Positions 1 through 64,000 of a stretch of DNA of 64,000 bases are shown here, one piece after another. The notes beneath the pieces are model-generated. The model saw nothing but the letters and a program-made list of their open reading frames with translations. It was not told the DNA's origin and did no database searches. The stretch lies in the NCBI GenBank assembly GCA_028281025.1, contig JANQKR010000038.1, positions 44,638 to 108,637 of the forward strand, read 5' to 3'. The first letter of the stretch is position 1; the number at the start of each line of letters is the position of its first letter. The stretch comes from Croceivirga sp. (GTDB taxonomy: Bacteria; Bacteroidota; Bacteroidia; Flavobacteriales; Flavobacteriaceae). Position numbers and translations under genes: made by a program.

Positions 1-287
1 ACGTCCTGCCGAAATCGAAGCAGCATTTGTGGGGTAGTCTGCCCTCCAATACCACGATTTACATAAGGCTTGCCTTCAAAAAATTTGGGATTTGCCTGCA
101 ACCAGCCTTCCGTTATACTGTTCCCCATAAAGACCACGCGATTATTTTGGGAGTTATGAAGTTCCAATGCCAAATTTTCGTTTTGATACTTTTTTAAATT
201 GGCCCAGTCCTGTGCAATGGCAGTATTCTTCTGAAAAAAGCCCAATAAAAGGGATGCAGTTACCATTACAAATTTTAATTTGGTCAT
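1..287 (-). CDS. SGNH/GDSL-family hydrolase, N-terminal part (runs off the window)
   Basis: The visible 95 residues start at the ATG at 287 with a signal peptide (basic N-terminus, hydrophobic stretch, cleavage probably after AIAQ). Residues 55-62 read GNSITEGW, which is block I of the SGNH/GDSL esterase family with the nucleophile Ser57. The following GIGGQTT segment fits block II, with the oxyanion-hole glycine. Family members deacylate lipids, sugar esters or polysaccharides in the periplasm. The remaining catalytic Asp-His lies outside the window, so substrate class and intactness cannot be judged. Confidence 0.85.
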   Translation of the reverse strand, partial: MTKLKFVMVTASLLLGFFQKNTAIAQDWANLKKYQNENLALELHNSQNNRVVFMGNSITEGWLQANPKFFEGKPYVNRGIGGQTTPQMLLRFRQD

Positions 288-313
288 GATTGCCTTTTCC
301 CTAAATGTAAAGA

Positions 314-595
314 TTATTGGCTAAAAAGCCACCATAGGACTAACAGAAGAAAAATAGTTATTCCAAAGGCTATCCAACCCTTCCTTTTGAGCTTTTTATT
401 GTATAGGCGCATTTGTGCCCTGACCTTAATAATATCGTCCTTTGTAGATTTTTTAAATTGAAGCTCTGTTACTGAAGATTTTCCATAAACGTCCCTATTG
501 GTCTTTCGATTTCTCCTTTGGGAACGTAAAAGTGCCCTATTGTTTTCCGTAACATTTTTAGCGTGTTGTGCAAACCCTCCGCCTCCCATAATCAT
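314..595 (-). CDS. small single-pass membrane protein, unknown function
   Basis: 93 residues. The first 70 are polar and strongly basic (many Lys/Arg/Asn), followed by one hydrophobic segment at about residues 73-91 (ending LLVLWWLFSQ), so it is probably a tail-anchored inner-membrane protein with a cytoplasmic basic domain. An alternative ATG lies two codons downstream (589). It precedes the SGNH hydrolase gene on the same strand with a 26-base gap and may share its transcript. I do not recognise a named family; its coding nature is supported by composition and packing between same-strand genes. Confidence 0.6.
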   Translation of the reverse strand: MIMGGGGFAQHAKNVTENNRALLRSQRRNRKTNRDVYGKSSVTELQFKKSTKDDIIKVRAQMRLYNKKLKRKGWIAFGITIFLLLVLWWLFSQ

Positions 596-666
596 AAATT
601 TGTAATATGAGTAGTGAAAAGAAGAATTTTGTTACAAATAATTTAATAAAAACACAGTATTGTAAT

Positions 667-1299
667 CTATATTTTAACAGAATCAAGGTATTCTTGAAAA
701 TTATTAAAATAAGCGCCCATGTATCTTCCGTCAACCAACCCATGGTGCGCCTGCACGGACAGGGGCATCAACGTCCTACCATTTTGTTCAAGGAATTTGC
801 CCCAGGAGATTCGGGGAACACTATCATGGGGATGATAACTCATAGCATGTTGTAAGCCGGTAAAACTGACCCACGGAATGGCAGACATAAAAAGATAGTC
901 GTCCCTGTCGGGTTCATCCTCAACGGAAGGGCTCGTCCTCATTCGCTCCTGCACTTGATTCGCTTCTTGGATAAAAATACTAAGTTCTGGCTGATACCTT
1001 ACCGTACAGAAACTAAAAACATCCGTTCCATCCGTTGGAACGGTAAAAGATGGATGGACAAGTTCATGTTCCACCACTTCATCCTTTCGTATCCTCCATC
1101 GAAACTCTTTGATTCCATTGGCCGTTTTGGAAAGTCCGTGCACTAAGGTAAGGGTCAAGGGCAGATTGTTGGCTTTGACCCACCGCAAGAATATGGTAAT
1201 ATCCACATTGGCGGTAAGATTGAAGTGGGGATGGTTCATCCCATGAAAAAATTCAAAATGTTTTTTCCTATGGGGATTTTCAAAAACTATTTTCTTCAT
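667..1299 (-). CDS. chloramphenicol acetyltransferase-like (CAT fold) acyltransferase
   Basis: 210 residues, the usual length of the CAT family of trimeric CoA-dependent acyltransferases. The hallmark HHxxxDG motif is present as HHGLVDG (185-191), with the catalytic base being the second His, and the F(S)FCTVRY segment around 95-102 fits the family. No signal peptide, so cytoplasmic. Chromosomal CAT homologues are common in Bacteroidota and many have unknown acceptors, so chloramphenicol resistance should not be assumed. Its ATG overlaps the stop of the upstream secreted protein (TGA at 1296-1298, ATG at 1297-1299), implying translational coupling within the S10 peptidase operon. Confidence 0.85.
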   Translation of the reverse strand: MKKIVFENPHRKKHFEFFHGMNHPHFNLTANVDITIFLRWVKANNLPLTLTLVHGLSKTANGIKEFRWRIRKDEVVEHELVHPSFTVPTDGTDVFSFCTVRYQPELSIFIQEANQVQERMRTSPSVEDEPDRDDYLFMSAIPWVSFTGLQHAMSYHPHDSVPRISWGKFLEQNGRTLMPLSVQAHHGLVDGRYMGAYFNNFQEYLDSVKI

Positions 1300-1874
1300 T
1301 GTTTTTTTGGAGGCGAAATCATAATATGGGCCCTATGGGTGCCCGGGTCCATAATCCAGGCATGTCCGGGCGGGGTAGGGGTAGTGGGTAAGCCCGTGGA
1401 TTCCCCGGTGGCAAAGGGAATGTAGAACACATAGCGAAGGTAGGGGTTCTCGATTTCCTTGGTGTCCGGATTCACCTCACCTGTGAATACACAAAGGGTG
1501 GCCTTGTCCGGCATCTTAAGCTTACCTGATTTCACTTCATTCTCACGAATGTCAAAAATCTCTTGGAACTCCTTGCCCTGGGCTTTTAACTCCCGTCCCC
1601 TGGCCATAAAAGGGTCCAAATCCTTGTGATAGGCCGCAGTGGAGAACTTGTCATTTTTGGGATCATCCGCCAGGGCTATATAATCATTGGAACCTTCCCT
1701 TAGGGTCGTAAAGTTTCCATTGGAATCATACCCATACACCATGGCTCCGTCCTGATAATCCTTTGGCACGGCCATCAAAGCTGTTTTTATTTGCCATTCT
1801 TTTGGGGGAACTTCCTGGCTTTGTGTGGTTGTAATTACACAAAGTAGACTGATTGTTAACGCTATTCTTTTCAT
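1296..1874 (-). CDS. secreted protein of unknown function
   Basis: 192 residues from the ATG at 1874, chosen because it gives a clean signal peptide (MKRIALTISLLCVITTTQSQ). An in-frame ATG at 1898 would overlap the upstream peptidase gene and put extra residues in front. The mature part is soluble and polar, with a C-terminal PGHAWIMDPGTHRAHIMI region whose His residues could bind metal or an active-site ligand. I do not recognise the family. It lies 4 bases after the S10 carboxypeptidase and overlaps the CAT-like gene, so the three are probably co-transcribed. Confidence 0.7.
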   Translation of the reverse strand: MKRIALTISLLCVITTTQSQEVPPKEWQIKTALMAVPKDYQDGAMVYGYDSNGNFTTLREGSNDYIALADDPKNDKFSTAAYHKDLDPFMARGRELKAQGKEFQEIFDIRENEVKSGKLKMPDKATLCVFTGEVNPDTKEIENPYLRYVFYIPFATGESTGLPTTPTPPGHAWIMDPGTHRAHIMISPPKKQ

Positions 1875-1878
1875 GGTT

Positions 1879-3366
1879 TTAATATTTTGCAGATTCACCT
1901 TTGGTCATGGTTCGTAGAATAAAGGCCCTTAAATCCTCATTGGCTTTTTGTAGATCTTCACGCCTTAGGTACATCATATGGCCGGAACGATACCCTTTAA
2001 ATTCAAACCGGTCTTTCATTCGCCCACTGGGATCTACCTGCCACATGGTGTATTTGGCATTGAAGTAGGTGGTGGCACCATCGTAATAACCGGACTGTAC
2101 CAGAACGTTCAAATACGGATTCTGTGCCATGGCCTGTCTTAGGTTGTCCCTGGTATTGTCGTTTTCGTTGTTCCAAGGCCTTACGGGACCAAACATATTG
2201 TATTTAATATCCGTTTTAAATTTTAACTCCTCTTGGAGATAGTAATTGATGGCAGGGGTAAAACTGTGTAACCACGAGGTGATTTCAGAGTTGTAATCCG
2301 GACGCATACCGATTAATTTTTTGTCGATACCCCTATATCGGCTGTCCAATCTTCCAACCGTATATCCCCCACGCTCTTTCATTAGATTTTTCCAAAAGAA
2401 TGCAGTGGGTACATCAAGATTATGATCCAAAATATCCTTCTCCTTTAATCCCGAATAAAACGCCATTTTTTTGGCAACTGCATTTCGTTCGGAATCGGAA
2501 ATGAATCCTCCCTTGGCAATCGCAGGGATCAAAGTATTTATGGTATATTCCTCGGATTCCGGAAGGATTTCCAACAGGTCCTTGCTTTGTAATTCGGCAG
2601 GTAATGCCTTATGGTGCCATGCTGCGGCCGTATAATACGGAAGGTTCAACGCACTGGAAACGGGACCACCAACCCGAATCACCTTATAATCGGCCGGCGA
2701 AACCATAATGACCCCATTCAAATACATCCATTGTTGGTTTTGGAGGGCCAAGGAGAGTCCCATAACACGGGTTCCACCATAGCTCTCGCCAATGATGTAT
2801 TTAGGGGAACGCCAGCGGTTATTTCGGGTAACAAAGGTGTTCATCCATTCCGCCAAATATTTTACATCGGCATTGATGCCAAAAAACATATCCCTATCCA
2901 CTTCCTCACCCGTTTCGGGAATAGTTCTGGAATAACCTGTATTCGCTGGGTTTATGAATACAATATCCGTCACATCCAGAACGGAATACGGATTTTCCTT
3001 TACCCCATACGGTTGAACGGGGTATCCTTCATCATCAATTTTTAAAATCCGGGGCCCGGTATAGGCCAGGTGCATCCAAACGGAACCGGAACCGGGGCCT
3101 CCATTGAACGAAAACAATAAAGGGCGTTCCTCCCTATTTTTCACATTGTTTCGGGTGTAGTAGGTGTAATGTAATGCGGCAATTGGTTTTCCCGTTTTAT
3201 CCCAAACGGGCTGTGTACCCGTGGTAGCTGTGTAAGAAAACGAGGTTCCTTTTACCGTAACACTGTGTTGCGTGGTAACCGTGGTATCTATTGGTAATTT
3301 TCGTTCTTGGGCAACAACGAGACTGGTTATGCAAAGGATACAAAAATAGAGTAGCTTTTTTTTCAT
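1879..3366 (-). CDS. S10-family serine carboxypeptidase, secreted
   Basis: 495 residues with signal peptide (cleavage after about residue 19, VVAQ). S10 hallmarks are all visible: oxyanion-hole NGGPGSGS (88-95), nucleophile motif GESYGG (193-198, Ser195), an Asp in the SGYYDG segment near 430, and a catalytic His in SGHMMYL near 470. The family removes C-terminal residues from peptides, usually at acidic pH; bacterial members are periplasmic or exported. It heads a three-gene unit with the secreted 192-residue protein and the CAT-like enzyme, and is divergent from the oxidoreductase gene at 3478 across a 111-base promoter region. Confidence 0.92.
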   Translation of the reverse strand: MKKKLLYFCILCITSLVVAQERKLPIDTTVTTQHSVTVKGTSFSYTATTGTQPVWDKTGKPIAALHYTYYTRNNVKNREERPLLFSFNGGPGSGSVWMHLAYTGPRILKIDDEGYPVQPYGVKENPYSVLDVTDIVFINPANTGYSRTIPETGEEVDRDMFFGINADVKYLAEWMNTFVTRNNRWRSPKYIIGESYGGTRVMGLSLALQNQQWMYLNGVIMVSPADYKVIRVGGPVSSALNLPYYTAAAWHHKALPAELQSKDLLEILPESEEYTINTLIPAIAKGGFISDSERNAVAKKMAFYSGLKEKDILDHNLDVPTAFFWKNLMKERGGYTVGRLDSRYRGIDKKLIGMRPDYNSEITSWLHSFTPAINYYLQEELKFKTDIKYNMFGPVRPWNNENDNTRDNLRQAMAQNPYLNVLVQSGYYDGATTYFNAKYTMWQVDPSGRMKDRFEFKGYRSGHMMYLRREDLQKANEDLRAFILRTMTKGESAKY

Positions 3367-3477
3367 TTTCGTTTTGAATTGGTCTCTGTTAAAAATAGGG
3401 ATTTTGGATAAGAATAAGCTAAAGTTTGTGTTGGAAGGGAAACTATTCTTTAACTTGAAAACGAAACGAATGGAACA

Positions 3478-4614
3478 ATGAAAGCGTTAAGTCGAAGAAA
3501 ATTCGCAAAGACCCTGTCCAAAGGAGTAGGAGCAACCACTTTGATGGCAAATGTGCCTTTGGCCTGTGCCATGTCAGGTTCCAATCAAAAGAAGAAACTG
3601 GGTGTGGCTTTGGTGGGTCTTGGAAGTTACAGTACCTATCAGTTGGCACCGGCTTTGATGGATACCGAACATTGTTATTTGGCAGGGATAGTGACCGGTA
3701 CCCCGGCCAAGGCGAAAACATGGGCCAATAGGTACAATATTCCCGAGGGCAATATTTTTAACTATGGCAATTTTGATGCAATCAAGGAGAATAGGGAAAT
3801 TGATGTGGTCTATGTTGTACTTCCCAATTCCATGCATGCGGAATTTTCCATCCGGGCGGCAAAAGCGGGTAAACATGTAATTTGCGAGAAACCCATGGCC
3901 ATGGACGTAAGGGAATGTGATGAAATCATCAAAGCGTGCAAAGATGCTGGGGTAAAACTGGGAATGGGCTACCGCTTGCACTCCGAACCCTATACGCAAG
4001 AAGTGAAGCGTTTTGTAAGGGAGAAAACGTTCGGCGAAGTCCTTTATGTATCTGCAGATGCGGCCTATCGGTCTACGTCCAACCCCAATCAATGGCGTTT
4101 GGATAGAAAATTGTCCGGTGGTGGTGCCTTGGTCAATATGGGTGTTTATGCCATACAGAGCGCAATCTATGGAACTGGGCAAAATCCTATTTCGGTCCAG
4201 GCACAGGAATACAGCACCCGTCCAGAATACTTTAAGGATACCGATGAAACCATAACGGCCCAATTTGAGTTTCCCAGTGGGGCAGTGGCCAATATGATGA
4301 CCTCCCATAACGTGATAGCCAACCGACTTTACGCCACATGTGAGAACGGGTGGTTTGAATTGGACCCTGCAAGTACCTATATTCCATTGGCCGGAAGGAC
4401 TTCACGAGGGGAATTGGACTTTAAACAGGAAAGTCAACAAAAACTACAAATGGATGATTTCGCCAAGCATATTCTTTACGATGCCCCCAATTTAGCCCCC
4501 GGGGAAATGGGAAAACGGGATATGATGATCGTGGAGGCCATTTACAAGTCGATACGGGAGGGCGGTAAGAAGCAATCTTTGGATTTTGAGCCTGGTTACG
4601 GCTTCGGGAGTTGA
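3478..4614 (+). CDS. Gfo/Idh/MocA-family oxidoreductase with Tat-type signal
   Basis: 378 residues. The N-terminus carries SRRKFAKTL followed by a hydrophobic stretch, a Tat-like signal, suggesting export of a pre-folded, cofactor-loaded enzyme. The Rossmann nucleotide motif is GLGSYS (47-52) and the family catalytic-site motif EKP is at 137-139 (CEKPMAM). This resembles periplasmic glucose-fructose oxidoreductase, where NADP stays tightly bound. The substrate is probably a sugar or polyol; no sugar-utilisation genes adjoin it to narrow this. It is convergent with the ankyrin gene; the 204 bases between them show no clear terminator. Confidence 0.9.
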   Translation: MKALSRRKFAKTLSKGVGATTLMANVPLACAMSGSNQKKKLGVALVGLGSYSTYQLAPALMDTEHCYLAGIVTGTPAKAKTWANRYNIPEGNIFNYGNFDAIKENREIDVVYVVLPNSMHAEFSIRAAKAGKHVICEKPMAMDVRECDEIIKACKDAGVKLGMGYRLHSEPYTQEVKRFVREKTFGEVLYVSADAAYRSTSNPNQWRLDRKLSGGGALVNMGVYAIQSAIYGTGQNPISVQAQEYSTRPEYFKDTDETITAQFEFPSGAVANMMTSHNVIANRLYATCENGWFELDPASTYIPLAGRTSRGELDFKQESQQKLQMDDFAKHILYDAPNLAPGEMGKRDMMIVEAIYKSIREGGKKQSLDFEPGYGFGS

Positions 4615-4818
4615 AAAAGACGGTTGAAAATCGCAACTGAGTGCTACTTGAATAGTACATGCAGGATGTGGTTTTCCCATTGACACCCGTAATTTGGTTT
4701 CCTAACGTCCAGCTAATATTGACATATGCAATTGCTAAACTGATTTGGAGTCCGTCCCCAAAAGTTCATAACTATAGACTCAGTTCGGACATTCACTTTT
4801 AGCCTTTGTCCCGCTGCG

Positions 4819-5550
4819 TCATTTTTCCGGTAAATAATCCCCCAGTAAATTCCAGTCCATGCTGTTTCCCCATCCTTGTCCATGGTCACTTGTATTTTTT
4901 ACTTTGTGGCCATCTCCAATGGTATGTTCACCGAAACTGAGCAAAGAGAGTATAGTGCCGGGGCGTAGATGTTCGCTGGCCCAACTCATGGGAGAATCTC
5001 CATTTGCATCTTTTTCCGTTTTGTCCGCGCCATTTTCAATAAGAAAGCTGATCGTTCGTTCATCAGCATAGGCCGCTGCCCGATGTAAGGGTGTTTCTCC
5101 CTTGGTTCTTACGTCGCGCATGAAAGCACCCGTTTCCACACCGGGAAGGGTTTTGGCATTGACATTCGCTCCCTTTTCCACCAATAGTTTGACCACATAA
5201 TGGTAATAGGGTCTACCTGCCTTGGCTAGGGCGTTATGCAACGGTGTTTCATTGGTCTTGTCAATAATGGCATTAACATTAGCTCCATGGTTTATCAAAA
5301 AGTCACAAACCTTCCAGTGCCCAAAAAATGCGGCGTTTCCCAATTCCTCATTTAAATCAATACTTTCGAGTGTTCCACCATATTCCAAAATTGCTTTCAA
5401 GGCGGTAGTATCATTATAATAGACAAGCCATTGCATCGGTTTTACCGGACCGTTATGAAGCAATTCTTTCCAATTGTCCTTTTTGAAGAGCTGAAAAATA
5501 TAATCTGTACGTCCCCTGCCAATGAACTCGATGATCTTTTTAACTTCCAT
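4819..5550 (-). CDS. ankyrin-repeat protein
   Basis: 243 residues without signal peptide, dominated by ankyrin repeats from about residue 60 to 215. Canonical TPLHNAL and TPLHRAA helices are visible, with LIENGADKTEKDANGDSP-type turns. Ankyrin repeats are protein-binding scaffolds; no catalytic domain is attached. It stands alone, with its own upstream gap of 92 bases to the membrane-protein gene. Function cannot be assigned beyond a probable cytoplasmic interaction module. Confidence 0.85.
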   Translation of the reverse strand: MEVKKIIEFIGRGRTDYIFQLFKKDNWKELLHNGPVKPMQWLVYYNDTTALKAILEYGGTLESIDLNEELGNAAFFGHWKVCDFLINHGANVNAIIDKTNETPLHNALAKAGRPYYHYVVKLLVEKGANVNAKTLPGVETGAFMRDVRTKGETPLHRAAAYADERTISFLIENGADKTEKDANGDSPMSWASEHLRPGTILSLLSFGEHTIGDGHKVKNTSDHGQGWGNSMDWNLLGDYLPEK

Positions 5551-5642
5551 ATCGTATTGGATTCGGATAATTCCGTATTAAGGATAAAACAGCATTGATT
5601 TTCAATACCTTAGCTGTCATTACTTGCACAAAAAATTAAATT

Positions 5643-6788
5643 TCATACCTTTTTGAACCTATCCTCAAAGTCCAAATTGTTTTTGATCCAAATAAGGATA
5701 GGTGGTATGCACATACTAAGGTAAGAAATGTCAAATTGGTGATTGAAAAGGGTCGTATGCCATCCAACTTGCACAATTGTAAAGATCATTCCGATAAAGG
5801 GTATCATAAAAATGATCAAGGCACTATAGAAAATAAGGTCATTATGTTTTTTTGTAAGCCAGGGAATATAAAAAGTAGTAAATAACAACAGGTAAGCGAT
5901 GAAAGGGGCTTTGTTTGTTTGAAGGGAGATTGGATTGAGATTTCTCAACGTAGCCCAATTAGGAACGGATAAAAGCGTGGGTAGACAAATGGTGAGGCCC
6001 ATTAGGGCCATTGATAGCACTATTTTAATTTTAATCCCCATTTCACTTTGCCAAAAATCCCGCAGAAATAAAATGACCAATGGAACAACAACGACAGCTC
6101 TTGTCAATACAAAAAATGAGATCAGCGCTCCCCATACCATAGGTTTCTTAAACAAATCCCCATGATATTTTTTCTTCCAGTATTCAATAAAAAGAAAAAC
6201 AAGAAAGAGATTACTGACCAAATCACTTTTTGCCAGGATTTCCCAAATCAAAGCTGGGGAGGAAAGGTAAAGAAACAGCATAAAAAAGGACGTTTTTTCT
6301 GCGTTACATGTTTTGAACAGGAAAAAGGAAAATACTATAAAGACAAATACTTGTAAATATCCTACATCACCTAGCATATAGAATGGCAGGCCCAGGAACC
6401 CCAACGCCGGAAAATTAGAACTCATCTGGCCTAAATGGTCTTTTCGGGAATAGGGGTATTTACCTTCAGTTATTCCTTGAACCGTCAACTCTAGGGCGGA
6501 CCATCTATCCACATTGAGACTGTCCCCATCTATGCTCAGGACAACAAGGGTGCATACAACGGAAAATACTCCAACGATTGTCCAGTATAAAATGACCAGT
6601 GTTGATTCTTTCAAAGGTGGAATAGCCGTTTTTCTAAGAAAAAAAATCGTGCACCCAATGAGACTTGTATACATCAAAGGAGGGATCAAGGGTAAGGAAA
6701 ATCCCAGTCCTTTTCCATATTTATAGGTGAAAAGAGCATTAATGAAAATATAAATACTGACAAGAATGATACCTTGGGCCTTGCTCAT
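5643..6788 (-). CDS. polytopic membrane protein, GT-C-like candidate
   Basis: 381 residues with roughly ten hydrophobic segments, no signal peptide and a short cytoplasmic C-terminus. An extended loop after the third segment contains DRWSALELTVQG and NFPALGFLGLPFY, reminiscent of the first periplasmic loop of GT-C glycosyltransferases or DUF2029-type mannosyltransferases, where acidic residues are catalytic. I do not see a decisive motif, so this remains a guess; a flippase or transporter is possible. It is monocistronic and divergent from the PhoX-like gene. Confidence 0.6.
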   Translation of the reverse strand: MSKAQGIILVSIYIFINALFTYKYGKGLGFSLPLIPPLMYTSLIGCTIFFLRKTAIPPLKESTLVILYWTIVGVFSVVCTLVVLSIDGDSLNVDRWSALELTVQGITEGKYPYSRKDHLGQMSSNFPALGFLGLPFYMLGDVGYLQVFVFIVFSFFLFKTCNAEKTSFFMLFLYLSSPALIWEILAKSDLVSNLFLVFLFIEYWKKKYHGDLFKKPMVWGALISFFVLTRAVVVVPLVILFLRDFWQSEMGIKIKIVLSMALMGLTICLPTLLSVPNWATLRNLNPISLQTNKAPFIAYLLLFTTFYIPWLTKKHNDLIFYSALIIFMIPFIGMIFTIVQVGWHTTLFNHQFDISYLSMCIPPILIWIKNNLDFEDRFKKV

Positions 6789-7178
6789 TTTTTAAATAGG
6801 TGCTTGTTTTTTATGGTCCTTCCAGTGGCGTTGTTGGAAACAAAAGGGTTCCGCGCATACTTTAGGAGCATAAATTGAGTAAATCCCAATACCCAAAAAA
6901 TTGAATAGTAATAGATGGACCTAACAAGAAATAAGTGGACCTATAGGCCAGCTTTATGTGGTTTTTGATATACAAATCCCCTATGTTTCTTAGGAACAGG
7001 CCATTAGTTTTTTCCTTGCATTTAGCCCTATCAAGACCAATTCTAAGTATTAACCTTCTATTAAAAGCTTAACTTTTATTTCATCAACTCTTGACAGTAT
7101 CACCACGACTGCTTAACCTCTCCAGCTGCTCGCTAAAAGTATTTTTGGGGCATACGAAAACCTAAAAAGCTTTAAATC
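6789..7178. promoter_or_regulatory. 390-base divergent intergenic region with a candidate promoter for the PhoX-like gene
   Basis: No coding potential seen. On the plus strand TATTTTTG at 7140-7147 fits the Bacteroidota -7 consensus TANNTTTG, about 35 bases before the ATG at 7179. No TTTG sits at the expected -33 position; instead a TTAACC lies at 7113-7118. Further TTAAC/TTAAA words occur at 7050, 7061 and 7069. Repeated TTAAC words recall PhoB-type boxes of other phyla, which would suit a phosphatase-like gene, but the spacing is irregular (11, 8, 44). Confidence 0.35.
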
Positions 7179-8780
7179 ATGAAATTGAAAAAAAATGCAT
7201 TCTTATTGTTTACACTGGCATCCCTTATGGTCACTTTTTCCAGTTGTGATGGTGAAGATGGTAGAAACGGCCGTGACGGTGTTGACGGTGTAGATGGAAC
7301 CGACGGTCAGGACGGACAGGATGGTGAGGATTTCACCGTTTCCGAGTTGGTACCTCTTGAAAGTTCCGTGGTACCCAATGAGGTATTTGAACTTAAAGGC
7401 AGTTTTGCAAGTAGTGCCGACTTGCAGATGATATTGTCCTCTGCAGACATTTTGCCGTCAGATTCCACTTTTATTTACGGTTCCTATATGGACGGAGCTG
7501 CGTTGTATCCCAATGAAGATGGAACGTATGCCTTTATAAACAATCTGGAATCCGATTATTCCATTGCCCGCATAAGAATGAACAAAGACCTTCAGCCATT
7601 GGAAGGTGATTATATAGTAAATGCTACGGCTACGGCTTTTACTGCGCAGTGTTCAGGTTCTGCAATTACTCCGGAAGAACATGGTTTTGGCCCATTATAC
7701 CTTTCTGGCGGAGAGTGGGGCGGTAATGCCAAAGGGGTTTATCGCATTAATCCATTTCGGAATGCCGAAGATAGGGTAGAAGCGGAAAGACTGCCTGCAT
7801 TGGGGGAATGGTCCACTGAAAATGCCGTTGTGGTTGGCAAAGATGCATATCCTGGAAGTACAGTTGTTTTTATGGGTGATGATGATAGCAATAACTCCTA
7901 TCCAGAAGCCCACTTTGCCATGTACGTAGGTAGTTTGGGTGATTTACATGGTGGCGATCTTTATGTTTTAAGGGGGAAGGATACCACTGAAACCGCTATT
8001 GGTGGTGGTGGCCTAAAATTTGAAATGGGAATGGTGGAAGATACCACTTATGATGTGGAATGGGTACAGGTAACAGAACGTACCATTGATGAGTTGAATC
8101 AAGAAGCCATAGATTCCGTTGCTATAGGTTTTCAAAGAATTGAGGATATTGATTGGCAAAGAGGTTCAGCAGCGAACAACAGAAATACTTATTTCAACGC
8201 TACTGGAAGGTATCGACCCGAGAATCCGGATTTGGCCAATAGGGGAACTACCTTTGGAAGGGTCTATAAATTAGAGTTAAATCCTGATGATCCAACAGGT
8301 GATGCCAAGCTCACTGTTGTGGTGGATGGTGATCGCGAAGGAGGTATCGGTGATGGAATGCATTCTCCGGATAATATTTTGGTGACCGAAAACTATGTGT
8401 ACATTCAGGAAGACCCTAATGGTTATCAGGACTTGAACACCGATATTCAGGGATATGCCAAACTATGGCAGTACAATATCAACACCGGGGCTTTGGAAGA
8501 AGTTTTGGAATGCAATCAAATTGCCGCTTCGCAATTGGGCTTTGGTACGGAAACAAGATACTGGGAAATCACAGGTTTGATTGATGTCACGGATATTATC
8601 GGTGCCACCGAATCTACTTTTCTTGGAGGTGCCCAGGTTCACGGTTGGGATTTCAATACCACCCCCGAAACAGCAGTTAGGGCAGATGGCTCAAAATTTG
8701 TCGATCCCACGGCAATTGATGAAAGTCTAAGTAGATTGGAAGGTTCCTTCCTTTTTAAATTGACTGGACTTCCCAGATAA
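7179..8780 (+). CDS. PhoX-like (DUF839) lipoprotein with collagen-like stalk
   Basis: 533 residues. The signal ends in a lipobox (TFSSC), then the mature N-terminus consists of about nine Gly-x-Asp-type triplets (GRD, GVD, GTD, GQD), a short collagen-like stalk that would hold the domain away from the membrane. From about residue 150 on, the sequence resembles the PhoX/DUF839 beta-propeller: FGPLYLSGGEWGG, VVFMGDDD, LYVLRGKD and SPDNILVTENYVYIQED are typical blade motifs with acidic residues for Ca/Fe. PhoX enzymes hydrolyse phosphomonoesters or phosphodiesters. Whether this divergent protein is catalytically active cannot be told. It is followed by a strong hairpin and the di-heme peroxidase. 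Confidence 0.75.
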   Translation: MKLKKNAFLLFTLASLMVTFSSCDGEDGRNGRDGVDGVDGTDGQDGQDGEDFTVSELVPLESSVVPNEVFELKGSFASSADLQMILSSADILPSDSTFIYGSYMDGAALYPNEDGTYAFINNLESDYSIARIRMNKDLQPLEGDYIVNATATAFTAQCSGSAITPEEHGFGPLYLSGGEWGGNAKGVYRINPFRNAEDRVEAERLPALGEWSTENAVVVGKDAYPGSTVVFMGDDDSNNSYPEAHFAMYVGSLGDLHGGDLYVLRGKDTTETAIGGGGLKFEMGMVEDTTYDVEWVQVTERTIDELNQEAIDSVAIGFQRIEDIDWQRGSAANNRNTYFNATGRYRPENPDLANRGTTFGRVYKLELNPDDPTGDAKLTVVVDGDREGGIGDGMHSPDNILVTENYVYIQEDPNGYQDLNTDIQGYAKLWQYNINTGALEEVLECNQIAASQLGFGTETRYWEITGLIDVTDIIGATESTFLGGAQVHGWDFNTTPETAVRADGSKFVDPTAIDESLSRLEGSFLFKLTGLPR

Positions 8781-8805
8781 TTGGGATGATATAAAAGTTT
8801 TTTCA

Positions 8806-8837
8806 AAGGGTTCCCAACCATAAGGTTGGGAGCCCTT
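8806..8837 (+). terminator. 14-bp stem hairpin between PhoX-like and peroxidase genes
   Basis: Arms 8806-8819 and 8824-8837 pair over 14 positions with one G-U wobble and an ATAA loop. No U-run follows on the plus strand, so it may be an imperfect terminator, an attenuator or a mRNA-stabilising hairpin that lowers expression of the downstream peroxidase gene, which begins only 13 bases later. Confidence 0.5.
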
Positions 8838-8850
8838 CACTCATTAACCC

Positions 8851-10689
8851 ATGTTTTGCATGAAAATGAAAATGAAACCGTTGTCCTATTATTTGGTCAT
8901 CCTTTTTTTACTACCATCCTGTCAGGAAAAAACCTTCGAAAAAGTAACCAGTACCAAGGAACCTTCCAGGTTCAATGAAGCCGTAAGGCAATACTATTTT
9001 AAAACCTTGGACAGTGCTTCCTTCCATATCCAACAAATGGACACTTTACATAGCCTAGCGGAAAATCAGGATGCATTCCTAAAGAGTAGAAAATGGTACA
9101 AGCGTGTGGAACCTATGCTTATAGCGTATGACCACGAAAATTACCTCTCCATGAATGCGCCCAATTTGTTGAAGGTGGAAATCGATGATTATACCGATAT
9201 AAAAATACGTAAGCCCAAGAGTTACCAAGTTTTGGAAGAAATGCTATTTGGAGGGGATGCCATTTCAAACAGGGAGTTACACAACGTACTGGTATACCTT
9301 CAGTCCCGTATTCCTTACATTGGAAAGCACCATAATATTTACAGGCAATTGGATAGGCACCATTTAAAGATGATCAGGGATGCCATTGTCAATGTAGCGA
9401 CAAAGGGCATCACCGGTTTCGATTCCCCAATGCTATCCAATTCCCTTACGGAAGCCATTGACAATTACATGACCCTAAAAGAAATCCTTGAAATTTATAG
9501 GGAAGCTTTTCGGGATACCGGTTTATACCAGGAATGGATGACGGAATTGGATGCTGCGATGACCACCCTGGAACAAGGGGATTTTGAAACTTTTGACCGC
9601 TACACTTTTATTAAAGAACATACCCACACCCAACTTCAATTGGTCAATGCCACCGCTATGGATTGGCAGGTCAATTTAAACACATCACGGCCTTTGAACC
9701 CTAAGGCCGACAATCTTTTTGACAAGGATTTTTTTAATATAAAAATGTTTGCTTTGCCCAATTCCCCACCCATTGGTGAAGAGCGCGTAGCCTTGGGAAG
9801 GGCATTGTTCAATGATAACGCATTGTCCAATGAAGGATTGATGAGTTGTGCCACCTGCCACCTTAAAGAAAAGGCCTTTACGGATGGCCAACCAAAAGCA
9901 TTGGGAAATAACGGAAAGCCCTTACAGCGCAATACGCCAACGCTTTCCTATGCCGTATATCAAAAAACGTTTTTCTATGATGGAAGTGGGGATGATCTGG
10001 AGGCGCAGATCGTAAGTGTTGCCAATAACGAAAATGAATTCCATATGGATTTGAACAGGATGGAAGAGCAGGTAAAAGCGAACGCAACGTACCAATCGGC
10101 ATTTGATTCGCTGTACCGCGATGGCGTCACGAATCAAAATGTGCGAAATGCCATTGCCACGTATATTCGGAGTTTGGCCCCTTTCGATTCCAAGTTTGAC
10201 CGAAATATGCAGGGAAAGGAAGAAAGCTTGACGCAAGAGGAAGTCCTGGGGTTTAATTTATTTATGGGCAAGGCCGCTTGCGCCACATGTCATTTTCCAC
10301 CGGCTTTTAATGGAACGGTTCCACCAAAATACCAGGAGACCGAGTTTGAAAATCTGGGGCTGCCCAAGAATGCCAGCTTTACCCATCCCGTTCTGGACGA
10401 AGATCTGGGACAATACTTTCCCTATAAGGTGGAAGAGAAGAAATCGTTTTTCAAAACATCTACGGTCAGGAACATTGCCCTTACCGGCCCTTACATGCAT
10501 AACGGGGTCTACAAGACTTTGGAAGAGGTAATGCAATTTTACAATGTGGGCGGTGGCCAGGGAATGGGATTGGACGTGCCCTACCAGACCTTACCTCCCG
10601 ATTCGCTGGACTTAACGGACAGGGAGACCAAAGCCATCATTGCCTTTATGCGCACTTTGACGGATCGGGAATTTGAAACTATGGATTAA
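8851..10689 (+). CDS. di-heme cytochrome c peroxidase/MauG-family lipoprotein with imelysin-like N-terminal region
   Basis: 612 residues from the ATG at 8851; alternative ATGs follow at 8860 and 8866. The signal ends LLPSC, a lipobox, so it is probably membrane-anchored and periplasmic. Residues of about 35-290 are helical and imelysin-like; the rest is a di-heme CcpA/MauG domain with haem c motifs CATCH at 333-337 and 477-481. It also has the AFTDG and TSTVRNIALTGPYMHNG segments typical of the family. These enzymes reduce H2O2 with electrons from cytochromes or perform long-range oxidations. Stop codons of this gene and the convergent TIGR02757 gene overlap (10686-10689). Confidence 0.88.
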   Translation: MFCMKMKMKPLSYYLVILFLLPSCQEKTFEKVTSTKEPSRFNEAVRQYYFKTLDSASFHIQQMDTLHSLAENQDAFLKSRKWYKRVEPMLIAYDHENYLSMNAPNLLKVEIDDYTDIKIRKPKSYQVLEEMLFGGDAISNRELHNVLVYLQSRIPYIGKHHNIYRQLDRHHLKMIRDAIVNVATKGITGFDSPMLSNSLTEAIDNYMTLKEILEIYREAFRDTGLYQEWMTELDAAMTTLEQGDFETFDRYTFIKEHTHTQLQLVNATAMDWQVNLNTSRPLNPKADNLFDKDFFNIKMFALPNSPPIGEERVALGRALFNDNALSNEGLMSCATCHLKEKAFTDGQPKALGNNGKPLQRNTPTLSYAVYQKTFFYDGSGDDLEAQIVSVANNENEFHMDLNRMEEQVKANATYQSAFDSLYRDGVTNQNVRNAIATYIRSLAPFDSKFDRNMQGKEESLTQEEVLGFNLFMGKAACATCHFPPAFNGTVPPKYQETEFENLGLPKNASFTHPVLDEDLGQYFPYKVEEKKSFFKTSTVRNIALTGPYMHNGVYKTLEEVMQFYNVGGGQGMGLDVPYQTLPPDSLDLTDRETKAIIAFMRTLTDREFETMD

Positions 10690-11450
10690 AATTTTTCGAA
10701 AACCCCCAATCCAAAAAGGGCAAAATCATATTTAACGGGATCGATGGGACTCAATTGGCGAAGACTATGGTCCAACTCCATAACGGCTTTTGCGTCGTTT
10801 TGTTTCCGTTGTAAAAGCCTTAGTTTTCTCGCTACGTTTCCCGAGTGTACGTCCAGGGGGCAGGATAACTGGTTTGGGGATAGGGATTTCCATAAACCAA
10901 AATCCACACCTTTGGCAGCGGGCCGTACCATCCAGCGCAAAAACATATTTATTCGTTTGGCAGCGGAGCCCGAATCAGGATTGGATACATGTTTTTGGGT
11001 ACGTTTGGAATGCGGCAATTCAAAAAACAACTCCTTAAATCGAGCTATTGCCGGTTGCAGTGTATGTGGCTCCTGATGTTTGGAAAAAATAGGTTCCAGC
11101 CCGCCGTAATTTTTATATATGGATTTAAGTGCGGTAGTGAAAAAACGTAAATCCATCCCGTTAAAAGTCCTATGGACAAAGTCATCCAAACGCCCCAAGT
11201 CCGATACTTCATGGTTGCGGATAAAATCGTGAGGGGAGTTGTCCATAAGTTCCATCATCCGCGTGGCACTTTTAATAATGCTCATACGGTTGCCCCATGC
11301 AATGGTGGCCGTCAAAAATGCACTGATTTCAACATCTTCCTTTTTGGTGTACCGATGCGGGATTTGAATGGGATCCGATTCCAGGAACTTGGGATGCTCA
11401 TACTGTTCCGCCTTGGCATCTAAAAAGGTTTTAAGCTCGGACTTTTTCAA
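10686..11450 (-). CDS. TIGR02757-family (DUF2400) conserved protein, TTG start
   Basis: 254 residues if started at the TTG at 11450, giving the N-terminus [11 protein letters not shown] expected for this Bacteroidota family (about 250 residues). The open frame continues upstream to an ATG at 11615, but that extension is just the overlapping protease gene in another frame. The TTG shares TTGA with the TGA of the preceding CPBP gene (11447-11449), the same coupling layout as an ATGA overlap. Conserved segments include ATIAWGNRMSIIKSA and RWMVRPAAKGVDFGLW. Function is unknown; the lack of a signal and the fold pattern suggest a cytoplasmic, possibly nucleic-acid-related, protein. Confidence 0.8.
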   Translation of the reverse strand: MKKSELKTFLDAKAEQYEHPKFLESDPIQIPHRYTKKEDVEISAFLTATIAWGNRMSIIKSATRMMELMDNSPHDFIRNHEVSDLGRLDDFVHRTFNGMDLRFFTTALKSIYKNYGGLEPIFSKHQEPHTLQPAIARFKELFFELPHSKRTQKHVSNPDSGSAAKRINMFLRWMVRPAAKGVDFGLWKSLSPNQLSCPLDVHSGNVARKLRLLQRKQNDAKAVMELDHSLRQLSPIDPVKYDFALFGLGVFEKF

Positions 11451-12007
11451 TTTGCAGATGGATTTAGAAGTGTAACCAATAGAAAGGGTCCAAGCAAAAT
11501 TAAATTGAACAGGGCATGAAAAAGCATTGCATGTCCCAAACCCATCCTCACCCTTATGTAGCTTAAAAAAATACCGGTAATCAGTTGGGGCAAAAATAGG
11601 AGTGGGGCAAACCATAGTGCATTTTGATACCCCTCAAAATTAAAAAGATGGATGAGTCCAAATAGAAAAATGGAGGTATAAAGAGCCAAGGCAAAATAGG
11701 TCGATTTTTTAAATAAGATCAGAGGCCCCCTAAAAAGGGATTCTTCCAAAACAGGGGCCAACACTACGGCCATGGCCAAAATTACCAAGGGATGATAGTG
11801 CCCAAACAATCGCTCCATTCCATGTGTGCCGACATCTACGCCCAAGGCCTCCCTTATTATTTCTATGATGAACCCTACCCCTATGGCAATGGCAATATTC
11901 CACCCCAAAAGGTTTAGAAAGACCCGTCTTTGTAAAGTGCCGGGATAGGTATACGTTTGATATTTGGGCCTAAGAAAAAATGCCCAAACCTTTTTCAGTA
12001 GGTTCAT
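11447..12007 (-). CDS. CPBP-family intramembrane metalloprotease
   Basis: 186 residues with about five or six membrane segments. The signature glutamate-arginine motif EESLFRG is at about 88-94, with later His residues ([18 protein letters not shown]) completing the proposed metal site of the CAAX-protease/bacteriocin-processing (CPBP, Abi) family. These cleave within or near the membrane, on prenylated or small hydrophobic substrates; bacterial substrates are mostly unknown. Both ends overlap neighbours: its ATG with the ATPase stop (ATGA at 12004-12007) and its stop with the TTG of TIGR02757. Confidence 0.88.
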
Positions 12008-12678
12008 ACAACCATTTTTCCATCTACCATTGTCAATTTTCTGTCTGCCATATTGGCCAAGTTCTGGTTGTGGGTCACAATAACAAAGGTTTGTCCAAAT
12101 TCTTCCCTAAGCTTAAAGAAAAGGTGGTGCAAATTGTCTGCACTTTCGGAGTCCAAATTTCCACTGGGTTCATCCGCCAAAACAACGGAAGGGCCATTGA
12201 TCAAAGACCGCGCTACGGCAACACGTTGCTGTTCGCCACCGGATAATGCACTGGGTTTATGGTCATGCCGTTTTTCCAATCCCAAAAATCCCAATAGTTC
12301 CTTTGCTTTTTTCTCGCATTCCTGTCTGTTCGTTTTTTTGATGAAGGCCGGGATACAGACATTTTCCAGTGCCGTGAATTCGGGAAGGAGTTGGTGGAAT
12401 TGAAAGATAAAACCGATGTGTTCGTTTCTAAATTTGGCCAAATCCCTGGAATTTAGCTGATTAACGTCAATTCCATTGATTTGAATCGAGCTGTCCCCTG
12501 GATTGGAGGCCATGTCCAAGGTTCCCAAAATCTGAAGTAGGGTGGTTTTGCCTGCTCCCGAAGCTCCGACAATGGAAACAATTTCACTTTTTTCTATCGT
12601 TAGGTCCACACCTTTTAAGACTTCTAAACTTCCGTAGGATTTATGAATGTTTTTTGCGTATATCATGCCGGAATTCAT
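12004..12678 (-). CDS. LolD-type ABC transporter ATP-binding protein
   Basis: 224 residues with Walker [11 protein letters not shown] (about 38-47), signature [12 protein letters not shown] and Walker [14 protein letters not shown], plus the [15 protein letters not shown] region typical of LolD/MacB-class ATPases. Such ATPases pair with FtsX/LolCE permeases to extract lipoproteins or drive mechanotransmission. No permease gene adjoins; in many Bacteroidota the LolCE-like partner is elsewhere. It is the first gene of a three-gene overlapping operon with the CPBP protease and TIGR02757. Confidence 0.88.
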
Positions 12679-12818
12679 CGGTGTGAAAGTAAGGAATCCC
12701 TATGTAGCGAACAACAAAAGATACTATAAGGTTATTGCTATTTTTGCGACTATTAAGCAAAAGTTAAATGTACGGTCAATATTGCATATTTCAATAAATT
12801 GTTCAACTTTTACTATAA

Positions 12819-13382
12819 ATGGATAAACAAAATAACGCAAACCTTGAAACGGCCATTCTGGCCAACGGCTGTTTTTGGTGCACAGAGGCTGTATTTCAAA
12901 GGCTTAAAGGAGTAAGGTCAGTAGTATCAGGTTATACGGGAGGAAACATCAAAAATCCTGCGTATCGCGAAATCTGTACTGGAAGAACAGGACATGCAGA
13001 GGCCATCAAAATTACTTTTGACCCTAAGGAAATTTCCTTTCAGGAATTATTGGAAGTTTTTTTCGCTACACATGACCCTACAACCCTTAACCGCCAGGGA
13101 AATGATGTGGGCACCCAGTACAGAAGTGAAATTTTCTATACCACGGAAGGGCAAAAACGTTTGGCGGAACAGTATATTCAATTTTTGGAAGGGGAAAAAG
13201 TCTTTTCGGACCCTATAGTTACGGCTATTTCTGAAGAGAAACCGTTTTATGTTGCCGAAGAGGAGCATCACAATTATTATAATGAACATGGTCTTCAACC
13301 CTATTGCCAATTCATCATCAATCCAAAAATCAAAAAACTGCAAAAACACTTTGCGGACAAACTAAACACCGTCAAAAACTAA
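12819..13382 (+). CDS. msrA: peptide-methionine (S)-S-oxide reductase MsrA
   Basis: 187 residues, standard MsrA length. The active-site motif GCFWC is at 17-21 with the catalytic Cys18; YTGG, TGHAE and the DVGTQYRS segment are the usual substrate-pocket motifs. It reduces S-methionine sulfoxide in free or protein-bound methionine using thioredoxin. No signal peptide, so cytoplasmic. The stop is one base before the folE start, so the two are likely co-transcribed. Confidence 0.95.
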
Positions 13383-13383
13383 C

Positions 13384-13983
13384 ATGGCACCCTACAAAAA
13401 CCTTGAGGAGTATAACATTGAATTGACCAATGAGGTCAAAGACCGCTATTTAAAGATCATTGATGAGATAGGGGAGGATGTGTCCCGGGAAGGACTTTTA
13501 AAAACCCCCGAACGTGCTGCTAAGGCCATGCTTTTCCTGACCCAGGGATACAAGCAGGATGCCGTGGAAATCTTAAGAAGTGCCATGTTCAAGGAGGAAT
13601 ATGACGATATGGTCATCATAAAGGACATTGAACTGTATTCGCTCTGTGAACACCATATGCTTCCCTTTTTTGGGAAGGCGCATATTGCCTATATCCCCAA
13701 TGGACATATTGTGGGATTGAGCAAAATTCCAAGGATTGTCGATGTGTTTGCAAGACGATTGCAGGTTCAGGAACGATTGACCCACGATATTTTGGAATGT
13801 ATCAACAATACCTTAAAACCAAAAGGGGTCGCCGTGGTTATTGAAGCATCCCATATGTGTATGATGATGCGGGGAGTACAAAAACAGAACTCGGTTACCA
13901 CAACTTCCGGATTCAGGGGACAGTTTGAAAAGATTGAAACACGGAACGAATTTTTGAAACTGATCAGTTCCGATTTGTCTTAA
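13384..13983 (+). CDS. folE: GTP cyclohydrolase I (GCYH-IA), first copy
   Basis: 199 residues. The zinc ligands and active site are present: CEHH at 88-91 (Cys88, His91) and Cys159 in [37 protein letters not shown] is the family core. It converts GTP to dihydroneopterin triphosphate, the first step of tetrahydrofolate synthesis. The MMMRGV form resembles the Bacillus-type branch and differs from the second copy at 17106. It follows msrA by one base. Confidence 0.95.
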
Positions 13984-14021
13984 GCGGCAACGCTGTTACT
14001 TTTTTTGCTTATTTTTCGGAC

Positions 14022-14315
14022 ATGTCTAACACATCGGATAAGCGTACCCGCAATTTAGTTTTAGGATTACTGTTTGATGGCATCGGGATGTCCTCATTGC
14101 TCATACCCGGTCTGGGTGACATATTGGATGTAATCTGGGCGCCATTGGCGGGGTGGTTAATGACCCGAATGTATAAAGGGAATGTAGGGAAAGCTGCTGG
14201 GGTAATCACTTTTATTGAGGAGATCGTGCCTGGGCTCGATGTCATTCCCACCTTTACCATCATGTGGATCTACACCTATTTTTTTTCCGGGAAAAACAAA
14301 AAGAATATCGTCTAG
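14022..14315 (+). CDS. small conserved membrane protein
   Basis: 97 residues with a cytoplasmic N-terminus (SNTSDKRTRN) and about two or three hydrophobic segments (LVLGLLFDGIGMSSLLIPG, DVIWAPLAGWLM, FTIMWIYTYFF), with Pro-Gly turns. It has the look of small DUF4112-like or flavobacterial membrane proteins of unknown role. It starts 38 bases after folE and is followed by a clear terminator, so it is probably the last gene of the msrA-folE unit. Confidence 0.7.
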   Translation: MSNTSDKRTRNLVLGLLFDGIGMSSLLIPGLGDILDVIWAPLAGWLMTRMYKGNVGKAAGVITFIEEIVPGLDVIPTFTIMWIYTYFFSGKNKKNIV

Positions 14316-14330
14316 GGCCTGCTGACACCC

Positions 14331-14350
14331 AGCCAAAAAGTGGCTTTTTC
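14331..14350 (+). terminator. intrinsic terminator after the small membrane protein
   Basis: AGCCA, loop AAAAG, TGGCT, then TTTTC: a short 5-bp stem followed by a T-run, located 16 bases after the stop codon at 14313-14315. The remaining 245 bases up to the PhoD-like gene contain no convincing gene. Confidence 0.5.
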
Positions 14351-14596
14351 GCTTGCCCCAATTCTGCTAAACTTCTACGTACGGCACTCTCTCCGCATCA
14401 AGATATTGGCTCGGTTGCACCAAGGACAATTCGTGTTATGGGAAACGTAATAAGTTGGATTGAATTTCTGGAACGCACCAATGATTTAAAACGATGCCAA
14501 ACCATACTTTCTTTACACTGGAATAACAATTTCTGAAGTAATGCTTTTTACTTTTGCAAGCGTAAAATGAATCAAAGTATAGTGATGATTAATTCC

Positions 14597-15940
14597 ATGA
14601 AAAACAGACTTTTTTTTATAGCATTTATAGGGATGCTGAACATAGCTGGCCTTTTGGCCCAAGACCTACTTCAATCCGGACCAATGGTGGGGTATTCAAC
14701 CATGCGTGAAGTACTTCTTTGGGCCCAGACAAAAACCGATGCGGAAGTACATTTTGAATATTTTGACAAGGAAAATCCCAAAGAACGCTTCAAAACCAAA
14801 AAACAGCGTACACAATCCCATACGGGTTTTGTTGCCAAACTTATTGCGGACCAAGTCCTTCCCGGGAAAACCTATACCTATGAGCTGTATATTGATGGAA
14901 GTAAGATCGATCGTAACTATCCAATGGAGTTTCAGACACAGGAGCTTTGGCAGTGGCGAACCGATCCCCCGGAAGTGCGTTTTGCCCTGGGCAGTTGTAA
15001 TTATGTCAATGAAGAACGTTTTGACCGTCCTGGCAAGCCCTATGGCAGTGATTTTGAAATTTTTGATGCCATCCATCAAAAAAAACCGGATTTTATGCTT
15101 TGGATGGGGGATAATACCTATCTAAGGGAAGCTGATTGGAACTCAAGAACCGGTTTTTTACATCGTTATACGCATACACGTTCATTACCTGAACTGCAGC
15201 CGTTGTTGGCCTCTACCCACCATTATGCCATTTGGGACGATCACGACTATGGTCCCAACGATTCCGATGGAAGTTTTTGGTTAAAGACTACGGCTTCAGA
15301 GATATTCAGGCTTTTTTGGGGCAACCCCAATTATGACGTAATCGGACAGGGAGGTATTACAGGTACCTTTCAATGGGCCGATCTGGATTTCTTCTTGTTG
15401 GACAATCGCTATTTTAGGACCTCAAACTCCAATTTTGCCACGGAACGGGAAATGTTGGGGAAAACTCAAATAGATTGGCTCATCAATGCCTTGGCGTCAA
15501 GTAGGGCGACTTTTAAATTCGTTGTTGTTGGCGGACAGGTGATAAGTACGGAAGCCATGCATGAAAACTATGCCACCTTCCCGGAGGAACGGGGGTATTT
15601 GCTCCAAAAAATCCGTGAGGCAAAAATTGAAGGCGTTGTCTTTTTGGATGGGGATAGACACCATACGGGGCTCAGCCGTATGAAGGAAAGCGATAGGGTA
15701 TATCCATTATACGATCTCACCTGTTCTTCGTTGACTGCGGGCGCTTATCCCAATAAAGAGGAATTGAACCAATATCGCCTGGAGGAAACCTTATTTGGGG
15801 AACATAATTTTGGCATCTTAAAGGTCTCCGGACCACGGACGGAACGTGTCCTTAACATGACCATTTTTGATAAGGAAGGAAAAGAGGTTTGGACGAAAGA
15901 TATCCATGCCAAGGACCTGAAATATCCCAAAGTCAAGTAG
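14597..15940 (+). CDS. PhoD-like alkaline phosphatase/phosphodiesterase, exported
   Basis: 447 residues from the ATG at 14597, chosen because it starts the signal peptide (MKNRLFFIAFIGMLNIAGLLAQ); an in-frame ATG at 14567 would add ten residues. An N-terminal fibronectin-like PhoD domain is followed by a metallophosphatase domain with ALGSCNY, WMGDNTYLRE, IWDDHDYGPNDSDG and FLDGDRHHTG, the metal-ligand motifs of PhoD/DUF7800-type enzymes (Fe/Ca or Mn). It hydrolyses phosphodiesters or monoesters in the periplasm, likely for phosphate scavenging, and is monocistronic. Confidence 0.9.
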   Translation: MKNRLFFIAFIGMLNIAGLLAQDLLQSGPMVGYSTMREVLLWAQTKTDAEVHFEYFDKENPKERFKTKKQRTQSHTGFVAKLIADQVLPGKTYTYELYIDGSKIDRNYPMEFQTQELWQWRTDPPEVRFALGSCNYVNEERFDRPGKPYGSDFEIFDAIHQKKPDFMLWMGDNTYLREADWNSRTGFLHRYTHTRSLPELQPLLASTHHYAIWDDHDYGPNDSDGSFWLKTTASEIFRLFWGNPNYDVIGQGGITGTFQWADLDFFLLDNRYFRTSNSNFATEREMLGKTQIDWLINALASSRATFKFVVVGGQVISTEAMHENYATFPEERGYLLQKIREAKIEGVVFLDGDRHHTGLSRMKESDRVYPLYDLTCSSLTAGAYPNKEELNQYRLEETLFGEHNFGILKVSGPRTERVLNMTIFDKEGKEVWTKDIHAKDLKYPKVK

Positions 15941-16052
15941 GGACTGATTGGGTATTCTGCCCATTCCTTTTTATACTTTGGGGGAGCGGGGAATACATCG
16001 CTGCTAAAGGCGGAATTTATAAAACGATGTTTTATGTATTAAACTGGAAACC

Positions 16053-17105
16053 ATGTCAAGAATCAGTATTGTACTTATCCTATTACTTTCGGTTCAAATG
16101 GGTACTTCCCAGAAAACACTGCAACAAGTACTTGGGGATGACACACGTCCTGCCAGGGAAAACCTCCGTATTCAAGTGGAAGACAGTTTGGGCAATAGGG
16201 GTTATTTACCCGTTTCCGTCGTAAAAGGCAAGGGGGAGGGGCCAACTTTTACCATAGTTGCTGGTGTTCATGGATTTGAGTACCCGCCCATAGTTGCCAC
16301 GCAGCAACTAATGAAGGAAATAAAAATGGATTCATTGTTGGGTACAATTATCTTTGTTCCTATTGCCAATAGAAGTTCTTTTTACTCAAGAACACCATTT
16401 TTCAATCCACAGGATAAGGTCAATCTGAACAACGCCTTTCCCGGTGATGCCAATGGAACAATTACACAGCGTTTGGCCCATATCATCACCGAAAACATCA
16501 TTCCGGTAAGCGATGTATTTTTGGATATCCATGGTGGTGACGCTCCCGAAGACCTTTTGCCCTTTATCTGCTATTACAACAATAAGAAGCGACCGAAACA
16601 GACCCAACGGGCCAAAGCGCTTTCTGAGGCAAGCGGATTTGATTATATCGTTTCATATCCCTATACCCTTTCGGATGGGGAACCGGCAAAATATACATTC
16701 AAACAAGCCGTTCAGGACGGCAAGACGGCTTTGAGTATTGAATGCGGAAAATTGGGGAACGTGCAAAAAGAAGCGGTGGCATTAATTAAAAAGGGTGTTT
16801 ATAATATGTTGGCCGAAATGAAAATGTACGGTAGGGGCAAACGGACCAATAATAATCCCACAAGATTGAACAGTCAGGTTTATATAAGGTCAAAAGAAAC
16901 GGGTGTTTTCTACAGTTTTGTTAAGGCTGGTGATTCCGTAAGCAAAGGTGATGTTGTTGGCCGTACTACGGATGAATTCGGTAGGGAACTTGCCCAATAC
17001 AAAGCACCTGTTTCCGGAATCGTATTATATAATCTGGCGACACCGCCCATTAGCAAGGGTAATACCGTTATGTGCATTAGTCGATTTTTGGAGGAGAACA
17101 GGTAA
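16053..17105 (+). CDS. succinylglutamate desuccinylase/aspartoacylase-family zinc hydrolase, exported
   Basis: 350 residues with a signal peptide ending near GTSQ. Zinc-site motifs of the M14/AstE family are visible: GVHGFEYP (HxxE), later DIHGG supplying the third ligand, and an NNAFPGDANGT substrate segment. A C-terminal barrel-like domain (about 265-350; GDSVSKGDVVGRTTDEFG) resembles a biotinyl-lipoyl-type hairpin common in this subfamily. It probably removes acyl groups from amino acids or peptides in the periplasm. Its stop abuts the convergent folE paralogue at 17105/17106. Confidence 0.85.
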   Translation: MSRISIVLILLLSVQMGTSQKTLQQVLGDDTRPARENLRIQVEDSLGNRGYLPVSVVKGKGEGPTFTIVAGVHGFEYPPIVATQQLMKEIKMDSLLGTIIFVPIANRSSFYSRTPFFNPQDKVNLNNAFPGDANGTITQRLAHIITENIIPVSDVFLDIHGGDAPEDLLPFICYYNNKKRPKQTQRAKALSEASGFDYIVSYPYTLSDGEPAKYTFKQAVQDGKTALSIECGKLGNVQKEAVALIKKGVYNMLAEMKMYGRGKRTNNNPTRLNSQVYIRSKETGVFYSFVKAGDSVSKGDVVGRTTDEFGRELAQYKAPVSGIVLYNLATPPISKGNTVMCISRFLEENR

Positions 17106-17774
17106 TTAAAGGTTCTTAAAGTTGTTCTTAAGAAGTCCGTAGAATTCGTTTCGTGAATTCTCATTGGTAAACTTTCCTCCGTACTCCACAGTGGTTGTAA
17201 AACTGTCCTTGTCCTTGATTCCCCTGGATGAAACACAAAGGTGTTTGGCGTGTACCATAACGATGACATCATCGGTTTCCAAGGTTTCCTGCAAATCGTT
17301 CAGGATTTGTAAACAAAGACGCTCCTGGACTTGGGGTCTGTGGGCATAATAATCGACCAATCGGTTAATTTTTGACAATCCTACTACCTTATTTTTGGGA
17401 ATGTATCCAATATGGGCATGACCAATAATGGGTAAAAAATGATGTTCACAGGACGAGTCGATGGTAATATCCTGTTCTACCAACATTTTTTGATAGCCGT
17501 ATGTGTTTTCAAAAGTGGACAATTGGGGACGGTTATCGGGATTTAGTCCATAAAATAGTTCTTGGACATACATTTTTGCAAAACGGTAGGGTGTTCCCGA
17601 AAGACTGTCGTCATTGAGGTCCATCCCCAAAGTTTCCATTATTTTTTGAAAGTGATGTTGTATGCGCTCAATCTTTTCCTTATCGCTGAGCAAAAAAGCA
17701 TCTTCCCGCATTGGGGTTTCCAGGGAAGTGGCAATATGTTGATTCCCAAGGGTCTCTATTCTTTCAATATCCAT
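17106..17774 (-). CDS. folE: GTP cyclohydrolase I paralogue (second folE), zinc-island member
   Basis: 222 residues from the ATG at 17774; a TTG three codons upstream is less likely. Zinc ligands are intact: CEHH at 109-112 and Cys180 in HLCVSSRGI. The GLSKINRLV and RPQVQERL segments resemble the E. coli-type branch rather than the first copy at 13384, so this is an old paralogue or an acquired copy, not a recent duplication. It is 16 bases downstream of the merC-like gene and divergent from the zinc-type ABC operon. Zur regulons of other bacteria often contain a spare GTP cyclohydrolase for zinc starvation; that this copy serves so is inference, since it keeps the zinc site. Confidence 0.9.
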   Translation of the reverse strand: MDIERIETLGNQHIATSLETPMREDAFLLSDKEKIERIQHHFQKIMETLGMDLNDDSLSGTPYRFAKMYVQELFYGLNPDNRPQLSTFENTYGYQKMLVEQDITIDSSCEHHFLPIIGHAHIGYIPKNKVVGLSKINRLVDYYAHRPQVQERLCLQILNDLQETLETDDVIVMVHAKHLCVSSRGIKDKDSFTTTVEYGGKFTNENSRNEFYGLLKNNFKNL

Positions 17775-17790
17775 AATGATCAATTAAGGT

Positions 17791-18210
17791 TTAGGCATTC
17801 AGCTTTTCGTCGGTACAGCACTGTTCGTGACCACAATTGCAGTACTTCCTATTGTACAGATGGAAGAAGACAAGGGCGATGGATGGAAAATATATGGCCT
17901 GTTCCGCTAAAGGAAATAGGTGGATTTTCTCATTTATAACAATAAGCGCCAAAAGTCCCCAACTACCCCAAAGTAGGTTGCGCATCCATTTTTTGGAAGT
18001 GGTTTTGGCAGACCACCAAATGGCAAAAAAGGAAATGGCCAAAAAGACCAAATCCAGTATGCCCCACCATTGGGGATGCAATTCTCCGGCCCCTGCTATT
18101 CCTGCTTGGGCCACAAACAAAAAGGGAGTGACCACACAATGTACCAAACAAAGTGCACTGGCCAGGGCGCCAACGATATCGGATTTTGATGTCAATTGAA
18201 GGGTATTCAT
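17791..18210 (-). CDS. MerC-domain membrane protein
   Basis: 139 residues with four hydrophobic segments. The first carries CLVHC (Cys21, His24, Cys25), the metal-thiol pair of the MerC family, and a cytoplasmic tail is rich in ligands (NRKYCNCGHEQCC). MerC was described as a mercuric-ion carrier, but no mer reductase or MerR gene is present here. Next to a Fur-family gene and a His-rich ABC system it more plausibly moves or senses zinc. It is the first gene of a two-gene unit with the folE paralogue, transcribed divergently from the ABC operon with the candidate operator at 18259-18280 between them. Confidence 0.85.
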   Translation of the reverse strand: MNTLQLTSKSDIVGALASALCLVHCVVTPFLFVAQAGIAGAGELHPQWWGILDLVFLAISFFAIWWSAKTTSKKWMRNLLWGSWGLLALIVINEKIHLFPLAEQAIYFPSIALVFFHLYNRKYCNCGHEQCCTDEKLNA

Positions 18211-18258
18211 ATGGTTTTATGACTTGCAAAATGAAATGCAAAAATAACTTAAAATCGC

Positions 18259-18280
18259 AAACGCAACTCAGTCGCATTTA
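18259..18280. promoter_or_regulatory. candidate Zur operator in the divergent promoter
   Basis: Imperfect palindrome with half-sites AAACGCAAC and GTCGCATTT around TCA. It matches 18 of 22 positions of the perfect palindrome at 28265-28287. On both strands the outer half-site falls where the -33 element should be: GTCG then 16 bases then TAAGTTTG (18291) toward the ABC operon, and GTTG then 17 bases then TATTTTTG toward merC. Binding there would block both promoters. Assignment to Zur rests on the linked Fur-family gene and is inference. Confidence 0.55.
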
Positions 18281-18290
18281 AAATTCTTCT

Positions 18291-18298
18291 TAAGTTTG
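18291..18298 (+). promoter_or_regulatory. -7 promoter element of the zinc-type ABC operon
   Basis: TAAGTTTG fits TANNTTTG exactly and lies 4 bases before the ATG at 18303, implying a transcript start at or just after the start codon region, so a leaderless or very short-leader mRNA. The candidate operator covers the -33 position. Confidence 0.4.
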
Positions 18299-18302
18299 TA
18301 AG

Positions 18303-18938
18303 ATGACACAAATGGTCAAAACGGAAGGACTTCAGTTTAAGTACCCGGGGGGACAGGCTTTTGAGTTTCCCAATATTATTTTGAATAGCCAGGAACATCT
18401 ATTGGTGCTGGGGCCTTCTGGGGTTGGGAAGACCACTTTACTCCATTTACTTTCGGGAATATTACCGGCCTCCAGTGGTTCCATTGTGATTAATGAAACT
18501 GAAATTACTGCTTTGGACCGAAAGGGTCTGGATTTATTTCGTGGCGCATATGTTGGGCTCATTTTTCAGCAATACCATTTCATAAAATCCTTGAACGTTG
18601 ATGAAAACCTTAGGTTACGGCAGAACTTTCCCAAAAAAACCATGGATAAGGAGCGAAGGTTTGCCATTGCGGAACGATTGGGACTGACCCCATACCTCAA
18701 GAAAAAGGTAATGCAATTGAGTCAAGGACAGCAACAACGACTGTCCATAGCTTTGGGGTTGATCCATCGACCCCAGGTAGTCTTTGCCGACGAACCCACC
18801 TCCAATTTGGATGATTTTAACTGTAATCAGGTTATAAATTTGTTAAAAGATGAGGCTGAATTATGTGGGAGCAGTTTGGTCATTATAACCCACGACCAAC
18901 GGGTTACCCAACATTTTTCAAATCAAATTGTGCTATGA
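18303..18938 (+). CDS. ABC transporter ATP-binding protein (LolD/MacB class), zinc-island
   Basis: 211 residues: Walker A GPSGVGKTTL (about 39-48), Q-loop region FQQYHFIKSLNV, signature LSQGQQQRLSIALG, Walker B VVFADEPTSNLDD. It pairs with the FtsX-type permease whose ATG overlaps its stop (ATGA, 18935-18938). The arrangement ATPase, FtsX-type permease, secreted protein(s), under apparent Fur-family control recalls the zinc-repressed ABC clusters I know from Pseudomonas (PA4063-PA4066) and Vibrio (Zrg), where a separate His-rich protein is present; here the His-rich stretch is inside the permease. Confidence 0.88.
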   Translation: MTQMVKTEGLQFKYPGGQAFEFPNIILNSQEHLLVLGPSGVGKTTLLHLLSGILPASSGSIVINETEITALDRKGLDLFRGAYVGLIFQQYHFIKSLNVDENLRLRQNFPKKTMDKERRFAIAERLGLTPYLKKKVMQLSQGQQQRLSIALGLIHRPQVVFADEPTSNLDDFNCNQVINLLKDEAELCGSSLVIITHDQRVTQHFSNQIVL

Positions 18939-20365
18939 ACCTTTTGTATTTAGCCTATCGCAACATGGTCTCAAAACCCTTGAATATGGTTTTGAGCCTG
19001 GTACTTTTGGTACTTAGCGTTTCCTTGGTCACTTTTGTCCTGCAGCTCGGTAAGCAACTGAACGGACAAATGGACAAGAACATTACCCCAGTAGACATGG
19101 TCGTTGGGGCCAAAGGGAGCCCATTGCAGTTGGTGCTTTCCTCCGTTTTGCATATTGACGTACCTACGGGTAACATTAAACTGAAGGAGGCGGAGTCCAT
19201 TAAGAATCATCCCTTTGTGGGGTCTGCCATATCCGTTTCCTATGGGGATAACTACAAAGGGTATCGCATTTTGGGTACGGAACCGGGTTATTTGGATAAT
19301 TATGGTGTTGTTTTAAGCGCGGGAGGTTTATTTCAACAACCTTTTGAAATAGTGGCTGGGAATACCGTTGCCAAAAAATTGGGACTCCAAATAGGGGATA
19401 GGATTACCAGTTCCCATGGTTTGGCCGCTGCCGGTGGGGAAGCGCATGACGATCATCCCTTCACCATTGTTGGCGTTTTGGAGCCCTCTGGCACTGTGGT
19501 CGATCAGTTGCTGGTATGTGATTTGGAAAGTATCTGGGATGCCCACGCGCATGATGGTGGGGAACATCATGATGAAGGTGAAGAGCTTGAAGATGAGGAA
19601 CATGACCACGAAGAACATGATCATGAGGAACATGACCACGAGGAACACGACCATGAGGAACACGATCATGAGGAACATGACCACGAGGAACACGACCATG
19701 AGGAACACGACCATGAGGAACACGACCATGAAGAACATGATCATAAGGAACATGAAGGTGGACAACAGGTTCATGATGAAGCTAACGACACCGGACACGA
19801 TCATGAAGATCATGATGATGAACTTGAGATTACCTCTCTTTTGGTGAAATTCAAAAGTCCGTTGGGCCTGGTACAGTTACCGCGCTTTATCAATGAAAAT
19901 ACCAATATGCAGGCCGCCCTTCCCGGTTTTGAGATACAACGGCTTATGGGTTTCCTGGGTTCTGGGGTAAAGACCATAAACGGTATCGCTTTTGCCATTC
20001 TGTTCGTTTCTGGTTTCAGTATTTTCATTAGTCTATTGAAGACCATACGGGAACGAAGACAGGAATTGGCATTGTTGCGTACCTATGGCCTGGGAACACG
20101 AAAATTACTCTTCTTGGTATTGTTTGAAGGGCTCCTCTTGGCCTTAATAGGATTTTGGCTTGGATGGGTATTCGGTCGTTTGGCCCTGGCCCTGGCTTCG
20201 GGGTATATTGAATCGGGATATGGGTATGTTTTGCAATTGAATGGACCCGATCTTCCCGAGTTGTTACTTTTTGGGGTAACTTTGGTCATAGCCATGATTG
20301 CTGTTTTGTTGGCGTCCACGTCGATTTTTAAACTGAACATTTCGAAAACCTTGGCCGATGTATAA
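18935..20365 (+). CDS. FtsX/MacB-type ABC permease with histidine-rich periplasmic insertion
   Basis: 476 residues from the ATG at 18935. An upstream in-frame ATG at 18863 lies inside the ATPase gene and would add residues ahead of the first membrane segment. Layout: TM1 (about 13-35), a large periplasmic domain, then three C-terminal membrane segments (about 355-475), the type-VII ABC topology. Residues 221-270 are ten tandem EEHDH units, flanked by HAHDGGEHHDEG and later HDHEDHDDE, giving dozens of His/Asp/Glu in one loop. Such stretches in ZnuA or Zrg-type proteins bind zinc weakly and in number. The stop overlaps the next gene by 8 bases. A capture or sensing role for periplasmic zinc is inference. 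Confidence 0.88.
   Translation: MNLLYLAYRNMVSKPLNMVLSLVLLVLSVSLVTFVLQLGKQLNGQMDKNITPVDMVVGAKGSPLQLVLSSVLHIDVPTGNIKLKEAESIKNHPFVGSAISVSYGDNYKGYRILGTEPGYLDNYGVVLSAGGLFQQPFEIVAGNTVAKKLGLQIGDRITSSHGLAAAGGEAHDDHPFTIVGVLEPSGTVVDQLLVCDLESIWDAHAHDGGEHHDEGEELEDEEHDHEEHDHEEHDHEEHDHEEHDHEEHDHEEHDHEEHDHEEHDHEEHDHKEHEGGQQVHDEANDTGHDHEDHDDELEITSLLVKFKSPLGLVQLPRFINENTNMQAALPGFEIQRLMGFLGSGVKTINGIAFAILFVSGFSIFISLLKTIRERRQELALLRTYGLGTRKLLFLVLFEGLLLALIGFWLGWVFGRLALALASGYIESGYGYVLQLNGPDLPELLLFGVTLVIAMIAVLLASTSIFKLNISKTLADV
19595..19744 (+). repeat. ten tandem 15-bp repeats encoding EEHDH
   Basis: Ten in-frame copies of a 15-base unit of the form GAGGAACAYGAYCAY, differing only at synonymous third positions, with a degenerate eleventh unit (KEH) after them. 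Blocks of neighbouring units share the same third-base pattern, which suggests expansion by slippage or unequal exchange. Changes in copy number would stay in frame. Confidence 0.95.
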
Positions 20366-20801
20366 ACCATTTCTTTTGTTCCTTTTTCCTGTTTTCCTTA
20401 TGGTTCAAAGCGTTTCTGCGCAGTTGGAAGTAACATGGGAGGATTTCAGCGATGTGAATTTTGAACCGATGTACAATGAAAAGTACGACGTTCACTTTTT
20501 GATGCCCAAATTTGGGGAAAGGATTAAAACCTATCAGGGAAAGAAGGTTCAGATTACCGGGTATTTTTTGGATATTTCCGGAACGGGCGAAGTTTTTTTG
20601 GTTTCAGCCAATCCAATGGCCTCCTGCTTTTTTTGCGGTGCTGCAGGGCCAGAAAGTATCGTTGAGGTCAATTTCAAGGAAAGGCCGCCCTTTAGGACGG
20701 ACCAGGTTGTTCAGGTTACGGGCGTCCTGGAATTGAATGGCGATAATGTAGATCATTGTAACTATATTTTAAAAGAGGCATCGGGAAAATTGGTGAATTG
20801 A
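20358..20801 (+). CDS. secreted CFFCG-motif protein 1 (DUF3299-like candidate)
   Basis: 147 residues with signal peptide (cleavage near VSAQ). The mature part is an OB-like beta-rich domain: TYQGKKVQITGYFLDI, then NPMASCFFCGAAGPE (Cys-Phe-Phe-Cys), then QVVQVTGVLELNGD. Zinc-repressed ABC clusters of Proteobacteria also carry a small exported protein of this kind with a cysteine motif (I recall DUF3299), so a periplasmic metal-handling partner of the ABC system is likely. It begins inside the permease stop (8-base overlap) and is paralogous to the next gene. Its own metal binding has not been shown here. Confidence 0.75.
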   Translation: MYKPFLLFLFPVFLMVQSVSAQLEVTWEDFSDVNFEPMYNEKYDVHFLMPKFGERIKTYQGKKVQITGYFLDISGTGEVFLVSANPMASCFFCGAAGPESIVEVNFKERPPFRTDQVVQVTGVLELNGDNVDHCNYILKEASGKLVN

Positions 20802-20802
20802 T

Positions 20803-21237
20803 ATGAAGACCGTAGTGCTATTGTACCTCCTGGTTTTTTCCATGGAACTGACGGCCCAAACCGCATTGGACTGGTCAGATTTGGAACGGGGCATTACCTG
20901 GAGAAAAAGCGACGCCAAAAAAGCATATCCCGGTTTTTTGGAAGCTGACTTTTCAACCAAACTCACGGATTTGGAAGGAAAGGAAGTCTCGTTGATTGGG
21001 TTTCTGTTGGTATTGGATGGAAGTCAATCGGTCTATATGCTTTCCAAAAATCCAATGGCAAGCTGTTTCTTTTGCGGTAATGGCGGGCCAGAGACCATCT
21101 CGGAAATTGCATTTGCCCAAAAAACCTCCTTTGCCATGGATGATTTGATTACGGTAACGGGAATCCTACGTTTAAATCGGGATGACCCAACCCGATGTTA
21201 CTACCTCATCGAACAAGCCGAAGCCTTTGGTATCTAA
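20803..21237 (+). CDS. secreted CFFCG-motif protein 2, paralogue of the preceding gene
   Basis: 144 residues with signal peptide ending near LTAQ. It shares with its neighbour the block NPMASCFFCGxxGPE, the preceding GKEVSLIGFLL strand and the following ITVTGILRLN strand; other regions have diverged, so this is an old tandem duplication rather than a recent one. One base separates it from the first copy. Both could form a heterodimer or hand metal between envelope sites. It is followed by the Fur-family gene after 13 bases. Confidence 0.75.
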   Translation: MKTVVLLYLLVFSMELTAQTALDWSDLERGITWRKSDAKKAYPGFLEADFSTKLTDLEGKEVSLIGFLLVLDGSQSVYMLSKNPMASCFFCGNGGPETISEIAFAQKTSFAMDDLITVTGILRLNRDDPTRCYYLIEQAEAFGI

Positions 21238-21250
21238 ATAGCAATCCAAA

Positions 21251-21655
21251 ATGGAATATGTGATCGGTGATGACCTTCTACAGCAACAAGGACTAAAAAG
21301 GACAAAATTGCGAATGGCACTTTTGGACTGTTTCTTAAACACCAAACACGCACTGTCCTATCCAGATATTAAACAGACGTTGGGAGAAGGGGTGGACAAG
21401 TCCACGCTCTACCGAAACCTGAGTGCTTTTGAAGAAGCGGGCATCATCCATCGTATTAATGATCAAAGTGGTGTTGCGAAATATGCATTTGGCAAGGTCC
21501 ACGATCATGGTCGCAATCATGCCCACTTTGTTTGCGAGCAATGCGAAACGGTCTATTGTATTGAAAAAGCGACAACAGTGGACATCAATGTTCCCAAAGG
21601 ATTTAAAACCAAGACCATACAGACCATTATCAGAGGAATCTGTTCCGATTGTTAG
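21251..21655 (+). CDS. zur: Fur-family regulator, probably Zur
   Basis: 134 residues: N-terminal winged helix with the Fur-type recognition segment DKSTLYRNLSAFEEAGIIHRI, then a dimerisation domain with HDHGRNHAHFVCEQCETVYC (the structural CxxC and His ligands) and a C-terminal GICSDC pair. Fur, Zur, PerR and Nur share this layout. Position as last gene of the His-rich ABC operon, with a MerC-like protein and a spare FolE divergent from it, points to zinc as the effector. The two palindromes at 18259 and 28265 are its proposed sites, so it would be autoregulated. Fur or PerR function cannot be excluded from sequence alone. Confidence 0.85.
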   Translation: MEYVIGDDLLQQQGLKRTKLRMALLDCFLNTKHALSYPDIKQTLGEGVDKSTLYRNLSAFEEAGIIHRINDQSGVAKYAFGKVHDHGRNHAHFVCEQCETVYCIEKATTVDINVPKGFKTKTIQTIIRGICSDC

Positions 21656-21738
21656 CAACCCGGTGGAAGGGGTAACCATGGCAACACCATATGGGCGGGT
21701 ATCGGTTATCCATAACATTTTTTGGTTTTAAAGACCGT

Positions 21739-22323
21739 TTACCAGAACGTATTCTCCAACATGGAAATAAGGGACATTCCCGCGGCCACCCCCGAAATGA
21801 ACACATTCCATTCGCGGTGCTTGACCCTCAGGACAGTGAGGAAAAGAAAGGCAATACCAACGATAAAAAGCACAACCAACAATTGTCCGAGCTCTATGCC
21901 AATATTAAAGCCCAATAAGGGGATGACAATATCGGAAGGGTCCATGATCAGGGCCTTGAAGTAATTGGAAAAGTCCATGCCATGAATCAATCCAAAGAAC
22001 AAAGCCATGCCATAGTTTTGATTCATTCTTGAAGATTTTTCGGTGGTATTTGGACCAATGACATTGTGAAGGGCCGTAATAAATATGGTAGCCGGGATAA
22101 GGAATTTTATCAAATTTGAAGGAATTGAGAAAATGTCCAGGGACACGAGGACCAAAGTGATACTATGACCAATGGTGAACGCAGTCACCAAAATTAAAAT
22201 CTTCTTCCATTGTTCGATTCGATAAACTGCACAAAGCACTACCAAGAAAAGAATATGGTCATAAGCGGCCATATCGGCAATATGGTCAAAACCTAGTTTA
22301 AGATAAAACTCAAATGGGTGCAT
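21739..22323 (-). CDS. HupE/UreJ-family membrane protein
   Basis: 194 residues with five or six membrane segments. HupE/UreJ traits: an N-terminal GFDHIADMAAYDHILFL with repeated His-Asp, a conserved FTIGHSITL and an FGLIHGMDFS. HupE/UreJ proteins are usually seen as nickel or cobalt carriers. In Bacteroidota this version is commonly found beside DUF6702, which is also so here (one-base gap). Metal specificity is unknown. It is convergent with the zur candidate gene across 83 bases with no clear terminator. Confidence 0.82.
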   Translation of the reverse strand: MHPFEFYLKLGFDHIADMAAYDHILFLVVLCAVYRIEQWKKILILVTAFTIGHSITLVLVSLDIFSIPSNLIKFLIPATIFITALHNVIGPNTTEKSSRMNQNYGMALFFGLIHGMDFSNYFKALIMDPSDIVIPLLGFNIGIELGQLLVVLFIVGIAFLFLTVLRVKHREWNVFISGVAAGMSLISMLENTFW

Positions 22324-22324
22324 C

Positions 22325-22834
22325 TTAGAATTTCAGTTGGTGAACGGCTGTTTTTTTATTGAGCATCAAGCTATTGGATTTTCCGTTGACATGGACATAG
22401 ACGATGTTGTTTTGATCAAAGAACAAGTCGGTGAAAACGGCATTTTTGATTTCCAAGGAGGTCAAGGGCGATGGTTGTTGATATTCGAAGTAAACCCATA
22501 ATGCGGTATTATCACCTTCGCCGCTCAATTTCTTATGTTTTATTTGCAATTCTACCGCCTTTTTATTGGCTTTTACATGGAAAAACTGATTGAGATAGTC
22601 CAACAATAGTTGATTGGCCTTAACCGATTCATTGGGCTGGCAAAAGGCGAGCTCCTTGCTGTAGGGGTCAAAAACCAAGGCCTCATTCACATCGGTTAAG
22701 AACAGCTTTAGGTTAATGGTCAGCAATTGTTTGCTTGATGTATACTCAATTTCGCATAATGATAGCCGTAAAGGATGGGCGACCACCTGCATGGAAGCGG
22801 CCAAAGTAATTAGAACAAATACTGATTTGAACAC
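22325..22834 (-). CDS. DUF6702-family secreted protein
   Basis: 169 residues with a signal peptide ending VVAHP; HPLRLSLCEIEYTSSKQ at the mature start, then a beta-rich domain (LTINLKLFLTDVNEAL, ALWVYFEYQQP) as in the DUF6702 family. Members usually sit between an M1 aminopeptidase gene and HupE/UreJ. Here the M1 gene is absent and an M19 dipeptidase precedes, 18 bases upstream. Function is unknown; an exported accessory of the HupE-like carrier is a reasonable guess. Confidence 0.75.
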   Translation of the reverse strand: MFKSVFVLITLAASMQVVAHPLRLSLCEIEYTSSKQLLTINLKLFLTDVNEALVFDPYSKELAFCQPNESVKANQLLLDYLNQFFHVKANKKAVELQIKHKKLSGEGDNTALWVYFEYQQPSPLTSLEIKNAVFTDLFFDQNNIVYVHVNGKSNSLMLNKKTAVHQLKF

Positions 22835-22852
22835 AGCTTGAATGCTTGCGAA

Positions 22853-24130
22853 TTAGGAGGCTTCGTTGGATTGTATCTCCTTCGCTTTAGCCTGGACTTC
22901 CTTAAAAACACGGATGAGGTTACCACCCCAGATTTTCCGGATCTGTTCCTCGGTATACCCACGCTTTACAAGTTCTATAGTGATGTTCATCACCTCACTG
23001 GCATCAAAAACCCCTTCGATTCCACCACCTCCATCGAAATCACAACCAATTCCAACATGATCTATTCCCGCTACTTTCACAATATGATCGATGTGATCGG
23101 CAACATGGGTAACGGTCGCGGGAGGGTTGGGGAATTTTTCATTCAACTCCTGAAAGGACTTCCGCAAAGCCGTTCGTTCTTCCCTCGTCATTTCCCCGAT
23201 GGGTTTCATGTTTGCCCGGAGCGCGGCTACGGCAGAGTCGCGCTTTGCGTTCGGGGGAGCTTCCCTTAGATAGTCAGCAAGCATGGTGAGTTGAACAACA
23301 CCGCCATTTTCCGCCATCATCTTCAACATTTCATCGGTCATGTTGCGTTCGTGATTGGTCACTGCCCTGGCGTTGGAGTGGCTTGCAATAATTGGTGCCT
23401 TTGACAGTTTTACGGCATCATAGAATACGCTATCATTGCCATGGGAGACGTCCACCATAATACCAAGGCGATTCATCTCACCAACGACCTTGGCACCAAA
23501 ATCACTGATACCACCGTGTTCGGTTCCGTTTGGATCGGTAGCGGAATCGGCCAAATCGTTGTTGGAAGAATGTACCAGGGTGATATAGCGTACCCCTTTT
23601 TCAAAATAAAGTTCAACATTGGAAAGATCTTTGCCGATGGGATAACCGTTCTCTATACCAATGTAAATGGCCCGTTTTCCTTCCTTTTCCAAAGCATACG
23701 CGTCATCTGGGTTTAGCGCGAGTCCAACAATATCCGAATTCTTTTGGGTAGAGGCCACGATTGAATCCATCATTTGTAAGCAGAGTGCCTTAGCTCGGGT
23801 GTTGCCATCATCATCTCGAATATCCTGGGCCACAAAGGCCGCAAAGAAGATGGCATCCAACCCGCCTTCAATCATCCGGGGATAATCCACCTTTGAGCCG
23901 GTTTCCCTCGGATCATGACGTTCTGCCATATCAAAACCCGGTTCAATCATTCGCAAGGGAGTATCCGCATGGGTATCCAGGGTGAGCACACGTTCATGAA
24001 TCTCAAGTGCCTTTTGAACCAGTTTGTCTTCTTCAGTTTTTGAATCAGTAGGAGCTGATTTTTCTTTGCATCCACCAATGAACAATATCAGGAGGAAAAA
24101 AACGGGATAGTTTTGATGTAACTTCAACAT
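22853..24130 (-). CDS. membrane dipeptidase (M19) lipoprotein
   Basis: 425 residues. The lipobox is LFIGGC at about 16-21. The M19 renal-dipeptidase zinc-site motifs are visible: DTHADTPLRM (HxD), the bridging Glu in ENGYPIG, DVSHGND, SHSNARAV and GCDFDGGGG. It hydrolyses dipeptides, including those with D-residues, at the envelope. It heads a unit with DUF6702 and HupE/UreJ. The next gene upstream starts far away, so it has its own promoter in the 94 bases before it. Confidence 0.92.
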   Translation of the reverse strand: MLKLHQNYPVFFLLILFIGGCKEKSAPTDSKTEEDKLVQKALEIHERVLTLDTHADTPLRMIEPGFDMAERHDPRETGSKVDYPRMIEGGLDAIFFAAFVAQDIRDDDGNTRAKALCLQMMDSIVASTQKNSDIVGLALNPDDAYALEKEGKRAIYIGIENGYPIGKDLSNVELYFEKGVRYITLVHSSNNDLADSATDPNGTEHGGISDFGAKVVGEMNRLGIMVDVSHGNDSVFYDAVKLSKAPIIASHSNARAVTNHERNMTDEMLKMMAENGGVVQLTMLADYLREAPPNAKRDSAVAALRANMKPIGEMTREERTALRKSFQELNEKFPNPPATVTHVADHIDHIVKVAGIDHVGIGCDFDGGGGIEGVFDASEVMNITIELVKRGYTEEQIRKIWGGNLIRVFKEVQAKAKEIQSNEAS

Positions 24131-24224
24131 AGATTCCAGTTATGTTATTGATAAGAGTTAAATGTACAACAATAGATGGGGCAGGGAACACTTTTGGTAT
24201 AAATCTTTTTGGTCTTCAATTAAC

Positions 24225-25391
24225 TTAGGTAAAATTAGCTGAGGACAACTCTTGGATCAACTTTTCCATCATCTCCATACCTTTTTCCAATTGTTCATGG
24301 CTGATGTATTCATCGGCTCTATGTGCCTGTGCAATGGACCCCGGTCCACAAATGGCAGATTGAAAACCTTCATTGGCAAATTGTCCTGCTTCTGCTGCAT
24401 AGGACACTGTATTTAGTGTTGCGTTTCCCGAAAGTCTTTTGACCAAATCTACAATAGCATCATCGGCCTTGGTATCCAAATGCGGTACGGGAGGGTGGTT
24501 CTCAACGGTCTTTATGGAAAAATCGGGAAACAGCTTCCGCAATTCTTCTTCCCGTTTACGGCAGTAAGCCTCAAATTCTGCGACAATGGACCCCATATCA
24601 TCCATGGGAATGGTGCGTAAATCCCAATAAAAATGCGCCTTATCAGCTATTACATTGGGTGCAATGCCCCCATTGACCAAACCAATGTGGATGGACGAGT
24701 GTGGCGGATGAAAACGGTCATCCAATCGCTGATTCGCGATTAATTGGTCCATTTTGTTTTCGAGCCAAAGAATCAAACGCATGGATTCGTGAATGGCGCT
24801 GACCTCCTGTTTTATACGGCTGCTGTGTCCGGCCGAGCCGTTGACATAGGTTTCAAGAATATAAATACCCTTCTGTCCAACAATGGGTTCCATTAGGGAA
24901 GGTTCGCCAATAATCGCATATTTTGGCGTTTCCCTGTAGTGGGTTTTCATGGCATGGGCCAGTTCCGGCCCTGCCAAACAACCTACTTCCTCATCATAGG
25001 AAAAAGCGAAATAAATGGGCTTTTTCAGGTTGGCTTTTACCATTTGCGGTACTGCTGCCAAACAACAGGCAATAAAGCCCTTCATATCGCAAGAACCCCT
25101 GCCATACCATTTTCCGTCCCCTTTTTCCGTGAGTACAAAAGGGTCCGTGGTCCATTCCTGGCCTTCTACGGGTACCACATCCGTATGGCCGGAAAGAATG
25201 ACCCCACCATCGATATCCGGTCCTATTCTACAATGCAATGAGGCTTTGTTCCCTTCTGCATTGGGCAATAAATTCACTTCAACACCATGGGAGGTAATGT
25301 AGTCCCTTATCCAATGGATGATACTTAAATTGCTTTCGCCCCCTAGTACTGGGAAGGAAACCAATTTTGCAAGGATGTGCTCAACTGTCAT
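24225..25391 (-). CDS. M20 deacylase, N-acetylornithine deacetylase (ArgE)-like
   Basis: 388 residues from the ATG at 25391; a longer frame reaches an ATG at 25487 inside the carrier gene, but the family begins near TVEHILAKL. M20 zinc motifs: SGHTDVVPV, GRGSCDMKG, YDEEVGC with the catalytic glutamate pair, and AHRADEY. It removes acyl groups from amino acids such as N-acetylornithine, or cleaves small peptides. It starts 5 bases after the stop of a YfcC-type carrier, which suggests uptake and breakdown of acyl-amino acids or peptides rather than arginine synthesis. Confidence 0.88.
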   Translation of the reverse strand: MTVEHILAKLVSFPVLGGESNLSIIHWIRDYITSHGVEVNLLPNAEGNKASLHCRIGPDIDGGVILSGHTDVVPVEGQEWTTDPFVLTEKGDGKWYGRGSCDMKGFIACCLAAVPQMVKANLKKPIYFAFSYDEEVGCLAGPELAHAMKTHYRETPKYAIIGEPSLMEPIVGQKGIYILETYVNGSAGHSSRIKQEVSAIHESMRLILWLENKMDQLIANQRLDDRFHPPHSSIHIGLVNGGIAPNVIADKAHFYWDLRTIPMDDMGSIVAEFEAYCRKREEELRKLFPDFSIKTVENHPPVPHLDTKADDAIVDLVKRLSGNATLNTVSYAAEAGQFANEGFQSAICGPGSIAQAHRADEYISHEQLEKGMEMMEKLIQELSSANFT

Positions 25392-25396
25392 ATAAT

Positions 25397-26794
25397 TTAA
25401 CTGTAATTTGTTGCTACTGCTATAATCAAGGCCAAAAACGCCAAGAGAAGGACGATGATCAATACGGGAAATATAAAACGAATCCATCTGTCAATAGGCA
25501 CCCGACACATACTGAGCATGGCGATGAGCCCTCCCAAGGTTGGATTCACAAGGTTGGACAATCCATCACCGATCTGAAACGCCAAAATGGTAATTTGCCT
25601 GGTGAGTCCCAAGGATTCCCCCAGTGGTAGCATTACGGGCAAGGTGGCCAATGCCTGACCGCTTCCGGAAGGGATAAAAAAATTGATTACCGTTTGGGAA
25701 ATGGACATGCAAATCGCCGAGGCATATAAAGGCAATCCCTCCAAAACCATGGAAAGCCGATATGAAATGGTGTCACCGATATTTCCCATTTCCATAAGAA
25801 CCTTTATGGTTGTTGCAAAGCCCACCATAAAAGCACCGGGTGCAGCGATTGCCACCGACTTTAAAACGGTCTCGCTCATCGTAGTGGCGCCCATTCTGGA
25901 AACCAAGCCACAAAGAAGGGCAATAATCAAAAATACCGCAGATAGCTCATTGATGTACCAATGAAGGTTAAAAACCCCATATAAAATGACCATAAGTCCA
26001 GCCATAAATATCGAAATGACCAACCAATTATTTCCACTCATTCTATATTCCTGAAGTGGTCTGGACAGCGTCAATTCGCTTACATTGAGGCCTATGCCCA
26101 AACTTTTGTGTGGATTTAGGGTGATTGCTTTAAAGTACCTCACATTGTAATAGGCCATAATGCCCAAAGCCGTAAAGCAGAGGATACTACGAAGGAGGGC
26201 GCCGGAAAACATGGACAGTTCTGCGATTTTATGTCCGGTTCCCACGGTGTAAGGGTTTATTGGAGACAACCCAAAACCGATGGTCATCGCACCCACCGAA
26301 ATTCCAGCGGCCAAAATTAAATCACCTCCCAAGGCAAGACTTAGTACCGCAGCTATGGGTACCATGGCAATATTGTTTTCATAACCCACGGCAACGCCAA
26401 GCAGACCATAAATGAAGGTCATGATGACAATGATGAGGTGTTTGTTTTTTAGACCCAATTTTTTTACAAGTGTTCCCACGGCATTCTCTACCGCCTTTGA
26501 TTTTTCCATAAACCCGAACATAATGCCGCCTGCCAGTACAATGAATATGATTTCCACAGCAGCCTTAAAACCCAACGGTATGGCTTTGAACATGTCCAAA
26601 AAACCAACGGGCGTAGCAGGAATGGTCTTGTATGAGTCGGGAACCACTGTACTTCGACCATCGATCAAAACCCGTTCATACGTCCCTGCCGGAAGTAGGT
26701 AGGTCAATAGGGTCACCAACACAATTATGCCAAATAGCATGGTAATGGCATGTGGGATACGTTTAAAAAGGGACAGATTTTTGGATGTACTCAT
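25397..26794 (-). CDS. YfcC/DcuC-family carrier
   Basis: 465 residues, about 12 membrane segments. The pair of GFGLSPINPYTVGTGHKIAE and NFFIPSGSGQALATLPVM segments is typical of the YfcC/C4-dicarboxylate carrier superfamily (ion-transporter fold with two re-entrant hairpins). Substrates in the family include dicarboxylates, arginine/ornithine and dipeptides. The operon partner, an ArgE-like deacylase, suggests acyl-amino acids or small peptides, by inference. It is preceded by 70 bases without a gene. Confidence 0.85.
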   Translation of the reverse strand: MSTSKNLSLFKRIPHAITMLFGIIVLVTLLTYLLPAGTYERVLIDGRSTVVPDSYKTIPATPVGFLDMFKAIPLGFKAAVEIIFIVLAGGIMFGFMEKSKAVENAVGTLVKKLGLKNKHLIIVIMTFIYGLLGVAVGYENNIAMVPIAAVLSLALGGDLILAAGISVGAMTIGFGLSPINPYTVGTGHKIAELSMFSGALLRSILCFTALGIMAYYNVRYFKAITLNPHKSLGIGLNVSELTLSRPLQEYRMSGNNWLVISIFMAGLMVILYGVFNLHWYINELSAVFLIIALLCGLVSRMGATTMSETVLKSVAIAAPGAFMVGFATTIKVLMEMGNIGDTISYRLSMVLEGLPLYASAICMSISQTVINFFIPSGSGQALATLPVMLPLGESLGLTRQITILAFQIGDGLSNLVNPTLGGLIAMLSMCRVPIDRWIRFIFPVLIIVLLLAFLALIIAVATNYS

Positions 26795-26864
26795 TTATCG
26801 CTAAGGGATACCCATAAACAGTTGGGTCCAAGAATTAATTCCTTTGGAATTTCATTGATTCAGG

Positions 26865-27362
26865 CTAATTTAAGCTAAAGTATTCTTTACAAATCAAGTC
26901 TGGACATATTTCTTTAAATACATTTCCTTGGGAATCATATATTTTGCCATTTATTCTGATCCGACTAAAAAATAGCGTATTTAATTCAAGTTGCAATTCC
27001 CTTATTTTCGTATTCAGGTAATACGAAAGAATTGTGAATTTGTTATTGGGATGCCGCCAAGATACTTTTGAACGTTCCTTTTGCCTAATAACTTCATCAT
27101 AAAAACCATTCAATCCCTTTGTCTTAGAAAAACCTTGACGTCCCAATGCATCCAATATCATCACATTGTTAATTGACAGAACAAAGGAAATCTCTCCAAT
27201 AGTATACTTTGTGATCAATACTTCTATTTGATTAATGGTATCCTTGTCAAACACCACAGAGTTGCCAAGCGACGAATAATAGTAGTTGCTATGCTTAAAC
27301 CTGGCGTTGATGATAGGTTCAAGATAATCCGTAGGGCATATAAAGTATAGGTGGCCTGGCAT
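26865..27362 (-). CDS. small protein linked to the LCIB-type carbonic anhydrase; degenerate beta-CA-like candidate
   Basis: 165 residues from the ATG at 27362, giving MPGHLYFICPTDYLEPIINA at the N-terminus; a TTG at 27392 would overlap the upstream gene by 20 bases. No signal. The pattern GNSVVFDKDTI, then IEVLITKYTI and SFVLSINNVMI, resembles the GN..SLEYAV..L..IVVLGH core of beta-carbonic anhydrases, but the zinc-ligand Cys/His residues are missing. It could be a pseudo-enzyme subunit. It lies 10 bases after the LCIB-type gene on the same strand. This identification is tentative; the family is not one I can name. Confidence 0.6.
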   Translation of the reverse strand: MPGHLYFICPTDYLEPIINARFKHSNYYYSSLGNSVVFDKDTINQIEVLITKYTIGEISFVLSINNVMILDALGRQGFSKTKGLNGFYDEVIRQKERSKVSWRHPNNKFTILSYYLNTKIRELQLELNTLFFSRIRINGKIYDSQGNVFKEICPDLICKEYFSLN

Positions 27363-27372
27363 TGGTTTGAGG

Positions 27373-28086
27373 TCAAAGGCTTTTGACGTCAATTACTTTA
27401 AAATGTCTGGCGTCAAAATAGTCGTCCAATCCATAATCCGTATTAATGATGATGCCTCCCAAAAGCGTTACCTTATCCACGTGGAATTCATTTTTACACG
27501 ATTTTAAATGCTCATGAACCTTGCGATCGATGATTTCGTAGGTTGCTTCGGTTATGGCCTTTTCTTGATTTTCACTATCCAATATTTTTTGTCGGTAGGG
27601 AAGTAGGCTTTCCTCAAGTTTCATCTGTTGATAATCATCATCAGTTATTACCGGTTTATAGGCACTATCCTGGAATCGGCTTAATGCCAGCATAAGGGCC
27701 CCACAGGAGTTTCCGGTCTGTTCCTGGCGCGGACGGTACATTTTTCCCAAATCCCCGTCCAGGGTAATCCCTATGTGGGGACCGTAAAAGATAAATGCGC
27801 TACCATCATCGGGAATATGATGGGCAAAAGCGGTCATGCCGGTCTGCCCGGCGAAAGGCAGTCCGCCCAGTCCACCCATAATAAATGGGCCGAACAATAC
27901 ATTGAAGAAGGTGGTGGAAGGCACATTGATATCATCTGAACACACCGAAGTTGCCATCAATACCCGGGAAATATCGATATGGTGTTCCAATTGCATTTTT
28001 CCAAGGTAATGGATCGAGGTGTCCTTGGCATCCATGGCATCGGGAAAGTAGGTCTTTGCTACTTCCGCAAATTTTCTTTGTAACAT
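27373..28086 (-). CDS. LCIB/LCIC-type beta-carbonic anhydrase
   Basis: 237 residues without signal. The metal ligands expected for the LCIB family are at Cys49 (TSVCSDDIN), His104 (FYGPHIGI) and Cys128 (GNSCGA); the spacing 55 and 24 is like the algal LCIB Cys-His-Cys set as I recall it. The AFAHHIPDDGSAFIFYGP block is family-specific. It interconverts CO2 and bicarbonate. First gene of a pair with the small 165-residue protein. The perfect palindrome at 28265-28287 lies 179 bases upstream, with a GTTG/TATATTTT promoter-like pair beside it, giving a long leader if used. Confidence 0.85.
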   Translation of the reverse strand: MLQRKFAEVAKTYFPDAMDAKDTSIHYLGKMQLEHHIDISRVLMATSVCSDDINVPSTTFFNVLFGPFIMGGLGGLPFAGQTGMTAFAHHIPDDGSAFIFYGPHIGITLDGDLGKMYRPRQEQTGNSCGALMLALSRFQDSAYKPVITDDDYQQMKLEESLLPYRQKILDSENQEKAITEATYEIIDRKVHEHLKSCKNEFHVDKVTLLGGIIINTDYGLDDYFDARHFKVIDVKSL

Positions 28087-28264
28087 AGTAAGGAAGGTAA
28101 AATGGTTAATTTGACATTATGAAACTTTTCCAGGTTCCTTACTTTCCCAGGAAATTTGGGAGAAAGCAGGCCTCGGTCGAGTATGAAATAACAATTTACT
28201 GTAAAGGACTTGTGTAACAAAAGTACTCCAATAGCTGCACGGTAAAAATATAGGAAAGCGTTAA

Positions 28265-28287
28265 TAAATGCAACTATGTTGCATTTA
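28265..28287. promoter_or_regulatory. perfect palindrome, candidate Zur operator
   Basis: Perfect 10-bp inverted repeat (TAAATGCAAC / GTTGCATTTA) around TAT. It is the closest relative in the window of the site at 18259-18280. On the minus strand GTTG within it is followed 18 bases later by TATATTTT, a near -7 element pointing to the carbonic anhydrase gene. The intergenic region (28087-28432, 346 bases) otherwise holds no convincing gene; toward the VCBS gene (ATG 28433) no matching promoter pair starts from this site. Confidence 0.55.
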
Positions 28288-28432
28288 CTTTGTGGGTGTT
28301 CCATCGGTTGGGCAAAATTCCAAAGCTGCTCCATCACGTTGTAAGACCTATTTCTCTTTACCGTTACTTCTATAGTGCTTAGACCAGTCTTTAAATGCTT
28401 TAAATTAGCGTGGGATATAATAGGGAAAAAAG

Positions 28433-29644
28433 ATGAAAAAAATAGCCATACTTTGCTTGACCGCTGGCATTTTTAACTTTGGCAACAGTCAAAAAACCGG
28501 AGGTGACAGCGGTGGTTCCACTGCTTTTTATAAAGATGTCACCACAATATGTTTGCCCTATAAAGACCTGCAGCAACTGTCCATGGATGCTGGCATTGCC
28601 GATTTGGACCAGGATGGTGACCTGGACATTTTAATTGCGAACGAGCATAAACCCAATATTCTTCTTATTAATGATGGAAAAGGAAAATTCACCAATGAGA
28701 GCAGCTCGCGGATACCACAGGTAGATCATGATAGTGAGGATATTGGAATTGCCGACTTTGATTTGGATGGAGACCTTGATATCATAGTTGTTAGCGAAGA
28801 TGACAAAACCAACGAACTGTATCTGAACAATGGAGATGGTACTTTTAGGGATGTGGGGAGCAGGATTCCTGTTTCGGGCACTTCCAATTCGGTGGTTGTA
28901 GTGGATGTCAATAAGGATGGTGCTCCGGATGTAATGATTGGAAACAATGGTCAAAACAACCTATTGGTCAACAATGGTAAAGGGTACTTCAAAGATGAGA
29001 CCATTGCACGGTTCGGAGAATTTATGGATGTGACACAAGACCTGACCTTGGGGGATATTGATAATGATGGGGACGAAGATGTATTGGTTGGCAATGAAGA
29101 TGCCAATCGCATACTGATCAATGATGGAAATGGCTTTTTTAAGGATGAGTCTTCGGATAGGTTACCTTACCGAACCACTCCAGAGGAAACTAGGGAAGTG
29201 GACGTGGCCGATATCGATGGGGATGGTGACCTGGACATTTTATACGGCAACGTTCAGGCCTTTGTAGCCAATGCCGTTCGACAGAACAGATTGCTTTTAA
29301 ATGATGGAAATGGTTTCTTTTCCGATATCACCAGCACCCATTTGCCCAAGGATGACAACCGTTGTTTTGGTGTCGCTTTTTTGGATATCGACCGTGATGG
29401 GGATATGGATATTATGACGGGAAATACCAATGGCCCAAGGTTTGGCGGCCTTACGCCCTTCAGTGTCTATCTTAATGATGGAAAGGGAAAGTTCGCTGAA
29501 GCCATCGATACATTTATTCCCGAAGGTATGGGCGGAAGAGGTTTCGATATCGATTTTGAGGATCTGAACGGCGATGGTATTAAAGACCTTTTTCTAAGCA
29601 ATCGGGGTTCACAGGATTTTCTGCTTTTTGGACGTAAGCAATAA
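28433..29644 (+). CDS. exported VCBS/FG-GAP repeat protein
   Basis: 403 residues with signal peptide (cleavage near FGNSQ). Seven calcium-loop repeats of the form DLDQDGDLDI, DFDLDGDLDI, DVNKDGAPDV, DIDNDGDEDV, DIDGDGDLDI, DIDRDGDMDI, DLNGDGIKDL span the protein, each followed by LLINDGKG-type strands: a seven-bladed integrin-like beta-propeller. No C-terminal sorting domain is evident. Such proteins bind glycans or proteins at the surface. Monocistronic, ended by a strong bidirectional hairpin. Confidence 0.9.
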   Translation: MKKIAILCLTAGIFNFGNSQKTGGDSGGSTAFYKDVTTICLPYKDLQQLSMDAGIADLDQDGDLDILIANEHKPNILLINDGKGKFTNESSSRIPQVDHDSEDIGIADFDLDGDLDIIVVSEDDKTNELYLNNGDGTFRDVGSRIPVSGTSNSVVVVDVNKDGAPDVMIGNNGQNNLLVNNGKGYFKDETIARFGEFMDVTQDLTLGDIDNDGDEDVLVGNEDANRILINDGNGFFKDESSDRLPYRTTPEETREVDVADIDGDGDLDILYGNVQAFVANAVRQNRLLLNDGNGFFSDITSTHLPKDDNRCFGVAFLDIDRDGDMDIMTGNTNGPRFGGLTPFSVYLNDGKGKFAEAIDTFIPEGMGGRGFDIDFEDLNGDGIKDLFLSNRGSQDFLLFGRKQ

Positions 29645-29652
29645 ATTACATA

Positions 29653-29682
29653 ACAAAGTGACCGCTATAGCGGTCACTTTGT
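29653..29682. terminator. bidirectional hairpin between convergent genes
   Basis: A 30-base perfect palindrome (arms ACAAAGTGACCGC and GCGGTCACTTTGT around TATA), lying between the convergent ends of the VCBS gene (29644) and the gamma-glutamyltransferase gene (29704). No T-run on either side, but symmetry and placement fit a shared terminator. Confidence 0.7.
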
Positions 29683-29703
29683 AAACGCTTGTGGAGTTAT
29701 TTT

Positions 29704-31401
29704 CTAATATCCGGCCGCTTGCCCGTCTTTACGACTTTCGGAAGCGCCATGATAGACCTTGTTTTCATCATCCCACAAAATGGCCTGGTATCCACCGTAG
29801 ATGCCCCGGGCGGTTCCCATTTTGTGGCCCTTATCCATTAGACCACGAATGGTAGTGTAGGGGATACCCGATTCGGTTCGTATTAATCCCGTATTTTCCG
29901 TAGTCTTTCCCATGGGGCTGGCCCCTCCCGTATGGTCCCAACGTGGCGCATCACCGGCTTCTTGCAGGTTCATGCCAAAATCGATGAGGTTCATTACAAT
30001 CTGGGTATGGCCCATGGGTTGAAAGTCACCGCCCATGACCCCAAAACTGACATAGGGTTTGCCATCTTTGGTAATAAAGGCGGGAATAATGGTATGAAAA
30101 GGCCGCTTGGCAGGCTCATAGGTATTGGCCTGCCCCCGCTTTAAACTGAACAGCTCACCACGATCCTGAAGCATAAAGCCCAATTTTGGTGGTGCCATAC
30201 CGGAGCCCATGCCACGATAATTGCTCTGTATCAAGGATATCATGGTACCCTCCTTGTCCGCCACCGTCATGTAAATCGTCTCTCCAGCGGAGATTTCCCC
30301 AGCGGTATATTTCCCGGCACGGGCACCGATTTCTTTTCTTCGGTTTTCGGCATAATCGTCCGACAGCAATTGCGCAACAGGGACATCATAAAAATCCATG
30401 TCGGCGTAATACTTTGCACGATCCTCAAAAGCCAATTTCTTGGCCTCGGTAAAGAGGTGAAGGTGTTCCGCACTTCCAAATTCGATAGCTGAAAAGTCAT
30501 AGCCCTCCAATAGTTGCAACATTTGGAGCGCAGCAATACCCTGACCATTGGGAGGCAGTTCCCAAACATCATAACCCCTATAGTTGATGGATACCGGTTC
30601 TACCCATTCCGATTTGTGTGCGGCCAGGTCCTTGGCCGAAAGAAAGCCCCCTTGTTCCTTGATGAACTTACCAATGATTTTGGCAATATCGCCCTTATAA
30701 AAAGCATCGCGTCCACCTTTTGCAATTTTCCTATAGGTATCGGCCAAATATGGGTTTTTATAAACTTCTCCCTCATTGGGGAGTTTTCCCCCATTTTGTG
30801 ATTTGTAGGTATCCTCAATATTGGGAAAACCCTTTGATTCAAAAAAAGGTACGGTACGCTGCATGTACCAGGCAATGAGCTCGGTCAAGGGAAAGCCCTT
30901 TTCGGCATAAGCAATGGCCGGGGCCAGGATTTCGGTCATGGGCCTGGACCCAAATTTTTGATGGAGTTCAAACCATCCATCCACAGCACCGGGCACACTA
31001 ACGGGCAGTGGCCCATGGGACGGGATTTTCTCCATCCCTTCTTTTTCAAAGTATTCCAAAGTCAACTTTTGGGGAGAACGTCCACTCGCATTGAGGCCAT
31101 ACAGTTTTTTGGTCTTTCCGTCCCAAACAATGGCAAAAAGATCGCCTCCAATACCACATCCCGTAGGTTCCATAAGTCCTAAGGCAGCATTTGCGGCAAT
31201 TGCGGCATCGATGGCATTACCACCACTTTTGAGGATATCAAGCCCAATTTGGGTTGCCAGGGGATGGCTGGTGGCCACCATTCCATTCTGTCCCAATACT
31301 TCGGAGCGGGTGGCAAAGGGTTCGCCCGTGATTCGGTCTTGGGCAGTTGAATATTGGACAATCAAAAAGAGGAAGAAAATGCAACGGAAAAGATTTTTCA
31401 T
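29704..31401 (-). CDS. ggt: gamma-glutamyltransferase, exported
   Basis: 565 residues from the ATG at 31401, which begins a signal peptide (MKNLFRCIFFLFLIVQYSTAQ); a frame extends nine codons further to an ATG at 31428. Family features: GGNAIDAAIAANAALGLMEP and GCGIGGDLF early; the autoprocessing region GETIYMTVADKEG, whose Thr should be the nucleophile of the small subunit; and GVMGGDFQPMGH late. It transfers or hydrolyses gamma-glutamyl groups of glutathione and related peptides in the periplasm. Monocistronic with 119 bases upstream to the next gene. Confidence 0.92.
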   Translation of the reverse strand: MKNLFRCIFFLFLIVQYSTAQDRITGEPFATRSEVLGQNGMVATSHPLATQIGLDILKSGGNAIDAAIAANAALGLMEPTGCGIGGDLFAIVWDGKTKKLYGLNASGRSPQKLTLEYFEKEGMEKIPSHGPLPVSVPGAVDGWFELHQKFGSRPMTEILAPAIAYAEKGFPLTELIAWYMQRTVPFFESKGFPNIEDTYKSQNGGKLPNEGEVYKNPYLADTYRKIAKGGRDAFYKGDIAKIIGKFIKEQGGFLSAKDLAAHKSEWVEPVSINYRGYDVWELPPNGQGIAALQMLQLLEGYDFSAIEFGSAEHLHLFTEAKKLAFEDRAKYYADMDFYDVPVAQLLSDDYAENRRKEIGARAGKYTAGEISAGETIYMTVADKEGTMISLIQSNYRGMGSGMAPPKLGFMLQDRGELFSLKRGQANTYEPAKRPFHTIIPAFITKDGKPYVSFGVMGGDFQPMGHTQIVMNLIDFGMNLQEAGDAPRWDHTGGASPMGKTTENTGLIRTESGIPYTTIRGLMDKGHKMGTARGIYGGYQAILWDDENKVYHGASESRKDGQAAGY

Positions 31402-31520
31402 ACTATTTTTTAGTTTTCTAAAATACAAAATTCGGATATAGCTTATCGTGGTTCTACATCCCGCCGGGGAATCAGTCTGCTCATGGCATTACGTTGATCG
31501 TCACTGCAATTCGAGTTGTG

Positions 31521-32075
31521 TTATAGTCCTAATTCCTTCTTTATTTTATTCGTATCCAGGTTTGATATCAAATCAATTACATTGGGATACCAGTTCTTAT
31601 GATAGCCAAGTTCAGGTCTAAGTAATTCATTAATGGCATCTTCCTTGGACCAATTTTCAAAAACTACGCGATACGCTGCCATTATGGCCCCTGTTCTATC
31701 GGAGCCATGCCAACAATGTACCAAAACCGGCTTTTGGGCATCTTGTATGGCTTGTAGGGCTTTTGTCAGATCACCTTCGTTCAGTTCGGAAGTTTTTAAA
31801 GGGATATGAATCAATTCCAGTGCTGTTCCCCTGGCTTTTTTTACATCATCCTTATTACGCCGAAACGTTATTGAAGTCTTTATCCCTGCGGCTTCCAGTT
31901 CCTTGAAACCTTTTCGACCAGGTTGTTCCGATCTGTAAACGGAATCATTTAGTCGGTACAATCGCTTAAATCGATTGGATGGGACTTTTTCAAGTTCAGC
32001 ATTTTGGGATATCCCATAAAATGGATATCCCATGGAAAACAAAAGCAAGCAACCTAAGTAAAGATACTTTACCAT
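31521..32075 (-). CDS. exported dual-specificity/tyrosine phosphatase-like protein
   Basis: 184 residues. Signal peptide to about residue 24 (MGYPFYGISQN). The PTP signature is HCWHGSDRTG (HCxxGxxR with Cys and Arg), preceded by ITFRRNKDD, where an Asp may serve as general acid; the IHIPLKTSELNE region resembles DSP-type phosphatases that act on phosphoproteins or inositol phosphates. Periplasmic placement argues for a small phosphorylated substrate. It lies 6 bases after the 1049-residue sortilin-like gene on the same strand, so likely co-transcribed. Confidence 0.85.
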   Translation of the reverse strand: MVKYLYLGCLLLFSMGYPFYGISQNAELEKVPSNRFKRLYRLNDSVYRSEQPGRKGFKELEAAGIKTSITFRRNKDDVKKARGTALELIHIPLKTSELNEGDLTKALQAIQDAQKPVLVHCWHGSDRTGAIMAAYRVVFENWSKEDAINELLRPELGYHKNWYPNVIDLISNLDTNKIKKELGL

Positions 32076-32081
32076 ACCTTT

Positions 32082-35000
32082 TTACTTCTTCAAAGAAATC
32101 ATTTCCATTTTATTTTCAGCTATTTGTTTGTTGATCTTTGAAATGTACTCATCCATCAATCCATTTAAAGCGGAAATCTCGCTATCCAATTCCTTGGTAA
32201 CCTCAATAAAGAACTCCGTGGCCTGATCTGTTGGAGGATAATCCCCACGTTGGGAGTCCGTCATCAAAAACGCCAGGCGGTTATTAATTCGAATCCCATA
32301 ATTCAAGGGGTCTTGTCGACTCTGGTTCTTGGTCATATGGATATTGTTTTCGATAACATCCAGTTTCGCTTCAAAGTCCGCAATCGTATTTTTCAAACTC
32401 TTTTTCATGTCTTGCTTTCCCTTTAGATAGTCCAGATCCTTCTTTACGGTCCTAATATCAACAATTGCGGTATTGGCCCGGCTGACCTGGTCCCGAACTT
32501 CAATCAAGAAATCAAATTGTTTCTGATAATCGTTAGCGGTATTGGGCATTCGGGGATCTTTGACAATGGTAAGGACCTGCTCCGTAGTTTGTCCATTGTA
32601 CCCCAGTCTTACCCTGTAATCACCAGGTACTGCTTTGGGCCCGGTATTGGGCGATGAATAAAACACCATGCCCTTAAAGGTTTTGTAACCTGGGTGCCGC
32701 ATATTCCAAACCAGTCTGTTGCCCCCGGATTTAACTTCCAACAGTTTATCCGCTTCCGGGTTCAATTTATCCTTCTTGGCCACATTTGAAAAGCGCTGGA
32801 TCAAAGTGCCATCCTTTTCCAGAATCTCGATGGTCACCGTATCGGTTTCCTGGATGTTCTTTATATAATAATTGATGATGGCTCCATTGGGATGGTTTTT
32901 GCCCACCAACTTGGTATTCGGTTTGCGCCAACCACCCGATTGCTGCATGCGGTAGGCCTCATCGGGCTTGTACAGATGGAACTGCGCATTGGCGATTTCA
33001 TCCGAAAGTTGGTGCAATGGGGTCAAATCATCGATCATCCAAAAACTACGCCCATGGGTAGCGGCAATCAAATCATTGTCCCGTACATGGAGGTCTCGAA
33101 TGGAGGTAATCGGGAGGTTCAATTGGAAAGGCGACCAACTGTTGCCGTCATCAAATGAAACGTACATGCCCCACTCCGTTCCGGCGTAGAGCAATCCTTC
33201 GCGGACCTTATCCGCACGGATGGCCCTGGTATAATGGTTACTTTTGATTCCCTCGGTGATCACCTTCCAGGTTTTGCCATAATCGGAAGTCTTATAGAGG
33301 TAAGGGGTATAATCCCCAAATTTGTACGAAGTGGCCGCCACATAGGCAGTACCCTTTTGAAACGGACTTGGGTCAATACAATTGATCATATTGAGTTTTG
33401 GGCTCATACCGGAGGGTGGGGTGATGTTTTCCCAATTTTCGCCATTGTCTTTTGAAATGTGGATCAAGCCGTCGTCACTACCGACCCAAATAACGCCTTT
33501 CTCCAAAGGGGACTCATTGATGGCAAAGAGGTTGGAATAGAACTCGGCCCCGGTATTGTCCTGGGTAATTGGTCCACCGGAAGATTTTATGGTTTCCGGC
33601 AAACCACGGGTAAGATCGGGTGAGATCCTTTTCCATGATTGCCCCTCATTGGTAGTGACATGTAAGAAATTGGATCCCGCATACAATGTATTCTGGTCAT
33701 GTATACTGAACTTGACCGGGAAATTCCAGTTGAAGCGATATTTCATGACCTCGGCCCCGGAACCTGCAGGGTTGTCCGGCCAGATGTTGATGGAACGGGT
33801 TTGGTCCACCGCATGATCTTGTCGCATCATATATCCTTTATACGTTCCCCCGTAGACAATATCGTTGTTCTTTGGGTCGGGGGCCAGGTGGGCACTTTCG
33901 CCACCGGCCGTAGGCTCCCAGTCGCTTTCCGTTATACTTGAACCGGAGGTGCGATGGGCGATACGGACCGTACTGTTGTCCTGTTGTGCCCCGTATATCC
34001 TGTAAGGAAACGAATTGTCCGTAGTGACCCGATAAAATTGCGCCGTAGGTTGATTATGATAGGTGGTCCAATTCTCTCCGCCATCGTTCGAAACCTGTGC
34101 ACCACCATCGTCGGCAATGACCATTCTGCTATTGTTATTAGGGTCGATCCATAGATCGTGATGATCCCCATGCGGGGCATTCTTTAAGGTAAAGGTCTTT
34201 CCGCCATCGGTGGATACTCCGTAGCTAACATTCATTACATACACCTTGTCCTTGTTTTGTGTATCGGCATAGATACGACTGTAGTACCATGCCCTTTGGC
34301 GTAAAGCCCTGTTTTCATTTATTTTTTTCCAGTTCTTACCGGCATCATCCGACCTAAAGACGCCGCCATTTTCTGCTTCGATAATTGCCCAGACCCTGTT
34401 GGAATCCAAAGGGGATACCGCTATACCCACAATACCCCATGGACCCTTTGGCAAGCCTTTGTATTTTGAAATATCGGTCCAGGTATCACCACCATCGGTA
34501 CTTTTGTAGAGTTTACTGTCGGGCCCTCCACTGTCCATTCGGTATCCGTTTCTTTTCATCTGCCAAGTTGCGGCATATAGTATTCTTGGATTGTTCGGGT
34601 CCAGTATCAAATCCCCGGCTCCGGCCTTATCACTTTCGTAAAGTATCTTTTCCCAACTTTGCCCTCCATCCTTGGAACGATAGACACCACGGGTCTTATT
34701 GGGCTTCCAAAGATTACCGATTGCGGCAACGTATACAAGATCGGGATTGGTAGGGTGTATTCGAATCCTTGAAATATGTTCCGATCCTTCGAGCCCGATA
34801 AACTTCCAGGTTTCCCCGGCATCCAGGCTTTTCCAAATACCATTCCCGGAAGAAACATTTCCCCTTAGGGTTTGTTCCCCTTCACCAACATAGATTACAT
34901 TGGGATCCGATTCCGAAACGGCCAAGGCACCAATGGAACCTCCAAAATAACCGTCGGAAATACAGCTCCAGGTATTGCCCGCATCAGTAGTTTTCCAGAC

Positions 35001-35231
35001 ACCGCCACCAGCGGTTCCCATATAATAAAGGTTTGGATCGTTCAAAACCCCTGAGACCGTTCCGGCACGTCCTCCCCTAAATGGCCCGACCAAACGCCAT
35101 TGGATGGCATTGTACAAAGACTCCGCATAGTTTTTGGTGTTTGTATTTCTGCTTTTTTTGCGTTGGGCCGTGGCATCATCCGCAGGGAATAGGAATAGTA
35201 CGAGAAAGAGGTACGGTAAAAATGGTTTCAT
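32082..35231 (-). CDS. secreted sortilin/VPS10-BNR-like propeller protein 1
   Basis: 1049 residues with signal peptide (cleavage near ATAQ). The body is made of many BNR/Asp-box repeats (WKTTDAGNTW, WKSLDAGETW, YRSKDGGQSW, YKSTDGGDTW, FRSDDAGKNW, SDYGKTW), forming a large sortilin-like beta-propeller, followed from about residue 780 by a beta-sandwich and an alpha-helical C-terminus (SRANTAIVDIRTVKKDL). Annotated elsewhere as glycosyl hydrolase, but no sialidase catalytic residues are apparent; probably a ligand-binding or peptidase-associated scaffold. Paralogue of the gene at 37860. Confidence 0.85.
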   Translation of the reverse strand: MKPFLPYLFLVLFLFPADDATAQRKKSRNTNTKNYAESLYNAIQWRLVGPFRGGRAGTVSGVLNDPNLYYMGTAGGGVWKTTDAGNTWSCISDGYFGGSIGALAVSESDPNVIYVGEGEQTLRGNVSSGNGIWKSLDAGETWKFIGLEGSEHISRIRIHPTNPDLVYVAAIGNLWKPNKTRGVYRSKDGGQSWEKILYESDKAGAGDLILDPNNPRILYAATWQMKRNGYRMDSGGPDSKLYKSTDGGDTWTDISKYKGLPKGPWGIVGIAVSPLDSNRVWAIIEAENGGVFRSDDAGKNWKKINENRALRQRAWYYSRIYADTQNKDKVYVMNVSYGVSTDGGKTFTLKNAPHGDHHDLWIDPNNNSRMVIADDGGAQVSNDGGENWTTYHNQPTAQFYRVTTDNSFPYRIYGAQQDNSTVRIAHRTSGSSITESDWEPTAGGESAHLAPDPKNNDIVYGGTYKGYMMRQDHAVDQTRSINIWPDNPAGSGAEVMKYRFNWNFPVKFSIHDQNTLYAGSNFLHVTTNEGQSWKRISPDLTRGLPETIKSSGGPITQDNTGAEFYSNLFAINESPLEKGVIWVGSDDGLIHISKDNGENWENITPPSGMSPKLNMINCIDPSPFQKGTAYVAATSYKFGDYTPYLYKTSDYGKTWKVITEGIKSNHYTRAIRADKVREGLLYAGTEWGMYVSFDDGNSWSPFQLNLPITSIRDLHVRDNDLIAATHGRSFWMIDDLTPLHQLSDEIANAQFHLYKPDEAYRMQQSGGWRKPNTKLVGKNHPNGAIINYYIKNIQETDTVTIEILEKDGTLIQRFSNVAKKDKLNPEADKLLEVKSGGNRLVWNMRHPGYKTFKGMVFYSSPNTGPKAVPGDYRVRLGYNGQTTEQVLTIVKDPRMPNTANDYQKQFDFLIEVRDQVSRANTAIVDIRTVKKDLDYLKGKQDMKKSLKNTIADFEAKLDVIENNIHMTKNQSRQDPLNYGIRINNRLAFLMTDSQRGDYPPTDQATEFFIEVTKELDSEISALNGLMDEYISKINKQIAENKMEMISLKK

Positions 35232-35350
35232 AGAGTGTGGTTTTAAGGAATCCTAAAAATAACCATTATAAACCCTTAGTTGTATATCTTAATAGGGTAT
35301 ATCTTTAGTATCCAGTTCAGTAAACCCATTTTCCAAAGAAATGCTACCCT

Positions 35351-35382
35351 TTTGTACATCGCCTGGTTCACATCTAATTTAG
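35351..35382 (+). promoter_or_regulatory. promoter of the AraC-type regulator gene
   Basis: TTTG at 35351-35354, 20-base spacer, TAATTTAG at 35375-35382 (one mismatch to TANNTTTG), five bases before the ATG at 35387. Spacing fits the Bacteroidota sigma factor; the transcript would have a very short leader. Confidence 0.4.
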
Positions 35383-35386
35383 CAAC

Positions 35387-36451
35387 ATGACTATTTCCCT
35401 TGGTAATAGTGTCCCCTTGATGATCCTTTTTCAGAGTATACTATTTGCTTTTGTGCTCGTGTCTGATAGGGGCCCCAAGCGAATAAGCAATTACTACTTG
35501 GCCTTTTTTATGCTGGTATTGGGTTTGCAGTTTGTGGCCATTACCTTTGAGAATTTAAAGATTGAATCCAATTTTGTGGTCGCGGGGTATTGCGTCTATG
35601 GGTTTATATATGGCCCAGCATTATATCTTTATACCCGATCGCTTGTATTTCGCTCTTTTCGGTTTAGCTTCAAACATGTATTCCATCTCATTCCAGCTGC
35701 GGTATTGATCTTTTTTGCTTTACTTGGATATCATCCCTGTCAGACTTTTGGTGTTTTTCTATATATAAGTCTAGTGATTTATGTTGCCATAACGATAAAA
35801 GAATTGGTTGGTTATCGAAAGATTGTACGGGATACCCAATCGACTTCCGCCAAAACCGATTTAAAATGGTTGCAGTGGACGATTCTACTTTTCATCGCGA
35901 TTTTACTCCTGGACATTGCAGACCAGTTTTTATGGTCAATGCACCTTTGGTACGGTTTTTCCGTAATACACCTAAGCATTCTGTTTTTAGTGAATTGGAT
36001 GTTCTATAAAGGGCTGCGACAACCACAGATTTTTTTGGGGATTACGGATAAGGAAGTGCTATTGATAAAAGAGAGGACCAGTGCTCCCCAGCCCGTCCCG
36101 ACCGAAGCGGAACGTTCGGAATTGGAAAGGGTGAAGCAGTTCGTACAAAACAGCCAAATCTTTTGCAACCCGGAACTTACGCTTACGGAATTGGCAGATA
36201 CCTTAGCAATGACACCCCGAAAACTATCTTCACTCATCAACAATTATGAGCAACAGAACTTTGTCAGTTTTATAAATGCCTATAGGATTGAAATGGCAAA
36301 AGATCGCTTGAAAAATGTGACGGATAAGAATGAAACCATTCTTGAAGTTATGTATGCTGTGGGATTTAACTCCAAGTCGTCTTTCAATACACTTTTCAAA
36401 CAGCAAACCGGATGTACGCCTTCGGAGTTCAAAAAAAGACATGCCCAATAG
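35387..36451 (+). CDS. membrane-anchored AraC-family transcriptional regulator
   Basis: 354 residues: seven predicted membrane segments in residues 1-215 (7TM sensor common in Bacteroidota AraC proteins), then an AraC/XylS DNA-binding domain at about 250-352 with two helix-turn-helix motifs (LTLTELADTLAMTPRKLSSLIN, ILEVMYAVGFNSKSSFNTLFKQ, TGCTPSEFKKR). It presumably senses an envelope or lipid signal and regulates nearby genes; divergent to the sortilin-like gene and followed by a TlpA-like gene and the second sortilin-like gene, which are candidate targets. Confidence 0.9.
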   Translation: MTISLGNSVPLMILFQSILFAFVLVSDRGPKRISNYYLAFFMLVLGLQFVAITFENLKIESNFVVAGYCVYGFIYGPALYLYTRSLVFRSFRFSFKHVFHLIPAAVLIFFALLGYHPCQTFGVFLYISLVIYVAITIKELVGYRKIVRDTQSTSAKTDLKWLQWTILLFIAILLLDIADQFLWSMHLWYGFSVIHLSILFLVNWMFYKGLRQPQIFLGITDKEVLLIKERTSAPQPVPTEAERSELERVKQFVQNSQIFCNPELTLTELADTLAMTPRKLSSLINNYEQQNFVSFINAYRIEMAKDRLKNVTDKNETILEVMYAVGFNSKSSFNTLFKQQTGCTPSEFKKRHAQ

Positions 36452-36583
36452 CCGTTCGGTTTGCTCCCTACTGGAATTCAAACGGATTTTCGAAGCTAAA
36501 AAGCGTTCGGATTCATGCATACGAACGACGTGATCGATAAAAATATCGTGTTTTGAAGTCGTAAAACCTTTAATTCCGTTGTT

Positions 36584-37669
36584 TTGAAAAAATTGGTGTA
36601 TTTGATCGTAACCGGTCTTCTTTGCTGTTCTGGAATGCTGGCACAAAAACTGGTACAGATAAAGGGAAATGGATTCGGTACTTTTGATGAGGTGACGCTT
36701 AAACAGTATAGCTCCGAAATTCTGGGGTATGAATCCCTGGGAACAAAAACCTTGAATGGGGATGGGCGTTTCAGCTTTCAAATTCCCTTTTTGGGCGACA
36801 ATCTATTCGAACTCAATTTCGATGAAAAAGAGATGGTGCACTTATCCATACCAAGAGCGGGTAACATCACTGTTTCCCGTGTAAAAAACTCGGTAATTAT
36901 TGAGGGATCTCCCAATTCTGTGAAAATGCAGGAATTTGCGAGGCGTAACGGGGCATTACAAGCTGAGCATTTTGGCGAATTAAAGGCAGGGATGGATAAA
37001 GCAATGAAAGCGGGTGACAAGGAAAAAATTGATGCATTGCAACAGCAAGCGGCAGTGGCCCTCCAGCGTTTTCTGGTCGAGTTTCGAGAGCTGATCGTGG
37101 ACATGGGAACGGATTCAGCAGGTTTTTATGCTTTACAATACACCGATTTCAACAAAGAGCGGGTGTTTGTGGAAGAACGGCTAAAAGCTTTTAAAAAAGA
37201 ATCGCCCGGTACAGTTCCCACGCGGGCTCTGGAAAAATTGATGAATCAGGCCAAGAGCACGGAAATAGGTGAAATACCGCCCGATTTTAAGGTTAGTGAC
37301 AGGGCGGGCCATGAGGTTACCTTAAGTCAATTCAAGGGAAAGGTATTACTTATCGACTTTTGGGCGCATTGGTGCAGGCCATGCAGGGTGGAGCATCCAA
37401 AAATTGCTGCGATATTAAAAAAATACCGTAGCATCGGGTTCCACGTATTGAGTATTACCCAAGACGTGGATAAAGTCCAATGGGAAAAAGCCATAACAAA
37501 GGATGGTATTGAGGATTTTCAGCATGTTTTTGATAATGGCAACAGAATCAATACTTTGTATAGCGTGTCTTCACTACCGCAAAATGTATTGCTCAATAGG
37601 GCGGGTAAGATCATCGCCAAAAATGTAAAGGCCGAAGCCCTGGAACAAATCCTGGAAGATTTCCGATAA
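36584..37669 (+). CDS. TlpA-like thiol-disulfide oxidoreductase with DUF4369-like N-terminus, TTG start
   Basis: 361 residues starting at TTG 36584, which yields a normal signal peptide (MKKLVYLIVTGLLCCSGMLAQ); there is no ATG in a suitable place. The N-terminal 110 residues form a beta-rich DUF4369-like domain and a helical linker, then a thioredoxin fold at about 230-360 with WAHWCRPCR (Cys264, Cys267; usual WxxWCxPC) and a cis-Pro region SLPQNVLL. It reduces disulfides in the periplasm, e.g. for haem or Cys-rich proteins. It stands 132 bases after the AraC gene and 190 before the sortilin-like gene. Confidence 0.88.
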   Translation: MKKLVYLIVTGLLCCSGMLAQKLVQIKGNGFGTFDEVTLKQYSSEILGYESLGTKTLNGDGRFSFQIPFLGDNLFELNFDEKEMVHLSIPRAGNITVSRVKNSVIIEGSPNSVKMQEFARRNGALQAEHFGELKAGMDKAMKAGDKEKIDALQQQAAVALQRFLVEFRELIVDMGTDSAGFYALQYTDFNKERVFVEERLKAFKKESPGTVPTRALEKLMNQAKSTEIGEIPPDFKVSDRAGHEVTLSQFKGKVLLIDFWAHWCRPCRVEHPKIAAILKKYRSIGFHVLSITQDVDKVQWEKAITKDGIEDFQHVFDNGNRINTLYSVSSLPQNVLLNRAGKIIAKNVKAEALEQILEDFR

Positions 37670-37859
37670 GGGCAATCTCCCTTTTAGCACCGTGTTTTAC
37701 TATTTTGTTGTTCGAATGTTTGGGGGACAATTTACGTTTTGTACGTATTTGGTATCCCAAACGTACCGGGACATTTCCGTTACCTGGTAAGCCCCTTTTT
37801 TATTTCTTTGATTTTGGCTATTTTGTTGGGAATTTACCACTAGCTAATTCTTCCCAATT

Positions 37860-40800
37860 ATGAAACATTCCATCTTATTCACACTATTGTGGAGTCTTCT
37901 ATGTGTCAACCCTGGATTCTCCCAAAACAAGAAGTATGTCGATGCTTTAAAATCCTATGAATGGAGGGCTATTGGCCCCGCCAATATGGGAGGCCGGGTA
38001 ACGGATATCGATGGTATCCCTGGAGATCCCAGCACGTTCTACGTATCGGGTGCTGATGGGGGCATCTTTAAGACCACCAATGGTGGGGTACATTTTACCC
38101 CCATATTTGAGGGACAAAGGGCGTACTCCATTGGTGCGTTGACCATAGCTCCCTCCGATCATAATGTACTTTGGGTGGGTACAGGGGAAGGCGACCCCCG
38201 GAACAGTGTAGGGTATGGCTGGGGCGTGTATCGCTCCGTAGATGCAGGAAAAAGTTGGACGCATCTTGGTCTTAAGAAGACGGAAAGGATAAAAAGGATT
38301 GTTGTAGATCCCAATGATCCAGATGTGGCATGTGTTTGTGCCCTGGGCAAGGAATGGGGTCCCAATCCTGAAAGAGGGGTCTTTAAAACCACGGATGGCG
38401 GTAAAAGTTGGAAAAAAATACTATATATCAACGAAGACACGGGTTGTGCCGATATCGCCATGGAATTAAGCAATCCACGCATTATGTACGCTGGCATGTG
38501 GACATTTCGGAGAAAGCCCTGGCGTTTTGATGATGGTGGGAAGGAAACCGCCATATACCGTACTATGGACGGTGGCGAGACCTGGGAAAAAATTATGGAG
38601 GGCCTTCCGGATAAGCCCATGGCGAGACCGGGAATACACATAGCAAAAAGCCAACCCAACATCATCTATCTGATGACGGAATTTCAGGGAGGGGGCACCG
38701 CATTCCGTTCCGAGGATCGCGGGGACAGTTGGGTCATGGTCAATGACGATCCCAACATCAACTTTCGTCCATTCTATTACAGTGATGTCCGGGTCGATCC
38801 CAATAATCCCGATATTCTTTTCTCAATCTCGGGCAGGCTTAGCCGCTCCAAGGACGGCGGTAAAACCTGGGAACGAATTGCCACCACGGTACATGGGGAC
38901 CATCAGGCACTTTGGATTGATCCTACCAACTCCAACCGTATTTTAAATGGTAGCGACGGGGGCTATCAGGTATCCTATGATGGAGGGGACAGTTGGGAGA
39001 TTATCAACAATGTGGAATTATCCCAGTTCTACCAGATTTTCATTGATAACAAAGACCCTTATAATGTATATGGTGGATTACAGGACAATGGTACATGGGT
39101 GGGCCCAAGCAATTCCTTGTATTCAGCAGGGATACTGAAACGGCATTGGAAGGGACTTGCTTATGGTGACGGCTATTATGCTGTTCCCATCCCAGGAAGT
39201 GAGCATGAAGTATATGCCAATCTTCAAGGAGGGGTGATCTTCCATGTAGATTCCCGTTTTGGTAACGTTCGTAACATCCATCCCTATCCAAAAATCATTG
39301 GATCTGCCGGGGATGCCATTGAAAATCACAAATTTCGTTTCAACTGGGACGCCCCGATCGTCATTTCCCCACATGATCCCAATACGGTTTACACAGGAGG
39401 AAATGTTGTTTTCAAATCTACGGACCGTGGTCATTCCTGGGAGCAGATCAGTGAAGATCTTACCACCAATGATAAATCCAAACAAAGGACTTCGGGCGGG
39501 GAAATATACCAGGATAATACAGCGGCCGAATTCCACTGTACCATTCTTTACATAGATGAATCCCCTATAGAAAAGGGCGTCATATGGGTCGGGACCGACG
39601 ATGGCAATGTACAATTGACCCGGGATGGGGGAGAAACCTGGACAAAACTCAACGATCGGATCAAAGGACTTCCAAAGTATGCCTGGGTTTCCAAAATCCA
39701 TGCGTCGGAACATGATGGGGGTACGGCCTTTGTTACCGTGGACCATCATAGAATGGATGACTTCCGGCCGTATGCCTTTATGACCACGGATTATGGCCGA
39801 ACATGGACCAGGATAACCGAAGGTCTCCCTCAGGACGATTATGTAAAAGTTGTTCGACAGGACCCCATTAACCCAAACCTATTGTATGCGGGTATGGAGC
39901 ATGGCATCTATACGAGTTGGGACAAAGGTCGGTCATGGGCAAAAATCAATAATAACCTGCCGAATGTCTCCGTTAGGGATCTTCGCATCCAGCCCAGGGA
40001 CCGTGATTTGATTGTGGGTACCCATGGAAGGGGAGCCTGGATATTGGACGATATCCGACCCATTCAAGAGATGGCCGATACCGAAGGGAAATCCTCCCAT
40101 CTTTTTCCCGTACGTAGGGCTACCCTATGGCATATGTTTTGGCGAATTGAAAACCTAGGGGATCGTCATTACAAAGCTAAAAATCCGGATTATGGAGCCA
40201 ATATCAACTTCTATCTTGCCAATAGCGAAAAGACAACCGCCACTTTGGAAATCGTTGATGCCGCCGGAGATGTCATCAGAACGTTGAAAGATTCCACCGT
40301 GACCGCAGGGGTAAATCGAATGGTTTGGGATTTGGGACATGAGGCCGCAACAAAGATGAAAGGTGCCAGCGGTGGTGGTGGCTTCTTTTCGGGACCCATG
40401 TACCCTTATGTATCTCCAGGCACCTACACGGCCCGCTTAAAGGTAAATGGCGAGGTGTTGGAAACGCCCATTGAGGTTCGGTCTGACCCAAGAATGGATT
40501 TGGGGCAAGAGGCTTACGAAGCAAAAACCAAACTATTGCTTGAACTACGAAAACTGTTGTCGCAAACGAATACGATGATCAATAACACCAATACCTATAG
40601 TGCCCAATTAAAGGAGTTGAAGAAAAAACTGGACGAAGGAAAAGGTCAAGACGTGGACCAGTCATTGTTTGATGCTATCGAGAGTGCCTTGAAGAACATT
40701 TCAGCCATACAGGATGATATTTTGAAAAGGCCGCCCCCATCCATGACCTATCGACAACGACCAAGACTTCGGGAAGAGATCCGTTCATTGATGCGGGCAG

Positions 40801-40970
40801 TAAATGGTGCAACGGCCAAACCCACCCAACCCCAGGTTTCAAGGTTGGAACAATTGAAGGAGGAGGTCAGTGACGCATCGGATAAATTGAATAAGATCAT
40901 TACTACGGACATCAAAGGAATCAATGCAAAGACTGAAAACATCCCACAGATTTCCGTTGGAGAGAAATGA
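37860..40970 (+). CDS. secreted sortilin/VPS10-BNR-like propeller protein 2
   Basis: 1036 residues, signal peptide ending near GFSQ. BNR/Asp-box repeats throughout (FKTTNGGVHF, YRSVDAGKSW, FKTTDGGKSW, YRTMDGGETW, FRSEDRGDSW, FKSTDRGHSW, LTRDGGETW), then a sandwich domain and a helical C-terminus rich in Lys/Glu/Leu. Same architecture and length as the protein at 32082, with clear but old divergence. A helical tail at about 860-1000 could mediate oligomerisation. Together with the AraC regulator between them these form a paired locus; substrate unknown. Confidence 0.85.
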   Translation: MKHSILFTLLWSLLCVNPGFSQNKKYVDALKSYEWRAIGPANMGGRVTDIDGIPGDPSTFYVSGADGGIFKTTNGGVHFTPIFEGQRAYSIGALTIAPSDHNVLWVGTGEGDPRNSVGYGWGVYRSVDAGKSWTHLGLKKTERIKRIVVDPNDPDVACVCALGKEWGPNPERGVFKTTDGGKSWKKILYINEDTGCADIAMELSNPRIMYAGMWTFRRKPWRFDDGGKETAIYRTMDGGETWEKIMEGLPDKPMARPGIHIAKSQPNIIYLMTEFQGGGTAFRSEDRGDSWVMVNDDPNINFRPFYYSDVRVDPNNPDILFSISGRLSRSKDGGKTWERIATTVHGDHQALWIDPTNSNRILNGSDGGYQVSYDGGDSWEIINNVELSQFYQIFIDNKDPYNVYGGLQDNGTWVGPSNSLYSAGILKRHWKGLAYGDGYYAVPIPGSEHEVYANLQGGVIFHVDSRFGNVRNIHPYPKIIGSAGDAIENHKFRFNWDAPIVISPHDPNTVYTGGNVVFKSTDRGHSWEQISEDLTTNDKSKQRTSGGEIYQDNTAAEFHCTILYIDESPIEKGVIWVGTDDGNVQLTRDGGETWTKLNDRIKGLPKYAWVSKIHASEHDGGTAFVTVDHHRMDDFRPYAFMTTDYGRTWTRITEGLPQDDYVKVVRQDPINPNLLYAGMEHGIYTSWDKGRSWAKINNNLPNVSVRDLRIQPRDRDLIVGTHGRGAWILDDIRPIQEMADTEGKSSHLFPVRRATLWHMFWRIENLGDRHYKAKNPDYGANINFYLANSEKTTATLEIVDAAGDVIRTLKDSTVTAGVNRMVWDLGHEAATKMKGASGGGGFFSGPMYPYVSPGTYTARLKVNGEVLETPIEVRSDPRMDLGQEAYEAKTKLLLELRKLLSQTNTMINNTNTYSAQLKELKKKLDEGKGQDVDQSLFDAIESALKNISAIQDDILKRPPPSMTYRQRPRLREEIRSLMRAVNGATAKPTQPQVSRLEQLKEEVSDASDKLNKIITTDIKGINAKTENIPQISVGEK

Positions 40971-41097
40971 AAATGATCAAGGTATGTTCCGATGATCTTT
41001 GCAATGGTAAGAAAACCTTCCCGGCTGTTTGGAGGATGTATTGGTTACAAAGCTTTTGGCTAAGGTTACCATGGTATCACAGGATAAATTAGTAGTA

Positions 41098-42486
41098 ATG
41101 CGTATCGTTTTAGTTTTTGTGGTATTGGGTTGTTCCGTATTGGTCGGGTGCGGCAATGGGGAGAAAGCGGAATTGGCTTTTGAGGTTAAAACCTTTACCC
41201 CCCAAGATTTGACATACCCCAATGAAGAAGTTCAAATTCCAGGGTCGTTCCCAAAGCGTTTTATCGAAAATCATTTTGTGCCTTGGACAAGGACTCCTGA
41301 GGAATTATTGGATTCTTTGGCCACTTTTCCAGGAAAGGACCTGACCTATTTGGAAAAATACGCAAATGATGAGGAGTGGTACGGTGAGAACAAGAAGCCC
41401 CATACCAATTGGCAACGTGAAGAAGTTGTACATAATGTAGATGCCAAGGGTTTCCCCAATTTTCTTGAAAAAGGAATTGTAATAGCACATACCGATTTGC
41501 GAAGAATCCCAACAAACCGTCCAGGCTTTGACAAGTATTCGAAGGCAGGGGAGGGGTATCCATTCGATTATTTTCAAGAAACCGCGTTGTGGGCCAATAC
41601 CCCCATACTAATCGTTCATACCTCAAAAGATAACCAATGGTGCTATGTTATCAGTGGGTATTACAAGGGTTGGGTGGCCATGCATGATGTGGCCATTGTG
41701 GATGGGGATTTTATGGAACAATGGTCTTCAGTAGCCTACGGTATGCCCTTGTCCGATCAGGTCAATTTAAAGCACCCGGTCTCCAATTATGCCATAAATG
41801 CCAAAATGGGCATGGTACTGCCCTTTGAAGAAACTTCCAACAATCCCGATACGGTTTTGGCCTACTATGCCAATGCAGATGAAAATCAAAATGCACGGAT
41901 TTTAAAGGCGGAAGTGGATAGAAGTATGCTTGCTTTGGACAATTTCAAGTTCAACGAAACCAATCTTAAACAGCTGGTTTCCAAATTAGTGGGAAGACCT
42001 TACGGCTGGGGAGGCTATTTAGGGAACCGGGATTGCTCTTCTATGATCCGTGATCTGTTGGGTACTTATAAAATATGGCAGCCCAGGGATTCCAAAGATC
42101 AAATAGCCGTAGGGCATCGATATGATTTTCCGGATAAGGCCGATGAAAAAATAAAGTTGATTAAAGAAAAGGGGATACCTTTTTTGACCATTTTGAGAAA
42201 AAAGGGACACAATATGTTATATGTTGGCGACGCTCCCAATGGTGAACCTTTGATTCTCCATGCCATTTGGGGGTTAAAGACGTCCTATTCCAATGAACAA
42301 CTGGCCAATTTTTTGGAATGGTACCCCATAGAGGGAATACACCGAGCGGAAGACGGAAAACTAAAAGGGAGACATATAATAGGGGAGGCCGTTATAACTT
42401 CGGTAACCATTGGTGCGGGAAATCACGATAGCACCACTCCCTTAATTGATGAGATATATGCTATGACCACTATTCTGGAGAATTGA
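41098..42486 (+). CDS. NlpC/P60 cysteine peptidase with SH3-like domains, lipoprotein
   Basis: 462 residues from the ATG at 41098; the frame stays open upstream to 41029 but only this start gives a lipoprotein signal (lipobox LVGC). Middle region has two SH3b-like domains (about 120-290), then an NlpC/P60 domain with catalytic Cys in GNRDCSSMIRDL and His in KGHNMLYVG, with a later acidic or His residue completing the triad. Such enzymes cut gamma-D-Glu-diamino acid bonds in peptidoglycan stem peptides, for wall turnover. It lies 127 bases after the sortilin-like gene. Confidence 0.88.
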   Translation: MRIVLVFVVLGCSVLVGCGNGEKAELAFEVKTFTPQDLTYPNEEVQIPGSFPKRFIENHFVPWTRTPEELLDSLATFPGKDLTYLEKYANDEEWYGENKKPHTNWQREEVVHNVDAKGFPNFLEKGIVIAHTDLRRIPTNRPGFDKYSKAGEGYPFDYFQETALWANTPILIVHTSKDNQWCYVISGYYKGWVAMHDVAIVDGDFMEQWSSVAYGMPLSDQVNLKHPVSNYAINAKMGMVLPFEETSNNPDTVLAYYANADENQNARILKAEVDRSMLALDNFKFNETNLKQLVSKLVGRPYGWGGYLGNRDCSSMIRDLLGTYKIWQPRDSKDQIAVGHRYDFPDKADEKIKLIKEKGIPFLTILRKKGHNMLYVGDAPNGEPLILHAIWGLKTSYSNEQLANFLEWYPIEGIHRAEDGKLKGRHIIGEAVITSVTIGAGNHDSTTPLIDEIYAMTTILEN

Positions 42487-42512
42487 GGAAGCATCTGTAT
42501 TTACCTACAATC

Positions 42513-43379
42513 CTATAGTTTGTTTTTAATGAAAGACTCCAACCTCAAGTTGAAACTTTCAGATTTTTCCCAAAAAGCGGCATGACTGGAAATAGAGATG
42601 GCCATAGCGTCGGGAACATGGGTTTTTAGCCAATTTGATACCTCCTTATGCCATGATTCACGGACCATGAAGAGCATGGGTGTTTCTCCATTCAAACCCA
42701 CTAGCACTTCATTATAGTCACTTACCATTCCATCGATATATAAACTTAGGGCAGCATCATTTGGGGTCATCAGCATTTGATTGACCATCCAATTTTCTTG
42801 CACACTATCCAAATCCTGCTGTATCATCCAACTTGCAATACCTGAGGCGTAGGTTTCCCGATCCTCAATTAAATTCTTAAGACTTTCCCGGTAACCTTCA
42901 AAAGAGCCATATACCCACTCCTTGGAGCTATCCCCAATCCATTTTGGAGGTTCGTCGATGAATACAAGATGACTTAGGTTTTGTGTGCCAAACAATTGTA
43001 CGTATTCAAAAATGGTGGCACATCCACTTGACCATCCTACCAAAACCACATTTTTGAGGTTTAACTTCAGTATCATGTCATTTAGGTCGATTGCGTGGTT
43101 TTTATAGGTATTGAAATTCACAGTTTTTGAAGACTTTCCATGGCTTCTAGGGTCATAGGAGATATATCGGTACTGTTTTTTAAAGTGTTCTTTTTGCTTC
43201 AAGAAAAACTGCGAGGTCATTGTCCATCCGGGTATGAAGAGTATGGGTTGGCCCTCGCCCTCATCTTCAATATATAGGTCAATACGATCCTTGCCCACAG
43301 TGAGGTATTCACCTTGACCCTGCAAAATGAATCCCGTAAGAAGGAGAAGACCGCAAATGGCTTTTCTAATCAAAATCAT
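42513..43379 (-). CDS. alpha/beta-hydrolase, exported
   Basis: 288 residues from the ATG at 43379, which begins a signal-like segment (MILIRKAICGLLLLTGFILQGQG); the frame reaches further into the upstream gene (ATG 43436). Hydrolase-fold motifs: oxyanion region FIPGWTMTS, nucleophile GWSSG, and a late His in SHAAFWEKSE. Substrate not determinable. It overlaps the 3' end of the racemase-like gene by 14 bases, so translation is coupled. Confidence 0.85.
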   Translation of the reverse strand: MILIRKAICGLLLLTGFILQGQGEYLTVGKDRIDLYIEDEGEGQPILFIPGWTMTSQFFLKQKEHFKKQYRYISYDPRSHGKSSKTVNFNTYKNHAIDLNDMILKLNLKNVVLVGWSSGCATIFEYVQLFGTQNLSHLVFIDEPPKWIGDSSKEWVYGSFEGYRESLKNLIEDRETYASGIASWMIQQDLDSVQENWMVNQMLMTPNDAALSLYIDGMVSDYNEVLVGLNGETPMLFMVRESWHKEVSNWLKTHVPDAMAISISSHAAFWEKSESFNLRLESFIKNKL

Positions 43380-44589
43380 CAGAAACATATTTTGGAAGTG
43401 ATTCTTTGTAGTTGATTTGGAGGTAGGTGTGGCCATCTATCAATTGGGCGAAGCCCGATGGGGTAATTTCGGGAACATCTGGTCCTATTAAGGTGGCGAC
43501 ATCGCCCCCGTCCACCTGTTTTTCCTTACCGATAACGAGGTTACAATGACTGGCATTGACATTGACCACGGTAAAGAGCTTATCGTTGATGAGTACTTTG
43601 GCACCATTTTCCGCCGAACTGGCATAGCCATCCGCCCAACCAATGGGCAAGGTAGCTATCCATTGATTTTCAGGAACCTTATAAAATCTTGAAAAACCTA
43701 TGGTATCTCCTTTTTTGAGCAGTTCAACACGAATGACCTTTGCCCTTAACCTGAATGTGGGTTGTAACGAATAATGATCCGCATGTTCCATTTTGAGCAA
43801 TGGAAATGACCCGTGGAGTAGAATTCCGGGCCTGACCATATCCAAATGCGATGCTTCCAGTTCAAGCAGGGATGATGAAGGTGCTATATGGCGGTTCTCG
43901 ACCGGGATACCCAATTGGCTTAGCTTTTTAGTCAATACGCTGAAGCGTTCAATTTGTTCTTTAGCGAAGTCAATCGGTGAGGTGAGTGTGGAAAACAGCC
44001 CCACTATTTCAATATGTTTGTTATTGGACAATTTCATTACCCAATCAAAGGGTTGATCATGTGGCATTCCCATTCTCCCCAATCCCGTATCAAAATAAAG
44101 CTGCACTTTGGCTTTTTTATTGGGATTTGGAGGTAAGCCCATTATTTTTTCCATTGACGCTTCTGAGAAAGCACTCAATGTAATGTTCGCATTGACCAGT
44201 TCCTCACCCAGGTCAGTGGAAAAATCCCCCATCAATAGAATGGGTTTTTTTACGCCTACCTTTCTTAATGCCAGACATCGGGTTTCCTTCACCAGGGCAA
44301 ATCCATTGATATGGGGGCTATCATCCAAAATCTTTGCTACTTCGACATCCCCAATGCCATAGGCGTTGTTTTTCAAAACAGCAAGAATGGGTTTGCCATC
44401 TGCCATTTTTGAGATTTCCGAAGCATTGCGCAAATAAGCTCGTTTTGAGATTTCCAACCATGGATTTATCCCTGTTCCATCCTTGCCGTTCAGTTTTAAT
44501 GACCTAGGCCAGACCGTATGCACAGGGGTTGCCACCCCTAGTGCGGCCAAAGAAATATTTTTTAAAAAAGTTCTTCTACGCGATTCCAT
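43366..44589 (-). CDS. Tat-exported alanine racemase-like PLP protein, atypical active site
   Basis: 407 residues. The N-terminus carries SRRRTFLKNISLAALGVA, a Tat signal, so a pre-folded PLP protein is exported. The alanine racemase fold is clear: PLP lysine Lys73 in LAVLKNNAYG, GLGRMG, and the C-terminal LPIGWADGY. In normal Alr this last motif is GYADG, whose Tyr is the second catalytic base; here it is Trp318 (TGG at 43638-43636). The CMDQ/MD stretch expected after it is replaced (VNVNASHCNL). Activity may be altered: a broad-spectrum amino acid racemase, a lyase or a binding protein. It is 17 bases after DUF5916 and overlaps the alpha/beta-hydrolase. Confidence 0.8.
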   Translation of the reverse strand: MESRRRTFLKNISLAALGVATPVHTVWPRSLKLNGKDGTGINPWLEISKRAYLRNASEISKMADGKPILAVLKNNAYGIGDVEVAKILDDSPHINGFALVKETRCLALRKVGVKKPILLMGDFSTDLGEELVNANITLSAFSEASMEKIMGLPPNPNKKAKVQLYFDTGLGRMGMPHDQPFDWVMKLSNNKHIEIVGLFSTLTSPIDFAKEQIERFSVLTKKLSQLGIPVENRHIAPSSSLLELEASHLDMVRPGILLHGSFPLLKMEHADHYSLQPTFRLRAKVIRVELLKKGDTIGFSRFYKVPENQWIATLPIGWADGYASSAENGAKVLINDKLFTVVNVNASHCNLVIGKEKQVDGGDVATLIGPDVPEITPSGFAQLIDGHTYLQINYKESLPKYVSDDFD

Positions 44590-44606
44590 GTTTTTTTTGC
44601 TTACGA

Positions 44607-46817
44607 CTAAAACTGCTTTAAAAACGTAACCTTACTTATGGTCTGGGTACTTCGTTGCACGGGGTCAAACATATCCGTTTGGGTATCATTAAAAACGATA
44701 TAAATGAACGATAGGGGCATATATTCCCAACTGAACCTGATGTTCCAACGGCCCTGTTCATCAAAGCTGTTGTATTGGTAGAAAGTGGATAACTGTACCC
44801 TTGGATTTAAGGCCAATCGCAAACTTCCCGTATATAGATCCGTATTGAGATCCTCAGAGAGCATTCCAACGCCGTTAATATTGTTATGCTCATAATCTGC
44901 GGTAAGGGAAACATGGGGTAGGGGCGCATAACGTAAGCCCGCAATTACCGTATTTCGGGTGCCGTTGTAAAAATTTCCGAAGTCAAACCGAATGGAACCC
45001 GATAGCTTCTTGGACCTGTCGGAATTATATCTGACCAAATACCGCGTGTAACTGTAATCCCCCTCTTCAATTTCCAGGCCCAAGGGAGCAAAATCAAAAT
45101 TGATGTTTTGCCAAGTAGGAGTGAAGGAGGCCTCAAGAAAACTATTGTCCTTAAACCAGGTATATATGGGAAAAATATATAGGTTGGACTGTTGAAAATT
45201 TCCAAAATCCTCAAAATCATGAAAGTAGTTAAAGAAAACTCCAGGATCCCAGCGCCGTACAAAAGGAAGCCATTTGGGTCTTACAATCGCATAGCCTCCG
45301 GGACTGTGGAGCACCACATCCTTTTGGAATACAAATCCCATACCTGGGGTGTAATCGGCACTGACAATATCGGAGATATACCCCAAGTAATACTTATTGG
45401 TCGTTGATGTTGCCACCAATCTTCCCGCAAAACCGGTATCTCCGGTTTCACTATCCAATGATGTTGATAATAGATAGGTCAACGTGATATCCGGTTTTGG
45501 ACGAATCAATCCATCAACCGAAATGGTGGTATTGTTTTGATTTTCCAGCCCCAAATCCCCGAACGAATCATCCAATCGATAAGTGACCATGGCCCCAATA
45601 TTGTTTTCCTTACCATAGTTTTGGGTATAACGGGCCACACCAAACGTGCTGCCAGGGCTATCATCGGTTTCCCTTTGCCGGACTGCCAAGGCCGCAATGG
45701 TGCGATTTTCATTGCGATCGGTATAGCGTACTCCGGCATCCAGCGGGGCCGGAGCTGCGTTGAACGCATTCGAAAGACCAATGGTACGACTAAAGAAAGG
45801 CCTTACCCGGGAGTTGCCTCCACCGGCCCAAATACCGGAATTTTCCAAAAAGAACTGTCTGCGTTCGGGAAAGAAGATGTTGAAGCGTTCCAAGTTATTC
45901 ACTGCCCTATCCACATCGGCCTGGGCAAAATCAGTATTGATGGTCAAATCGAGAACGGCATTGGGACTAATGGCCCATTTCACGTCACCCCCTACTTTTG
46001 GCTCGTTTAAACGATCCGTTAGGACACTCCCTTCCTTGTTTTCATCATACTGGTACAGTGCGTAAGGTTCTATACGAATATTGGCGGAAGGTGGCGGCAC
46101 CTCCAGACCCGTAAGTTTGGCGGCATAAATCATCCGGTTTTCCGAAAACGATTGGGGTATGGCCGGAAAAACTGTTTTTTCAAAGTCCTTGCGGGCCAAT
46201 CGAAAGAACGTAATTCCCCATTCCACCGGAACACCTTCCATGGGTTTGTCATATCGAATTGATTTGAAGGGAATGGCAAATTCCGCATAATACCCCTTAT
46301 CCGTTCTTTGGGTACGTACACGCCATAAAGCGTTCCAATCCTCATCCCTGTTGTTGTCATTAAAATTCTGAACGTCTTGTTGGTTCCCATACGGGGTTGT
46401 TTGAAAGGAAACGGCGTATTGTTTGGTGTTTTGGGCGTCGATTTGGATTCCAAAGACATCATTTTCGAGCCCATTGAAATCCCTGCTTAAATCCTGCATT
46501 CGGATGCCTTTTTTGCCTAGGGAATCCCGTGCAAACACTCCAAAATAAAGGTTTTTATCATCATACAGAATACGCACTTCGGTCGGATTTTTAATGGTAC
46601 CACCTTGAACCGGTTCCACGCGAAAGAAATTCGTGACGGGTTCCGCTGCATCCCAATCCGATTCATCCAATCGTCCGTCCACCGTAATCACACCTTTGGT
46701 TTTGAAGGCGCTAATGGTTACCGGTGTTTCCGGAGGGGGAAAATTGTCGGTTTCCCTTTCTTGTGCCCGTATAAAAACACCAATTAACAAAAAGATGAAA
46801 AAGAATGGCCCTTTCAT
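44607..46817 (-). CDS. DUF5916 protein with CBM9-like N-terminal domain
   Basis: 736 residues with signal peptide ending near IRAQ. Residues of about 30-220 are a CBM9-like beta-sandwich (ITVDGRLDESDWDAAEPVTNF, VRILYDDKNLYFGVFA), followed by the DUF5916 region, an outer-membrane beta-barrel-like domain (FFPERRQFFLENSGIW, RVRPFFSRTIGL, many alternating strands, final Phe). Common in Bacteroidota; function unknown, possibly uptake or envelope binding. It follows the second DUF3526 permease by one base, so it belongs to the ABC operon. Confidence 0.88.
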   Translation of the reverse strand: MKGPFFFIFLLIGVFIRAQERETDNFPPPETPVTISAFKTKGVITVDGRLDESDWDAAEPVTNFFRVEPVQGGTIKNPTEVRILYDDKNLYFGVFARDSLGKKGIRMQDLSRDFNGLENDVFGIQIDAQNTKQYAVSFQTTPYGNQQDVQNFNDNNRDEDWNALWRVRTQRTDKGYYAEFAIPFKSIRYDKPMEGVPVEWGITFFRLARKDFEKTVFPAIPQSFSENRMIYAAKLTGLEVPPPSANIRIEPYALYQYDENKEGSVLTDRLNEPKVGGDVKWAISPNAVLDLTINTDFAQADVDRAVNNLERFNIFFPERRQFFLENSGIWAGGGNSRVRPFFSRTIGLSNAFNAAPAPLDAGVRYTDRNENRTIAALAVRQRETDDSPGSTFGVARYTQNYGKENNIGAMVTYRLDDSFGDLGLENQNNTTISVDGLIRPKPDITLTYLLSTSLDSETGDTGFAGRLVATSTTNKYYLGYISDIVSADYTPGMGFVFQKDVVLHSPGGYAIVRPKWLPFVRRWDPGVFFNYFHDFEDFGNFQQSNLYIFPIYTWFKDNSFLEASFTPTWQNINFDFAPLGLEIEEGDYSYTRYLVRYNSDRSKKLSGSIRFDFGNFYNGTRNTVIAGLRYAPLPHVSLTADYEHNNINGVGMLSEDLNTDLYTGSLRLALNPRVQLSTFYQYNSFDEQGRWNIRFSWEYMPLSFIYIVFNDTQTDMFDPVQRSTQTISKVTFLKQF

Positions 46818-46818
46818 T

Positions 46819-48255
46819 TTATCCCTGGTTTAAAATGCCCATATCCTTGGTGTTCCTGGAAACCAAAAATCCCAGGCCAAACAATCCGACAGCCATGCCC
46901 AAAAGTAGGAGTATGGCGCTTAGCCTACTTTGGCTTTTTTGGATGTAGGTAAAACTGGGCAAATTGGGATAATCCTTTTGCGAAAAGTTTTGATTGTTGT
47001 ACAAAAAGGGCATAAAATGTTCCCGCCAAGTTCCGGCAAAGGCTACCACCTGCTTTCTAAAGTTTTCGTAATCCTGGGTGGAAGTACCGGCCATATGGTT
47101 CAGGGATTCCTGTGCTATAATGGCTGGGGAGATCCATTTGAAACGACCTATCCAATGTTGCTGTTTTTGTAATTGTTCCTCATAAGCGCTTACCACTGGG
47201 GACAGTTCTTCCTTGACCAATTTTTGGGAAGCCATATAGCGATGGTAGAACCCCCTGGACTGGGTGGTGTCATTTATGGCATACTCGGGATGGTCCCTTA
47301 GGAAATTGTCCAATATCTCATCCTGTTTTTTGGTGACCTCTGCCTTTAAACTCCGCATTTCATTAATCATCAAGGTACGTGAGGGCATGGGATAGATCGT
47401 ATTGCCCAATTGGTTCAATACCGAGGGGACCAACAACACAAAAACTACCCACAGGCCAAGCATGGCAACGGCATTTTTGGCCGAGCTTCCTACCCATAGG
47501 TTTACCAAAAACGCCAAGGCAAACCAAAAGAGCATATACACCAGAATAAGACCCAAAAGCCCAAAAAAGAGAGGCATCCCAGTAAAAGGATTGAGGCCCA
47601 AAGTGAGAAAAACAATAATCAACGCAGCAATGACCAATACCGATAGCCAGAAAAAACGTAACCCCAGTTTTTGGAGCACCCAGTTTTGGATACCTATGGG
47701 CTGTGCGGCCAAGAGTCGGAGCGAACCGCTCTCCTTTTCGGAGGAAAGTACATTGTAGGAAAAAGCAATGATGAGCAAGGGAAGGAGGTAAATGATGACA
47801 AAGGCCAAATCGAAACTTCCAAATAGCAGTTGCACGGGACTGGTCATCTCGGCAAAGTTGAGGGCAACATCGTCCCCGGATACCGTAGGTTTTACGTAGT
47901 GGGTAAACAAATCTGCCTGCCCTGTGGAAACAAAGGACATGGATTGGGGTTCCATGGCCGCTACCCTTGGATGGTAGTTGCCCACTGCCATGGGACTGGT
48001 AGGGATGGTCCATCGAGAAGCGCTTACTTCCATGCCCCGTTCCACCGAGTCCAGGAGTTTCAACATCATCGCATCATTTTCCTTCACTTCTTCCTGGGCC
48101 GCGGCGATATCGTTTTTGCGCTTTTCCACTTTTTGCATGCCATTGTAGACGGAAAACCCAAAGAGCAATAATAGTACAATGCTCAACAGTTGGATCCAAC
48201 GACTGCGCAGCAACAGTTTTAATTCGTATTTAAAATTGTACGATAACATGGTCAA
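46819..48255 (-). CDS. ABC-2-type permease, DUF3526 (NosY-like) 2
   Basis: 478 residues: one N-terminal membrane segment, a periplasmic loop to about residue 155, then five further segments (FVIIYLLPLLIIAFSYNVLSSEKESGSLRLLAAQPI is the ABC-2 coupling region), a long soluble stretch with helices and a last membrane segment. This is the DUF3526/NosY-like architecture. Its ATG overlaps the stop of the preceding permease gene (48252-48255). The pair with the ATPase at 49655 forms a complete transporter. Confidence 0.85.
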   Translation of the reverse strand: MTMLSYNFKYELKLLLRSRWIQLLSIVLLLLFGFSVYNGMQKVEKRKNDIAAAQEEVKENDAMMLKLLDSVERGMEVSASRWTIPTSPMAVGNYHPRVAAMEPQSMSFVSTGQADLFTHYVKPTVSGDDVALNFAEMTSPVQLLFGSFDLAFVIIYLLPLLIIAFSYNVLSSEKESGSLRLLAAQPIGIQNWVLQKLGLRFFWLSVLVIAALIIVFLTLGLNPFTGMPLFFGLLGLILVYMLFWFALAFLVNLWVGSSAKNAVAMLGLWVVFVLLVPSVLNQLGNTIYPMPSRTLMINEMRSLKAEVTKKQDEILDNFLRDHPEYAINDTTQSRGFYHRYMASQKLVKEELSPVVSAYEEQLQKQQHWIGRFKWISPAIIAQESLNHMAGTSTQDYENFRKQVVAFAGTWREHFMPFLYNNQNFSQKDYPNLPSFTYIQKSQSRLSAILLLLGMAVGLFGLGFLVSRNTKDMGILNQG

Positions 48256-49658
48256 ATGGTTTTAGAGGTGAATAACAAAAGTCCAAAAGAGGCCAACAAC
48301 CAAATGCCCAGAATCCCAAGGTTGGAACTATTTCTGGAAAGAATGGTATTCAATTCGGGCGGACTATACTCGAAGGCAGGTAATTCTTTCCATGTGGTGG
48401 CATCGGCCCGATAGCTCCATTCGCCATAAGATGAGTTTACGGCAAAATTGTCGTTCAAAAATTTTTGGGTGGCGATGCGGTATGTTTCCGCGGCATCCGC
48501 AAAATCCCAATGCGTGTCGTAGTCGGTATGGGCAATGGCCATACTCAAAAAACGAGTGGGCAAATAGGGTGAAATGGCTGCCAAGCCCTTATATACCCTC
48601 GACTGTTGCGTATACTGTTCTTTTAGGTAATTGTAATGCTTAAAATAGACCTCTGCCTGGTGTTCCTCACCCTTTTGCATACGATAGCCATCAAAATTAA
48701 AGGGCAATTGGTGGAGGCTGTCCACACCGTATTTCTTTAAAACCTGTTCTTCCAGTAGTTTGGCCTCCTTGCTCCAGGGATTATGGCCATCCAGCCCCTC
48801 TTTTTTGTCCTTGAGGACATTGGCCGCAAATTCCTGTCGGGTGGGATAAGGATGTTTGGTTTCTGCAATATTACTGGCGGCCTTTGGTGCGGCCAGACAT
48901 GCAATGATCCAAACGCATAGGGATACCACAAGGGAAATCCCTGATTTCTTTGTTCGGGACGAAATCAGTAAAACAATATTGATGAAGATGATGTAATACG
49001 CGATGTAAACCAGAAATAACATCAGTAAGGAATTCCAACGAAAGACCCCAAAATCCGAAAGGTTGCCCAATAATACCCCTGCCAATAGGAATACTACGGC
49101 CGTAATGCCAAAAATGGGCAAGAAAAGTGCTGCCCACTTTCCCATTACCCATTTCCAACCGGATATTCCCTGGCTCTTTAACAAGGTTAGGGTTCCCATC
49201 TCCCGTTCTTTGGTAAAACTGTTATATCCCAAGAGAATAATGAGTAAGGGTATAATAAAGAGTAGGATAAAGTCTGGGGTCAGATCCCCAAAACGGGCCA
49301 ATCCCGTTTGGTCTGCAGCTGCACTGAACTGGGCCTCATTTCGTTTGTGGGCCTCCAGGAATATGGAGGTGCCCGCATATTTGTCCACACCTTGATCTAC
49401 CAGGGACAGTGGATATTTCGGTTTAAAGGCGTAAGTACCGTAATGTGCTGCGGAATGGGGATTCTTTTCGCCCTGATTGTCCCAAATGCCACGTTCGGCC
49501 GTTTTGGCCACTGCGTACTGTTCATTTACATTTTGGTAGTGCCGTGCACTGATCCATACGGCGACCCCCAATAGCGAAAGGACAATAATCACGGCAATGC
49601 GCACACGTCCATCGCGCAGCAATTCCTTGGTTTCTTTGAGAAAGGTTTTCGAAATCAT
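48252..49658 (-). CDS. ABC-2-type permease, DUF3526 (NosY-like) 1
   Basis: 468 residues with the same architecture as its neighbour: N-terminal membrane segment, a large periplasmic loop, ABC-2 core (IPLLIILLGYNSFTKEREMGTL) and C-terminal soluble/TM region. The two permeases are divergent paralogues and probably form a heterodimer. The ATG shares ATGA with the ATPase stop (49655-49658). The periplasmic loop includes His residues (HYQNVNE, HSAAHYGTY) that might contact metal, by inference. Confidence 0.87.
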   Translation of the reverse strand: MISKTFLKETKELLRDGRVRIAVIIVLSLLGVAVWISARHYQNVNEQYAVAKTAERGIWDNQGEKNPHSAAHYGTYAFKPKYPLSLVDQGVDKYAGTSIFLEAHKRNEAQFSAAADQTGLARFGDLTPDFILLFIIPLLIILLGYNSFTKEREMGTLTLLKSQGISGWKWVMGKWAALFLPIFGITAVVFLLAGVLLGNLSDFGVFRWNSLLMLFLVYIAYYIIFINIVLLISSRTKKSGISLVVSLCVWIIACLAAPKAASNIAETKHPYPTRQEFAANVLKDKKEGLDGHNPWSKEAKLLEEQVLKKYGVDSLHQLPFNFDGYRMQKGEEHQAEVYFKHYNYLKEQYTQQSRVYKGLAAISPYLPTRFLSMAIAHTDYDTHWDFADAAETYRIATQKFLNDNFAVNSSYGEWSYRADATTWKELPAFEYSPPELNTILSRNSSNLGILGIWLLASFGLLLFTSKTI

Positions 49659-50371
49659 GGCACCAGTTCTTTATATTCCATAGTGTTGAGATAGGCCTTT
49701 TCCAGTTCGGGAAGGGAAATATTATCGGCAATAAACTGTTGTTTCAATTGGCCGTCTTTCATAATACCGATATGGGTGGCCACTTCCTTTGCCCGAAATA
49801 GGTCGTGTGTTGCCATGAGTGTGGCAACTCCCCTGGAACGCAGTTTTTGAAGAAGTAGCCCAAATTCATTGCTGGCTTTTGGATCCAACCCAGAGGTAGG
49901 TTCGTCCAATAGCAATACTTTGGCATCCTTGGCCAACGCAATGGCGATGCCCACCTTTTGTCGCATTCCCTTTGAAAAAGTGGATATCCGGTTTTCAAAG
50001 GCTTCCTGCTCCAGACCGGCTTCTTCAAGAACTATTTTTAAATCTGACTTTGACAAGGTCTTTCCCGCGATTCCAGAAAAATAGTCCAGGTTTTCCAAGG
50101 CGGTCAGGTTGGGATACAACATCAGGTTTTCCGGGATATAGGCCAAAAACTGCTTGGTGGCCTTACTGTTTTCCTGCACATCCAATTGGTTGATAAAGGC
50201 ACTGCCGGAACTTGGGGGGATAAACCCCAAGAGCAAATTGATGGTAGTGGTCTTACCTGCACCATTGGCCCCTAAAAGGCAATAGATTTCACCTTCCTTA
50301 ACCTCGAGGTTGAGGTGATCCAAGGCGGTGTTCCCGCCATATTGTTTTGTAAGGTTGTTTGTTATAATCAT
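49655..50371 (-). CDS. ABC transporter ATP-binding protein, NosF-like
   Basis: 238 residues with Walker A GANGAGKTTT (about 35-44), signature FSKGMRQKVGIA and Walker B VLLLDEPTSGLDP, the ABC-2-exporter class (NosF/CcmA-like). It is the first gene of a probable operon (ATPase, two DUF3526 permeases, DUF5916, racemase-like, hydrolase) that follows the TonB receptor region on the same strand. NosDFY-type transporters load metal or sulfur into periplasmic enzymes, which would fit the metal-type genes upstream. An inverted repeat lies 41 bases before the ATG. Confidence 0.88.
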   Translation of the reverse strand: MIITNNLTKQYGGNTALDHLNLEVKEGEIYCLLGANGAGKTTTINLLLGFIPPSSGSAFINQLDVQENSKATKQFLAYIPENLMLYPNLTALENLDYFSGIAGKTLSKSDLKIVLEEAGLEQEAFENRISTFSKGMRQKVGIAIALAKDAKVLLLDEPTSGLDPKASNEFGLLLQKLRSRGVATLMATHDLFRAKEVATHIGIMKDGQLKQQFIADNISLPELEKAYLNTMEYKELVP

Positions 50372-50411
50372 GATTTTGGAAATTTAAATACTACATTACA
50401 CCACGCATGGA

Positions 50412-50432
50412 GTAATCCTATTGTTGGATTAC
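50412..50432. promoter_or_regulatory. inverted repeat upstream of the NosF-like operon
   Basis: GTAATCC and GGATTAC, perfect 7-bp arms with a 7-base spacer, in the 116-base gap before the ATPase gene. Could be an operator for an unlinked regulator or a weak hairpin; no repressor gene adjoins. It does not match the candidate Zur sites. Confidence 0.35.
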
Positions 50433-50487
50433 ACATTTTGGTGCATCTGGGTTCAAGGGCTTCGCCTTGATGGAGTGTATACTACCT

Positions 50488-50817
50488 TTAAAGTGGGATA
50501 GGGGGATCCCTAAGGGAATGGGGCCCTTCAATTACGGCCTCAAATGAATAGGTGCCGGCATGTATAACAAGAAAAGTGGGTACCACGATTGGCAGTATAA
50601 TTGGGAGAAGCCAGAGGTACGCCGCTTGCCCCAATAATTTGGCGCATAGTTCGCAGTTGAAAGCAGTATCGCGGAGTTGGGTATTGTTATCGGCACCCTC
50701 AATATGGGGATGCGATATGTGGGAAGTGAAGACATGGATGGTATGGTATGACAACTGTACCAGTAGTGCCGTTGCCAACAGTATTCCAAACCACTTTTTT
50801 GTCTTGTTGCCTCTCAT
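50488..50817 (-). CDS. small membrane protein with His cluster and CELC motif 1
   Basis: 109 residues: signal-like or TM segment (about 9-25), then His25, His28, His33, His36 and His38, then Asn-Cys-Glu-Leu-Cys (CELC at 55-58), a second membrane segment at about 66-88, and a C-terminal RDPP tail. Layout and motifs match a second small protein on the far side of the TonB receptor gene (53936-54241). Reminiscent of DUF2946-like proteins seen beside metal-type TonB receptors. A hairpin terminator separates it from the lipoprotein gene upstream. Confidence 0.7.
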   Translation of the reverse strand: MRGNKTKKWFGILLATALLVQLSYHTIHVFTSHISHPHIEGADNNTQLRDTAFNCELCAKLLGQAAYLWLLPIILPIVVPTFLVIHAGTYSFEAVIEGPHSLRDPPIPL

Positions 50818-50820
50818 GGG

Positions 50821-50852
50821 AAAAAGGGAGTGGAATACACTATTCCACTCCC
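50821..50852 (-). terminator. intrinsic terminator after the lipoprotein gene
   Basis: Arms GGGAGTGGAATA and TATTCCACTCCC (12 bp, perfect) around a 3-base loop; read on the minus strand the stem is followed by TTTTT. It lies 28 bases after the stop of the lipoprotein gene and directly before the small CELC protein gene, so transcription from the TonB-receptor unit probably ends or is attenuated here. Confidence 0.8.
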
Positions 50853-50880
50853 GTTAATATATTAACTTAGGAACCATCCA

Positions 50881-51477
50881 TTACTCGATGGTCAACGCAA
50901 AAGTTGCCGTAATATCGGTTTCCCCTCCGGCACCTGCCACCGTTCCATCATTGGGTTTGGTGGGTTCATGAAGCAATGTGACGTTCAATGTCCCAGTACT
51001 TGCAGCAGCAGTGGTCAAGGTAAAATCTATACCCACGGGATTGGTTGTGGTAAAATTCTCCCCAGTGGCCTCAGAGACATAGTCCGACTCATCATCGGCA
51101 TAGGCTGTTGTCACATTAAGGCCCCCACCAACAGCGAAGAAGAATTGGTGCTCATCGGCTTCGCCCTCAATTTCCTCATTTACCAGTTCCGCTGGGGATT
51201 CGGTAGTATTGAGCAGCACTATGGTACCATCATAGGTGGTGTCTGCCGCCAAATTCCCGGAAACAGTTAAATCCGGTTCTATGGGTCCATCGTCACCATC
51301 TGCATCAAAGGACACCAAAGTAATGGTCGTTCCACCACCTTGAGGGGTAAGTGTAACGGTCATTGTGGTGATGACTTCCTCTTCATTAACCTCTTCCGGT
51401 GTATCGTCATCATCTGAACATGATGTAAATAAGATTCCGGTTAAGGCAAGCATTGATAAGAATTTGATTGTTTTCAT
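50881..51477 (-). CDS. surface-type lipoprotein paired with the TonB receptor
   Basis: 198 residues with lipobox LFTSC (Cys20) followed by SDDDD, an acidic stretch that often directs lipoproteins to the cell surface in Bacteroidota. The mature part is acidic and beta-rich (TMTVTLTPQGGGTTITL, TLNVTLLHEP) with a Thr/Glu-rich loop (EEIEGEADEHQFFFAV). Starts 15 bases after the receptor gene; a co-acting substrate-binding lipoprotein is the simplest view, by analogy with SusC/D-like pairs, though it is not SusD. Family not named by me. Confidence 0.8.
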   Translation of the reverse strand: MKTIKFLSMLALTGILFTSCSDDDDTPEEVNEEEVITTMTVTLTPQGGGTTITLVSFDADGDDGPIEPDLTVSGNLAADTTYDGTIVLLNTTESPAELVNEEIEGEADEHQFFFAVGGGLNVTTAYADDESDYVSEATGENFTTTNPVGIDFTLTTAAASTGTLNVTLLHEPTKPNDGTVAGAGGETDITATFALTIE

Positions 51478-51492
51478 AACAAAAGATTAAGA

Positions 51493-53892
51493 TTAATAAT
51501 TGAGTTTTACTTGTAAAATGACATTTCTGCCCAAATCATCCGCAAAAAAGCGTTGACGGCTTAGATAGTCCCTAAATGACGTATCCATTATATTGTTGAT
51601 CCTCAGTGAGGTTGTTAATTCAGTAGTCTTTCCCAATTGGAAACCAACTTTGGATTGCAATCCCAAAAGATGGTACGCTTCCGGAGGGGTATTGATTTCC
51701 AAAAGCACCTCTTGTTGTTGTTCCGGGGAAAAAACCATGATATTATCGGGAAACTCGTTCTGCCGAAATACGTATTGGCTTTCCAGGGTCAGTTCAAAAT
51801 CGTTCCATTTCGCTTTCGAAAAAGTAATGCTGTTCCTCAAATTTGCAGCTGGAATATTAATTAGCGCAATATCATTTTCAACATCATTTCCTTTGACCAG
51901 GGAAAACTTGTGCTCACTTGTCCAATGGCTGGTCCAGTTGGCATAGGCCGAAAAATCAATGCCCAATAAACGCGCATCGGTCTGTCTGTATTCCCAAACT
52001 GGGAAGGCACCACGGATTGACAATTCCACTCCCGTGGGTTCCAATAGAATAAAGTCTTTTACCCAATTGGCATAGGGTTCCAATACAAAGCCCCAATGGG
52101 CAAAATCGCGCTCCAAAGAGGCCGTTATTTTATGTGATGTTTCGTTGCCAATACGTAAGTCACCGAGCTCAATTCTGGCGGCAGAATGATGCAGGCCATC
52201 ACTGAACAGTTCCGCTGGATTGGGCGCTCGTTGGGCCAGGGCATAGTTCACTCGTATAAGGTATTCATCTTTTAGAATGAACTTCGCACCCAAAGTGGAA
52301 GAGATATTATGGTAGTCGAAAACAGGATTCACCAATAACTGCGTTCCCCTGTTCTCAACGATCAGGTCTTGAAAGTCACTATCATAACCCCGCTCTTCCC
52401 ATCGGGAGGTCAGGTAGAACTTTTGTGCATCAATTCTATTGAAATCGTAACGAATACCGGCCTCCAGGTGCAAGGAATTATCAAAGCGGTATTCGCCCGT
52501 GATAAACGTCCCAAAATCATATTTATCATAATCTGGAATCAACCGTCGCACACCGGTATCGGGATTGGCAAAATTCTCCTGATATCTCCCCAGTAAACCA
52601 AAATGGAGTTCCGCATTTTCTTTGGCATCCCATTTAAAATCGGAGGTCAGGGTATGGGTGGTCAATTCCAAATCCAATGAGGCCCTATCGTCACGGTCTC
52701 CCCTTCGGATATCAAATTCGAACCTTCGATTACTTTGAAAGTCGTATTGAAAATTCAGTCTGCCGAGCCCTTCAAATCGATGATAGAATTTGAACTTTCC
52801 CAGGTGATGGGTTACATCTTGTTTGGGGTTTAACAGATCGTAGGTAAAAGGTCTTATGAACAGGGGTTCACCACTGTTGATTGCCCTGATCAAATCATCA
52901 TTATTGCCAATGTGGGACGCGCGTAAAACGCCAATTTCAGCATTATAATAGGAGTACTTAACGTCCCAACCCCAAATGAATTGATGTTTCCCGAACTTTA
53001 AGGACGTTCCTATTTCCCTTACCCCGGTATTGGAAAGAATATAATCTGGTGCTTCGCGATCGCCCAAACGTTTGTATGACCCTTGGCCCCGGATAAAAAA
53101 ACCTCCTTCAAAAGCACGGATGAGTTCAGAGGAAATGCTGCCACCCCTGCCATTGCCAATCCCGTTAAGTAGTGTTTTTCCATATAGGGTATCCTTTTTG
53201 GGAACACGGGCCTGTTCCATAACTATAACCCCACCAATGGCATCACCACCGTACTGAAGTGCGGATGCCCCCTTGATTACGGATATGGTCCCTGCTGAAT
53301 TGATATCGATATTGGGCGCATGCTCGTCACCCCATTCCATATCCTGCATACGTACACCATCATTCAAAATCAAAACCCTGCTGCCGTTGAGTCCATGGAT
53401 AATGGGCTTCACTATGTTCGCCCCGGTATTTAAGGACGAAATACCGGTGAGTTCCTTAAGGGCATCACCCAAACTGGCTGCACTGTAGATTTCCAAAGTT
53501 TCCAATTTCAACGATTCCTCCAGTGCGGAATTGGTCTTTTTACGTACGACATCACCAACAACGTTTACTTCTTCCAGTTCTTCCAAATGATGTTCCAATT
53601 TGATTTCCAAAGTGGTGTCGCCATTTATGGTCACTGGAATAATGAGGGTTTCGCAAGCCGGATGGGTCACTTGCAATTCATAGTTACCGTTACAAATACC
53701 AGTAAAAGCAAAACTGCCGTTAGTAGTGCTGTAGGTTTGGGTCTGTGTTCCAATGATTAGGATGGAAGCTCCCTCCAGAACGGTTTTATCATGGTAATCC
53801 ACTACCGTACCTGTTAAACGGGCTTCGCAGTTTTGTGCAACGATATGTGTTAGAGTGCTGAAAAACAGCATATTGATTAATAAAGTCCTCAT
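51493..53892 (-). CDS. TonB-dependent receptor, ZnuD-like
   Basis: 799 residues from the ATG at 53892 (signal MRTLLINMLFFSTLTHIVAQ; a longer frame reaches 53922). Domains: carboxypeptidase-regulatory-like (about 24-105), plug (about 130-250; IHGLNGSRVLILNDGVRMQD, then WGDEHAP) and a 22-strand barrel with a C-terminal aromatic (VKLNY). The DEHAP segment and the barrel motif HHSAARIELGDLRIGNE resemble the zinc receptor ZnuD and its relatives. With two His/CELC proteins and a NosF-like ABC, a metal, probably zinc or copper, is the likely substrate, by inference. Confidence 0.88.
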   Translation of the reverse strand: MRTLLINMLFFSTLTHIVAQNCEARLTGTVVDYHDKTVLEGASILIIGTQTQTYSTTNGSFAFTGICNGNYELQVTHPACETLIIPVTINGDTTLEIKLEHHLEELEEVNVVGDVVRKKTNSALEESLKLETLEIYSAASLGDALKELTGISSLNTGANIVKPIIHGLNGSRVLILNDGVRMQDMEWGDEHAPNIDINSAGTISVIKGASALQYGGDAIGGVIVMEQARVPKKDTLYGKTLLNGIGNGRGGSISSELIRAFEGGFFIRGQGSYKRLGDREAPDYILSNTGVREIGTSLKFGKHQFIWGWDVKYSYYNAEIGVLRASHIGNNDDLIRAINSGEPLFIRPFTYDLLNPKQDVTHHLGKFKFYHRFEGLGRLNFQYDFQSNRRFEFDIRRGDRDDRASLDLELTTHTLTSDFKWDAKENAELHFGLLGRYQENFANPDTGVRRLIPDYDKYDFGTFITGEYRFDNSLHLEAGIRYDFNRIDAQKFYLTSRWEERGYDSDFQDLIVENRGTQLLVNPVFDYHNISSTLGAKFILKDEYLIRVNYALAQRAPNPAELFSDGLHHSAARIELGDLRIGNETSHKITASLERDFAHWGFVLEPYANWVKDFILLEPTGVELSIRGAFPVWEYRQTDARLLGIDFSAYANWTSHWTSEHKFSLVKGNDVENDIALINIPAANLRNSITFSKAKWNDFELTLESQYVFRQNEFPDNIMVFSPEQQQEVLLEINTPPEAYHLLGLQSKVGFQLGKTTELTTSLRINNIMDTSFRDYLSRQRFFADDLGRNVILQVKLNY

Positions 53893-53935
53893 GTAACTAA
53901 TTTGCAATCCCCTTATGGGCAAGGTATGGTTCTAT

Positions 53936-54241
53936 CTAGGCAAGGGTTTGGGTAGTAGGAGGGGGCCTGGAGAATGGATACTTGAATAACGGTACGGAAA
54001 AAATAAGGGTTTCGAAATTCTGGTGTGGAAGTTCGACGATCAGTGTTGTTTTGCTGAAGGGTATTCCTAACTGCGGTGAAGTTGAAAATTCACTGGTCTG
54101 ATTTGTGATGGCATCTTCGCATAGCTCACAGCTTTCTATCTCTAAATGATCCCCGTGATGTGAATAGGCATGAAAGCCGGATACCTTAAAAAGCAATAAG
54201 GAGAGAAAAACAAACGAATAAATGAGCTTGGATGCCCCCAT
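53936..54241 (-). CDS. small exported protein with His cluster and CELC motif 2
   Basis: 101 residues from the ATG at 54241 (an upstream GTG at 54274 is possible). Signal peptide MGASKLIYSFVFLSLLLFKVSG, then His24, His28, His29, His32, an EIES stretch and CELC at 38-41; the rest is Pro/Thr-rich and ends with SRPPP. The same order (signal, His cluster, CELC, R-x-PP tail) appears in the protein at 50488-50817. It is the first gene before the TonB receptor (43 bases). It may ferry or sense a soft metal, by inference. Confidence 0.65.
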   Translation of the reverse strand: MGASKLIYSFVFLSLLLFKVSGFHAYSHHGDHLEIESCELCEDAITNQTSEFSTSPQLGIPFSKTTLIVELPHQNFETLIFSVPLFKYPFSRPPPTTQTLA

Positions 54242-54297
54242 AAGCTGCAAAGCTAACTTTTTTGAATACACCACTTATGTTAAGGAATTCATAATGT

Positions 54298-54813
54298 TTA
54301 ACGAAAAAAGAATCCTAACCCCATGCGTTTTAGCATCTTTTTTTCAAAATCCCAGAAAAAGCGAAACTGCCCAAAAAGCCACCCAAAAAGGACCAATAGT
54401 ACTTGGTATATTGGTAGGATAACGAGAATTCGAACAGGCCAATAGATCCATCCGCTGTGGGTTCCCTTTTCCATTCCAATGAAATGGGTCAAAGGTTCCG
54501 CAAATTTTGCGGAAACACTGCCGGTAATGGCGAAAACAATAAAAATGGCAATCATCTCCCAACGCTGGTCAACGACCCAACGGTTTTCAAGCTTTTTGAA
54601 GCACCAAAGAAAAAACTTTACCATGATCCAGTAAAAAACGGCAACAAGAAATAGGGTAATGGGCCATTCCCATAAAGTGTTGTTCAAACCAAACAAATGC
54701 AAAAAGCGTCTGGAAATGAGATATGCCGTGAGCAAGACCAAAAAGGCTCCAAGGAAGGGAAATAAAAGTTGCCAATCTTTAGTGATCTGCCACCGAATTC
54801 TAATTTTTTCCAT
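54298..54813 (-). CDS. DUF6787-family membrane protein
   Basis: 171 residues from the ATG at 54813 (MEKIRIRWQITKDWQLL start; the longer frame from 54900 adds unrelated residues). About four membrane segments; the block IAIFIVFAITGSVSAKFAEPL is the mark of DUF6787. Sometimes mis-annotated as prolipoprotein diacylglyceryl transferase. Function unknown. It sits between the metal-type region and the DUF937 gene and appears monocistronic. Confidence 0.75.
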   Translation of the reverse strand: MEKIRIRWQITKDWQLLFPFLGAFLVLLTAYLISRRFLHLFGLNNTLWEWPITLFLVAVFYWIMVKFFLWCFKKLENRWVVDQRWEMIAIFIVFAITGSVSAKFAEPLTHFIGMEKGTHSGWIYWPVRILVILPIYQVLLVLFGWLFGQFRFFWDFEKKMLKRMGLGFFFR

Positions 54814-55055
54814 CCATAAAAAATGATGGTAAAAATAAGGATTAAATTCTAGGTAGGAACGAAGCTGATTTTTGATCGGTACGATACTGAAAATGGACAA
54901 AATTGCAGTTGAACTGGTAGCTATAATTCGTTTTAAGTCCTTGATCCATAGGTAGATTTTGTAAAAAATCCATGCGGGGTCATGGAAACCTTCGGTTCCA
55001 TTCCAAAATAATGCAGAACCTCAAAAGGGTATGTATAGGGCTAACTTCAAAATAC

Positions 55056-55085
55056 AAAAAAGCCATTTGGAAAATCCCAAATGGC
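55056..55085 (-). terminator. intrinsic terminator of the serC-serA-DUF937 block
   Basis: GCCATTTGG and CCAAATGGC around a 6-base loop, followed on the minus strand by TTTTTT. It lies 25 bases after the DUF937 stop codon. Confidence 0.85.
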
Positions 55086-55109
55086 CCCTTAATTCCAGTT
55101 CCAGATGAC

Positions 55110-55751
55110 TTACTTCCCAAAAAGACCACCGAGCAATCCGCCCAGTCCCCCTTTTTTCTGTCCACCACTGTTTAGCACCATGCCGGCCAGATCATCCAGG
55201 ACACTCCCATCACCATCGGAATCCAAGAAGGTCTCTATAAGGGATTGTTGTTGATTGGCGGCGTTGCCACCACCCATTAGGCCACCTAAAAGTCCATTCA
55301 GTCCATCCGGACTGCTGACATTCTGTTGCCTTGTCTGTTTTCCTAAAAATCCTAGAAGGATGGGAGCGGCCACTCTTAGGATTTGCGATATGGAGCCTGC
55401 ATCCAATCCGGACTTGGTACTCAAAGCGTTTTCAACTTGTGGTTGTTTACTTCCTAAAATATGACCCAAGATTCCGGCACCATCATCCATAACATTTTGG
55501 TCCACACCACCACTGAACAAACCGCCTAAATTGTCCAAAATACTACCATCATGTTTCGAAGAAAGTGCGTTCATGAGACCCTGGGCCCCTCCAGGGGTCG
55601 ACGTATTTCTTTTCATAGCGCCCATTAATAGGGGTAGTGCCATACTCAATACTCCAGCGGTTTTGTCTTCCGATTGTCCCGTTTGTCCGGCTACACCGCT
55701 AATGAGTTGTTTGCCCATTGGGCTATCCAATAAATCCAATAATCCTGACAT
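55110..55751 (-). CDS. DUF937 protein
   Basis: 213 residues without signal, Gly/Leu-rich helical repeats (LLDLLDSPMGKQLISGVAGQ, ILDNLGGLFSG, GLGGLLGGLFGK) and an EF-hand-like DSDGDGSVLDD. DUF937 proteins are helical and of unknown function in bacteria. The gene follows serA with a gap of 68 bases and ends at a strong terminator. Confidence 0.82.
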   Translation of the reverse strand: MSGLLDLLDSPMGKQLISGVAGQTGQSEDKTAGVLSMALPLLMGAMKRNTSTPGGAQGLMNALSSKHDGSILDNLGGLFSGGVDQNVMDDGAGILGHILGSKQPQVENALSTKSGLDAGSISQILRVAAPILLGFLGKQTRQQNVSSPDGLNGLLGGLMGGGNAANQQQSLIETFLDSDGDGSVLDDLAGMVLNSGGQKKGGLGGLLGGLFGK

Positions 55752-55819
55752 GTTTTTAGTGTTTAGAATGAAAGCTCAATGTACAAAACTGGGATGTAAA
55801 TACCCTTTAAAAAAAGTAC

Positions 55820-56770
55820 TTATTGCAAAATTGAAATGATCTGTTCCGCCAACTCAAGGCCAATGCGGTCCTGTGCTTCTACCGTAGAGCCTCCAATATG
55901 GGGACTTAGGGATATTTTGGGATGCATCAAAATCCGTATTTCGGGCTTGGGTTCCGATTCAAAAACATCCAGTCCGGCAAATGCCACTTTCCCAGAATCC
56001 AAGGCCTCCATCAGGGCCATCTCATCCAAGACGCCTCCCCTGGCCGCATTGACAATGCCCGTTCCCGACTTCAGCTTTTGCAATTCTTCCTTTCCAATGA
56101 CGTACCCATTGGTCTGTGGTACATGTATGGAAATAAAATCGGAACGTTGCAGTAACTCATCCATAGGAATTCCCGAAAGCTTAAAGGTCATTTTTTGTCC
56201 ATCAAAAAAATCCATTATGAATTCCCTTTCCTCCGGATGGTGGTCATGGAAAACCACGTTCATTCCCATTCCAATGGCCCTTTCCGCAACCGCTTGCCCA
56301 ATTCGTCCAAATCCTATGATACCCAAGGTCTTCCCTTTTAACTCTATTCCTTTTTGATATAAATTTTTAAGATGCTTGAACTTGGTATCCCCATCCAACG
56401 GCATATTTCGGTTTGCATCTGCCAAAAACCGTACCCCATTCAGAAGATGGCCAATAACCAGTTCCGCAACGGATTCTGAAGAAGCTGCCGGTGTATTGAT
56501 GACCTGTATTCCCTTTGATTTGGCATAATCCACATCAATATTGTCCAGCCCAACACCTCCTCGACCGATCAACTTTAGACTTTCACAGTTTTCAATGATT
56601 TTTCTATCTACCTGGGTGGCACTTCTTACCAAAAGGACATCTATTTGGTTTTGATTGATGTAGTTTGCAAGTTGTTCCTGGGCCACTTTGGTTTCGCTAA
56701 CATCGAAACCGGCTTCCTCTAATTTGCTTTTCCCCATTTGGGAAAGGCCATCATTTGCAAGTATTCTCAT
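55820..56770 (-). CDS. serA: D-3-phosphoglycerate dehydrogenase
   Basis: 316 residues, the short form lacking an ACT domain. NAD motif GIIGFGRIGQAVAERA (about 150-165); catalytic Arg in VNAARGGVLDE, Glu in DVFESEP and His in SPHIGGSTVEAQ. It oxidises 3-phosphoglycerate to 3-phosphohydroxypyruvate, the first step of serine synthesis. Without an ACT domain, feedback control by serine must be different or absent. It follows the small four-helix gene by 16 bases and belongs with serC. Confidence 0.92.
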   Translation of the reverse strand: MRILANDGLSQMGKSKLEEAGFDVSETKVAQEQLANYINQNQIDVLLVRSATQVDRKIIENCESLKLIGRGGVGLDNIDVDYAKSKGIQVINTPAASSESVAELVIGHLLNGVRFLADANRNMPLDGDTKFKHLKNLYQKGIELKGKTLGIIGFGRIGQAVAERAIGMGMNVVFHDHHPEEREFIMDFFDGQKMTFKLSGIPMDELLQRSDFISIHVPQTNGYVIGKEELQKLKSGTGIVNAARGGVLDEMALMEALDSGKVAFAGLDVFESEPKPEIRILMHPKISLSPHIGGSTVEAQDRIGLELAEQIISILQ

Positions 56771-56786
56771 TTTTAAACTTTCAATT

Positions 56787-57131
56787 TTAAATGTTAAGTT
56801 GACTGGTTTTTACAATTTTGGTTAATATTTTAATCAACTCTTCAATCTCATTTAGATATGAAGTTAAGTCATGCTCAATAAGGTTAGATTCATCTATTAG
56901 TCTTAACCAATATCTAGTTTCCCTAGCTTCTTTGGAAGCAATAGCCATTTTAGAGATGAAGTCTTTTTTTGATTGCCCTGCGCCGGCCTCACTGATATTT
57001 GCCCCAATACTAGTTGCAGATTTTAAGAGTTGATCAGCAAAAACAAACTCTTTATGGGCTCTAAGTATTTTTACCAAACAAATAATATGTATTGAAAATT
57101 TATAACTCTTATCCTCAACTATATTGGACAT
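56787..57131 (-). CDS. four-helix-bundle protein (23S rRNA-intervening-sequence family)
   Basis: 114 residues of amphipathic helices: SYKFSIHIICLVKILR, SATSIGANISEAGAGQSKKDF, KMAIASKEARETRYWLRLI and a last helix. The NISEAGAGQSKKDF and ARETRYWLRL blocks mark the TIGR02436 family, whose relatives are encoded in 23S rRNA intervening sequences. The gene interrupts the serC-serA pair, in the same direction, and is visibly more AT-rich than its neighbours, suggesting insertion. Function unknown. Confidence 0.85.
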   Translation of the reverse strand: MSNIVEDKSYKFSIHIICLVKILRAHKEFVFADQLLKSATSIGANISEAGAGQSKKDFISKMAIASKEARETRYWLRLIDESNLIEHDLTSYLNEIEELIKILTKIVKTSQLNI

Positions 57132-57172
57132 TTATAACCTAAAACTTAAAATTTATAATTTCAAATTGAGAA

Positions 57173-58237
57173 CTACCCTTTACGTTCCAATTCGCTCATA
57201 ATATCCACCAAAGCACCCACACTTTCCAAGCTAAGGGCATTGTACATGGAAGCCCTGTAACCACCTACCGACCGATGTCCGTTAATACCATTGATACCGG
57301 CTTCTTTGCACATCTCGTCAAATGTTTCTTTTAGGGTATCGTCGGTAATGTTAAAGGTTGCGTTCATTGCCGAACGGTCATCCTTAGCAGCAAAACCGGA
57401 GAATACCGGATTTAGGTCGATTTCCGAATAGATAAGGTTCGCTTTTTTGTCATTGATTTCCTCAATCGCAGCAATTCCCCCCAAATCCTTTAACCATTGT
57501 AGGGTCAACATGGAAACGTAAACCGCAAAAACTGGTGGGGTATTGAACATGCTATCCTTATTGATATGGACTTTGTAATCCAGCATGGAAGGTATTTTTC
57601 TGGACACTTGGCCCAGTGCATCTTCTTTGACAACGACCAAGGTAGTGCCCGCAGGGCCCATATTTTTTTGTGCTCCGGCATAGATCAGGTCGAAATTGGA
57701 AAAATCCAGTTGACGTGAAAAAATATCCGAGCTCATATCACAGACCAGGGGAACATCGGTTTTTGGGAATTCCTTGATCTGTGTACCAAAAATGGTGTTG
57801 TTTGAGGTAAGGTGGAGGTAATCCATGTCCCCAGGGACGGTATACCCCTTTGGAATGTGGTTGAAATTATCCTCCTGCGAAGAGGCCACTTCCATGACCT
57901 CACCAAAAAGCCTGGCCTCCTTTATGGCCTTTAAGCTCCAGGTTCCGGTATTTACATAACCGGCCCGTTTTTCCAGTAAATTGTAGGCCACGTTCAGAAA
58001 TTGACTACTGGCACCACCTTGCAGAAATAAGGCCTGGTATCCTTTGCCCTCAAGTCCCAAAAGCTCCAGGGCCAGGGAACGGGCCGTCTCCATAATTTCA
58101 ACAAAGGCTTTGCTTCTATGGGAAATTTCTATTAAGGATAGCCCACTTCCATCCAGTTCGACAACGGCCTCTGAGGCTTTTTGCATAACTTCTTTTGGCA
58201 GAATGCACGGGCCTGCACTAAAATTGTGTTTTTTCAT
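57173..58237 (-). CDS. serC: phosphoserine aminotransferase
   Basis: 354 residues, standard SerC length. Start KKHNFSAGPCILP, EISHRS, FLQGGASSQF and the PLP-lysine region DLIYAGAQKNMGPAG are hallmark motifs, with GHRSVGGYRASMYNA near the end. It transaminates 3-phosphohydroxypyruvate to phosphoserine with glutamate. Upstream is the acyl-CoA reductase gene (56-base gap); the gap to serA holds the inserted small gene. Confidence 0.96.
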   Translation of the reverse strand: MKKHNFSAGPCILPKEVMQKASEAVVELDGSGLSLIEISHRSKAFVEIMETARSLALELLGLEGKGYQALFLQGGASSQFLNVAYNLLEKRAGYVNTGTWSLKAIKEARLFGEVMEVASSQEDNFNHIPKGYTVPGDMDYLHLTSNNTIFGTQIKEFPKTDVPLVCDMSSDIFSRQLDFSNFDLIYAGAQKNMGPAGTTLVVVKEDALGQVSRKIPSMLDYKVHINKDSMFNTPPVFAVYVSMLTLQWLKDLGGIAAIEEINDKKANLIYSEIDLNPVFSGFAAKDDRSAMNATFNITDDTLKETFDEMCKEAGINGINGHRSVGGYRASMYNALSLESVGALVDIMSELERKG

Positions 58238-58293
58238 GTAAATCTTCTTTGAAAAAAGGTCTTTTGAAATTGCTCGGCAAAGGTCCGAAAATT

Positions 58294-59361
58294 TTATGGA
58301 TTCAATTCCCTTGGCGCATCTTCAAGTTGACATAGGAATTTCATGGTGTCAATACCATCGGCATAATCGGACAATTTTGGGGATTGGGTTTGTCCAAAAG
58401 GAATTTCGGAATCCATAAATCCTTCGGAAACAATACATTGTATGGCTTCGGCCTCGGCCTCAAGTCTTTTCGCCAAGTCCTCTTGATCATGGTAGTATTC
58501 AAAAAATAAAGTGGCGATGGGAGATCCGTAGCTGCTATCCTCCTTTAGGATGAGGAACCCATTGTCCAGGATTTTACAATCGGACATTAAATACACCGCT
58601 TTATTGTAGTCATAATTATTGACATATTTATGGTGCTCCAGTACCGTTTTCCATGGGAATAGGGCATTAAAAAGTGCATCAAGGGAATATCCCTTGGGAA
58701 CAAAGAGTTTGGAAATACTGCGGCATCCCAATCCAAAATACCTAAAAACATCATTCCCAAGTCCCTGGAGTTGCGTCTCGGTGGTATCATGGGTCAGGAC
58801 GGCAACGGAGTTTCGGTTCCTACGGATAATGTGGGGATATTGGCCAAAGTAATACGCAAAGTAACGGCCAGTATTGTTGCTACCTGTGGCAATTACGGCA
58901 TCGAAACCGATCATTTTCCCCTCCGTAAATTCAATTTTGTCCTTTAAGCCAGCATCATTTGCTATCAGGAATTCCCCAATAAAGGGCAACAAAACGGTAT
59001 CATTGGAAGACAATTTGGCCAAAACACGATTTCCGGACAGTACAACACATAAAAAATCGTGGAATCCAACCAAAGGGATGTTCCCGGCCATTACAACAGC
59101 GATGGTTTTTGTATGCCCCCCGGTTTGTGGATATTGGGATTGCCAATCCAATAAATCCTTTTCATTTAGAAGTGTGCTCCAACTTTTTAGGGCATATAGG
59201 AGGTTTTCTTTGGTGAACCAGGCATTTTGGATTGTCGTTTCGGACATGCAATTTTCCAGTTTTTCGACCCATATGTCCGAGTTGGTAGTATCACTTTCGC
59301 AAAATTTAGCAAATAAATCGCCCAGTTTAACAAAAGCCTGTAAATGTTTGGGGTAAGCCAT
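58294..59361 (-). CDS. acyl-CoA reductase (LuxC-like)
   Basis: 355 residues, LuxC/acyl-CoA reductase fold of the aldehyde dehydrogenase superfamily: VVMAGNIPLVGFHDFLCV, ATGSNNTGRYFAYYF and the catalytic Cys in FGLGCRSISKLF. It reduces fatty acyl-CoA to aldehyde with NADPH. In Bacteroidota it is repeatedly found beside a dicluster ferredoxin, serC and serA, as here; the physiological reason is not settled. Divergent from the ferredoxin gene, 70 bases apart. Confidence 0.85.
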   Translation of the reverse strand: MAYPKHLQAFVKLGDLFAKFCESDTTNSDIWVEKLENCMSETTIQNAWFTKENLLYALKSWSTLLNEKDLLDWQSQYPQTGGHTKTIAVVMAGNIPLVGFHDFLCVVLSGNRVLAKLSSNDTVLLPFIGEFLIANDAGLKDKIEFTEGKMIGFDAVIATGSNNTGRYFAYYFGQYPHIIRRNRNSVAVLTHDTTETQLQGLGNDVFRYFGLGCRSISKLFVPKGYSLDALFNALFPWKTVLEHHKYVNNYDYNKAVYLMSDCKILDNGFLILKEDSSYGSPIATLFFEYYHDQEDLAKRLEAEAEAIQCIVSEGFMDSEIPFGQTQSPKLSDYADGIDTMKFLCQLEDAPRELNP

Positions 59362-59368
59362 GGTTATA

Positions 59369-59400
59369 TTTGTAGACTACGTTTTTAGCACTTAATTTTG
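59369..59400 (+). promoter_or_regulatory. promoter of the ferredoxin gene
   Basis: TTTG at 59369-59372, 20-base spacer, TAATTTTG at 59393-59400, an exact fit to the Bacteroidota consensus; the ATG follows 31 bases later at 59432. Confidence 0.65.
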
Positions 59401-59431
59401 TGTAAAATTACGCATTGAAAAAGGAATCAGT

Positions 59432-59785
59432 ATGGCAATCATTATAACAGACGAATGTATTAATTGTGGGGCCTGTGAGCCAGAATGCCCAAATACCGCA
59501 ATTTATGAAGGTGCCGATGAATGGCGCTACAGTGATGGAACTTCCTTAACCGGGGATGTCGTATTACCGGATGGCAAGGCCGTGAATGCGGATGAGGTCC
59601 AAGAACCCATAAGCGATGAGGTGTATTATATCGCTCCCGATAAATGTACCGAATGCATGGGCTTTCATGAAGAGCCCCAATGTGCTGCGGTATGCCCCGT
59701 GGATTGCTGTGTGCCCGATGAGGATAGGGTGGAGACGGAAGAAGAACTTTTGGGCAAGCAAAAATTCATGCACCCGGAAGGGTAA
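59432..59785 (+). CDS. 4Fe-4S dicluster ferredoxin
   Basis: 117 residues with two cluster-binding motifs: [12 protein letters not shown] (about 10-21) and [18 protein letters not shown] (about 72-89), the second with the extended spacing of bacterial-type dicluster ferredoxins. Small acidic electron carrier. The neighbouring acyl-CoA reductase is transcribed away from it. Convergent with the ureohydrolase gene, whose stop is one base from its own (59785/59787). Confidence 0.92.
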
Positions 59786-59786
59786 G

Positions 59787-60563
59787 CTATAGCATTTTCG
59801 CTGCAATTTCCTTGAACAGTTTTGCACATACCATGGCGGTAACGCCATTACTATCCCTTTTGGGGTTGTATTCCACAATATCCGCCCCTAAAATGGGCAC
59901 AGGTATATTTTGAACAATTTCCAGCACCTCACGGGTCGATAACCCGCCAGGTTCATGGTGGGAAACACCCGGGGCAAATGCTGGATCCAAAGCGTCCATA
60001 TCCATAGAAAGGTAAATAGGCGTTTTGTATTTGGGTATTTTAAAAGTGGCCAAGTCGTTCATCCCAACAATGGTCACACCAAATTCAGAGGCATTTTTTC
60101 GTTGCTCCCCATTTAATGTCCTAATGCCAATCTGTGTGAGATGGCTACAAAGGTTTTCCTTCATGATATGGTAGAAGGGGCAGGCATGGGAGTACGGATC
60201 TCCTTCAAAATCCGGATATAGGTCGCTATGCGCATCGATATGCAGTATGGGAAATTGCCCATATGTTTTGTGAAAAGCCCTTATAATGGGATAGGTAATG
60301 GAGTGGTCGCCCCCAAAGGTCAACAGGGGTAATCCACTTTCTAGATGTTTTAGGGTCAACTTTTCGATTTCAAAATAATCGGTGATGTCAAAGTCCCCCT
60401 TATCAACAAGTAGCTCTCCAGAAACCAATGTTCCATTTTCCGCATAGTAGTTGGCAGATGGCGAGTGGTACGCTTCCCTGATGAATGGTGGGGCAAGGGA
60501 AGGCCCTTGTAGAAAGGAGGATTTTTCATCGTACGGGATTCCTTGTACCACTATTTTTGACAT
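59787..60563 (-). CDS. agmatinase/arginase-family ureohydrolase
   Basis: 258 residues with the binuclear manganese site of ureohydrolases: GGDHS (about 84-88), DAHSDLYPD (about 110) and SMDMDALDPAF (about 194). It cleaves agmatine, arginine, formiminoglutamate or a related guanidino compound to urea and an amine. The family branch cannot be told reliably from motifs; agmatinase is most usual in this lineage. Monocistronic. Confidence 0.85.
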   Translation of the reverse strand: MSKIVVQGIPYDEKSSFLQGPSLAPPFIREAYHSPSANYYAENGTLVSGELLVDKGDFDITDYFEIEKLTLKHLESGLPLLTFGGDHSITYPIIRAFHKTYGQFPILHIDAHSDLYPDFEGDPYSHACPFYHIMKENLCSHLTQIGIRTLNGEQRKNASEFGVTIVGMNDLATFKIPKYKTPIYLSMDMDALDPAFAPGVSHHEPGGLSTREVLEIVQNIPVPILGADIVEYNPKRDSNGVTAMVCAKLFKEIAAKML

Positions 60564-60629
60564 GACCTAAATATACCAAAATCATAAAGTTCCTTGCGAA
60601 GTGAAGGCTGAAATGGTATCTTGCCGTGC

Positions 60630-60758
60630 ATGTCAAAAAAAGAAGCCGAATATACCGGAATTTGGATGAAACTGGGCTGCTTTCTATCGGCATTGGCCAT
60701 TTTGGGAATCATTACCATTATTGTCCTTTTTGCTTTTAATTTGATACGGGGATTCTAG
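60630..60758 (+). CDS. 42-residue membrane protein
   Basis: ATG at 60630, TAG at 60756-60758. The N-terminus SKKEAEYTGIWMKLG is polar and basic, then one hydrophobic segment (about 17-37, including LSALAILGIITII) and a short Arg-Gly tail. Reads like a genuine single-span microprotein and fills otherwise empty space between the ureohydrolase and ychF. Not recognised by name; no sequence support beyond composition and an intact start and stop. Confidence 0.5.
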   Translation: MSKKEAEYTGIWMKLGCFLSALAILGIITIIVLFAFNLIRGF

Positions 60759-60932
60759 GTTTTCCGTAAAACTTCACCCTATATTTGCAGCCGTTTTAGG
60801 ATAGGGGACGTTAGCAGCAAGAACTTCGCGGATAGGCTATTGGCATCAGACCCAATTTTGGACTTTGATCGCGCCGACCACCACAGTTTGAACCTTCTAA
60901 CATCTTAAATCTTACACTCTAAAATCGATTGT
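60759..60932 (+). other. intergenic leader region before ychF
   Basis: 174 bases without a gene. TATATTTG at 60780-60787 fits the -7 consensus, though no clear -33 TTTG precedes it at 19-20 bases. If used, the ychF transcript would have a leader of about 140 bases, long enough for regulation or a small RNA. No tRNA or known riboswitch could be identified. Confidence 0.3.
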
Positions 60933-62027
60933 ATGAAAGCTGGTATTGTAGGATTGCCCAATGTAGGGAAATCAACATTGTTCAATTGTTTGTCCAATGC
61001 AAAGGCGCAAAGTGCCAATTTCCCTTTTTGTACCATTGAACCCAATATTGGTGTGGTCAATGTTCCCGATAGGCGATTGGAAAAGCTTGAGGCCTTGGTC
61101 AACCCACAACAGGTCATCCCGGCCACTGTGGAAATTGTTGATATTGCCGGTTTGGTAAAAGGGGCTAGCAAAGGGGAAGGTCTGGGGAACCAGTTTTTGG
61201 GAAATATCCGCGAGACCGATGCCATTCTCCATGTACTGCGCTGTTTTGATAACGATAATGTGGTTCATGTGGATGGTTCCGTAGACCCCATACGGGATAA
61301 GGAAACCATTGATATGGAATTACAACTAAAAGATTTGGAGAGCGTTGAAAAAAAACTGGATAAGGTAAAGCGCGCCGCCAAAACCGGAAACAAAGAGGCC
61401 CAGAAGGAAGCCGAGGTTCTAAACACCCTTAAAATGGGGCTGGAATCCGGACAATCCGTTAGGGCCATTGCCGTTGGCGATGAAGGGTATGTGGAATTCG
61501 TAAAACCATTGCAATTGATCACGGATAAACCGGTGATGTATATCTGTAATGTGGATGAGGCCGCAGCAACCACCGGCAATGCTTATGTAAAACAGGTCCA
61601 GGAAGCCGTAAAGGATGAAAACGCGGAAGTGATTTTTCTCGCCGTCGGTACTGAGGCCGATATTGCGGAATTGGAAGATTATGAGGAACGCCAGTTGTTT
61701 TTGGAAGATTTAGGGCTCTCGGAACCGGGTTCCGCAAAGCTGATTCGAGGGGCGTACAAACTATTGCGTTTGGAAACCTATTTCACGGCCGGGGAAAAAG
61801 AGGTTAGGGCCTGGACCATTAAAAAGGGGGCTACGGCACCCCAAGCGGCGGGCGTTATCCATACCGATTTTGAAAAAGGATTTATTCGGGCCGAGGTCAT
61901 CACCTATGAGGATTATGTGAATTATGGAAGTGAGGCCAAAGTCAAGGAAGCTGGGAAAATACGCGTGGAAGGAAAAGAATATGTGGTGCAAGACGGTGAT
62001 GTAATGCACTTTAGGTTCAACGTGTAA
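60933..62027 (+). CDS. ychF: redox-regulated ATPase/GTPase YchF (OLA1 family)
   Basis: 364 residues, universal length. P-loop GLPNVGKSTLFN (about 7-18), the DIAGLVKGASKGEGLGNQFL G3 region, then a helical coiled segment and a C-terminal TGS domain (WTIKKGATAPQAAGVIHTDFEKGFIRAEV). It hydrolyses ATP in preference to GTP and associates with ribosomes. Followed by an EamA gene 67 bases downstream. Confidence 0.97.
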   Translation: MKAGIVGLPNVGKSTLFNCLSNAKAQSANFPFCTIEPNIGVVNVPDRRLEKLEALVNPQQVIPATVEIVDIAGLVKGASKGEGLGNQFLGNIRETDAILHVLRCFDNDNVVHVDGSVDPIRDKETIDMELQLKDLESVEKKLDKVKRAAKTGNKEAQKEAEVLNTLKMGLESGQSVRAIAVGDEGYVEFVKPLQLITDKPVMYICNVDEAAATTGNAYVKQVQEAVKDENAEVIFLAVGTEADIAELEDYEERQLFLEDLGLSEPGSAKLIRGAYKLLRLETYFTAGEKEVRAWTIKKGATAPQAAGVIHTDFEKGFIRAEVITYEDYVNYGSEAKVKEAGKIRVEGKEYVVQDGDVMHFRFNV

Positions 62028-62093
62028 TACCTGAACATAGTAATTCGCTCAAAGGGAATCCATCGACCATCCTAAAGATGGATAGCTTTGATC

Positions 62094-62996
62094 ATGGCCA
62101 ATAAAAATGACTTTAAAGGCTGGGGAATCCTTTTTGGTATTTTGGGGGTAGTGCTGTTTTCCACCAAAGCAATCCTGGTTAAGTTGGCCTATGGGTATGA
62201 AGTGGATACCTTGGAATTGTTACTTTTTAGGATGCTCTTTTCCTTCCCCTTTTACCTGATCATTCTTTTTTTGACAAAGGAAAAAGGGATTGTCCAACCC
62301 CAAAAAAGGGATTTTCTTTGGGTGCTCTTATTTGGGTTTTTAGGGTACTATCTGGCCAGTTATTTCGATTTTTTGGGACTGAATTATATCAAAGCCGGAT
62401 TGGAGCGGATCATTTTGTTCGTGTACCCAACCATTGTGGTCCTTTTGGGCTTTCTGTTTTTTAAACGCAGCATTACCAAACCCCAGGCCCTGGCCATTGG
62501 AATTACCTATCTTGGGATTCTGATCATATTTTGGAATGAGGTGGACATTTCGGGAAGTAAGACCCTTTGGGGAGGCTTTTTGGTCCTGCTGAGTGCCATT
62601 GCCTATGCTGCGTACCTGGTGGGCAGTGGATGGCTGATTCCAAAATATGGGGTGCTCCGTTTTACCTGCTATGCCATGTTGGTTTCCACCTTTTGTGTAG
62701 TTGTCCATTACGCGTTGCAAGGGAACTGGAAGTTGTGGAACTTTCCAATGCCCGTCTATGTGTACAGTATCATGATGGCCATATTCTCCACCCTCCTTCC
62801 CTCATTTTTGGTGTCCGCGTCCATTAAGCGATTGGGGGCATCCAATTTTTCCATTTTAGGGAGCCTGGGACCGGTTTCCACCATACTTTTGGCCTACTTG
62901 TTTTTGGGGGAAGAACTTACCTACCTACAGCTTTCCGGTATGATGGTCGTCATTTTTGGGGTGACTTTTTTATCATTACCGGGAAATCGGAAGTAA
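62094..62996 (+). CDS. EamA-family (DMT) transporter
   Basis: 300 residues from the ATG at 62094 (a TTG at 62088 adds two residues). Ten predicted membrane segments in two EamA repeats (ILGVVLFSTKAILVKLAYG and SLGPVSTILLAYLFLGEEL are typical). The family exports metabolites such as amino acids, cysteine or nucleosides, direction and substrate unknown here. It is followed by a hairpin terminator candidate. Confidence 0.88.
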   Translation: MANKNDFKGWGILFGILGVVLFSTKAILVKLAYGYEVDTLELLLFRMLFSFPFYLIILFLTKEKGIVQPQKRDFLWVLLFGFLGYYLASYFDFLGLNYIKAGLERIILFVYPTIVVLLGFLFFKRSITKPQALAIGITYLGILIIFWNEVDISGSKTLWGGFLVLLSAIAYAAYLVGSGWLIPKYGVLRFTCYAMLVSTFCVVVHYALQGNWKLWNFPMPVYVYSIMMAIFSTLLPSFLVSASIKRLGASNFSILGSLGPVSTILLAYLFLGEELTYLQLSGMMVVIFGVTFLSLPGNRK

Positions 62997-63005
62997 AAAG
63001 ATGCT

Positions 63006-63035
63006 ATCAACAATCCCATTCCGATTATTGTTGAT
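63006..63035 (+). terminator. candidate terminator after the EamA gene
   Basis: ATCAACAAT and ATTGTTGAT, perfect 9-bp arms with a 12-base loop, 10 bases after the EamA stop. No long T-run follows, so strength is doubtful. Confidence 0.4.
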
Positions 63036-63188
63036 TACTTTCCCACTGCTACATTTTGATTTTTGGCCCGAAACTTTATATTAGACAAATCGAAGCTAAA
63101 GCTTCAGTTGCTAGTTGATGGTTGTTGGTTTATGGAGGTTCATTAATTTTACCAAAAACAATCAACCATTAACCATAAATCATAATTT
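63036..63188. other. AT-rich leader before parE with small repeats
   Basis: The region holds a short palindrome GAAGCTAAAGCTTC (63092-63105) and a later cluster of TTGATGGTTGTTGG-type words whose complement reappears about 45 bases on (ATCAACCATTAACC). These could fold into a long imperfect hairpin in the parE leader. No gene seen. Confidence 0.4.
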
Positions 63189-64000
63189 TTGGCTCAAACA
63201 CAATATACTGAAGAGAATATACGCTCGCTGGATTGGAAGGAGCATATCCGTATGCGTCCCGGAATGTATATTGGTAAGTTGGGTGACGGTTCTTCCGCAG
63301 ATGATGGCATTTACATTTTACTGAAAGAGGTCATTGACAATTGTATCGATGAGTTTGTTATGGGAGCGGGGAAGACCATTGAAATTTCCATCAGGGACAA
63401 TGAGGTAAAAGTTCGGGATTATGGCCGGGGTATCCCCTTGGGGAAGGTCGTGGATGTGGTATCCAAAATGAATACCGGAGGGAAGTACGATACGCGAGCC
63501 TTCAAAAAGTCCGTAGGATTGAATGGTGTTGGAACGAAGGCCGTAAATGCGCTATCCACCTCTTTTAAGGTAGAGTCCACACGTGATGGACAATCCAAAA
63601 CAGCGGAATTCAATACGGGAAACCTGGTCAATGAAAATCAGGCTGAATCCTCTAAACGACGGGGTACTTTGGTAAGTTTTATCCCGGACGAGACTATTTT
63701 TAAAAAATACAAATACCGAAATGAGTATGTGGAACGCATGCTCAAGAATTACGTTTACCTTAATCCGGGGTTGACCATTGTGTTCAATGGGGAAAAGTAC
63801 CATTCAAAAAATGGCCTCAAAGACCTTCTGGAGGACAACAACAACCAAAATGACTTCCTATATCCCATTATCCATTTAAAAGGGGATGATATTGAGGTGG
63901 CCATTACCCATAGCAAGACCCAATACAGTGAGGAATACCATTCCTTTGTCAATGGACAGCATACCACGCAAGGCGGTACACATCAAGCGGCGTTTCGGGA
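63189..64000 (+). CDS. parE: DNA topoisomerase IV subunit B, N-terminal part, TTG start
   Basis: Partial, about 270 residues visible, running off the window. Starts at TTG 63189: the in-frame TAA at 63183-63185 rules out an earlier start, and the next ATG lies 21 codons inside the conserved region. GHKL ATPase motifs: [10 protein letters not shown] (N-box), [10 protein letters not shown] (G1), [14 protein letters not shown] (G2), and [12 protein letters not shown] late. The [17 protein letters not shown] start fits ParE rather than GyrB. It relaxes and decatenates DNA with ParC. Confidence 0.93.

Follow-up and report, generated by a model that had tools for sequence, protein, structure and literature searches.

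Conserved palindromic boxes in a Croceivirga genome predict a Zur-like regulon that includes an LCIB-type carbonic anhydrase

The window analysed here, a 64-kb stretch of DNA from a Croceivirga sp. genome, carries two palindromic boxes. As the original prediction had described, one lies between a MerC-like/folE pair and a divergent ABC operon that ends with a Fur-family gene, and the other lies upstream of a carbonic anhydrase gene of the LCIB class. The features are as follows.

17106..17783, minus strand: FolE paralogue (GTP cyclohydrolase I, type IA; PF01227, 200 bits; NF006824, 261 bits)
17791..18210, minus strand: MerC-domain membrane protein (PF03203, 69.6 bits), first gene behind box 1 on this strand
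18239..18246, minus strand: -7 element of the MerC-folE promoter, TATTTTTG, 17 bases from the box TTG (18264-18266)
18259..18279: box 1, predicted to be Zur-type, AAACGCAACTCAGTCGCATTT, two mismatches against the consensus, between the divergent MerC-folE and ABC operons
18291..18298, plus strand: -7 element of the ABC operon, TAAGTTTG, 16 bases from the box TCG (18272-18274)
18303..18938, plus strand: ABC ATPase (PF00005, 93 bits); the start may be the ATG at 18312, which is shared with relatives
18938..20365, plus strand: FtsX/MacB-type permease (PF02687, PF12704)
20358..20801, plus strand: DUF_a, a small protein with an ASCFFCG motif; the N terminus looks secreted
20803..21237, plus strand: DUF_b, a paralogue of DUF_a (32% identity in alignment A1)
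21251..21655, plus strand: Fur-family regulator (PF01475, 57 bits) with a Cys4 site, HxH, and Gly81 at the position of the Zur site-B Cys
27373..28086, minus strand: LCIB-type beta carbonic anhydrase (PF18599, 170.7 bits against a cut-off of 25), predicted target of box 2
28243..28252, minus strand: -7-like element of the LCIB promoter, TATATTTTTA, with 5/6 matches at a gap of 18 or 20
28265..28287: box 2, predicted to be Zur-type, TAAATGCAAC-TAT-GTTGCATTTA, a perfect palindrome upstream of LCIB

The FolE paralogue, a predicted target of box 1, keeps in alignment the CEHH and HLC motifs, which we take to be its zinc ligands. The permease contains a His/Asp/Glu-rich tract with ten copies of HDH at 19592-19762. 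Neither DUF_a nor DUF_b has a Pfam match, and for DUF_a no solved relative was found by sequence at E <0.1; its predicted structure (pLDDT 87.7) has an OB-like fold with weak matches to OB-fold proteins. LCIB is present as a single copy in the genome and belongs to its family by the PF18599 domain and the C-H-C candidate ligands, and its solved relatives by sequence are PtLCIB4, LCIB and LCIC. C49, H89/H90 and C128 are invariant in 80/80 aligned sequences and, judging from LCIB structures, are presumably the metal ligands.

Direct reading of the letters bore out both the perfect palindrome at 28265-28287 and its agreement at 18/22 positions with 18259-18280, which reads AAACGCAACTCAGTCGCATTTA. 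At up to three mismatches, AAAYGCAACNNNGTYGCATTT occurs at two places only in the window (four strand hits), compared with a mean of 0.47 in 100 shuffles, one of which gave 4; with no third place at this threshold, the two boxes are, as had been claimed by eye, the only good intergenic copies in the window. Across the whole 5.1-Mb genome, AAATGCAACNNNGTTGCATTT at up to two mismatches likewise returns only these two sites. Four more lie three mismatches away (L003-L006), the one on contig 31 (L054) inside a long ORF. The box consensus is AAATGCAAC-NNN-GTTGCATTT, and its strict core, TGCRACNNNGTYGCA, has exactly three occurrences in the genome (control 0): the 28.27-kb box and a tandem pair on contig 13; the 18.26-kb box is one base off. 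The tandem pair is flanked on one side by a second Fur-family gene and on the other by divergently oriented MerC, DUF1826 and COG0523 genes, after which come genes for a MoCF_biosynth-domain protein and a TonB receptor (four of the genes have Pfam support). The two boxes of the window and the tandem pair therefore make at least four boxes at three places in the genome. Nine other one-mismatch matches to the core were set aside (contig-13 pair excluded), seven being inside ORFs >100 aa; the other two, at 15118 and 74239 of contig 13, are not clearly inside such ORFs.

A search of related species, proposed as a check with the original prediction, was positive: the box precedes zinc-type genes there and is not scattered at random. 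Within the genus, 21 sites at up to two mismatches were found in 8/10 other genomes, and the reversed-pattern control gave 0. All 119 genomes, including our own, hold 52 such sites in 33 genomes vs 9 control sites, some of these matches being noise inside ORFs (e.g., L047-L049, C63 and C70 of G001, C19 of G007). A pair of boxes ~10-13.5 kb apart is retained in seven other genomes of the genus. In the two-box relatives (L036-L042), one box stands at the ABC operon and the other, with 0 mismatches, upstream of COG0523 and/or LCIB. Box 1 is identical in L037 and L039, of the same genus, and found at the same place with 0-1 mismatch in L036, L038 and L040-L042. The arrangement varies in detail: L038 has COG0523 behind the second box and no LCIB label there, and the ABC operon of L036 has no Fur-family label.

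The genes next to the box in relatives comprise MerC-folE, the ABC/FtsX operon, COG0523 GTPases, the Fur-family gene, TonB receptors and LCIB. A further box in G004, G006 and G008 precedes a run of lipoprotein (by eye), dCTP deaminase-like, HisI, Fur-family and CysRS genes (Pfam for three of the genes), with FolE labelled in 2/3. G007 and G010, which are without the strict core, carry a 3-mismatch box between the contig-13-type Fur gene and MerC. A phylum sample of 395 genomes, including our own, gave 19 sites in 15 genomes at up to one mismatch (control 0); of the 14 flanks viewed, seven have a BLAST label for COG0523, Fur, MerC or DUF1826 and the other seven have none of these. Two hallmarks of a Zur regulon are found: a palindromic box conserved between species at promoters, and box genes for zinc supply or the backup of zinc enzymes (COG0523, FolE, HisI, CysRS, MerC, TonB receptor).

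For the carbonic anhydrase itself we considered the best 80 of 83 relatives from named records, 79 of which gave an ORF. A box at up to three mismatches is found within 6 kb upstream of LCIB in 44/79 loci (60 permuted palindromes gave a mean of 0.28, with 3 as the maximum), at up to two mismatches in 34/79 (mean 0.00), and within 150 bp of LCIB itself in 16/79 (0.03); the reversed pattern gave 0/79. These counts are not independent events, since the loci were chosen by likeness to the window's LCIB and include close relatives. Zinc-type neighbours, by BLAST label, occur in 37/79 loci, and either a box or such a neighbour in 52/79. The remaining 27/79 loci have neither, and LCIB is therefore not always in the regulon; upstream sequence shorter than 5.5 kb, a feature of 10/79 loci, explains few of these. 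Some relatives have COG0523 and DinB-type genes between box and LCIB. These genes are missing in G000 and G002, and LCIB is therefore the first gene after the box. When the window's gap region between box 2 and LCIB was compared by blastn with G005 and G006, no COG0523 remnants turned up beyond the box; alignment of the flanks was obtained with G002 and G004.

That the perfect copy serves LCIB, together with the close spacing in those 16 loci, might suggest a regulator responsive to carbon dioxide or bicarbonate, with the carbonic anhydrase as its target and the other genes incidental. We consider this highly improbable, as many boxes outside the LCIB set are near metal-type genes and have no LCIB label (only the LCIB class was considered), and the genome's three beta carbonic anhydrase genes of the PF00484 family have no site at up to four mismatches in their 3,450-base loci.

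The boxes also stand in a regular relation to promoters. Flavobacterial promoters have -33/-7 elements of the form TTTG/TAnnTTTG, the -33 motif being much less evident genome-wide in F. johnsoniae (PMC6847099). From 79 non-redundant boxes with a gene start 25-260 bases away we obtained 103 oriented rows, and TAnnTTTG (at least 5/6 positions) follows the box TTG at 17-21 bases in 65 of them, peaking at 18-20; equally wide windows elsewhere gave a mean of 7.8 and a maximum of 15. The TTG belongs to the pattern by which sites were picked and so its presence adds no evidence; only the distance is informative. The prediction that the outer half-site sits 16-18 bases from a -7-like element holds for the window, where the gaps are 17 for MerC-folE, 16 for the ABC operon and 18 or 20 for LCIB. 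The first two were measured on the relative L037 and the same letters were read in the window. The gap of 16 is just outside the 17-21 range, and TCG replaces TTG on this side, which weakens the -33 argument at the ABC-operon promoter. For LCIB, the options for the -7 element are TATATTTT or TATTTTTA, 18 or 20 bases past the TTG with 5/6 matches each. On its other side box 2 faces an FG-GAP gene at 28433, which was rejected as a target: the best -7 match there is 4/6 (gap 22; gaps 14-25 scanned), and that neighbour varies between relatives. The 28.27-kb site probably serves the LCIB side only. A scan for sigma-70 type promoters, which is uninformative for Bacteroidota, found 29 vs 26.6 expected.

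Any palindrome can fold, and the boxes might accordingly be chance sequences, RNA hairpins or terminators rather than operators. This reading has very little probability in our view: the controls are at or near zero, the distance to promoter elements is fixed, and the box is the sole strong match of the gap region in G005 and G006, where the flanks do not align.

The genome holds four Fur-family proteins (PF01475), two of which, those of the window and of contig 13, keep both CxxC motifs, and two of which are without them. C95, C98, C131 and C134, which form the structural zinc site A, are invariant in 14/14 rows of alignment A2, including the contig-13 paralogue. The window protein has the Fur fold with two CxxC motifs by which the Zur family is recognised, and proteins of its type keep the HxH as well, with Gly in place of the site-B sensor Cys in 8/8 rows (two from one genome). 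The contig-13 paralogue has this Cys, aligned with a Cys of 3mwm, which we take to be S. coelicolor Zur. The site-B Cys occurs in 14/32 Cys4 rows. The NCBIfam Zur equivalog model gives the window protein 27 bits, below its cut-off of 167. In E. coli Zur, zinc site B consists of His77, Cys88, His96 and Glu111, and C88S abolishes function (PMC4219657).

Judging from its sequence and position, the contig-13 protein is more likely to be this genome's main Zur, because it keeps the site-B Cys and adjoins two core boxes, whereas the window protein has Gly. The linked Fur-family gene, originally proposed as the regulator, is probably not the only one and, having no site-B Cys, may not be the main one. 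Among the five PF01475 matches of G005, CxxC motifs are present in the window type only (of the other four, three are without them and the fourth is broken); if the reader of the box there is a Cys4 protein of the Fur family, it must be this one, and the window-type protein probably does read the box. G001 has the contig-13 type and a third type. G009 encodes a Cys4 Fur-family protein, yet its genome contains no core box, and no box was found around this gene. The 11 genomes are too small a sample to settle how box and sensor are distributed together. With Gly and a failed Zur model in the window protein, whose type is nevertheless the sole Cys4 protein in G005, we call the system Zur-like.

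These traits of the window protein raise the question of whether it reads the box in response to iron, manganese, nickel or cobalt instead of zinc. The Gly at the sensor position and the sole Cys4 protein of G005 would fit such a signal, as would the likeness of the operon to PA4063-PA4066, which is linked to cobalt-complex export (PMC11481552). However, PA4063-PA4066 is itself Zur-controlled (PMC11481552), the box elsewhere adjoins Cys-bearing Zur-like proteins (e.g., L050-L052), and the targets COG0523, HisI, CysRS and FolE read like the zinc-deficiency list of PMC2770081. We regard another metal as unlikely.

The sites, their conservation, their gene partners and their promoter geometry point to the boxes being operators of a zinc-loaded Fur-family repressor (Zur), the target genes being derepressed without zinc, and we hold this zinc reading with high confidence on the strength of the sequences compared. 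Counting against it are the 27/79 LCIB loci with neither box nor zinc-type neighbour, the Gly and the low Zur-model score of the window protein, the presence of the site-B Cys in no more than 14/32 Cys4 rows, the situation in G009, the small share of sampled phylum genomes with a box (15/395), the seven flanks without a relevant label, and the TCG at the ABC-operon promoter together with the weak -33 motif of F. johnsoniae. The zinc regulon originally proposed is supported by conservation and gene partners and is amended as to its regulator and the direction of box 2. Zinc as the signal, repression and the functions of the targets are what we infer from this. A Zur dimer would bind the core GCAACNNNGTTGC, because this core fits the RNNNYxxxRNNNY published as the core per dimer of E. 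coli Zur (PMC4219657). Given that the TTG stands 17-21 bases before TAnnTTTG in most copies, a dimer on the box would overlie the -33 region and presumably block RNA polymerase, towards both MerC-folE and the ABC operon at 18.26 kb and towards LCIB alone at 28.27 kb. A fall in zinc would release the dimer from the box, and a metal-trafficking ABC/FtsX transporter, a second FolE and the LCIB carbonic anhydrase would be made, of which the latter two could sustain the supply of folate and bicarbonate when zinc is scarce. The window's Fur-family protein may be a second reader of the same box in this genome. A further-reaching idea, which we find possible but doubtful, is that Bacteroidota have a Zur system of their own whose operator also serves as the -33 element and is shared by two sensors, a canonical Cys-bearing Zur and a divergent paralogue with a His-rich loop in place of the sensor Cys; in zinc famine, LCIB supplied with its metal by a COG0523 GTPase from this regulon would sustain CO2 hydration.

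Within the literature searched, zinc regulation in Bacteroidota is little described. A Bacteroidota Zur box was not found in the open literature searched, although it may be recorded in RegPrecise; LCIB as a Zur target was not found in the literature listings searched; and the main texts of Zur reviews and of the COG0523 survey contain no occurrence of 'bacteroid' or 'flavobacter'. Zur regulons themselves, their COG0523/HisI/CysRS paralogues, a Zur-controlled gamma carbonic anhydrase, ytiB and a Zur-controlled MacB-type operon are already known from the published work cited here. The box offers a ready-made means of calling zinc regulons across Bacteroidota. Its predicted role would give the LCIB proteins, a family familiar from the carbon-concentrating mechanisms of algae, a link to bacterial zinc starvation, and would mark LCIB out as a possible client of metal chaperones of the COG0523 group. 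The two putative Fur-family readers, one having the sensor cysteine and the other lacking it, lend themselves to direct experiments.

Compared with known systems, the regulon is in outline that of proteobacteria and Bacillus, with a Fur-family repressor, a palindromic promoter box, COG0523, HisI, CysRS and a carbonic anhydrase: proteobacterial Zur targets include HisI, CysRS, COG0523 and a gamma carbonic anhydrase (PMC2770081), and the B. subtilis Zur regulon has the carbonic anhydrase ytiB (PMC6103462). It differs from these in that the box is AAATGCAACNNNGTTGCATTT and includes a TTG positioned as a Bacteroidota -33 element would be, the carbonic anhydrase is of the LCIB class, and the FolE paralogue belongs to the FolE (type IA) rather than the FolE2 family. 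The E. coli Zur operator shares the core pattern, but its outer bases differ (PMC4219657). PA4063-PA4066 of P. aeruginosa and the Vibrio ZrgA cluster are Zur-controlled and combine a split MacB-type ATPase/permease with small periplasmic proteins (PMC11481552). The window operon similarly has a separate ABC ATPase and FtsX/MacB permease, whereas its His-rich tract lies in the permease, it ends with a Fur-family gene, and no PA4063-like gene was recognised in it by annotation. DUF_a and DUF_b have no Pfam match and the OB-fold matches of DUF_a are weak, so that they are at most candidate relatives of PA4066. Finally, the window's LCIB shares PF18599 and the invariant C, H and C candidate ligands with LCIB/LCIC of algae and diatoms, but it is bacterial and its predicted control is by zinc starvation rather than by low CO2.

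In the FtsX/MacB-type permease of the ABC operon, ten HDH motifs were counted in near-identical tandem repeats (19592-19762); the permeases of seven relatives carry one to six. This repeat tract is likely metal-binding. For the ABC ATPase, the probable start codon is ATG 18312, a position common to the relatives, rather than the one at 18303. Close to the operon end, a membrane protein of the HupE/UreJ type recurs with its small neighbour (21739-22834) in the seven two-box relatives (L036-L042); the two are also found close to LCIB, the LCIB-type carbonic anhydrase gene, in L114 and L164; no box, i.e., predicted Zur-type operator, of their own was seen.

In three same-genus genomes (loci L043-L045), a box at around 4064-4132 precedes a further gene run:

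Run members: lipoprotein; dCTP deaminase-like; HisI; FolE (labelled in two of the three loci); Fur-family protein, of a third kind; CysRS.

An ORF at 26865-27392 overlaps the end of LCIB. A Pfam search of its protein gave no match; relatives are labelled in 28 of 80 LCIB loci (the best 80 of 83). Bacteroidota-like LCIB also occurs in records titled Bythopirellula (L156, 80% LCIB identity) and Thalassobius (L176, 67%), reflecting either horizontal transfer or misbinned contigs.

Beyond the 28.27-kb box, the FG-GAP gene and a gamma-glutamyltransferase-like gene converge on a 13-pair hairpin (29653-29682), which looks like a terminator common to both.
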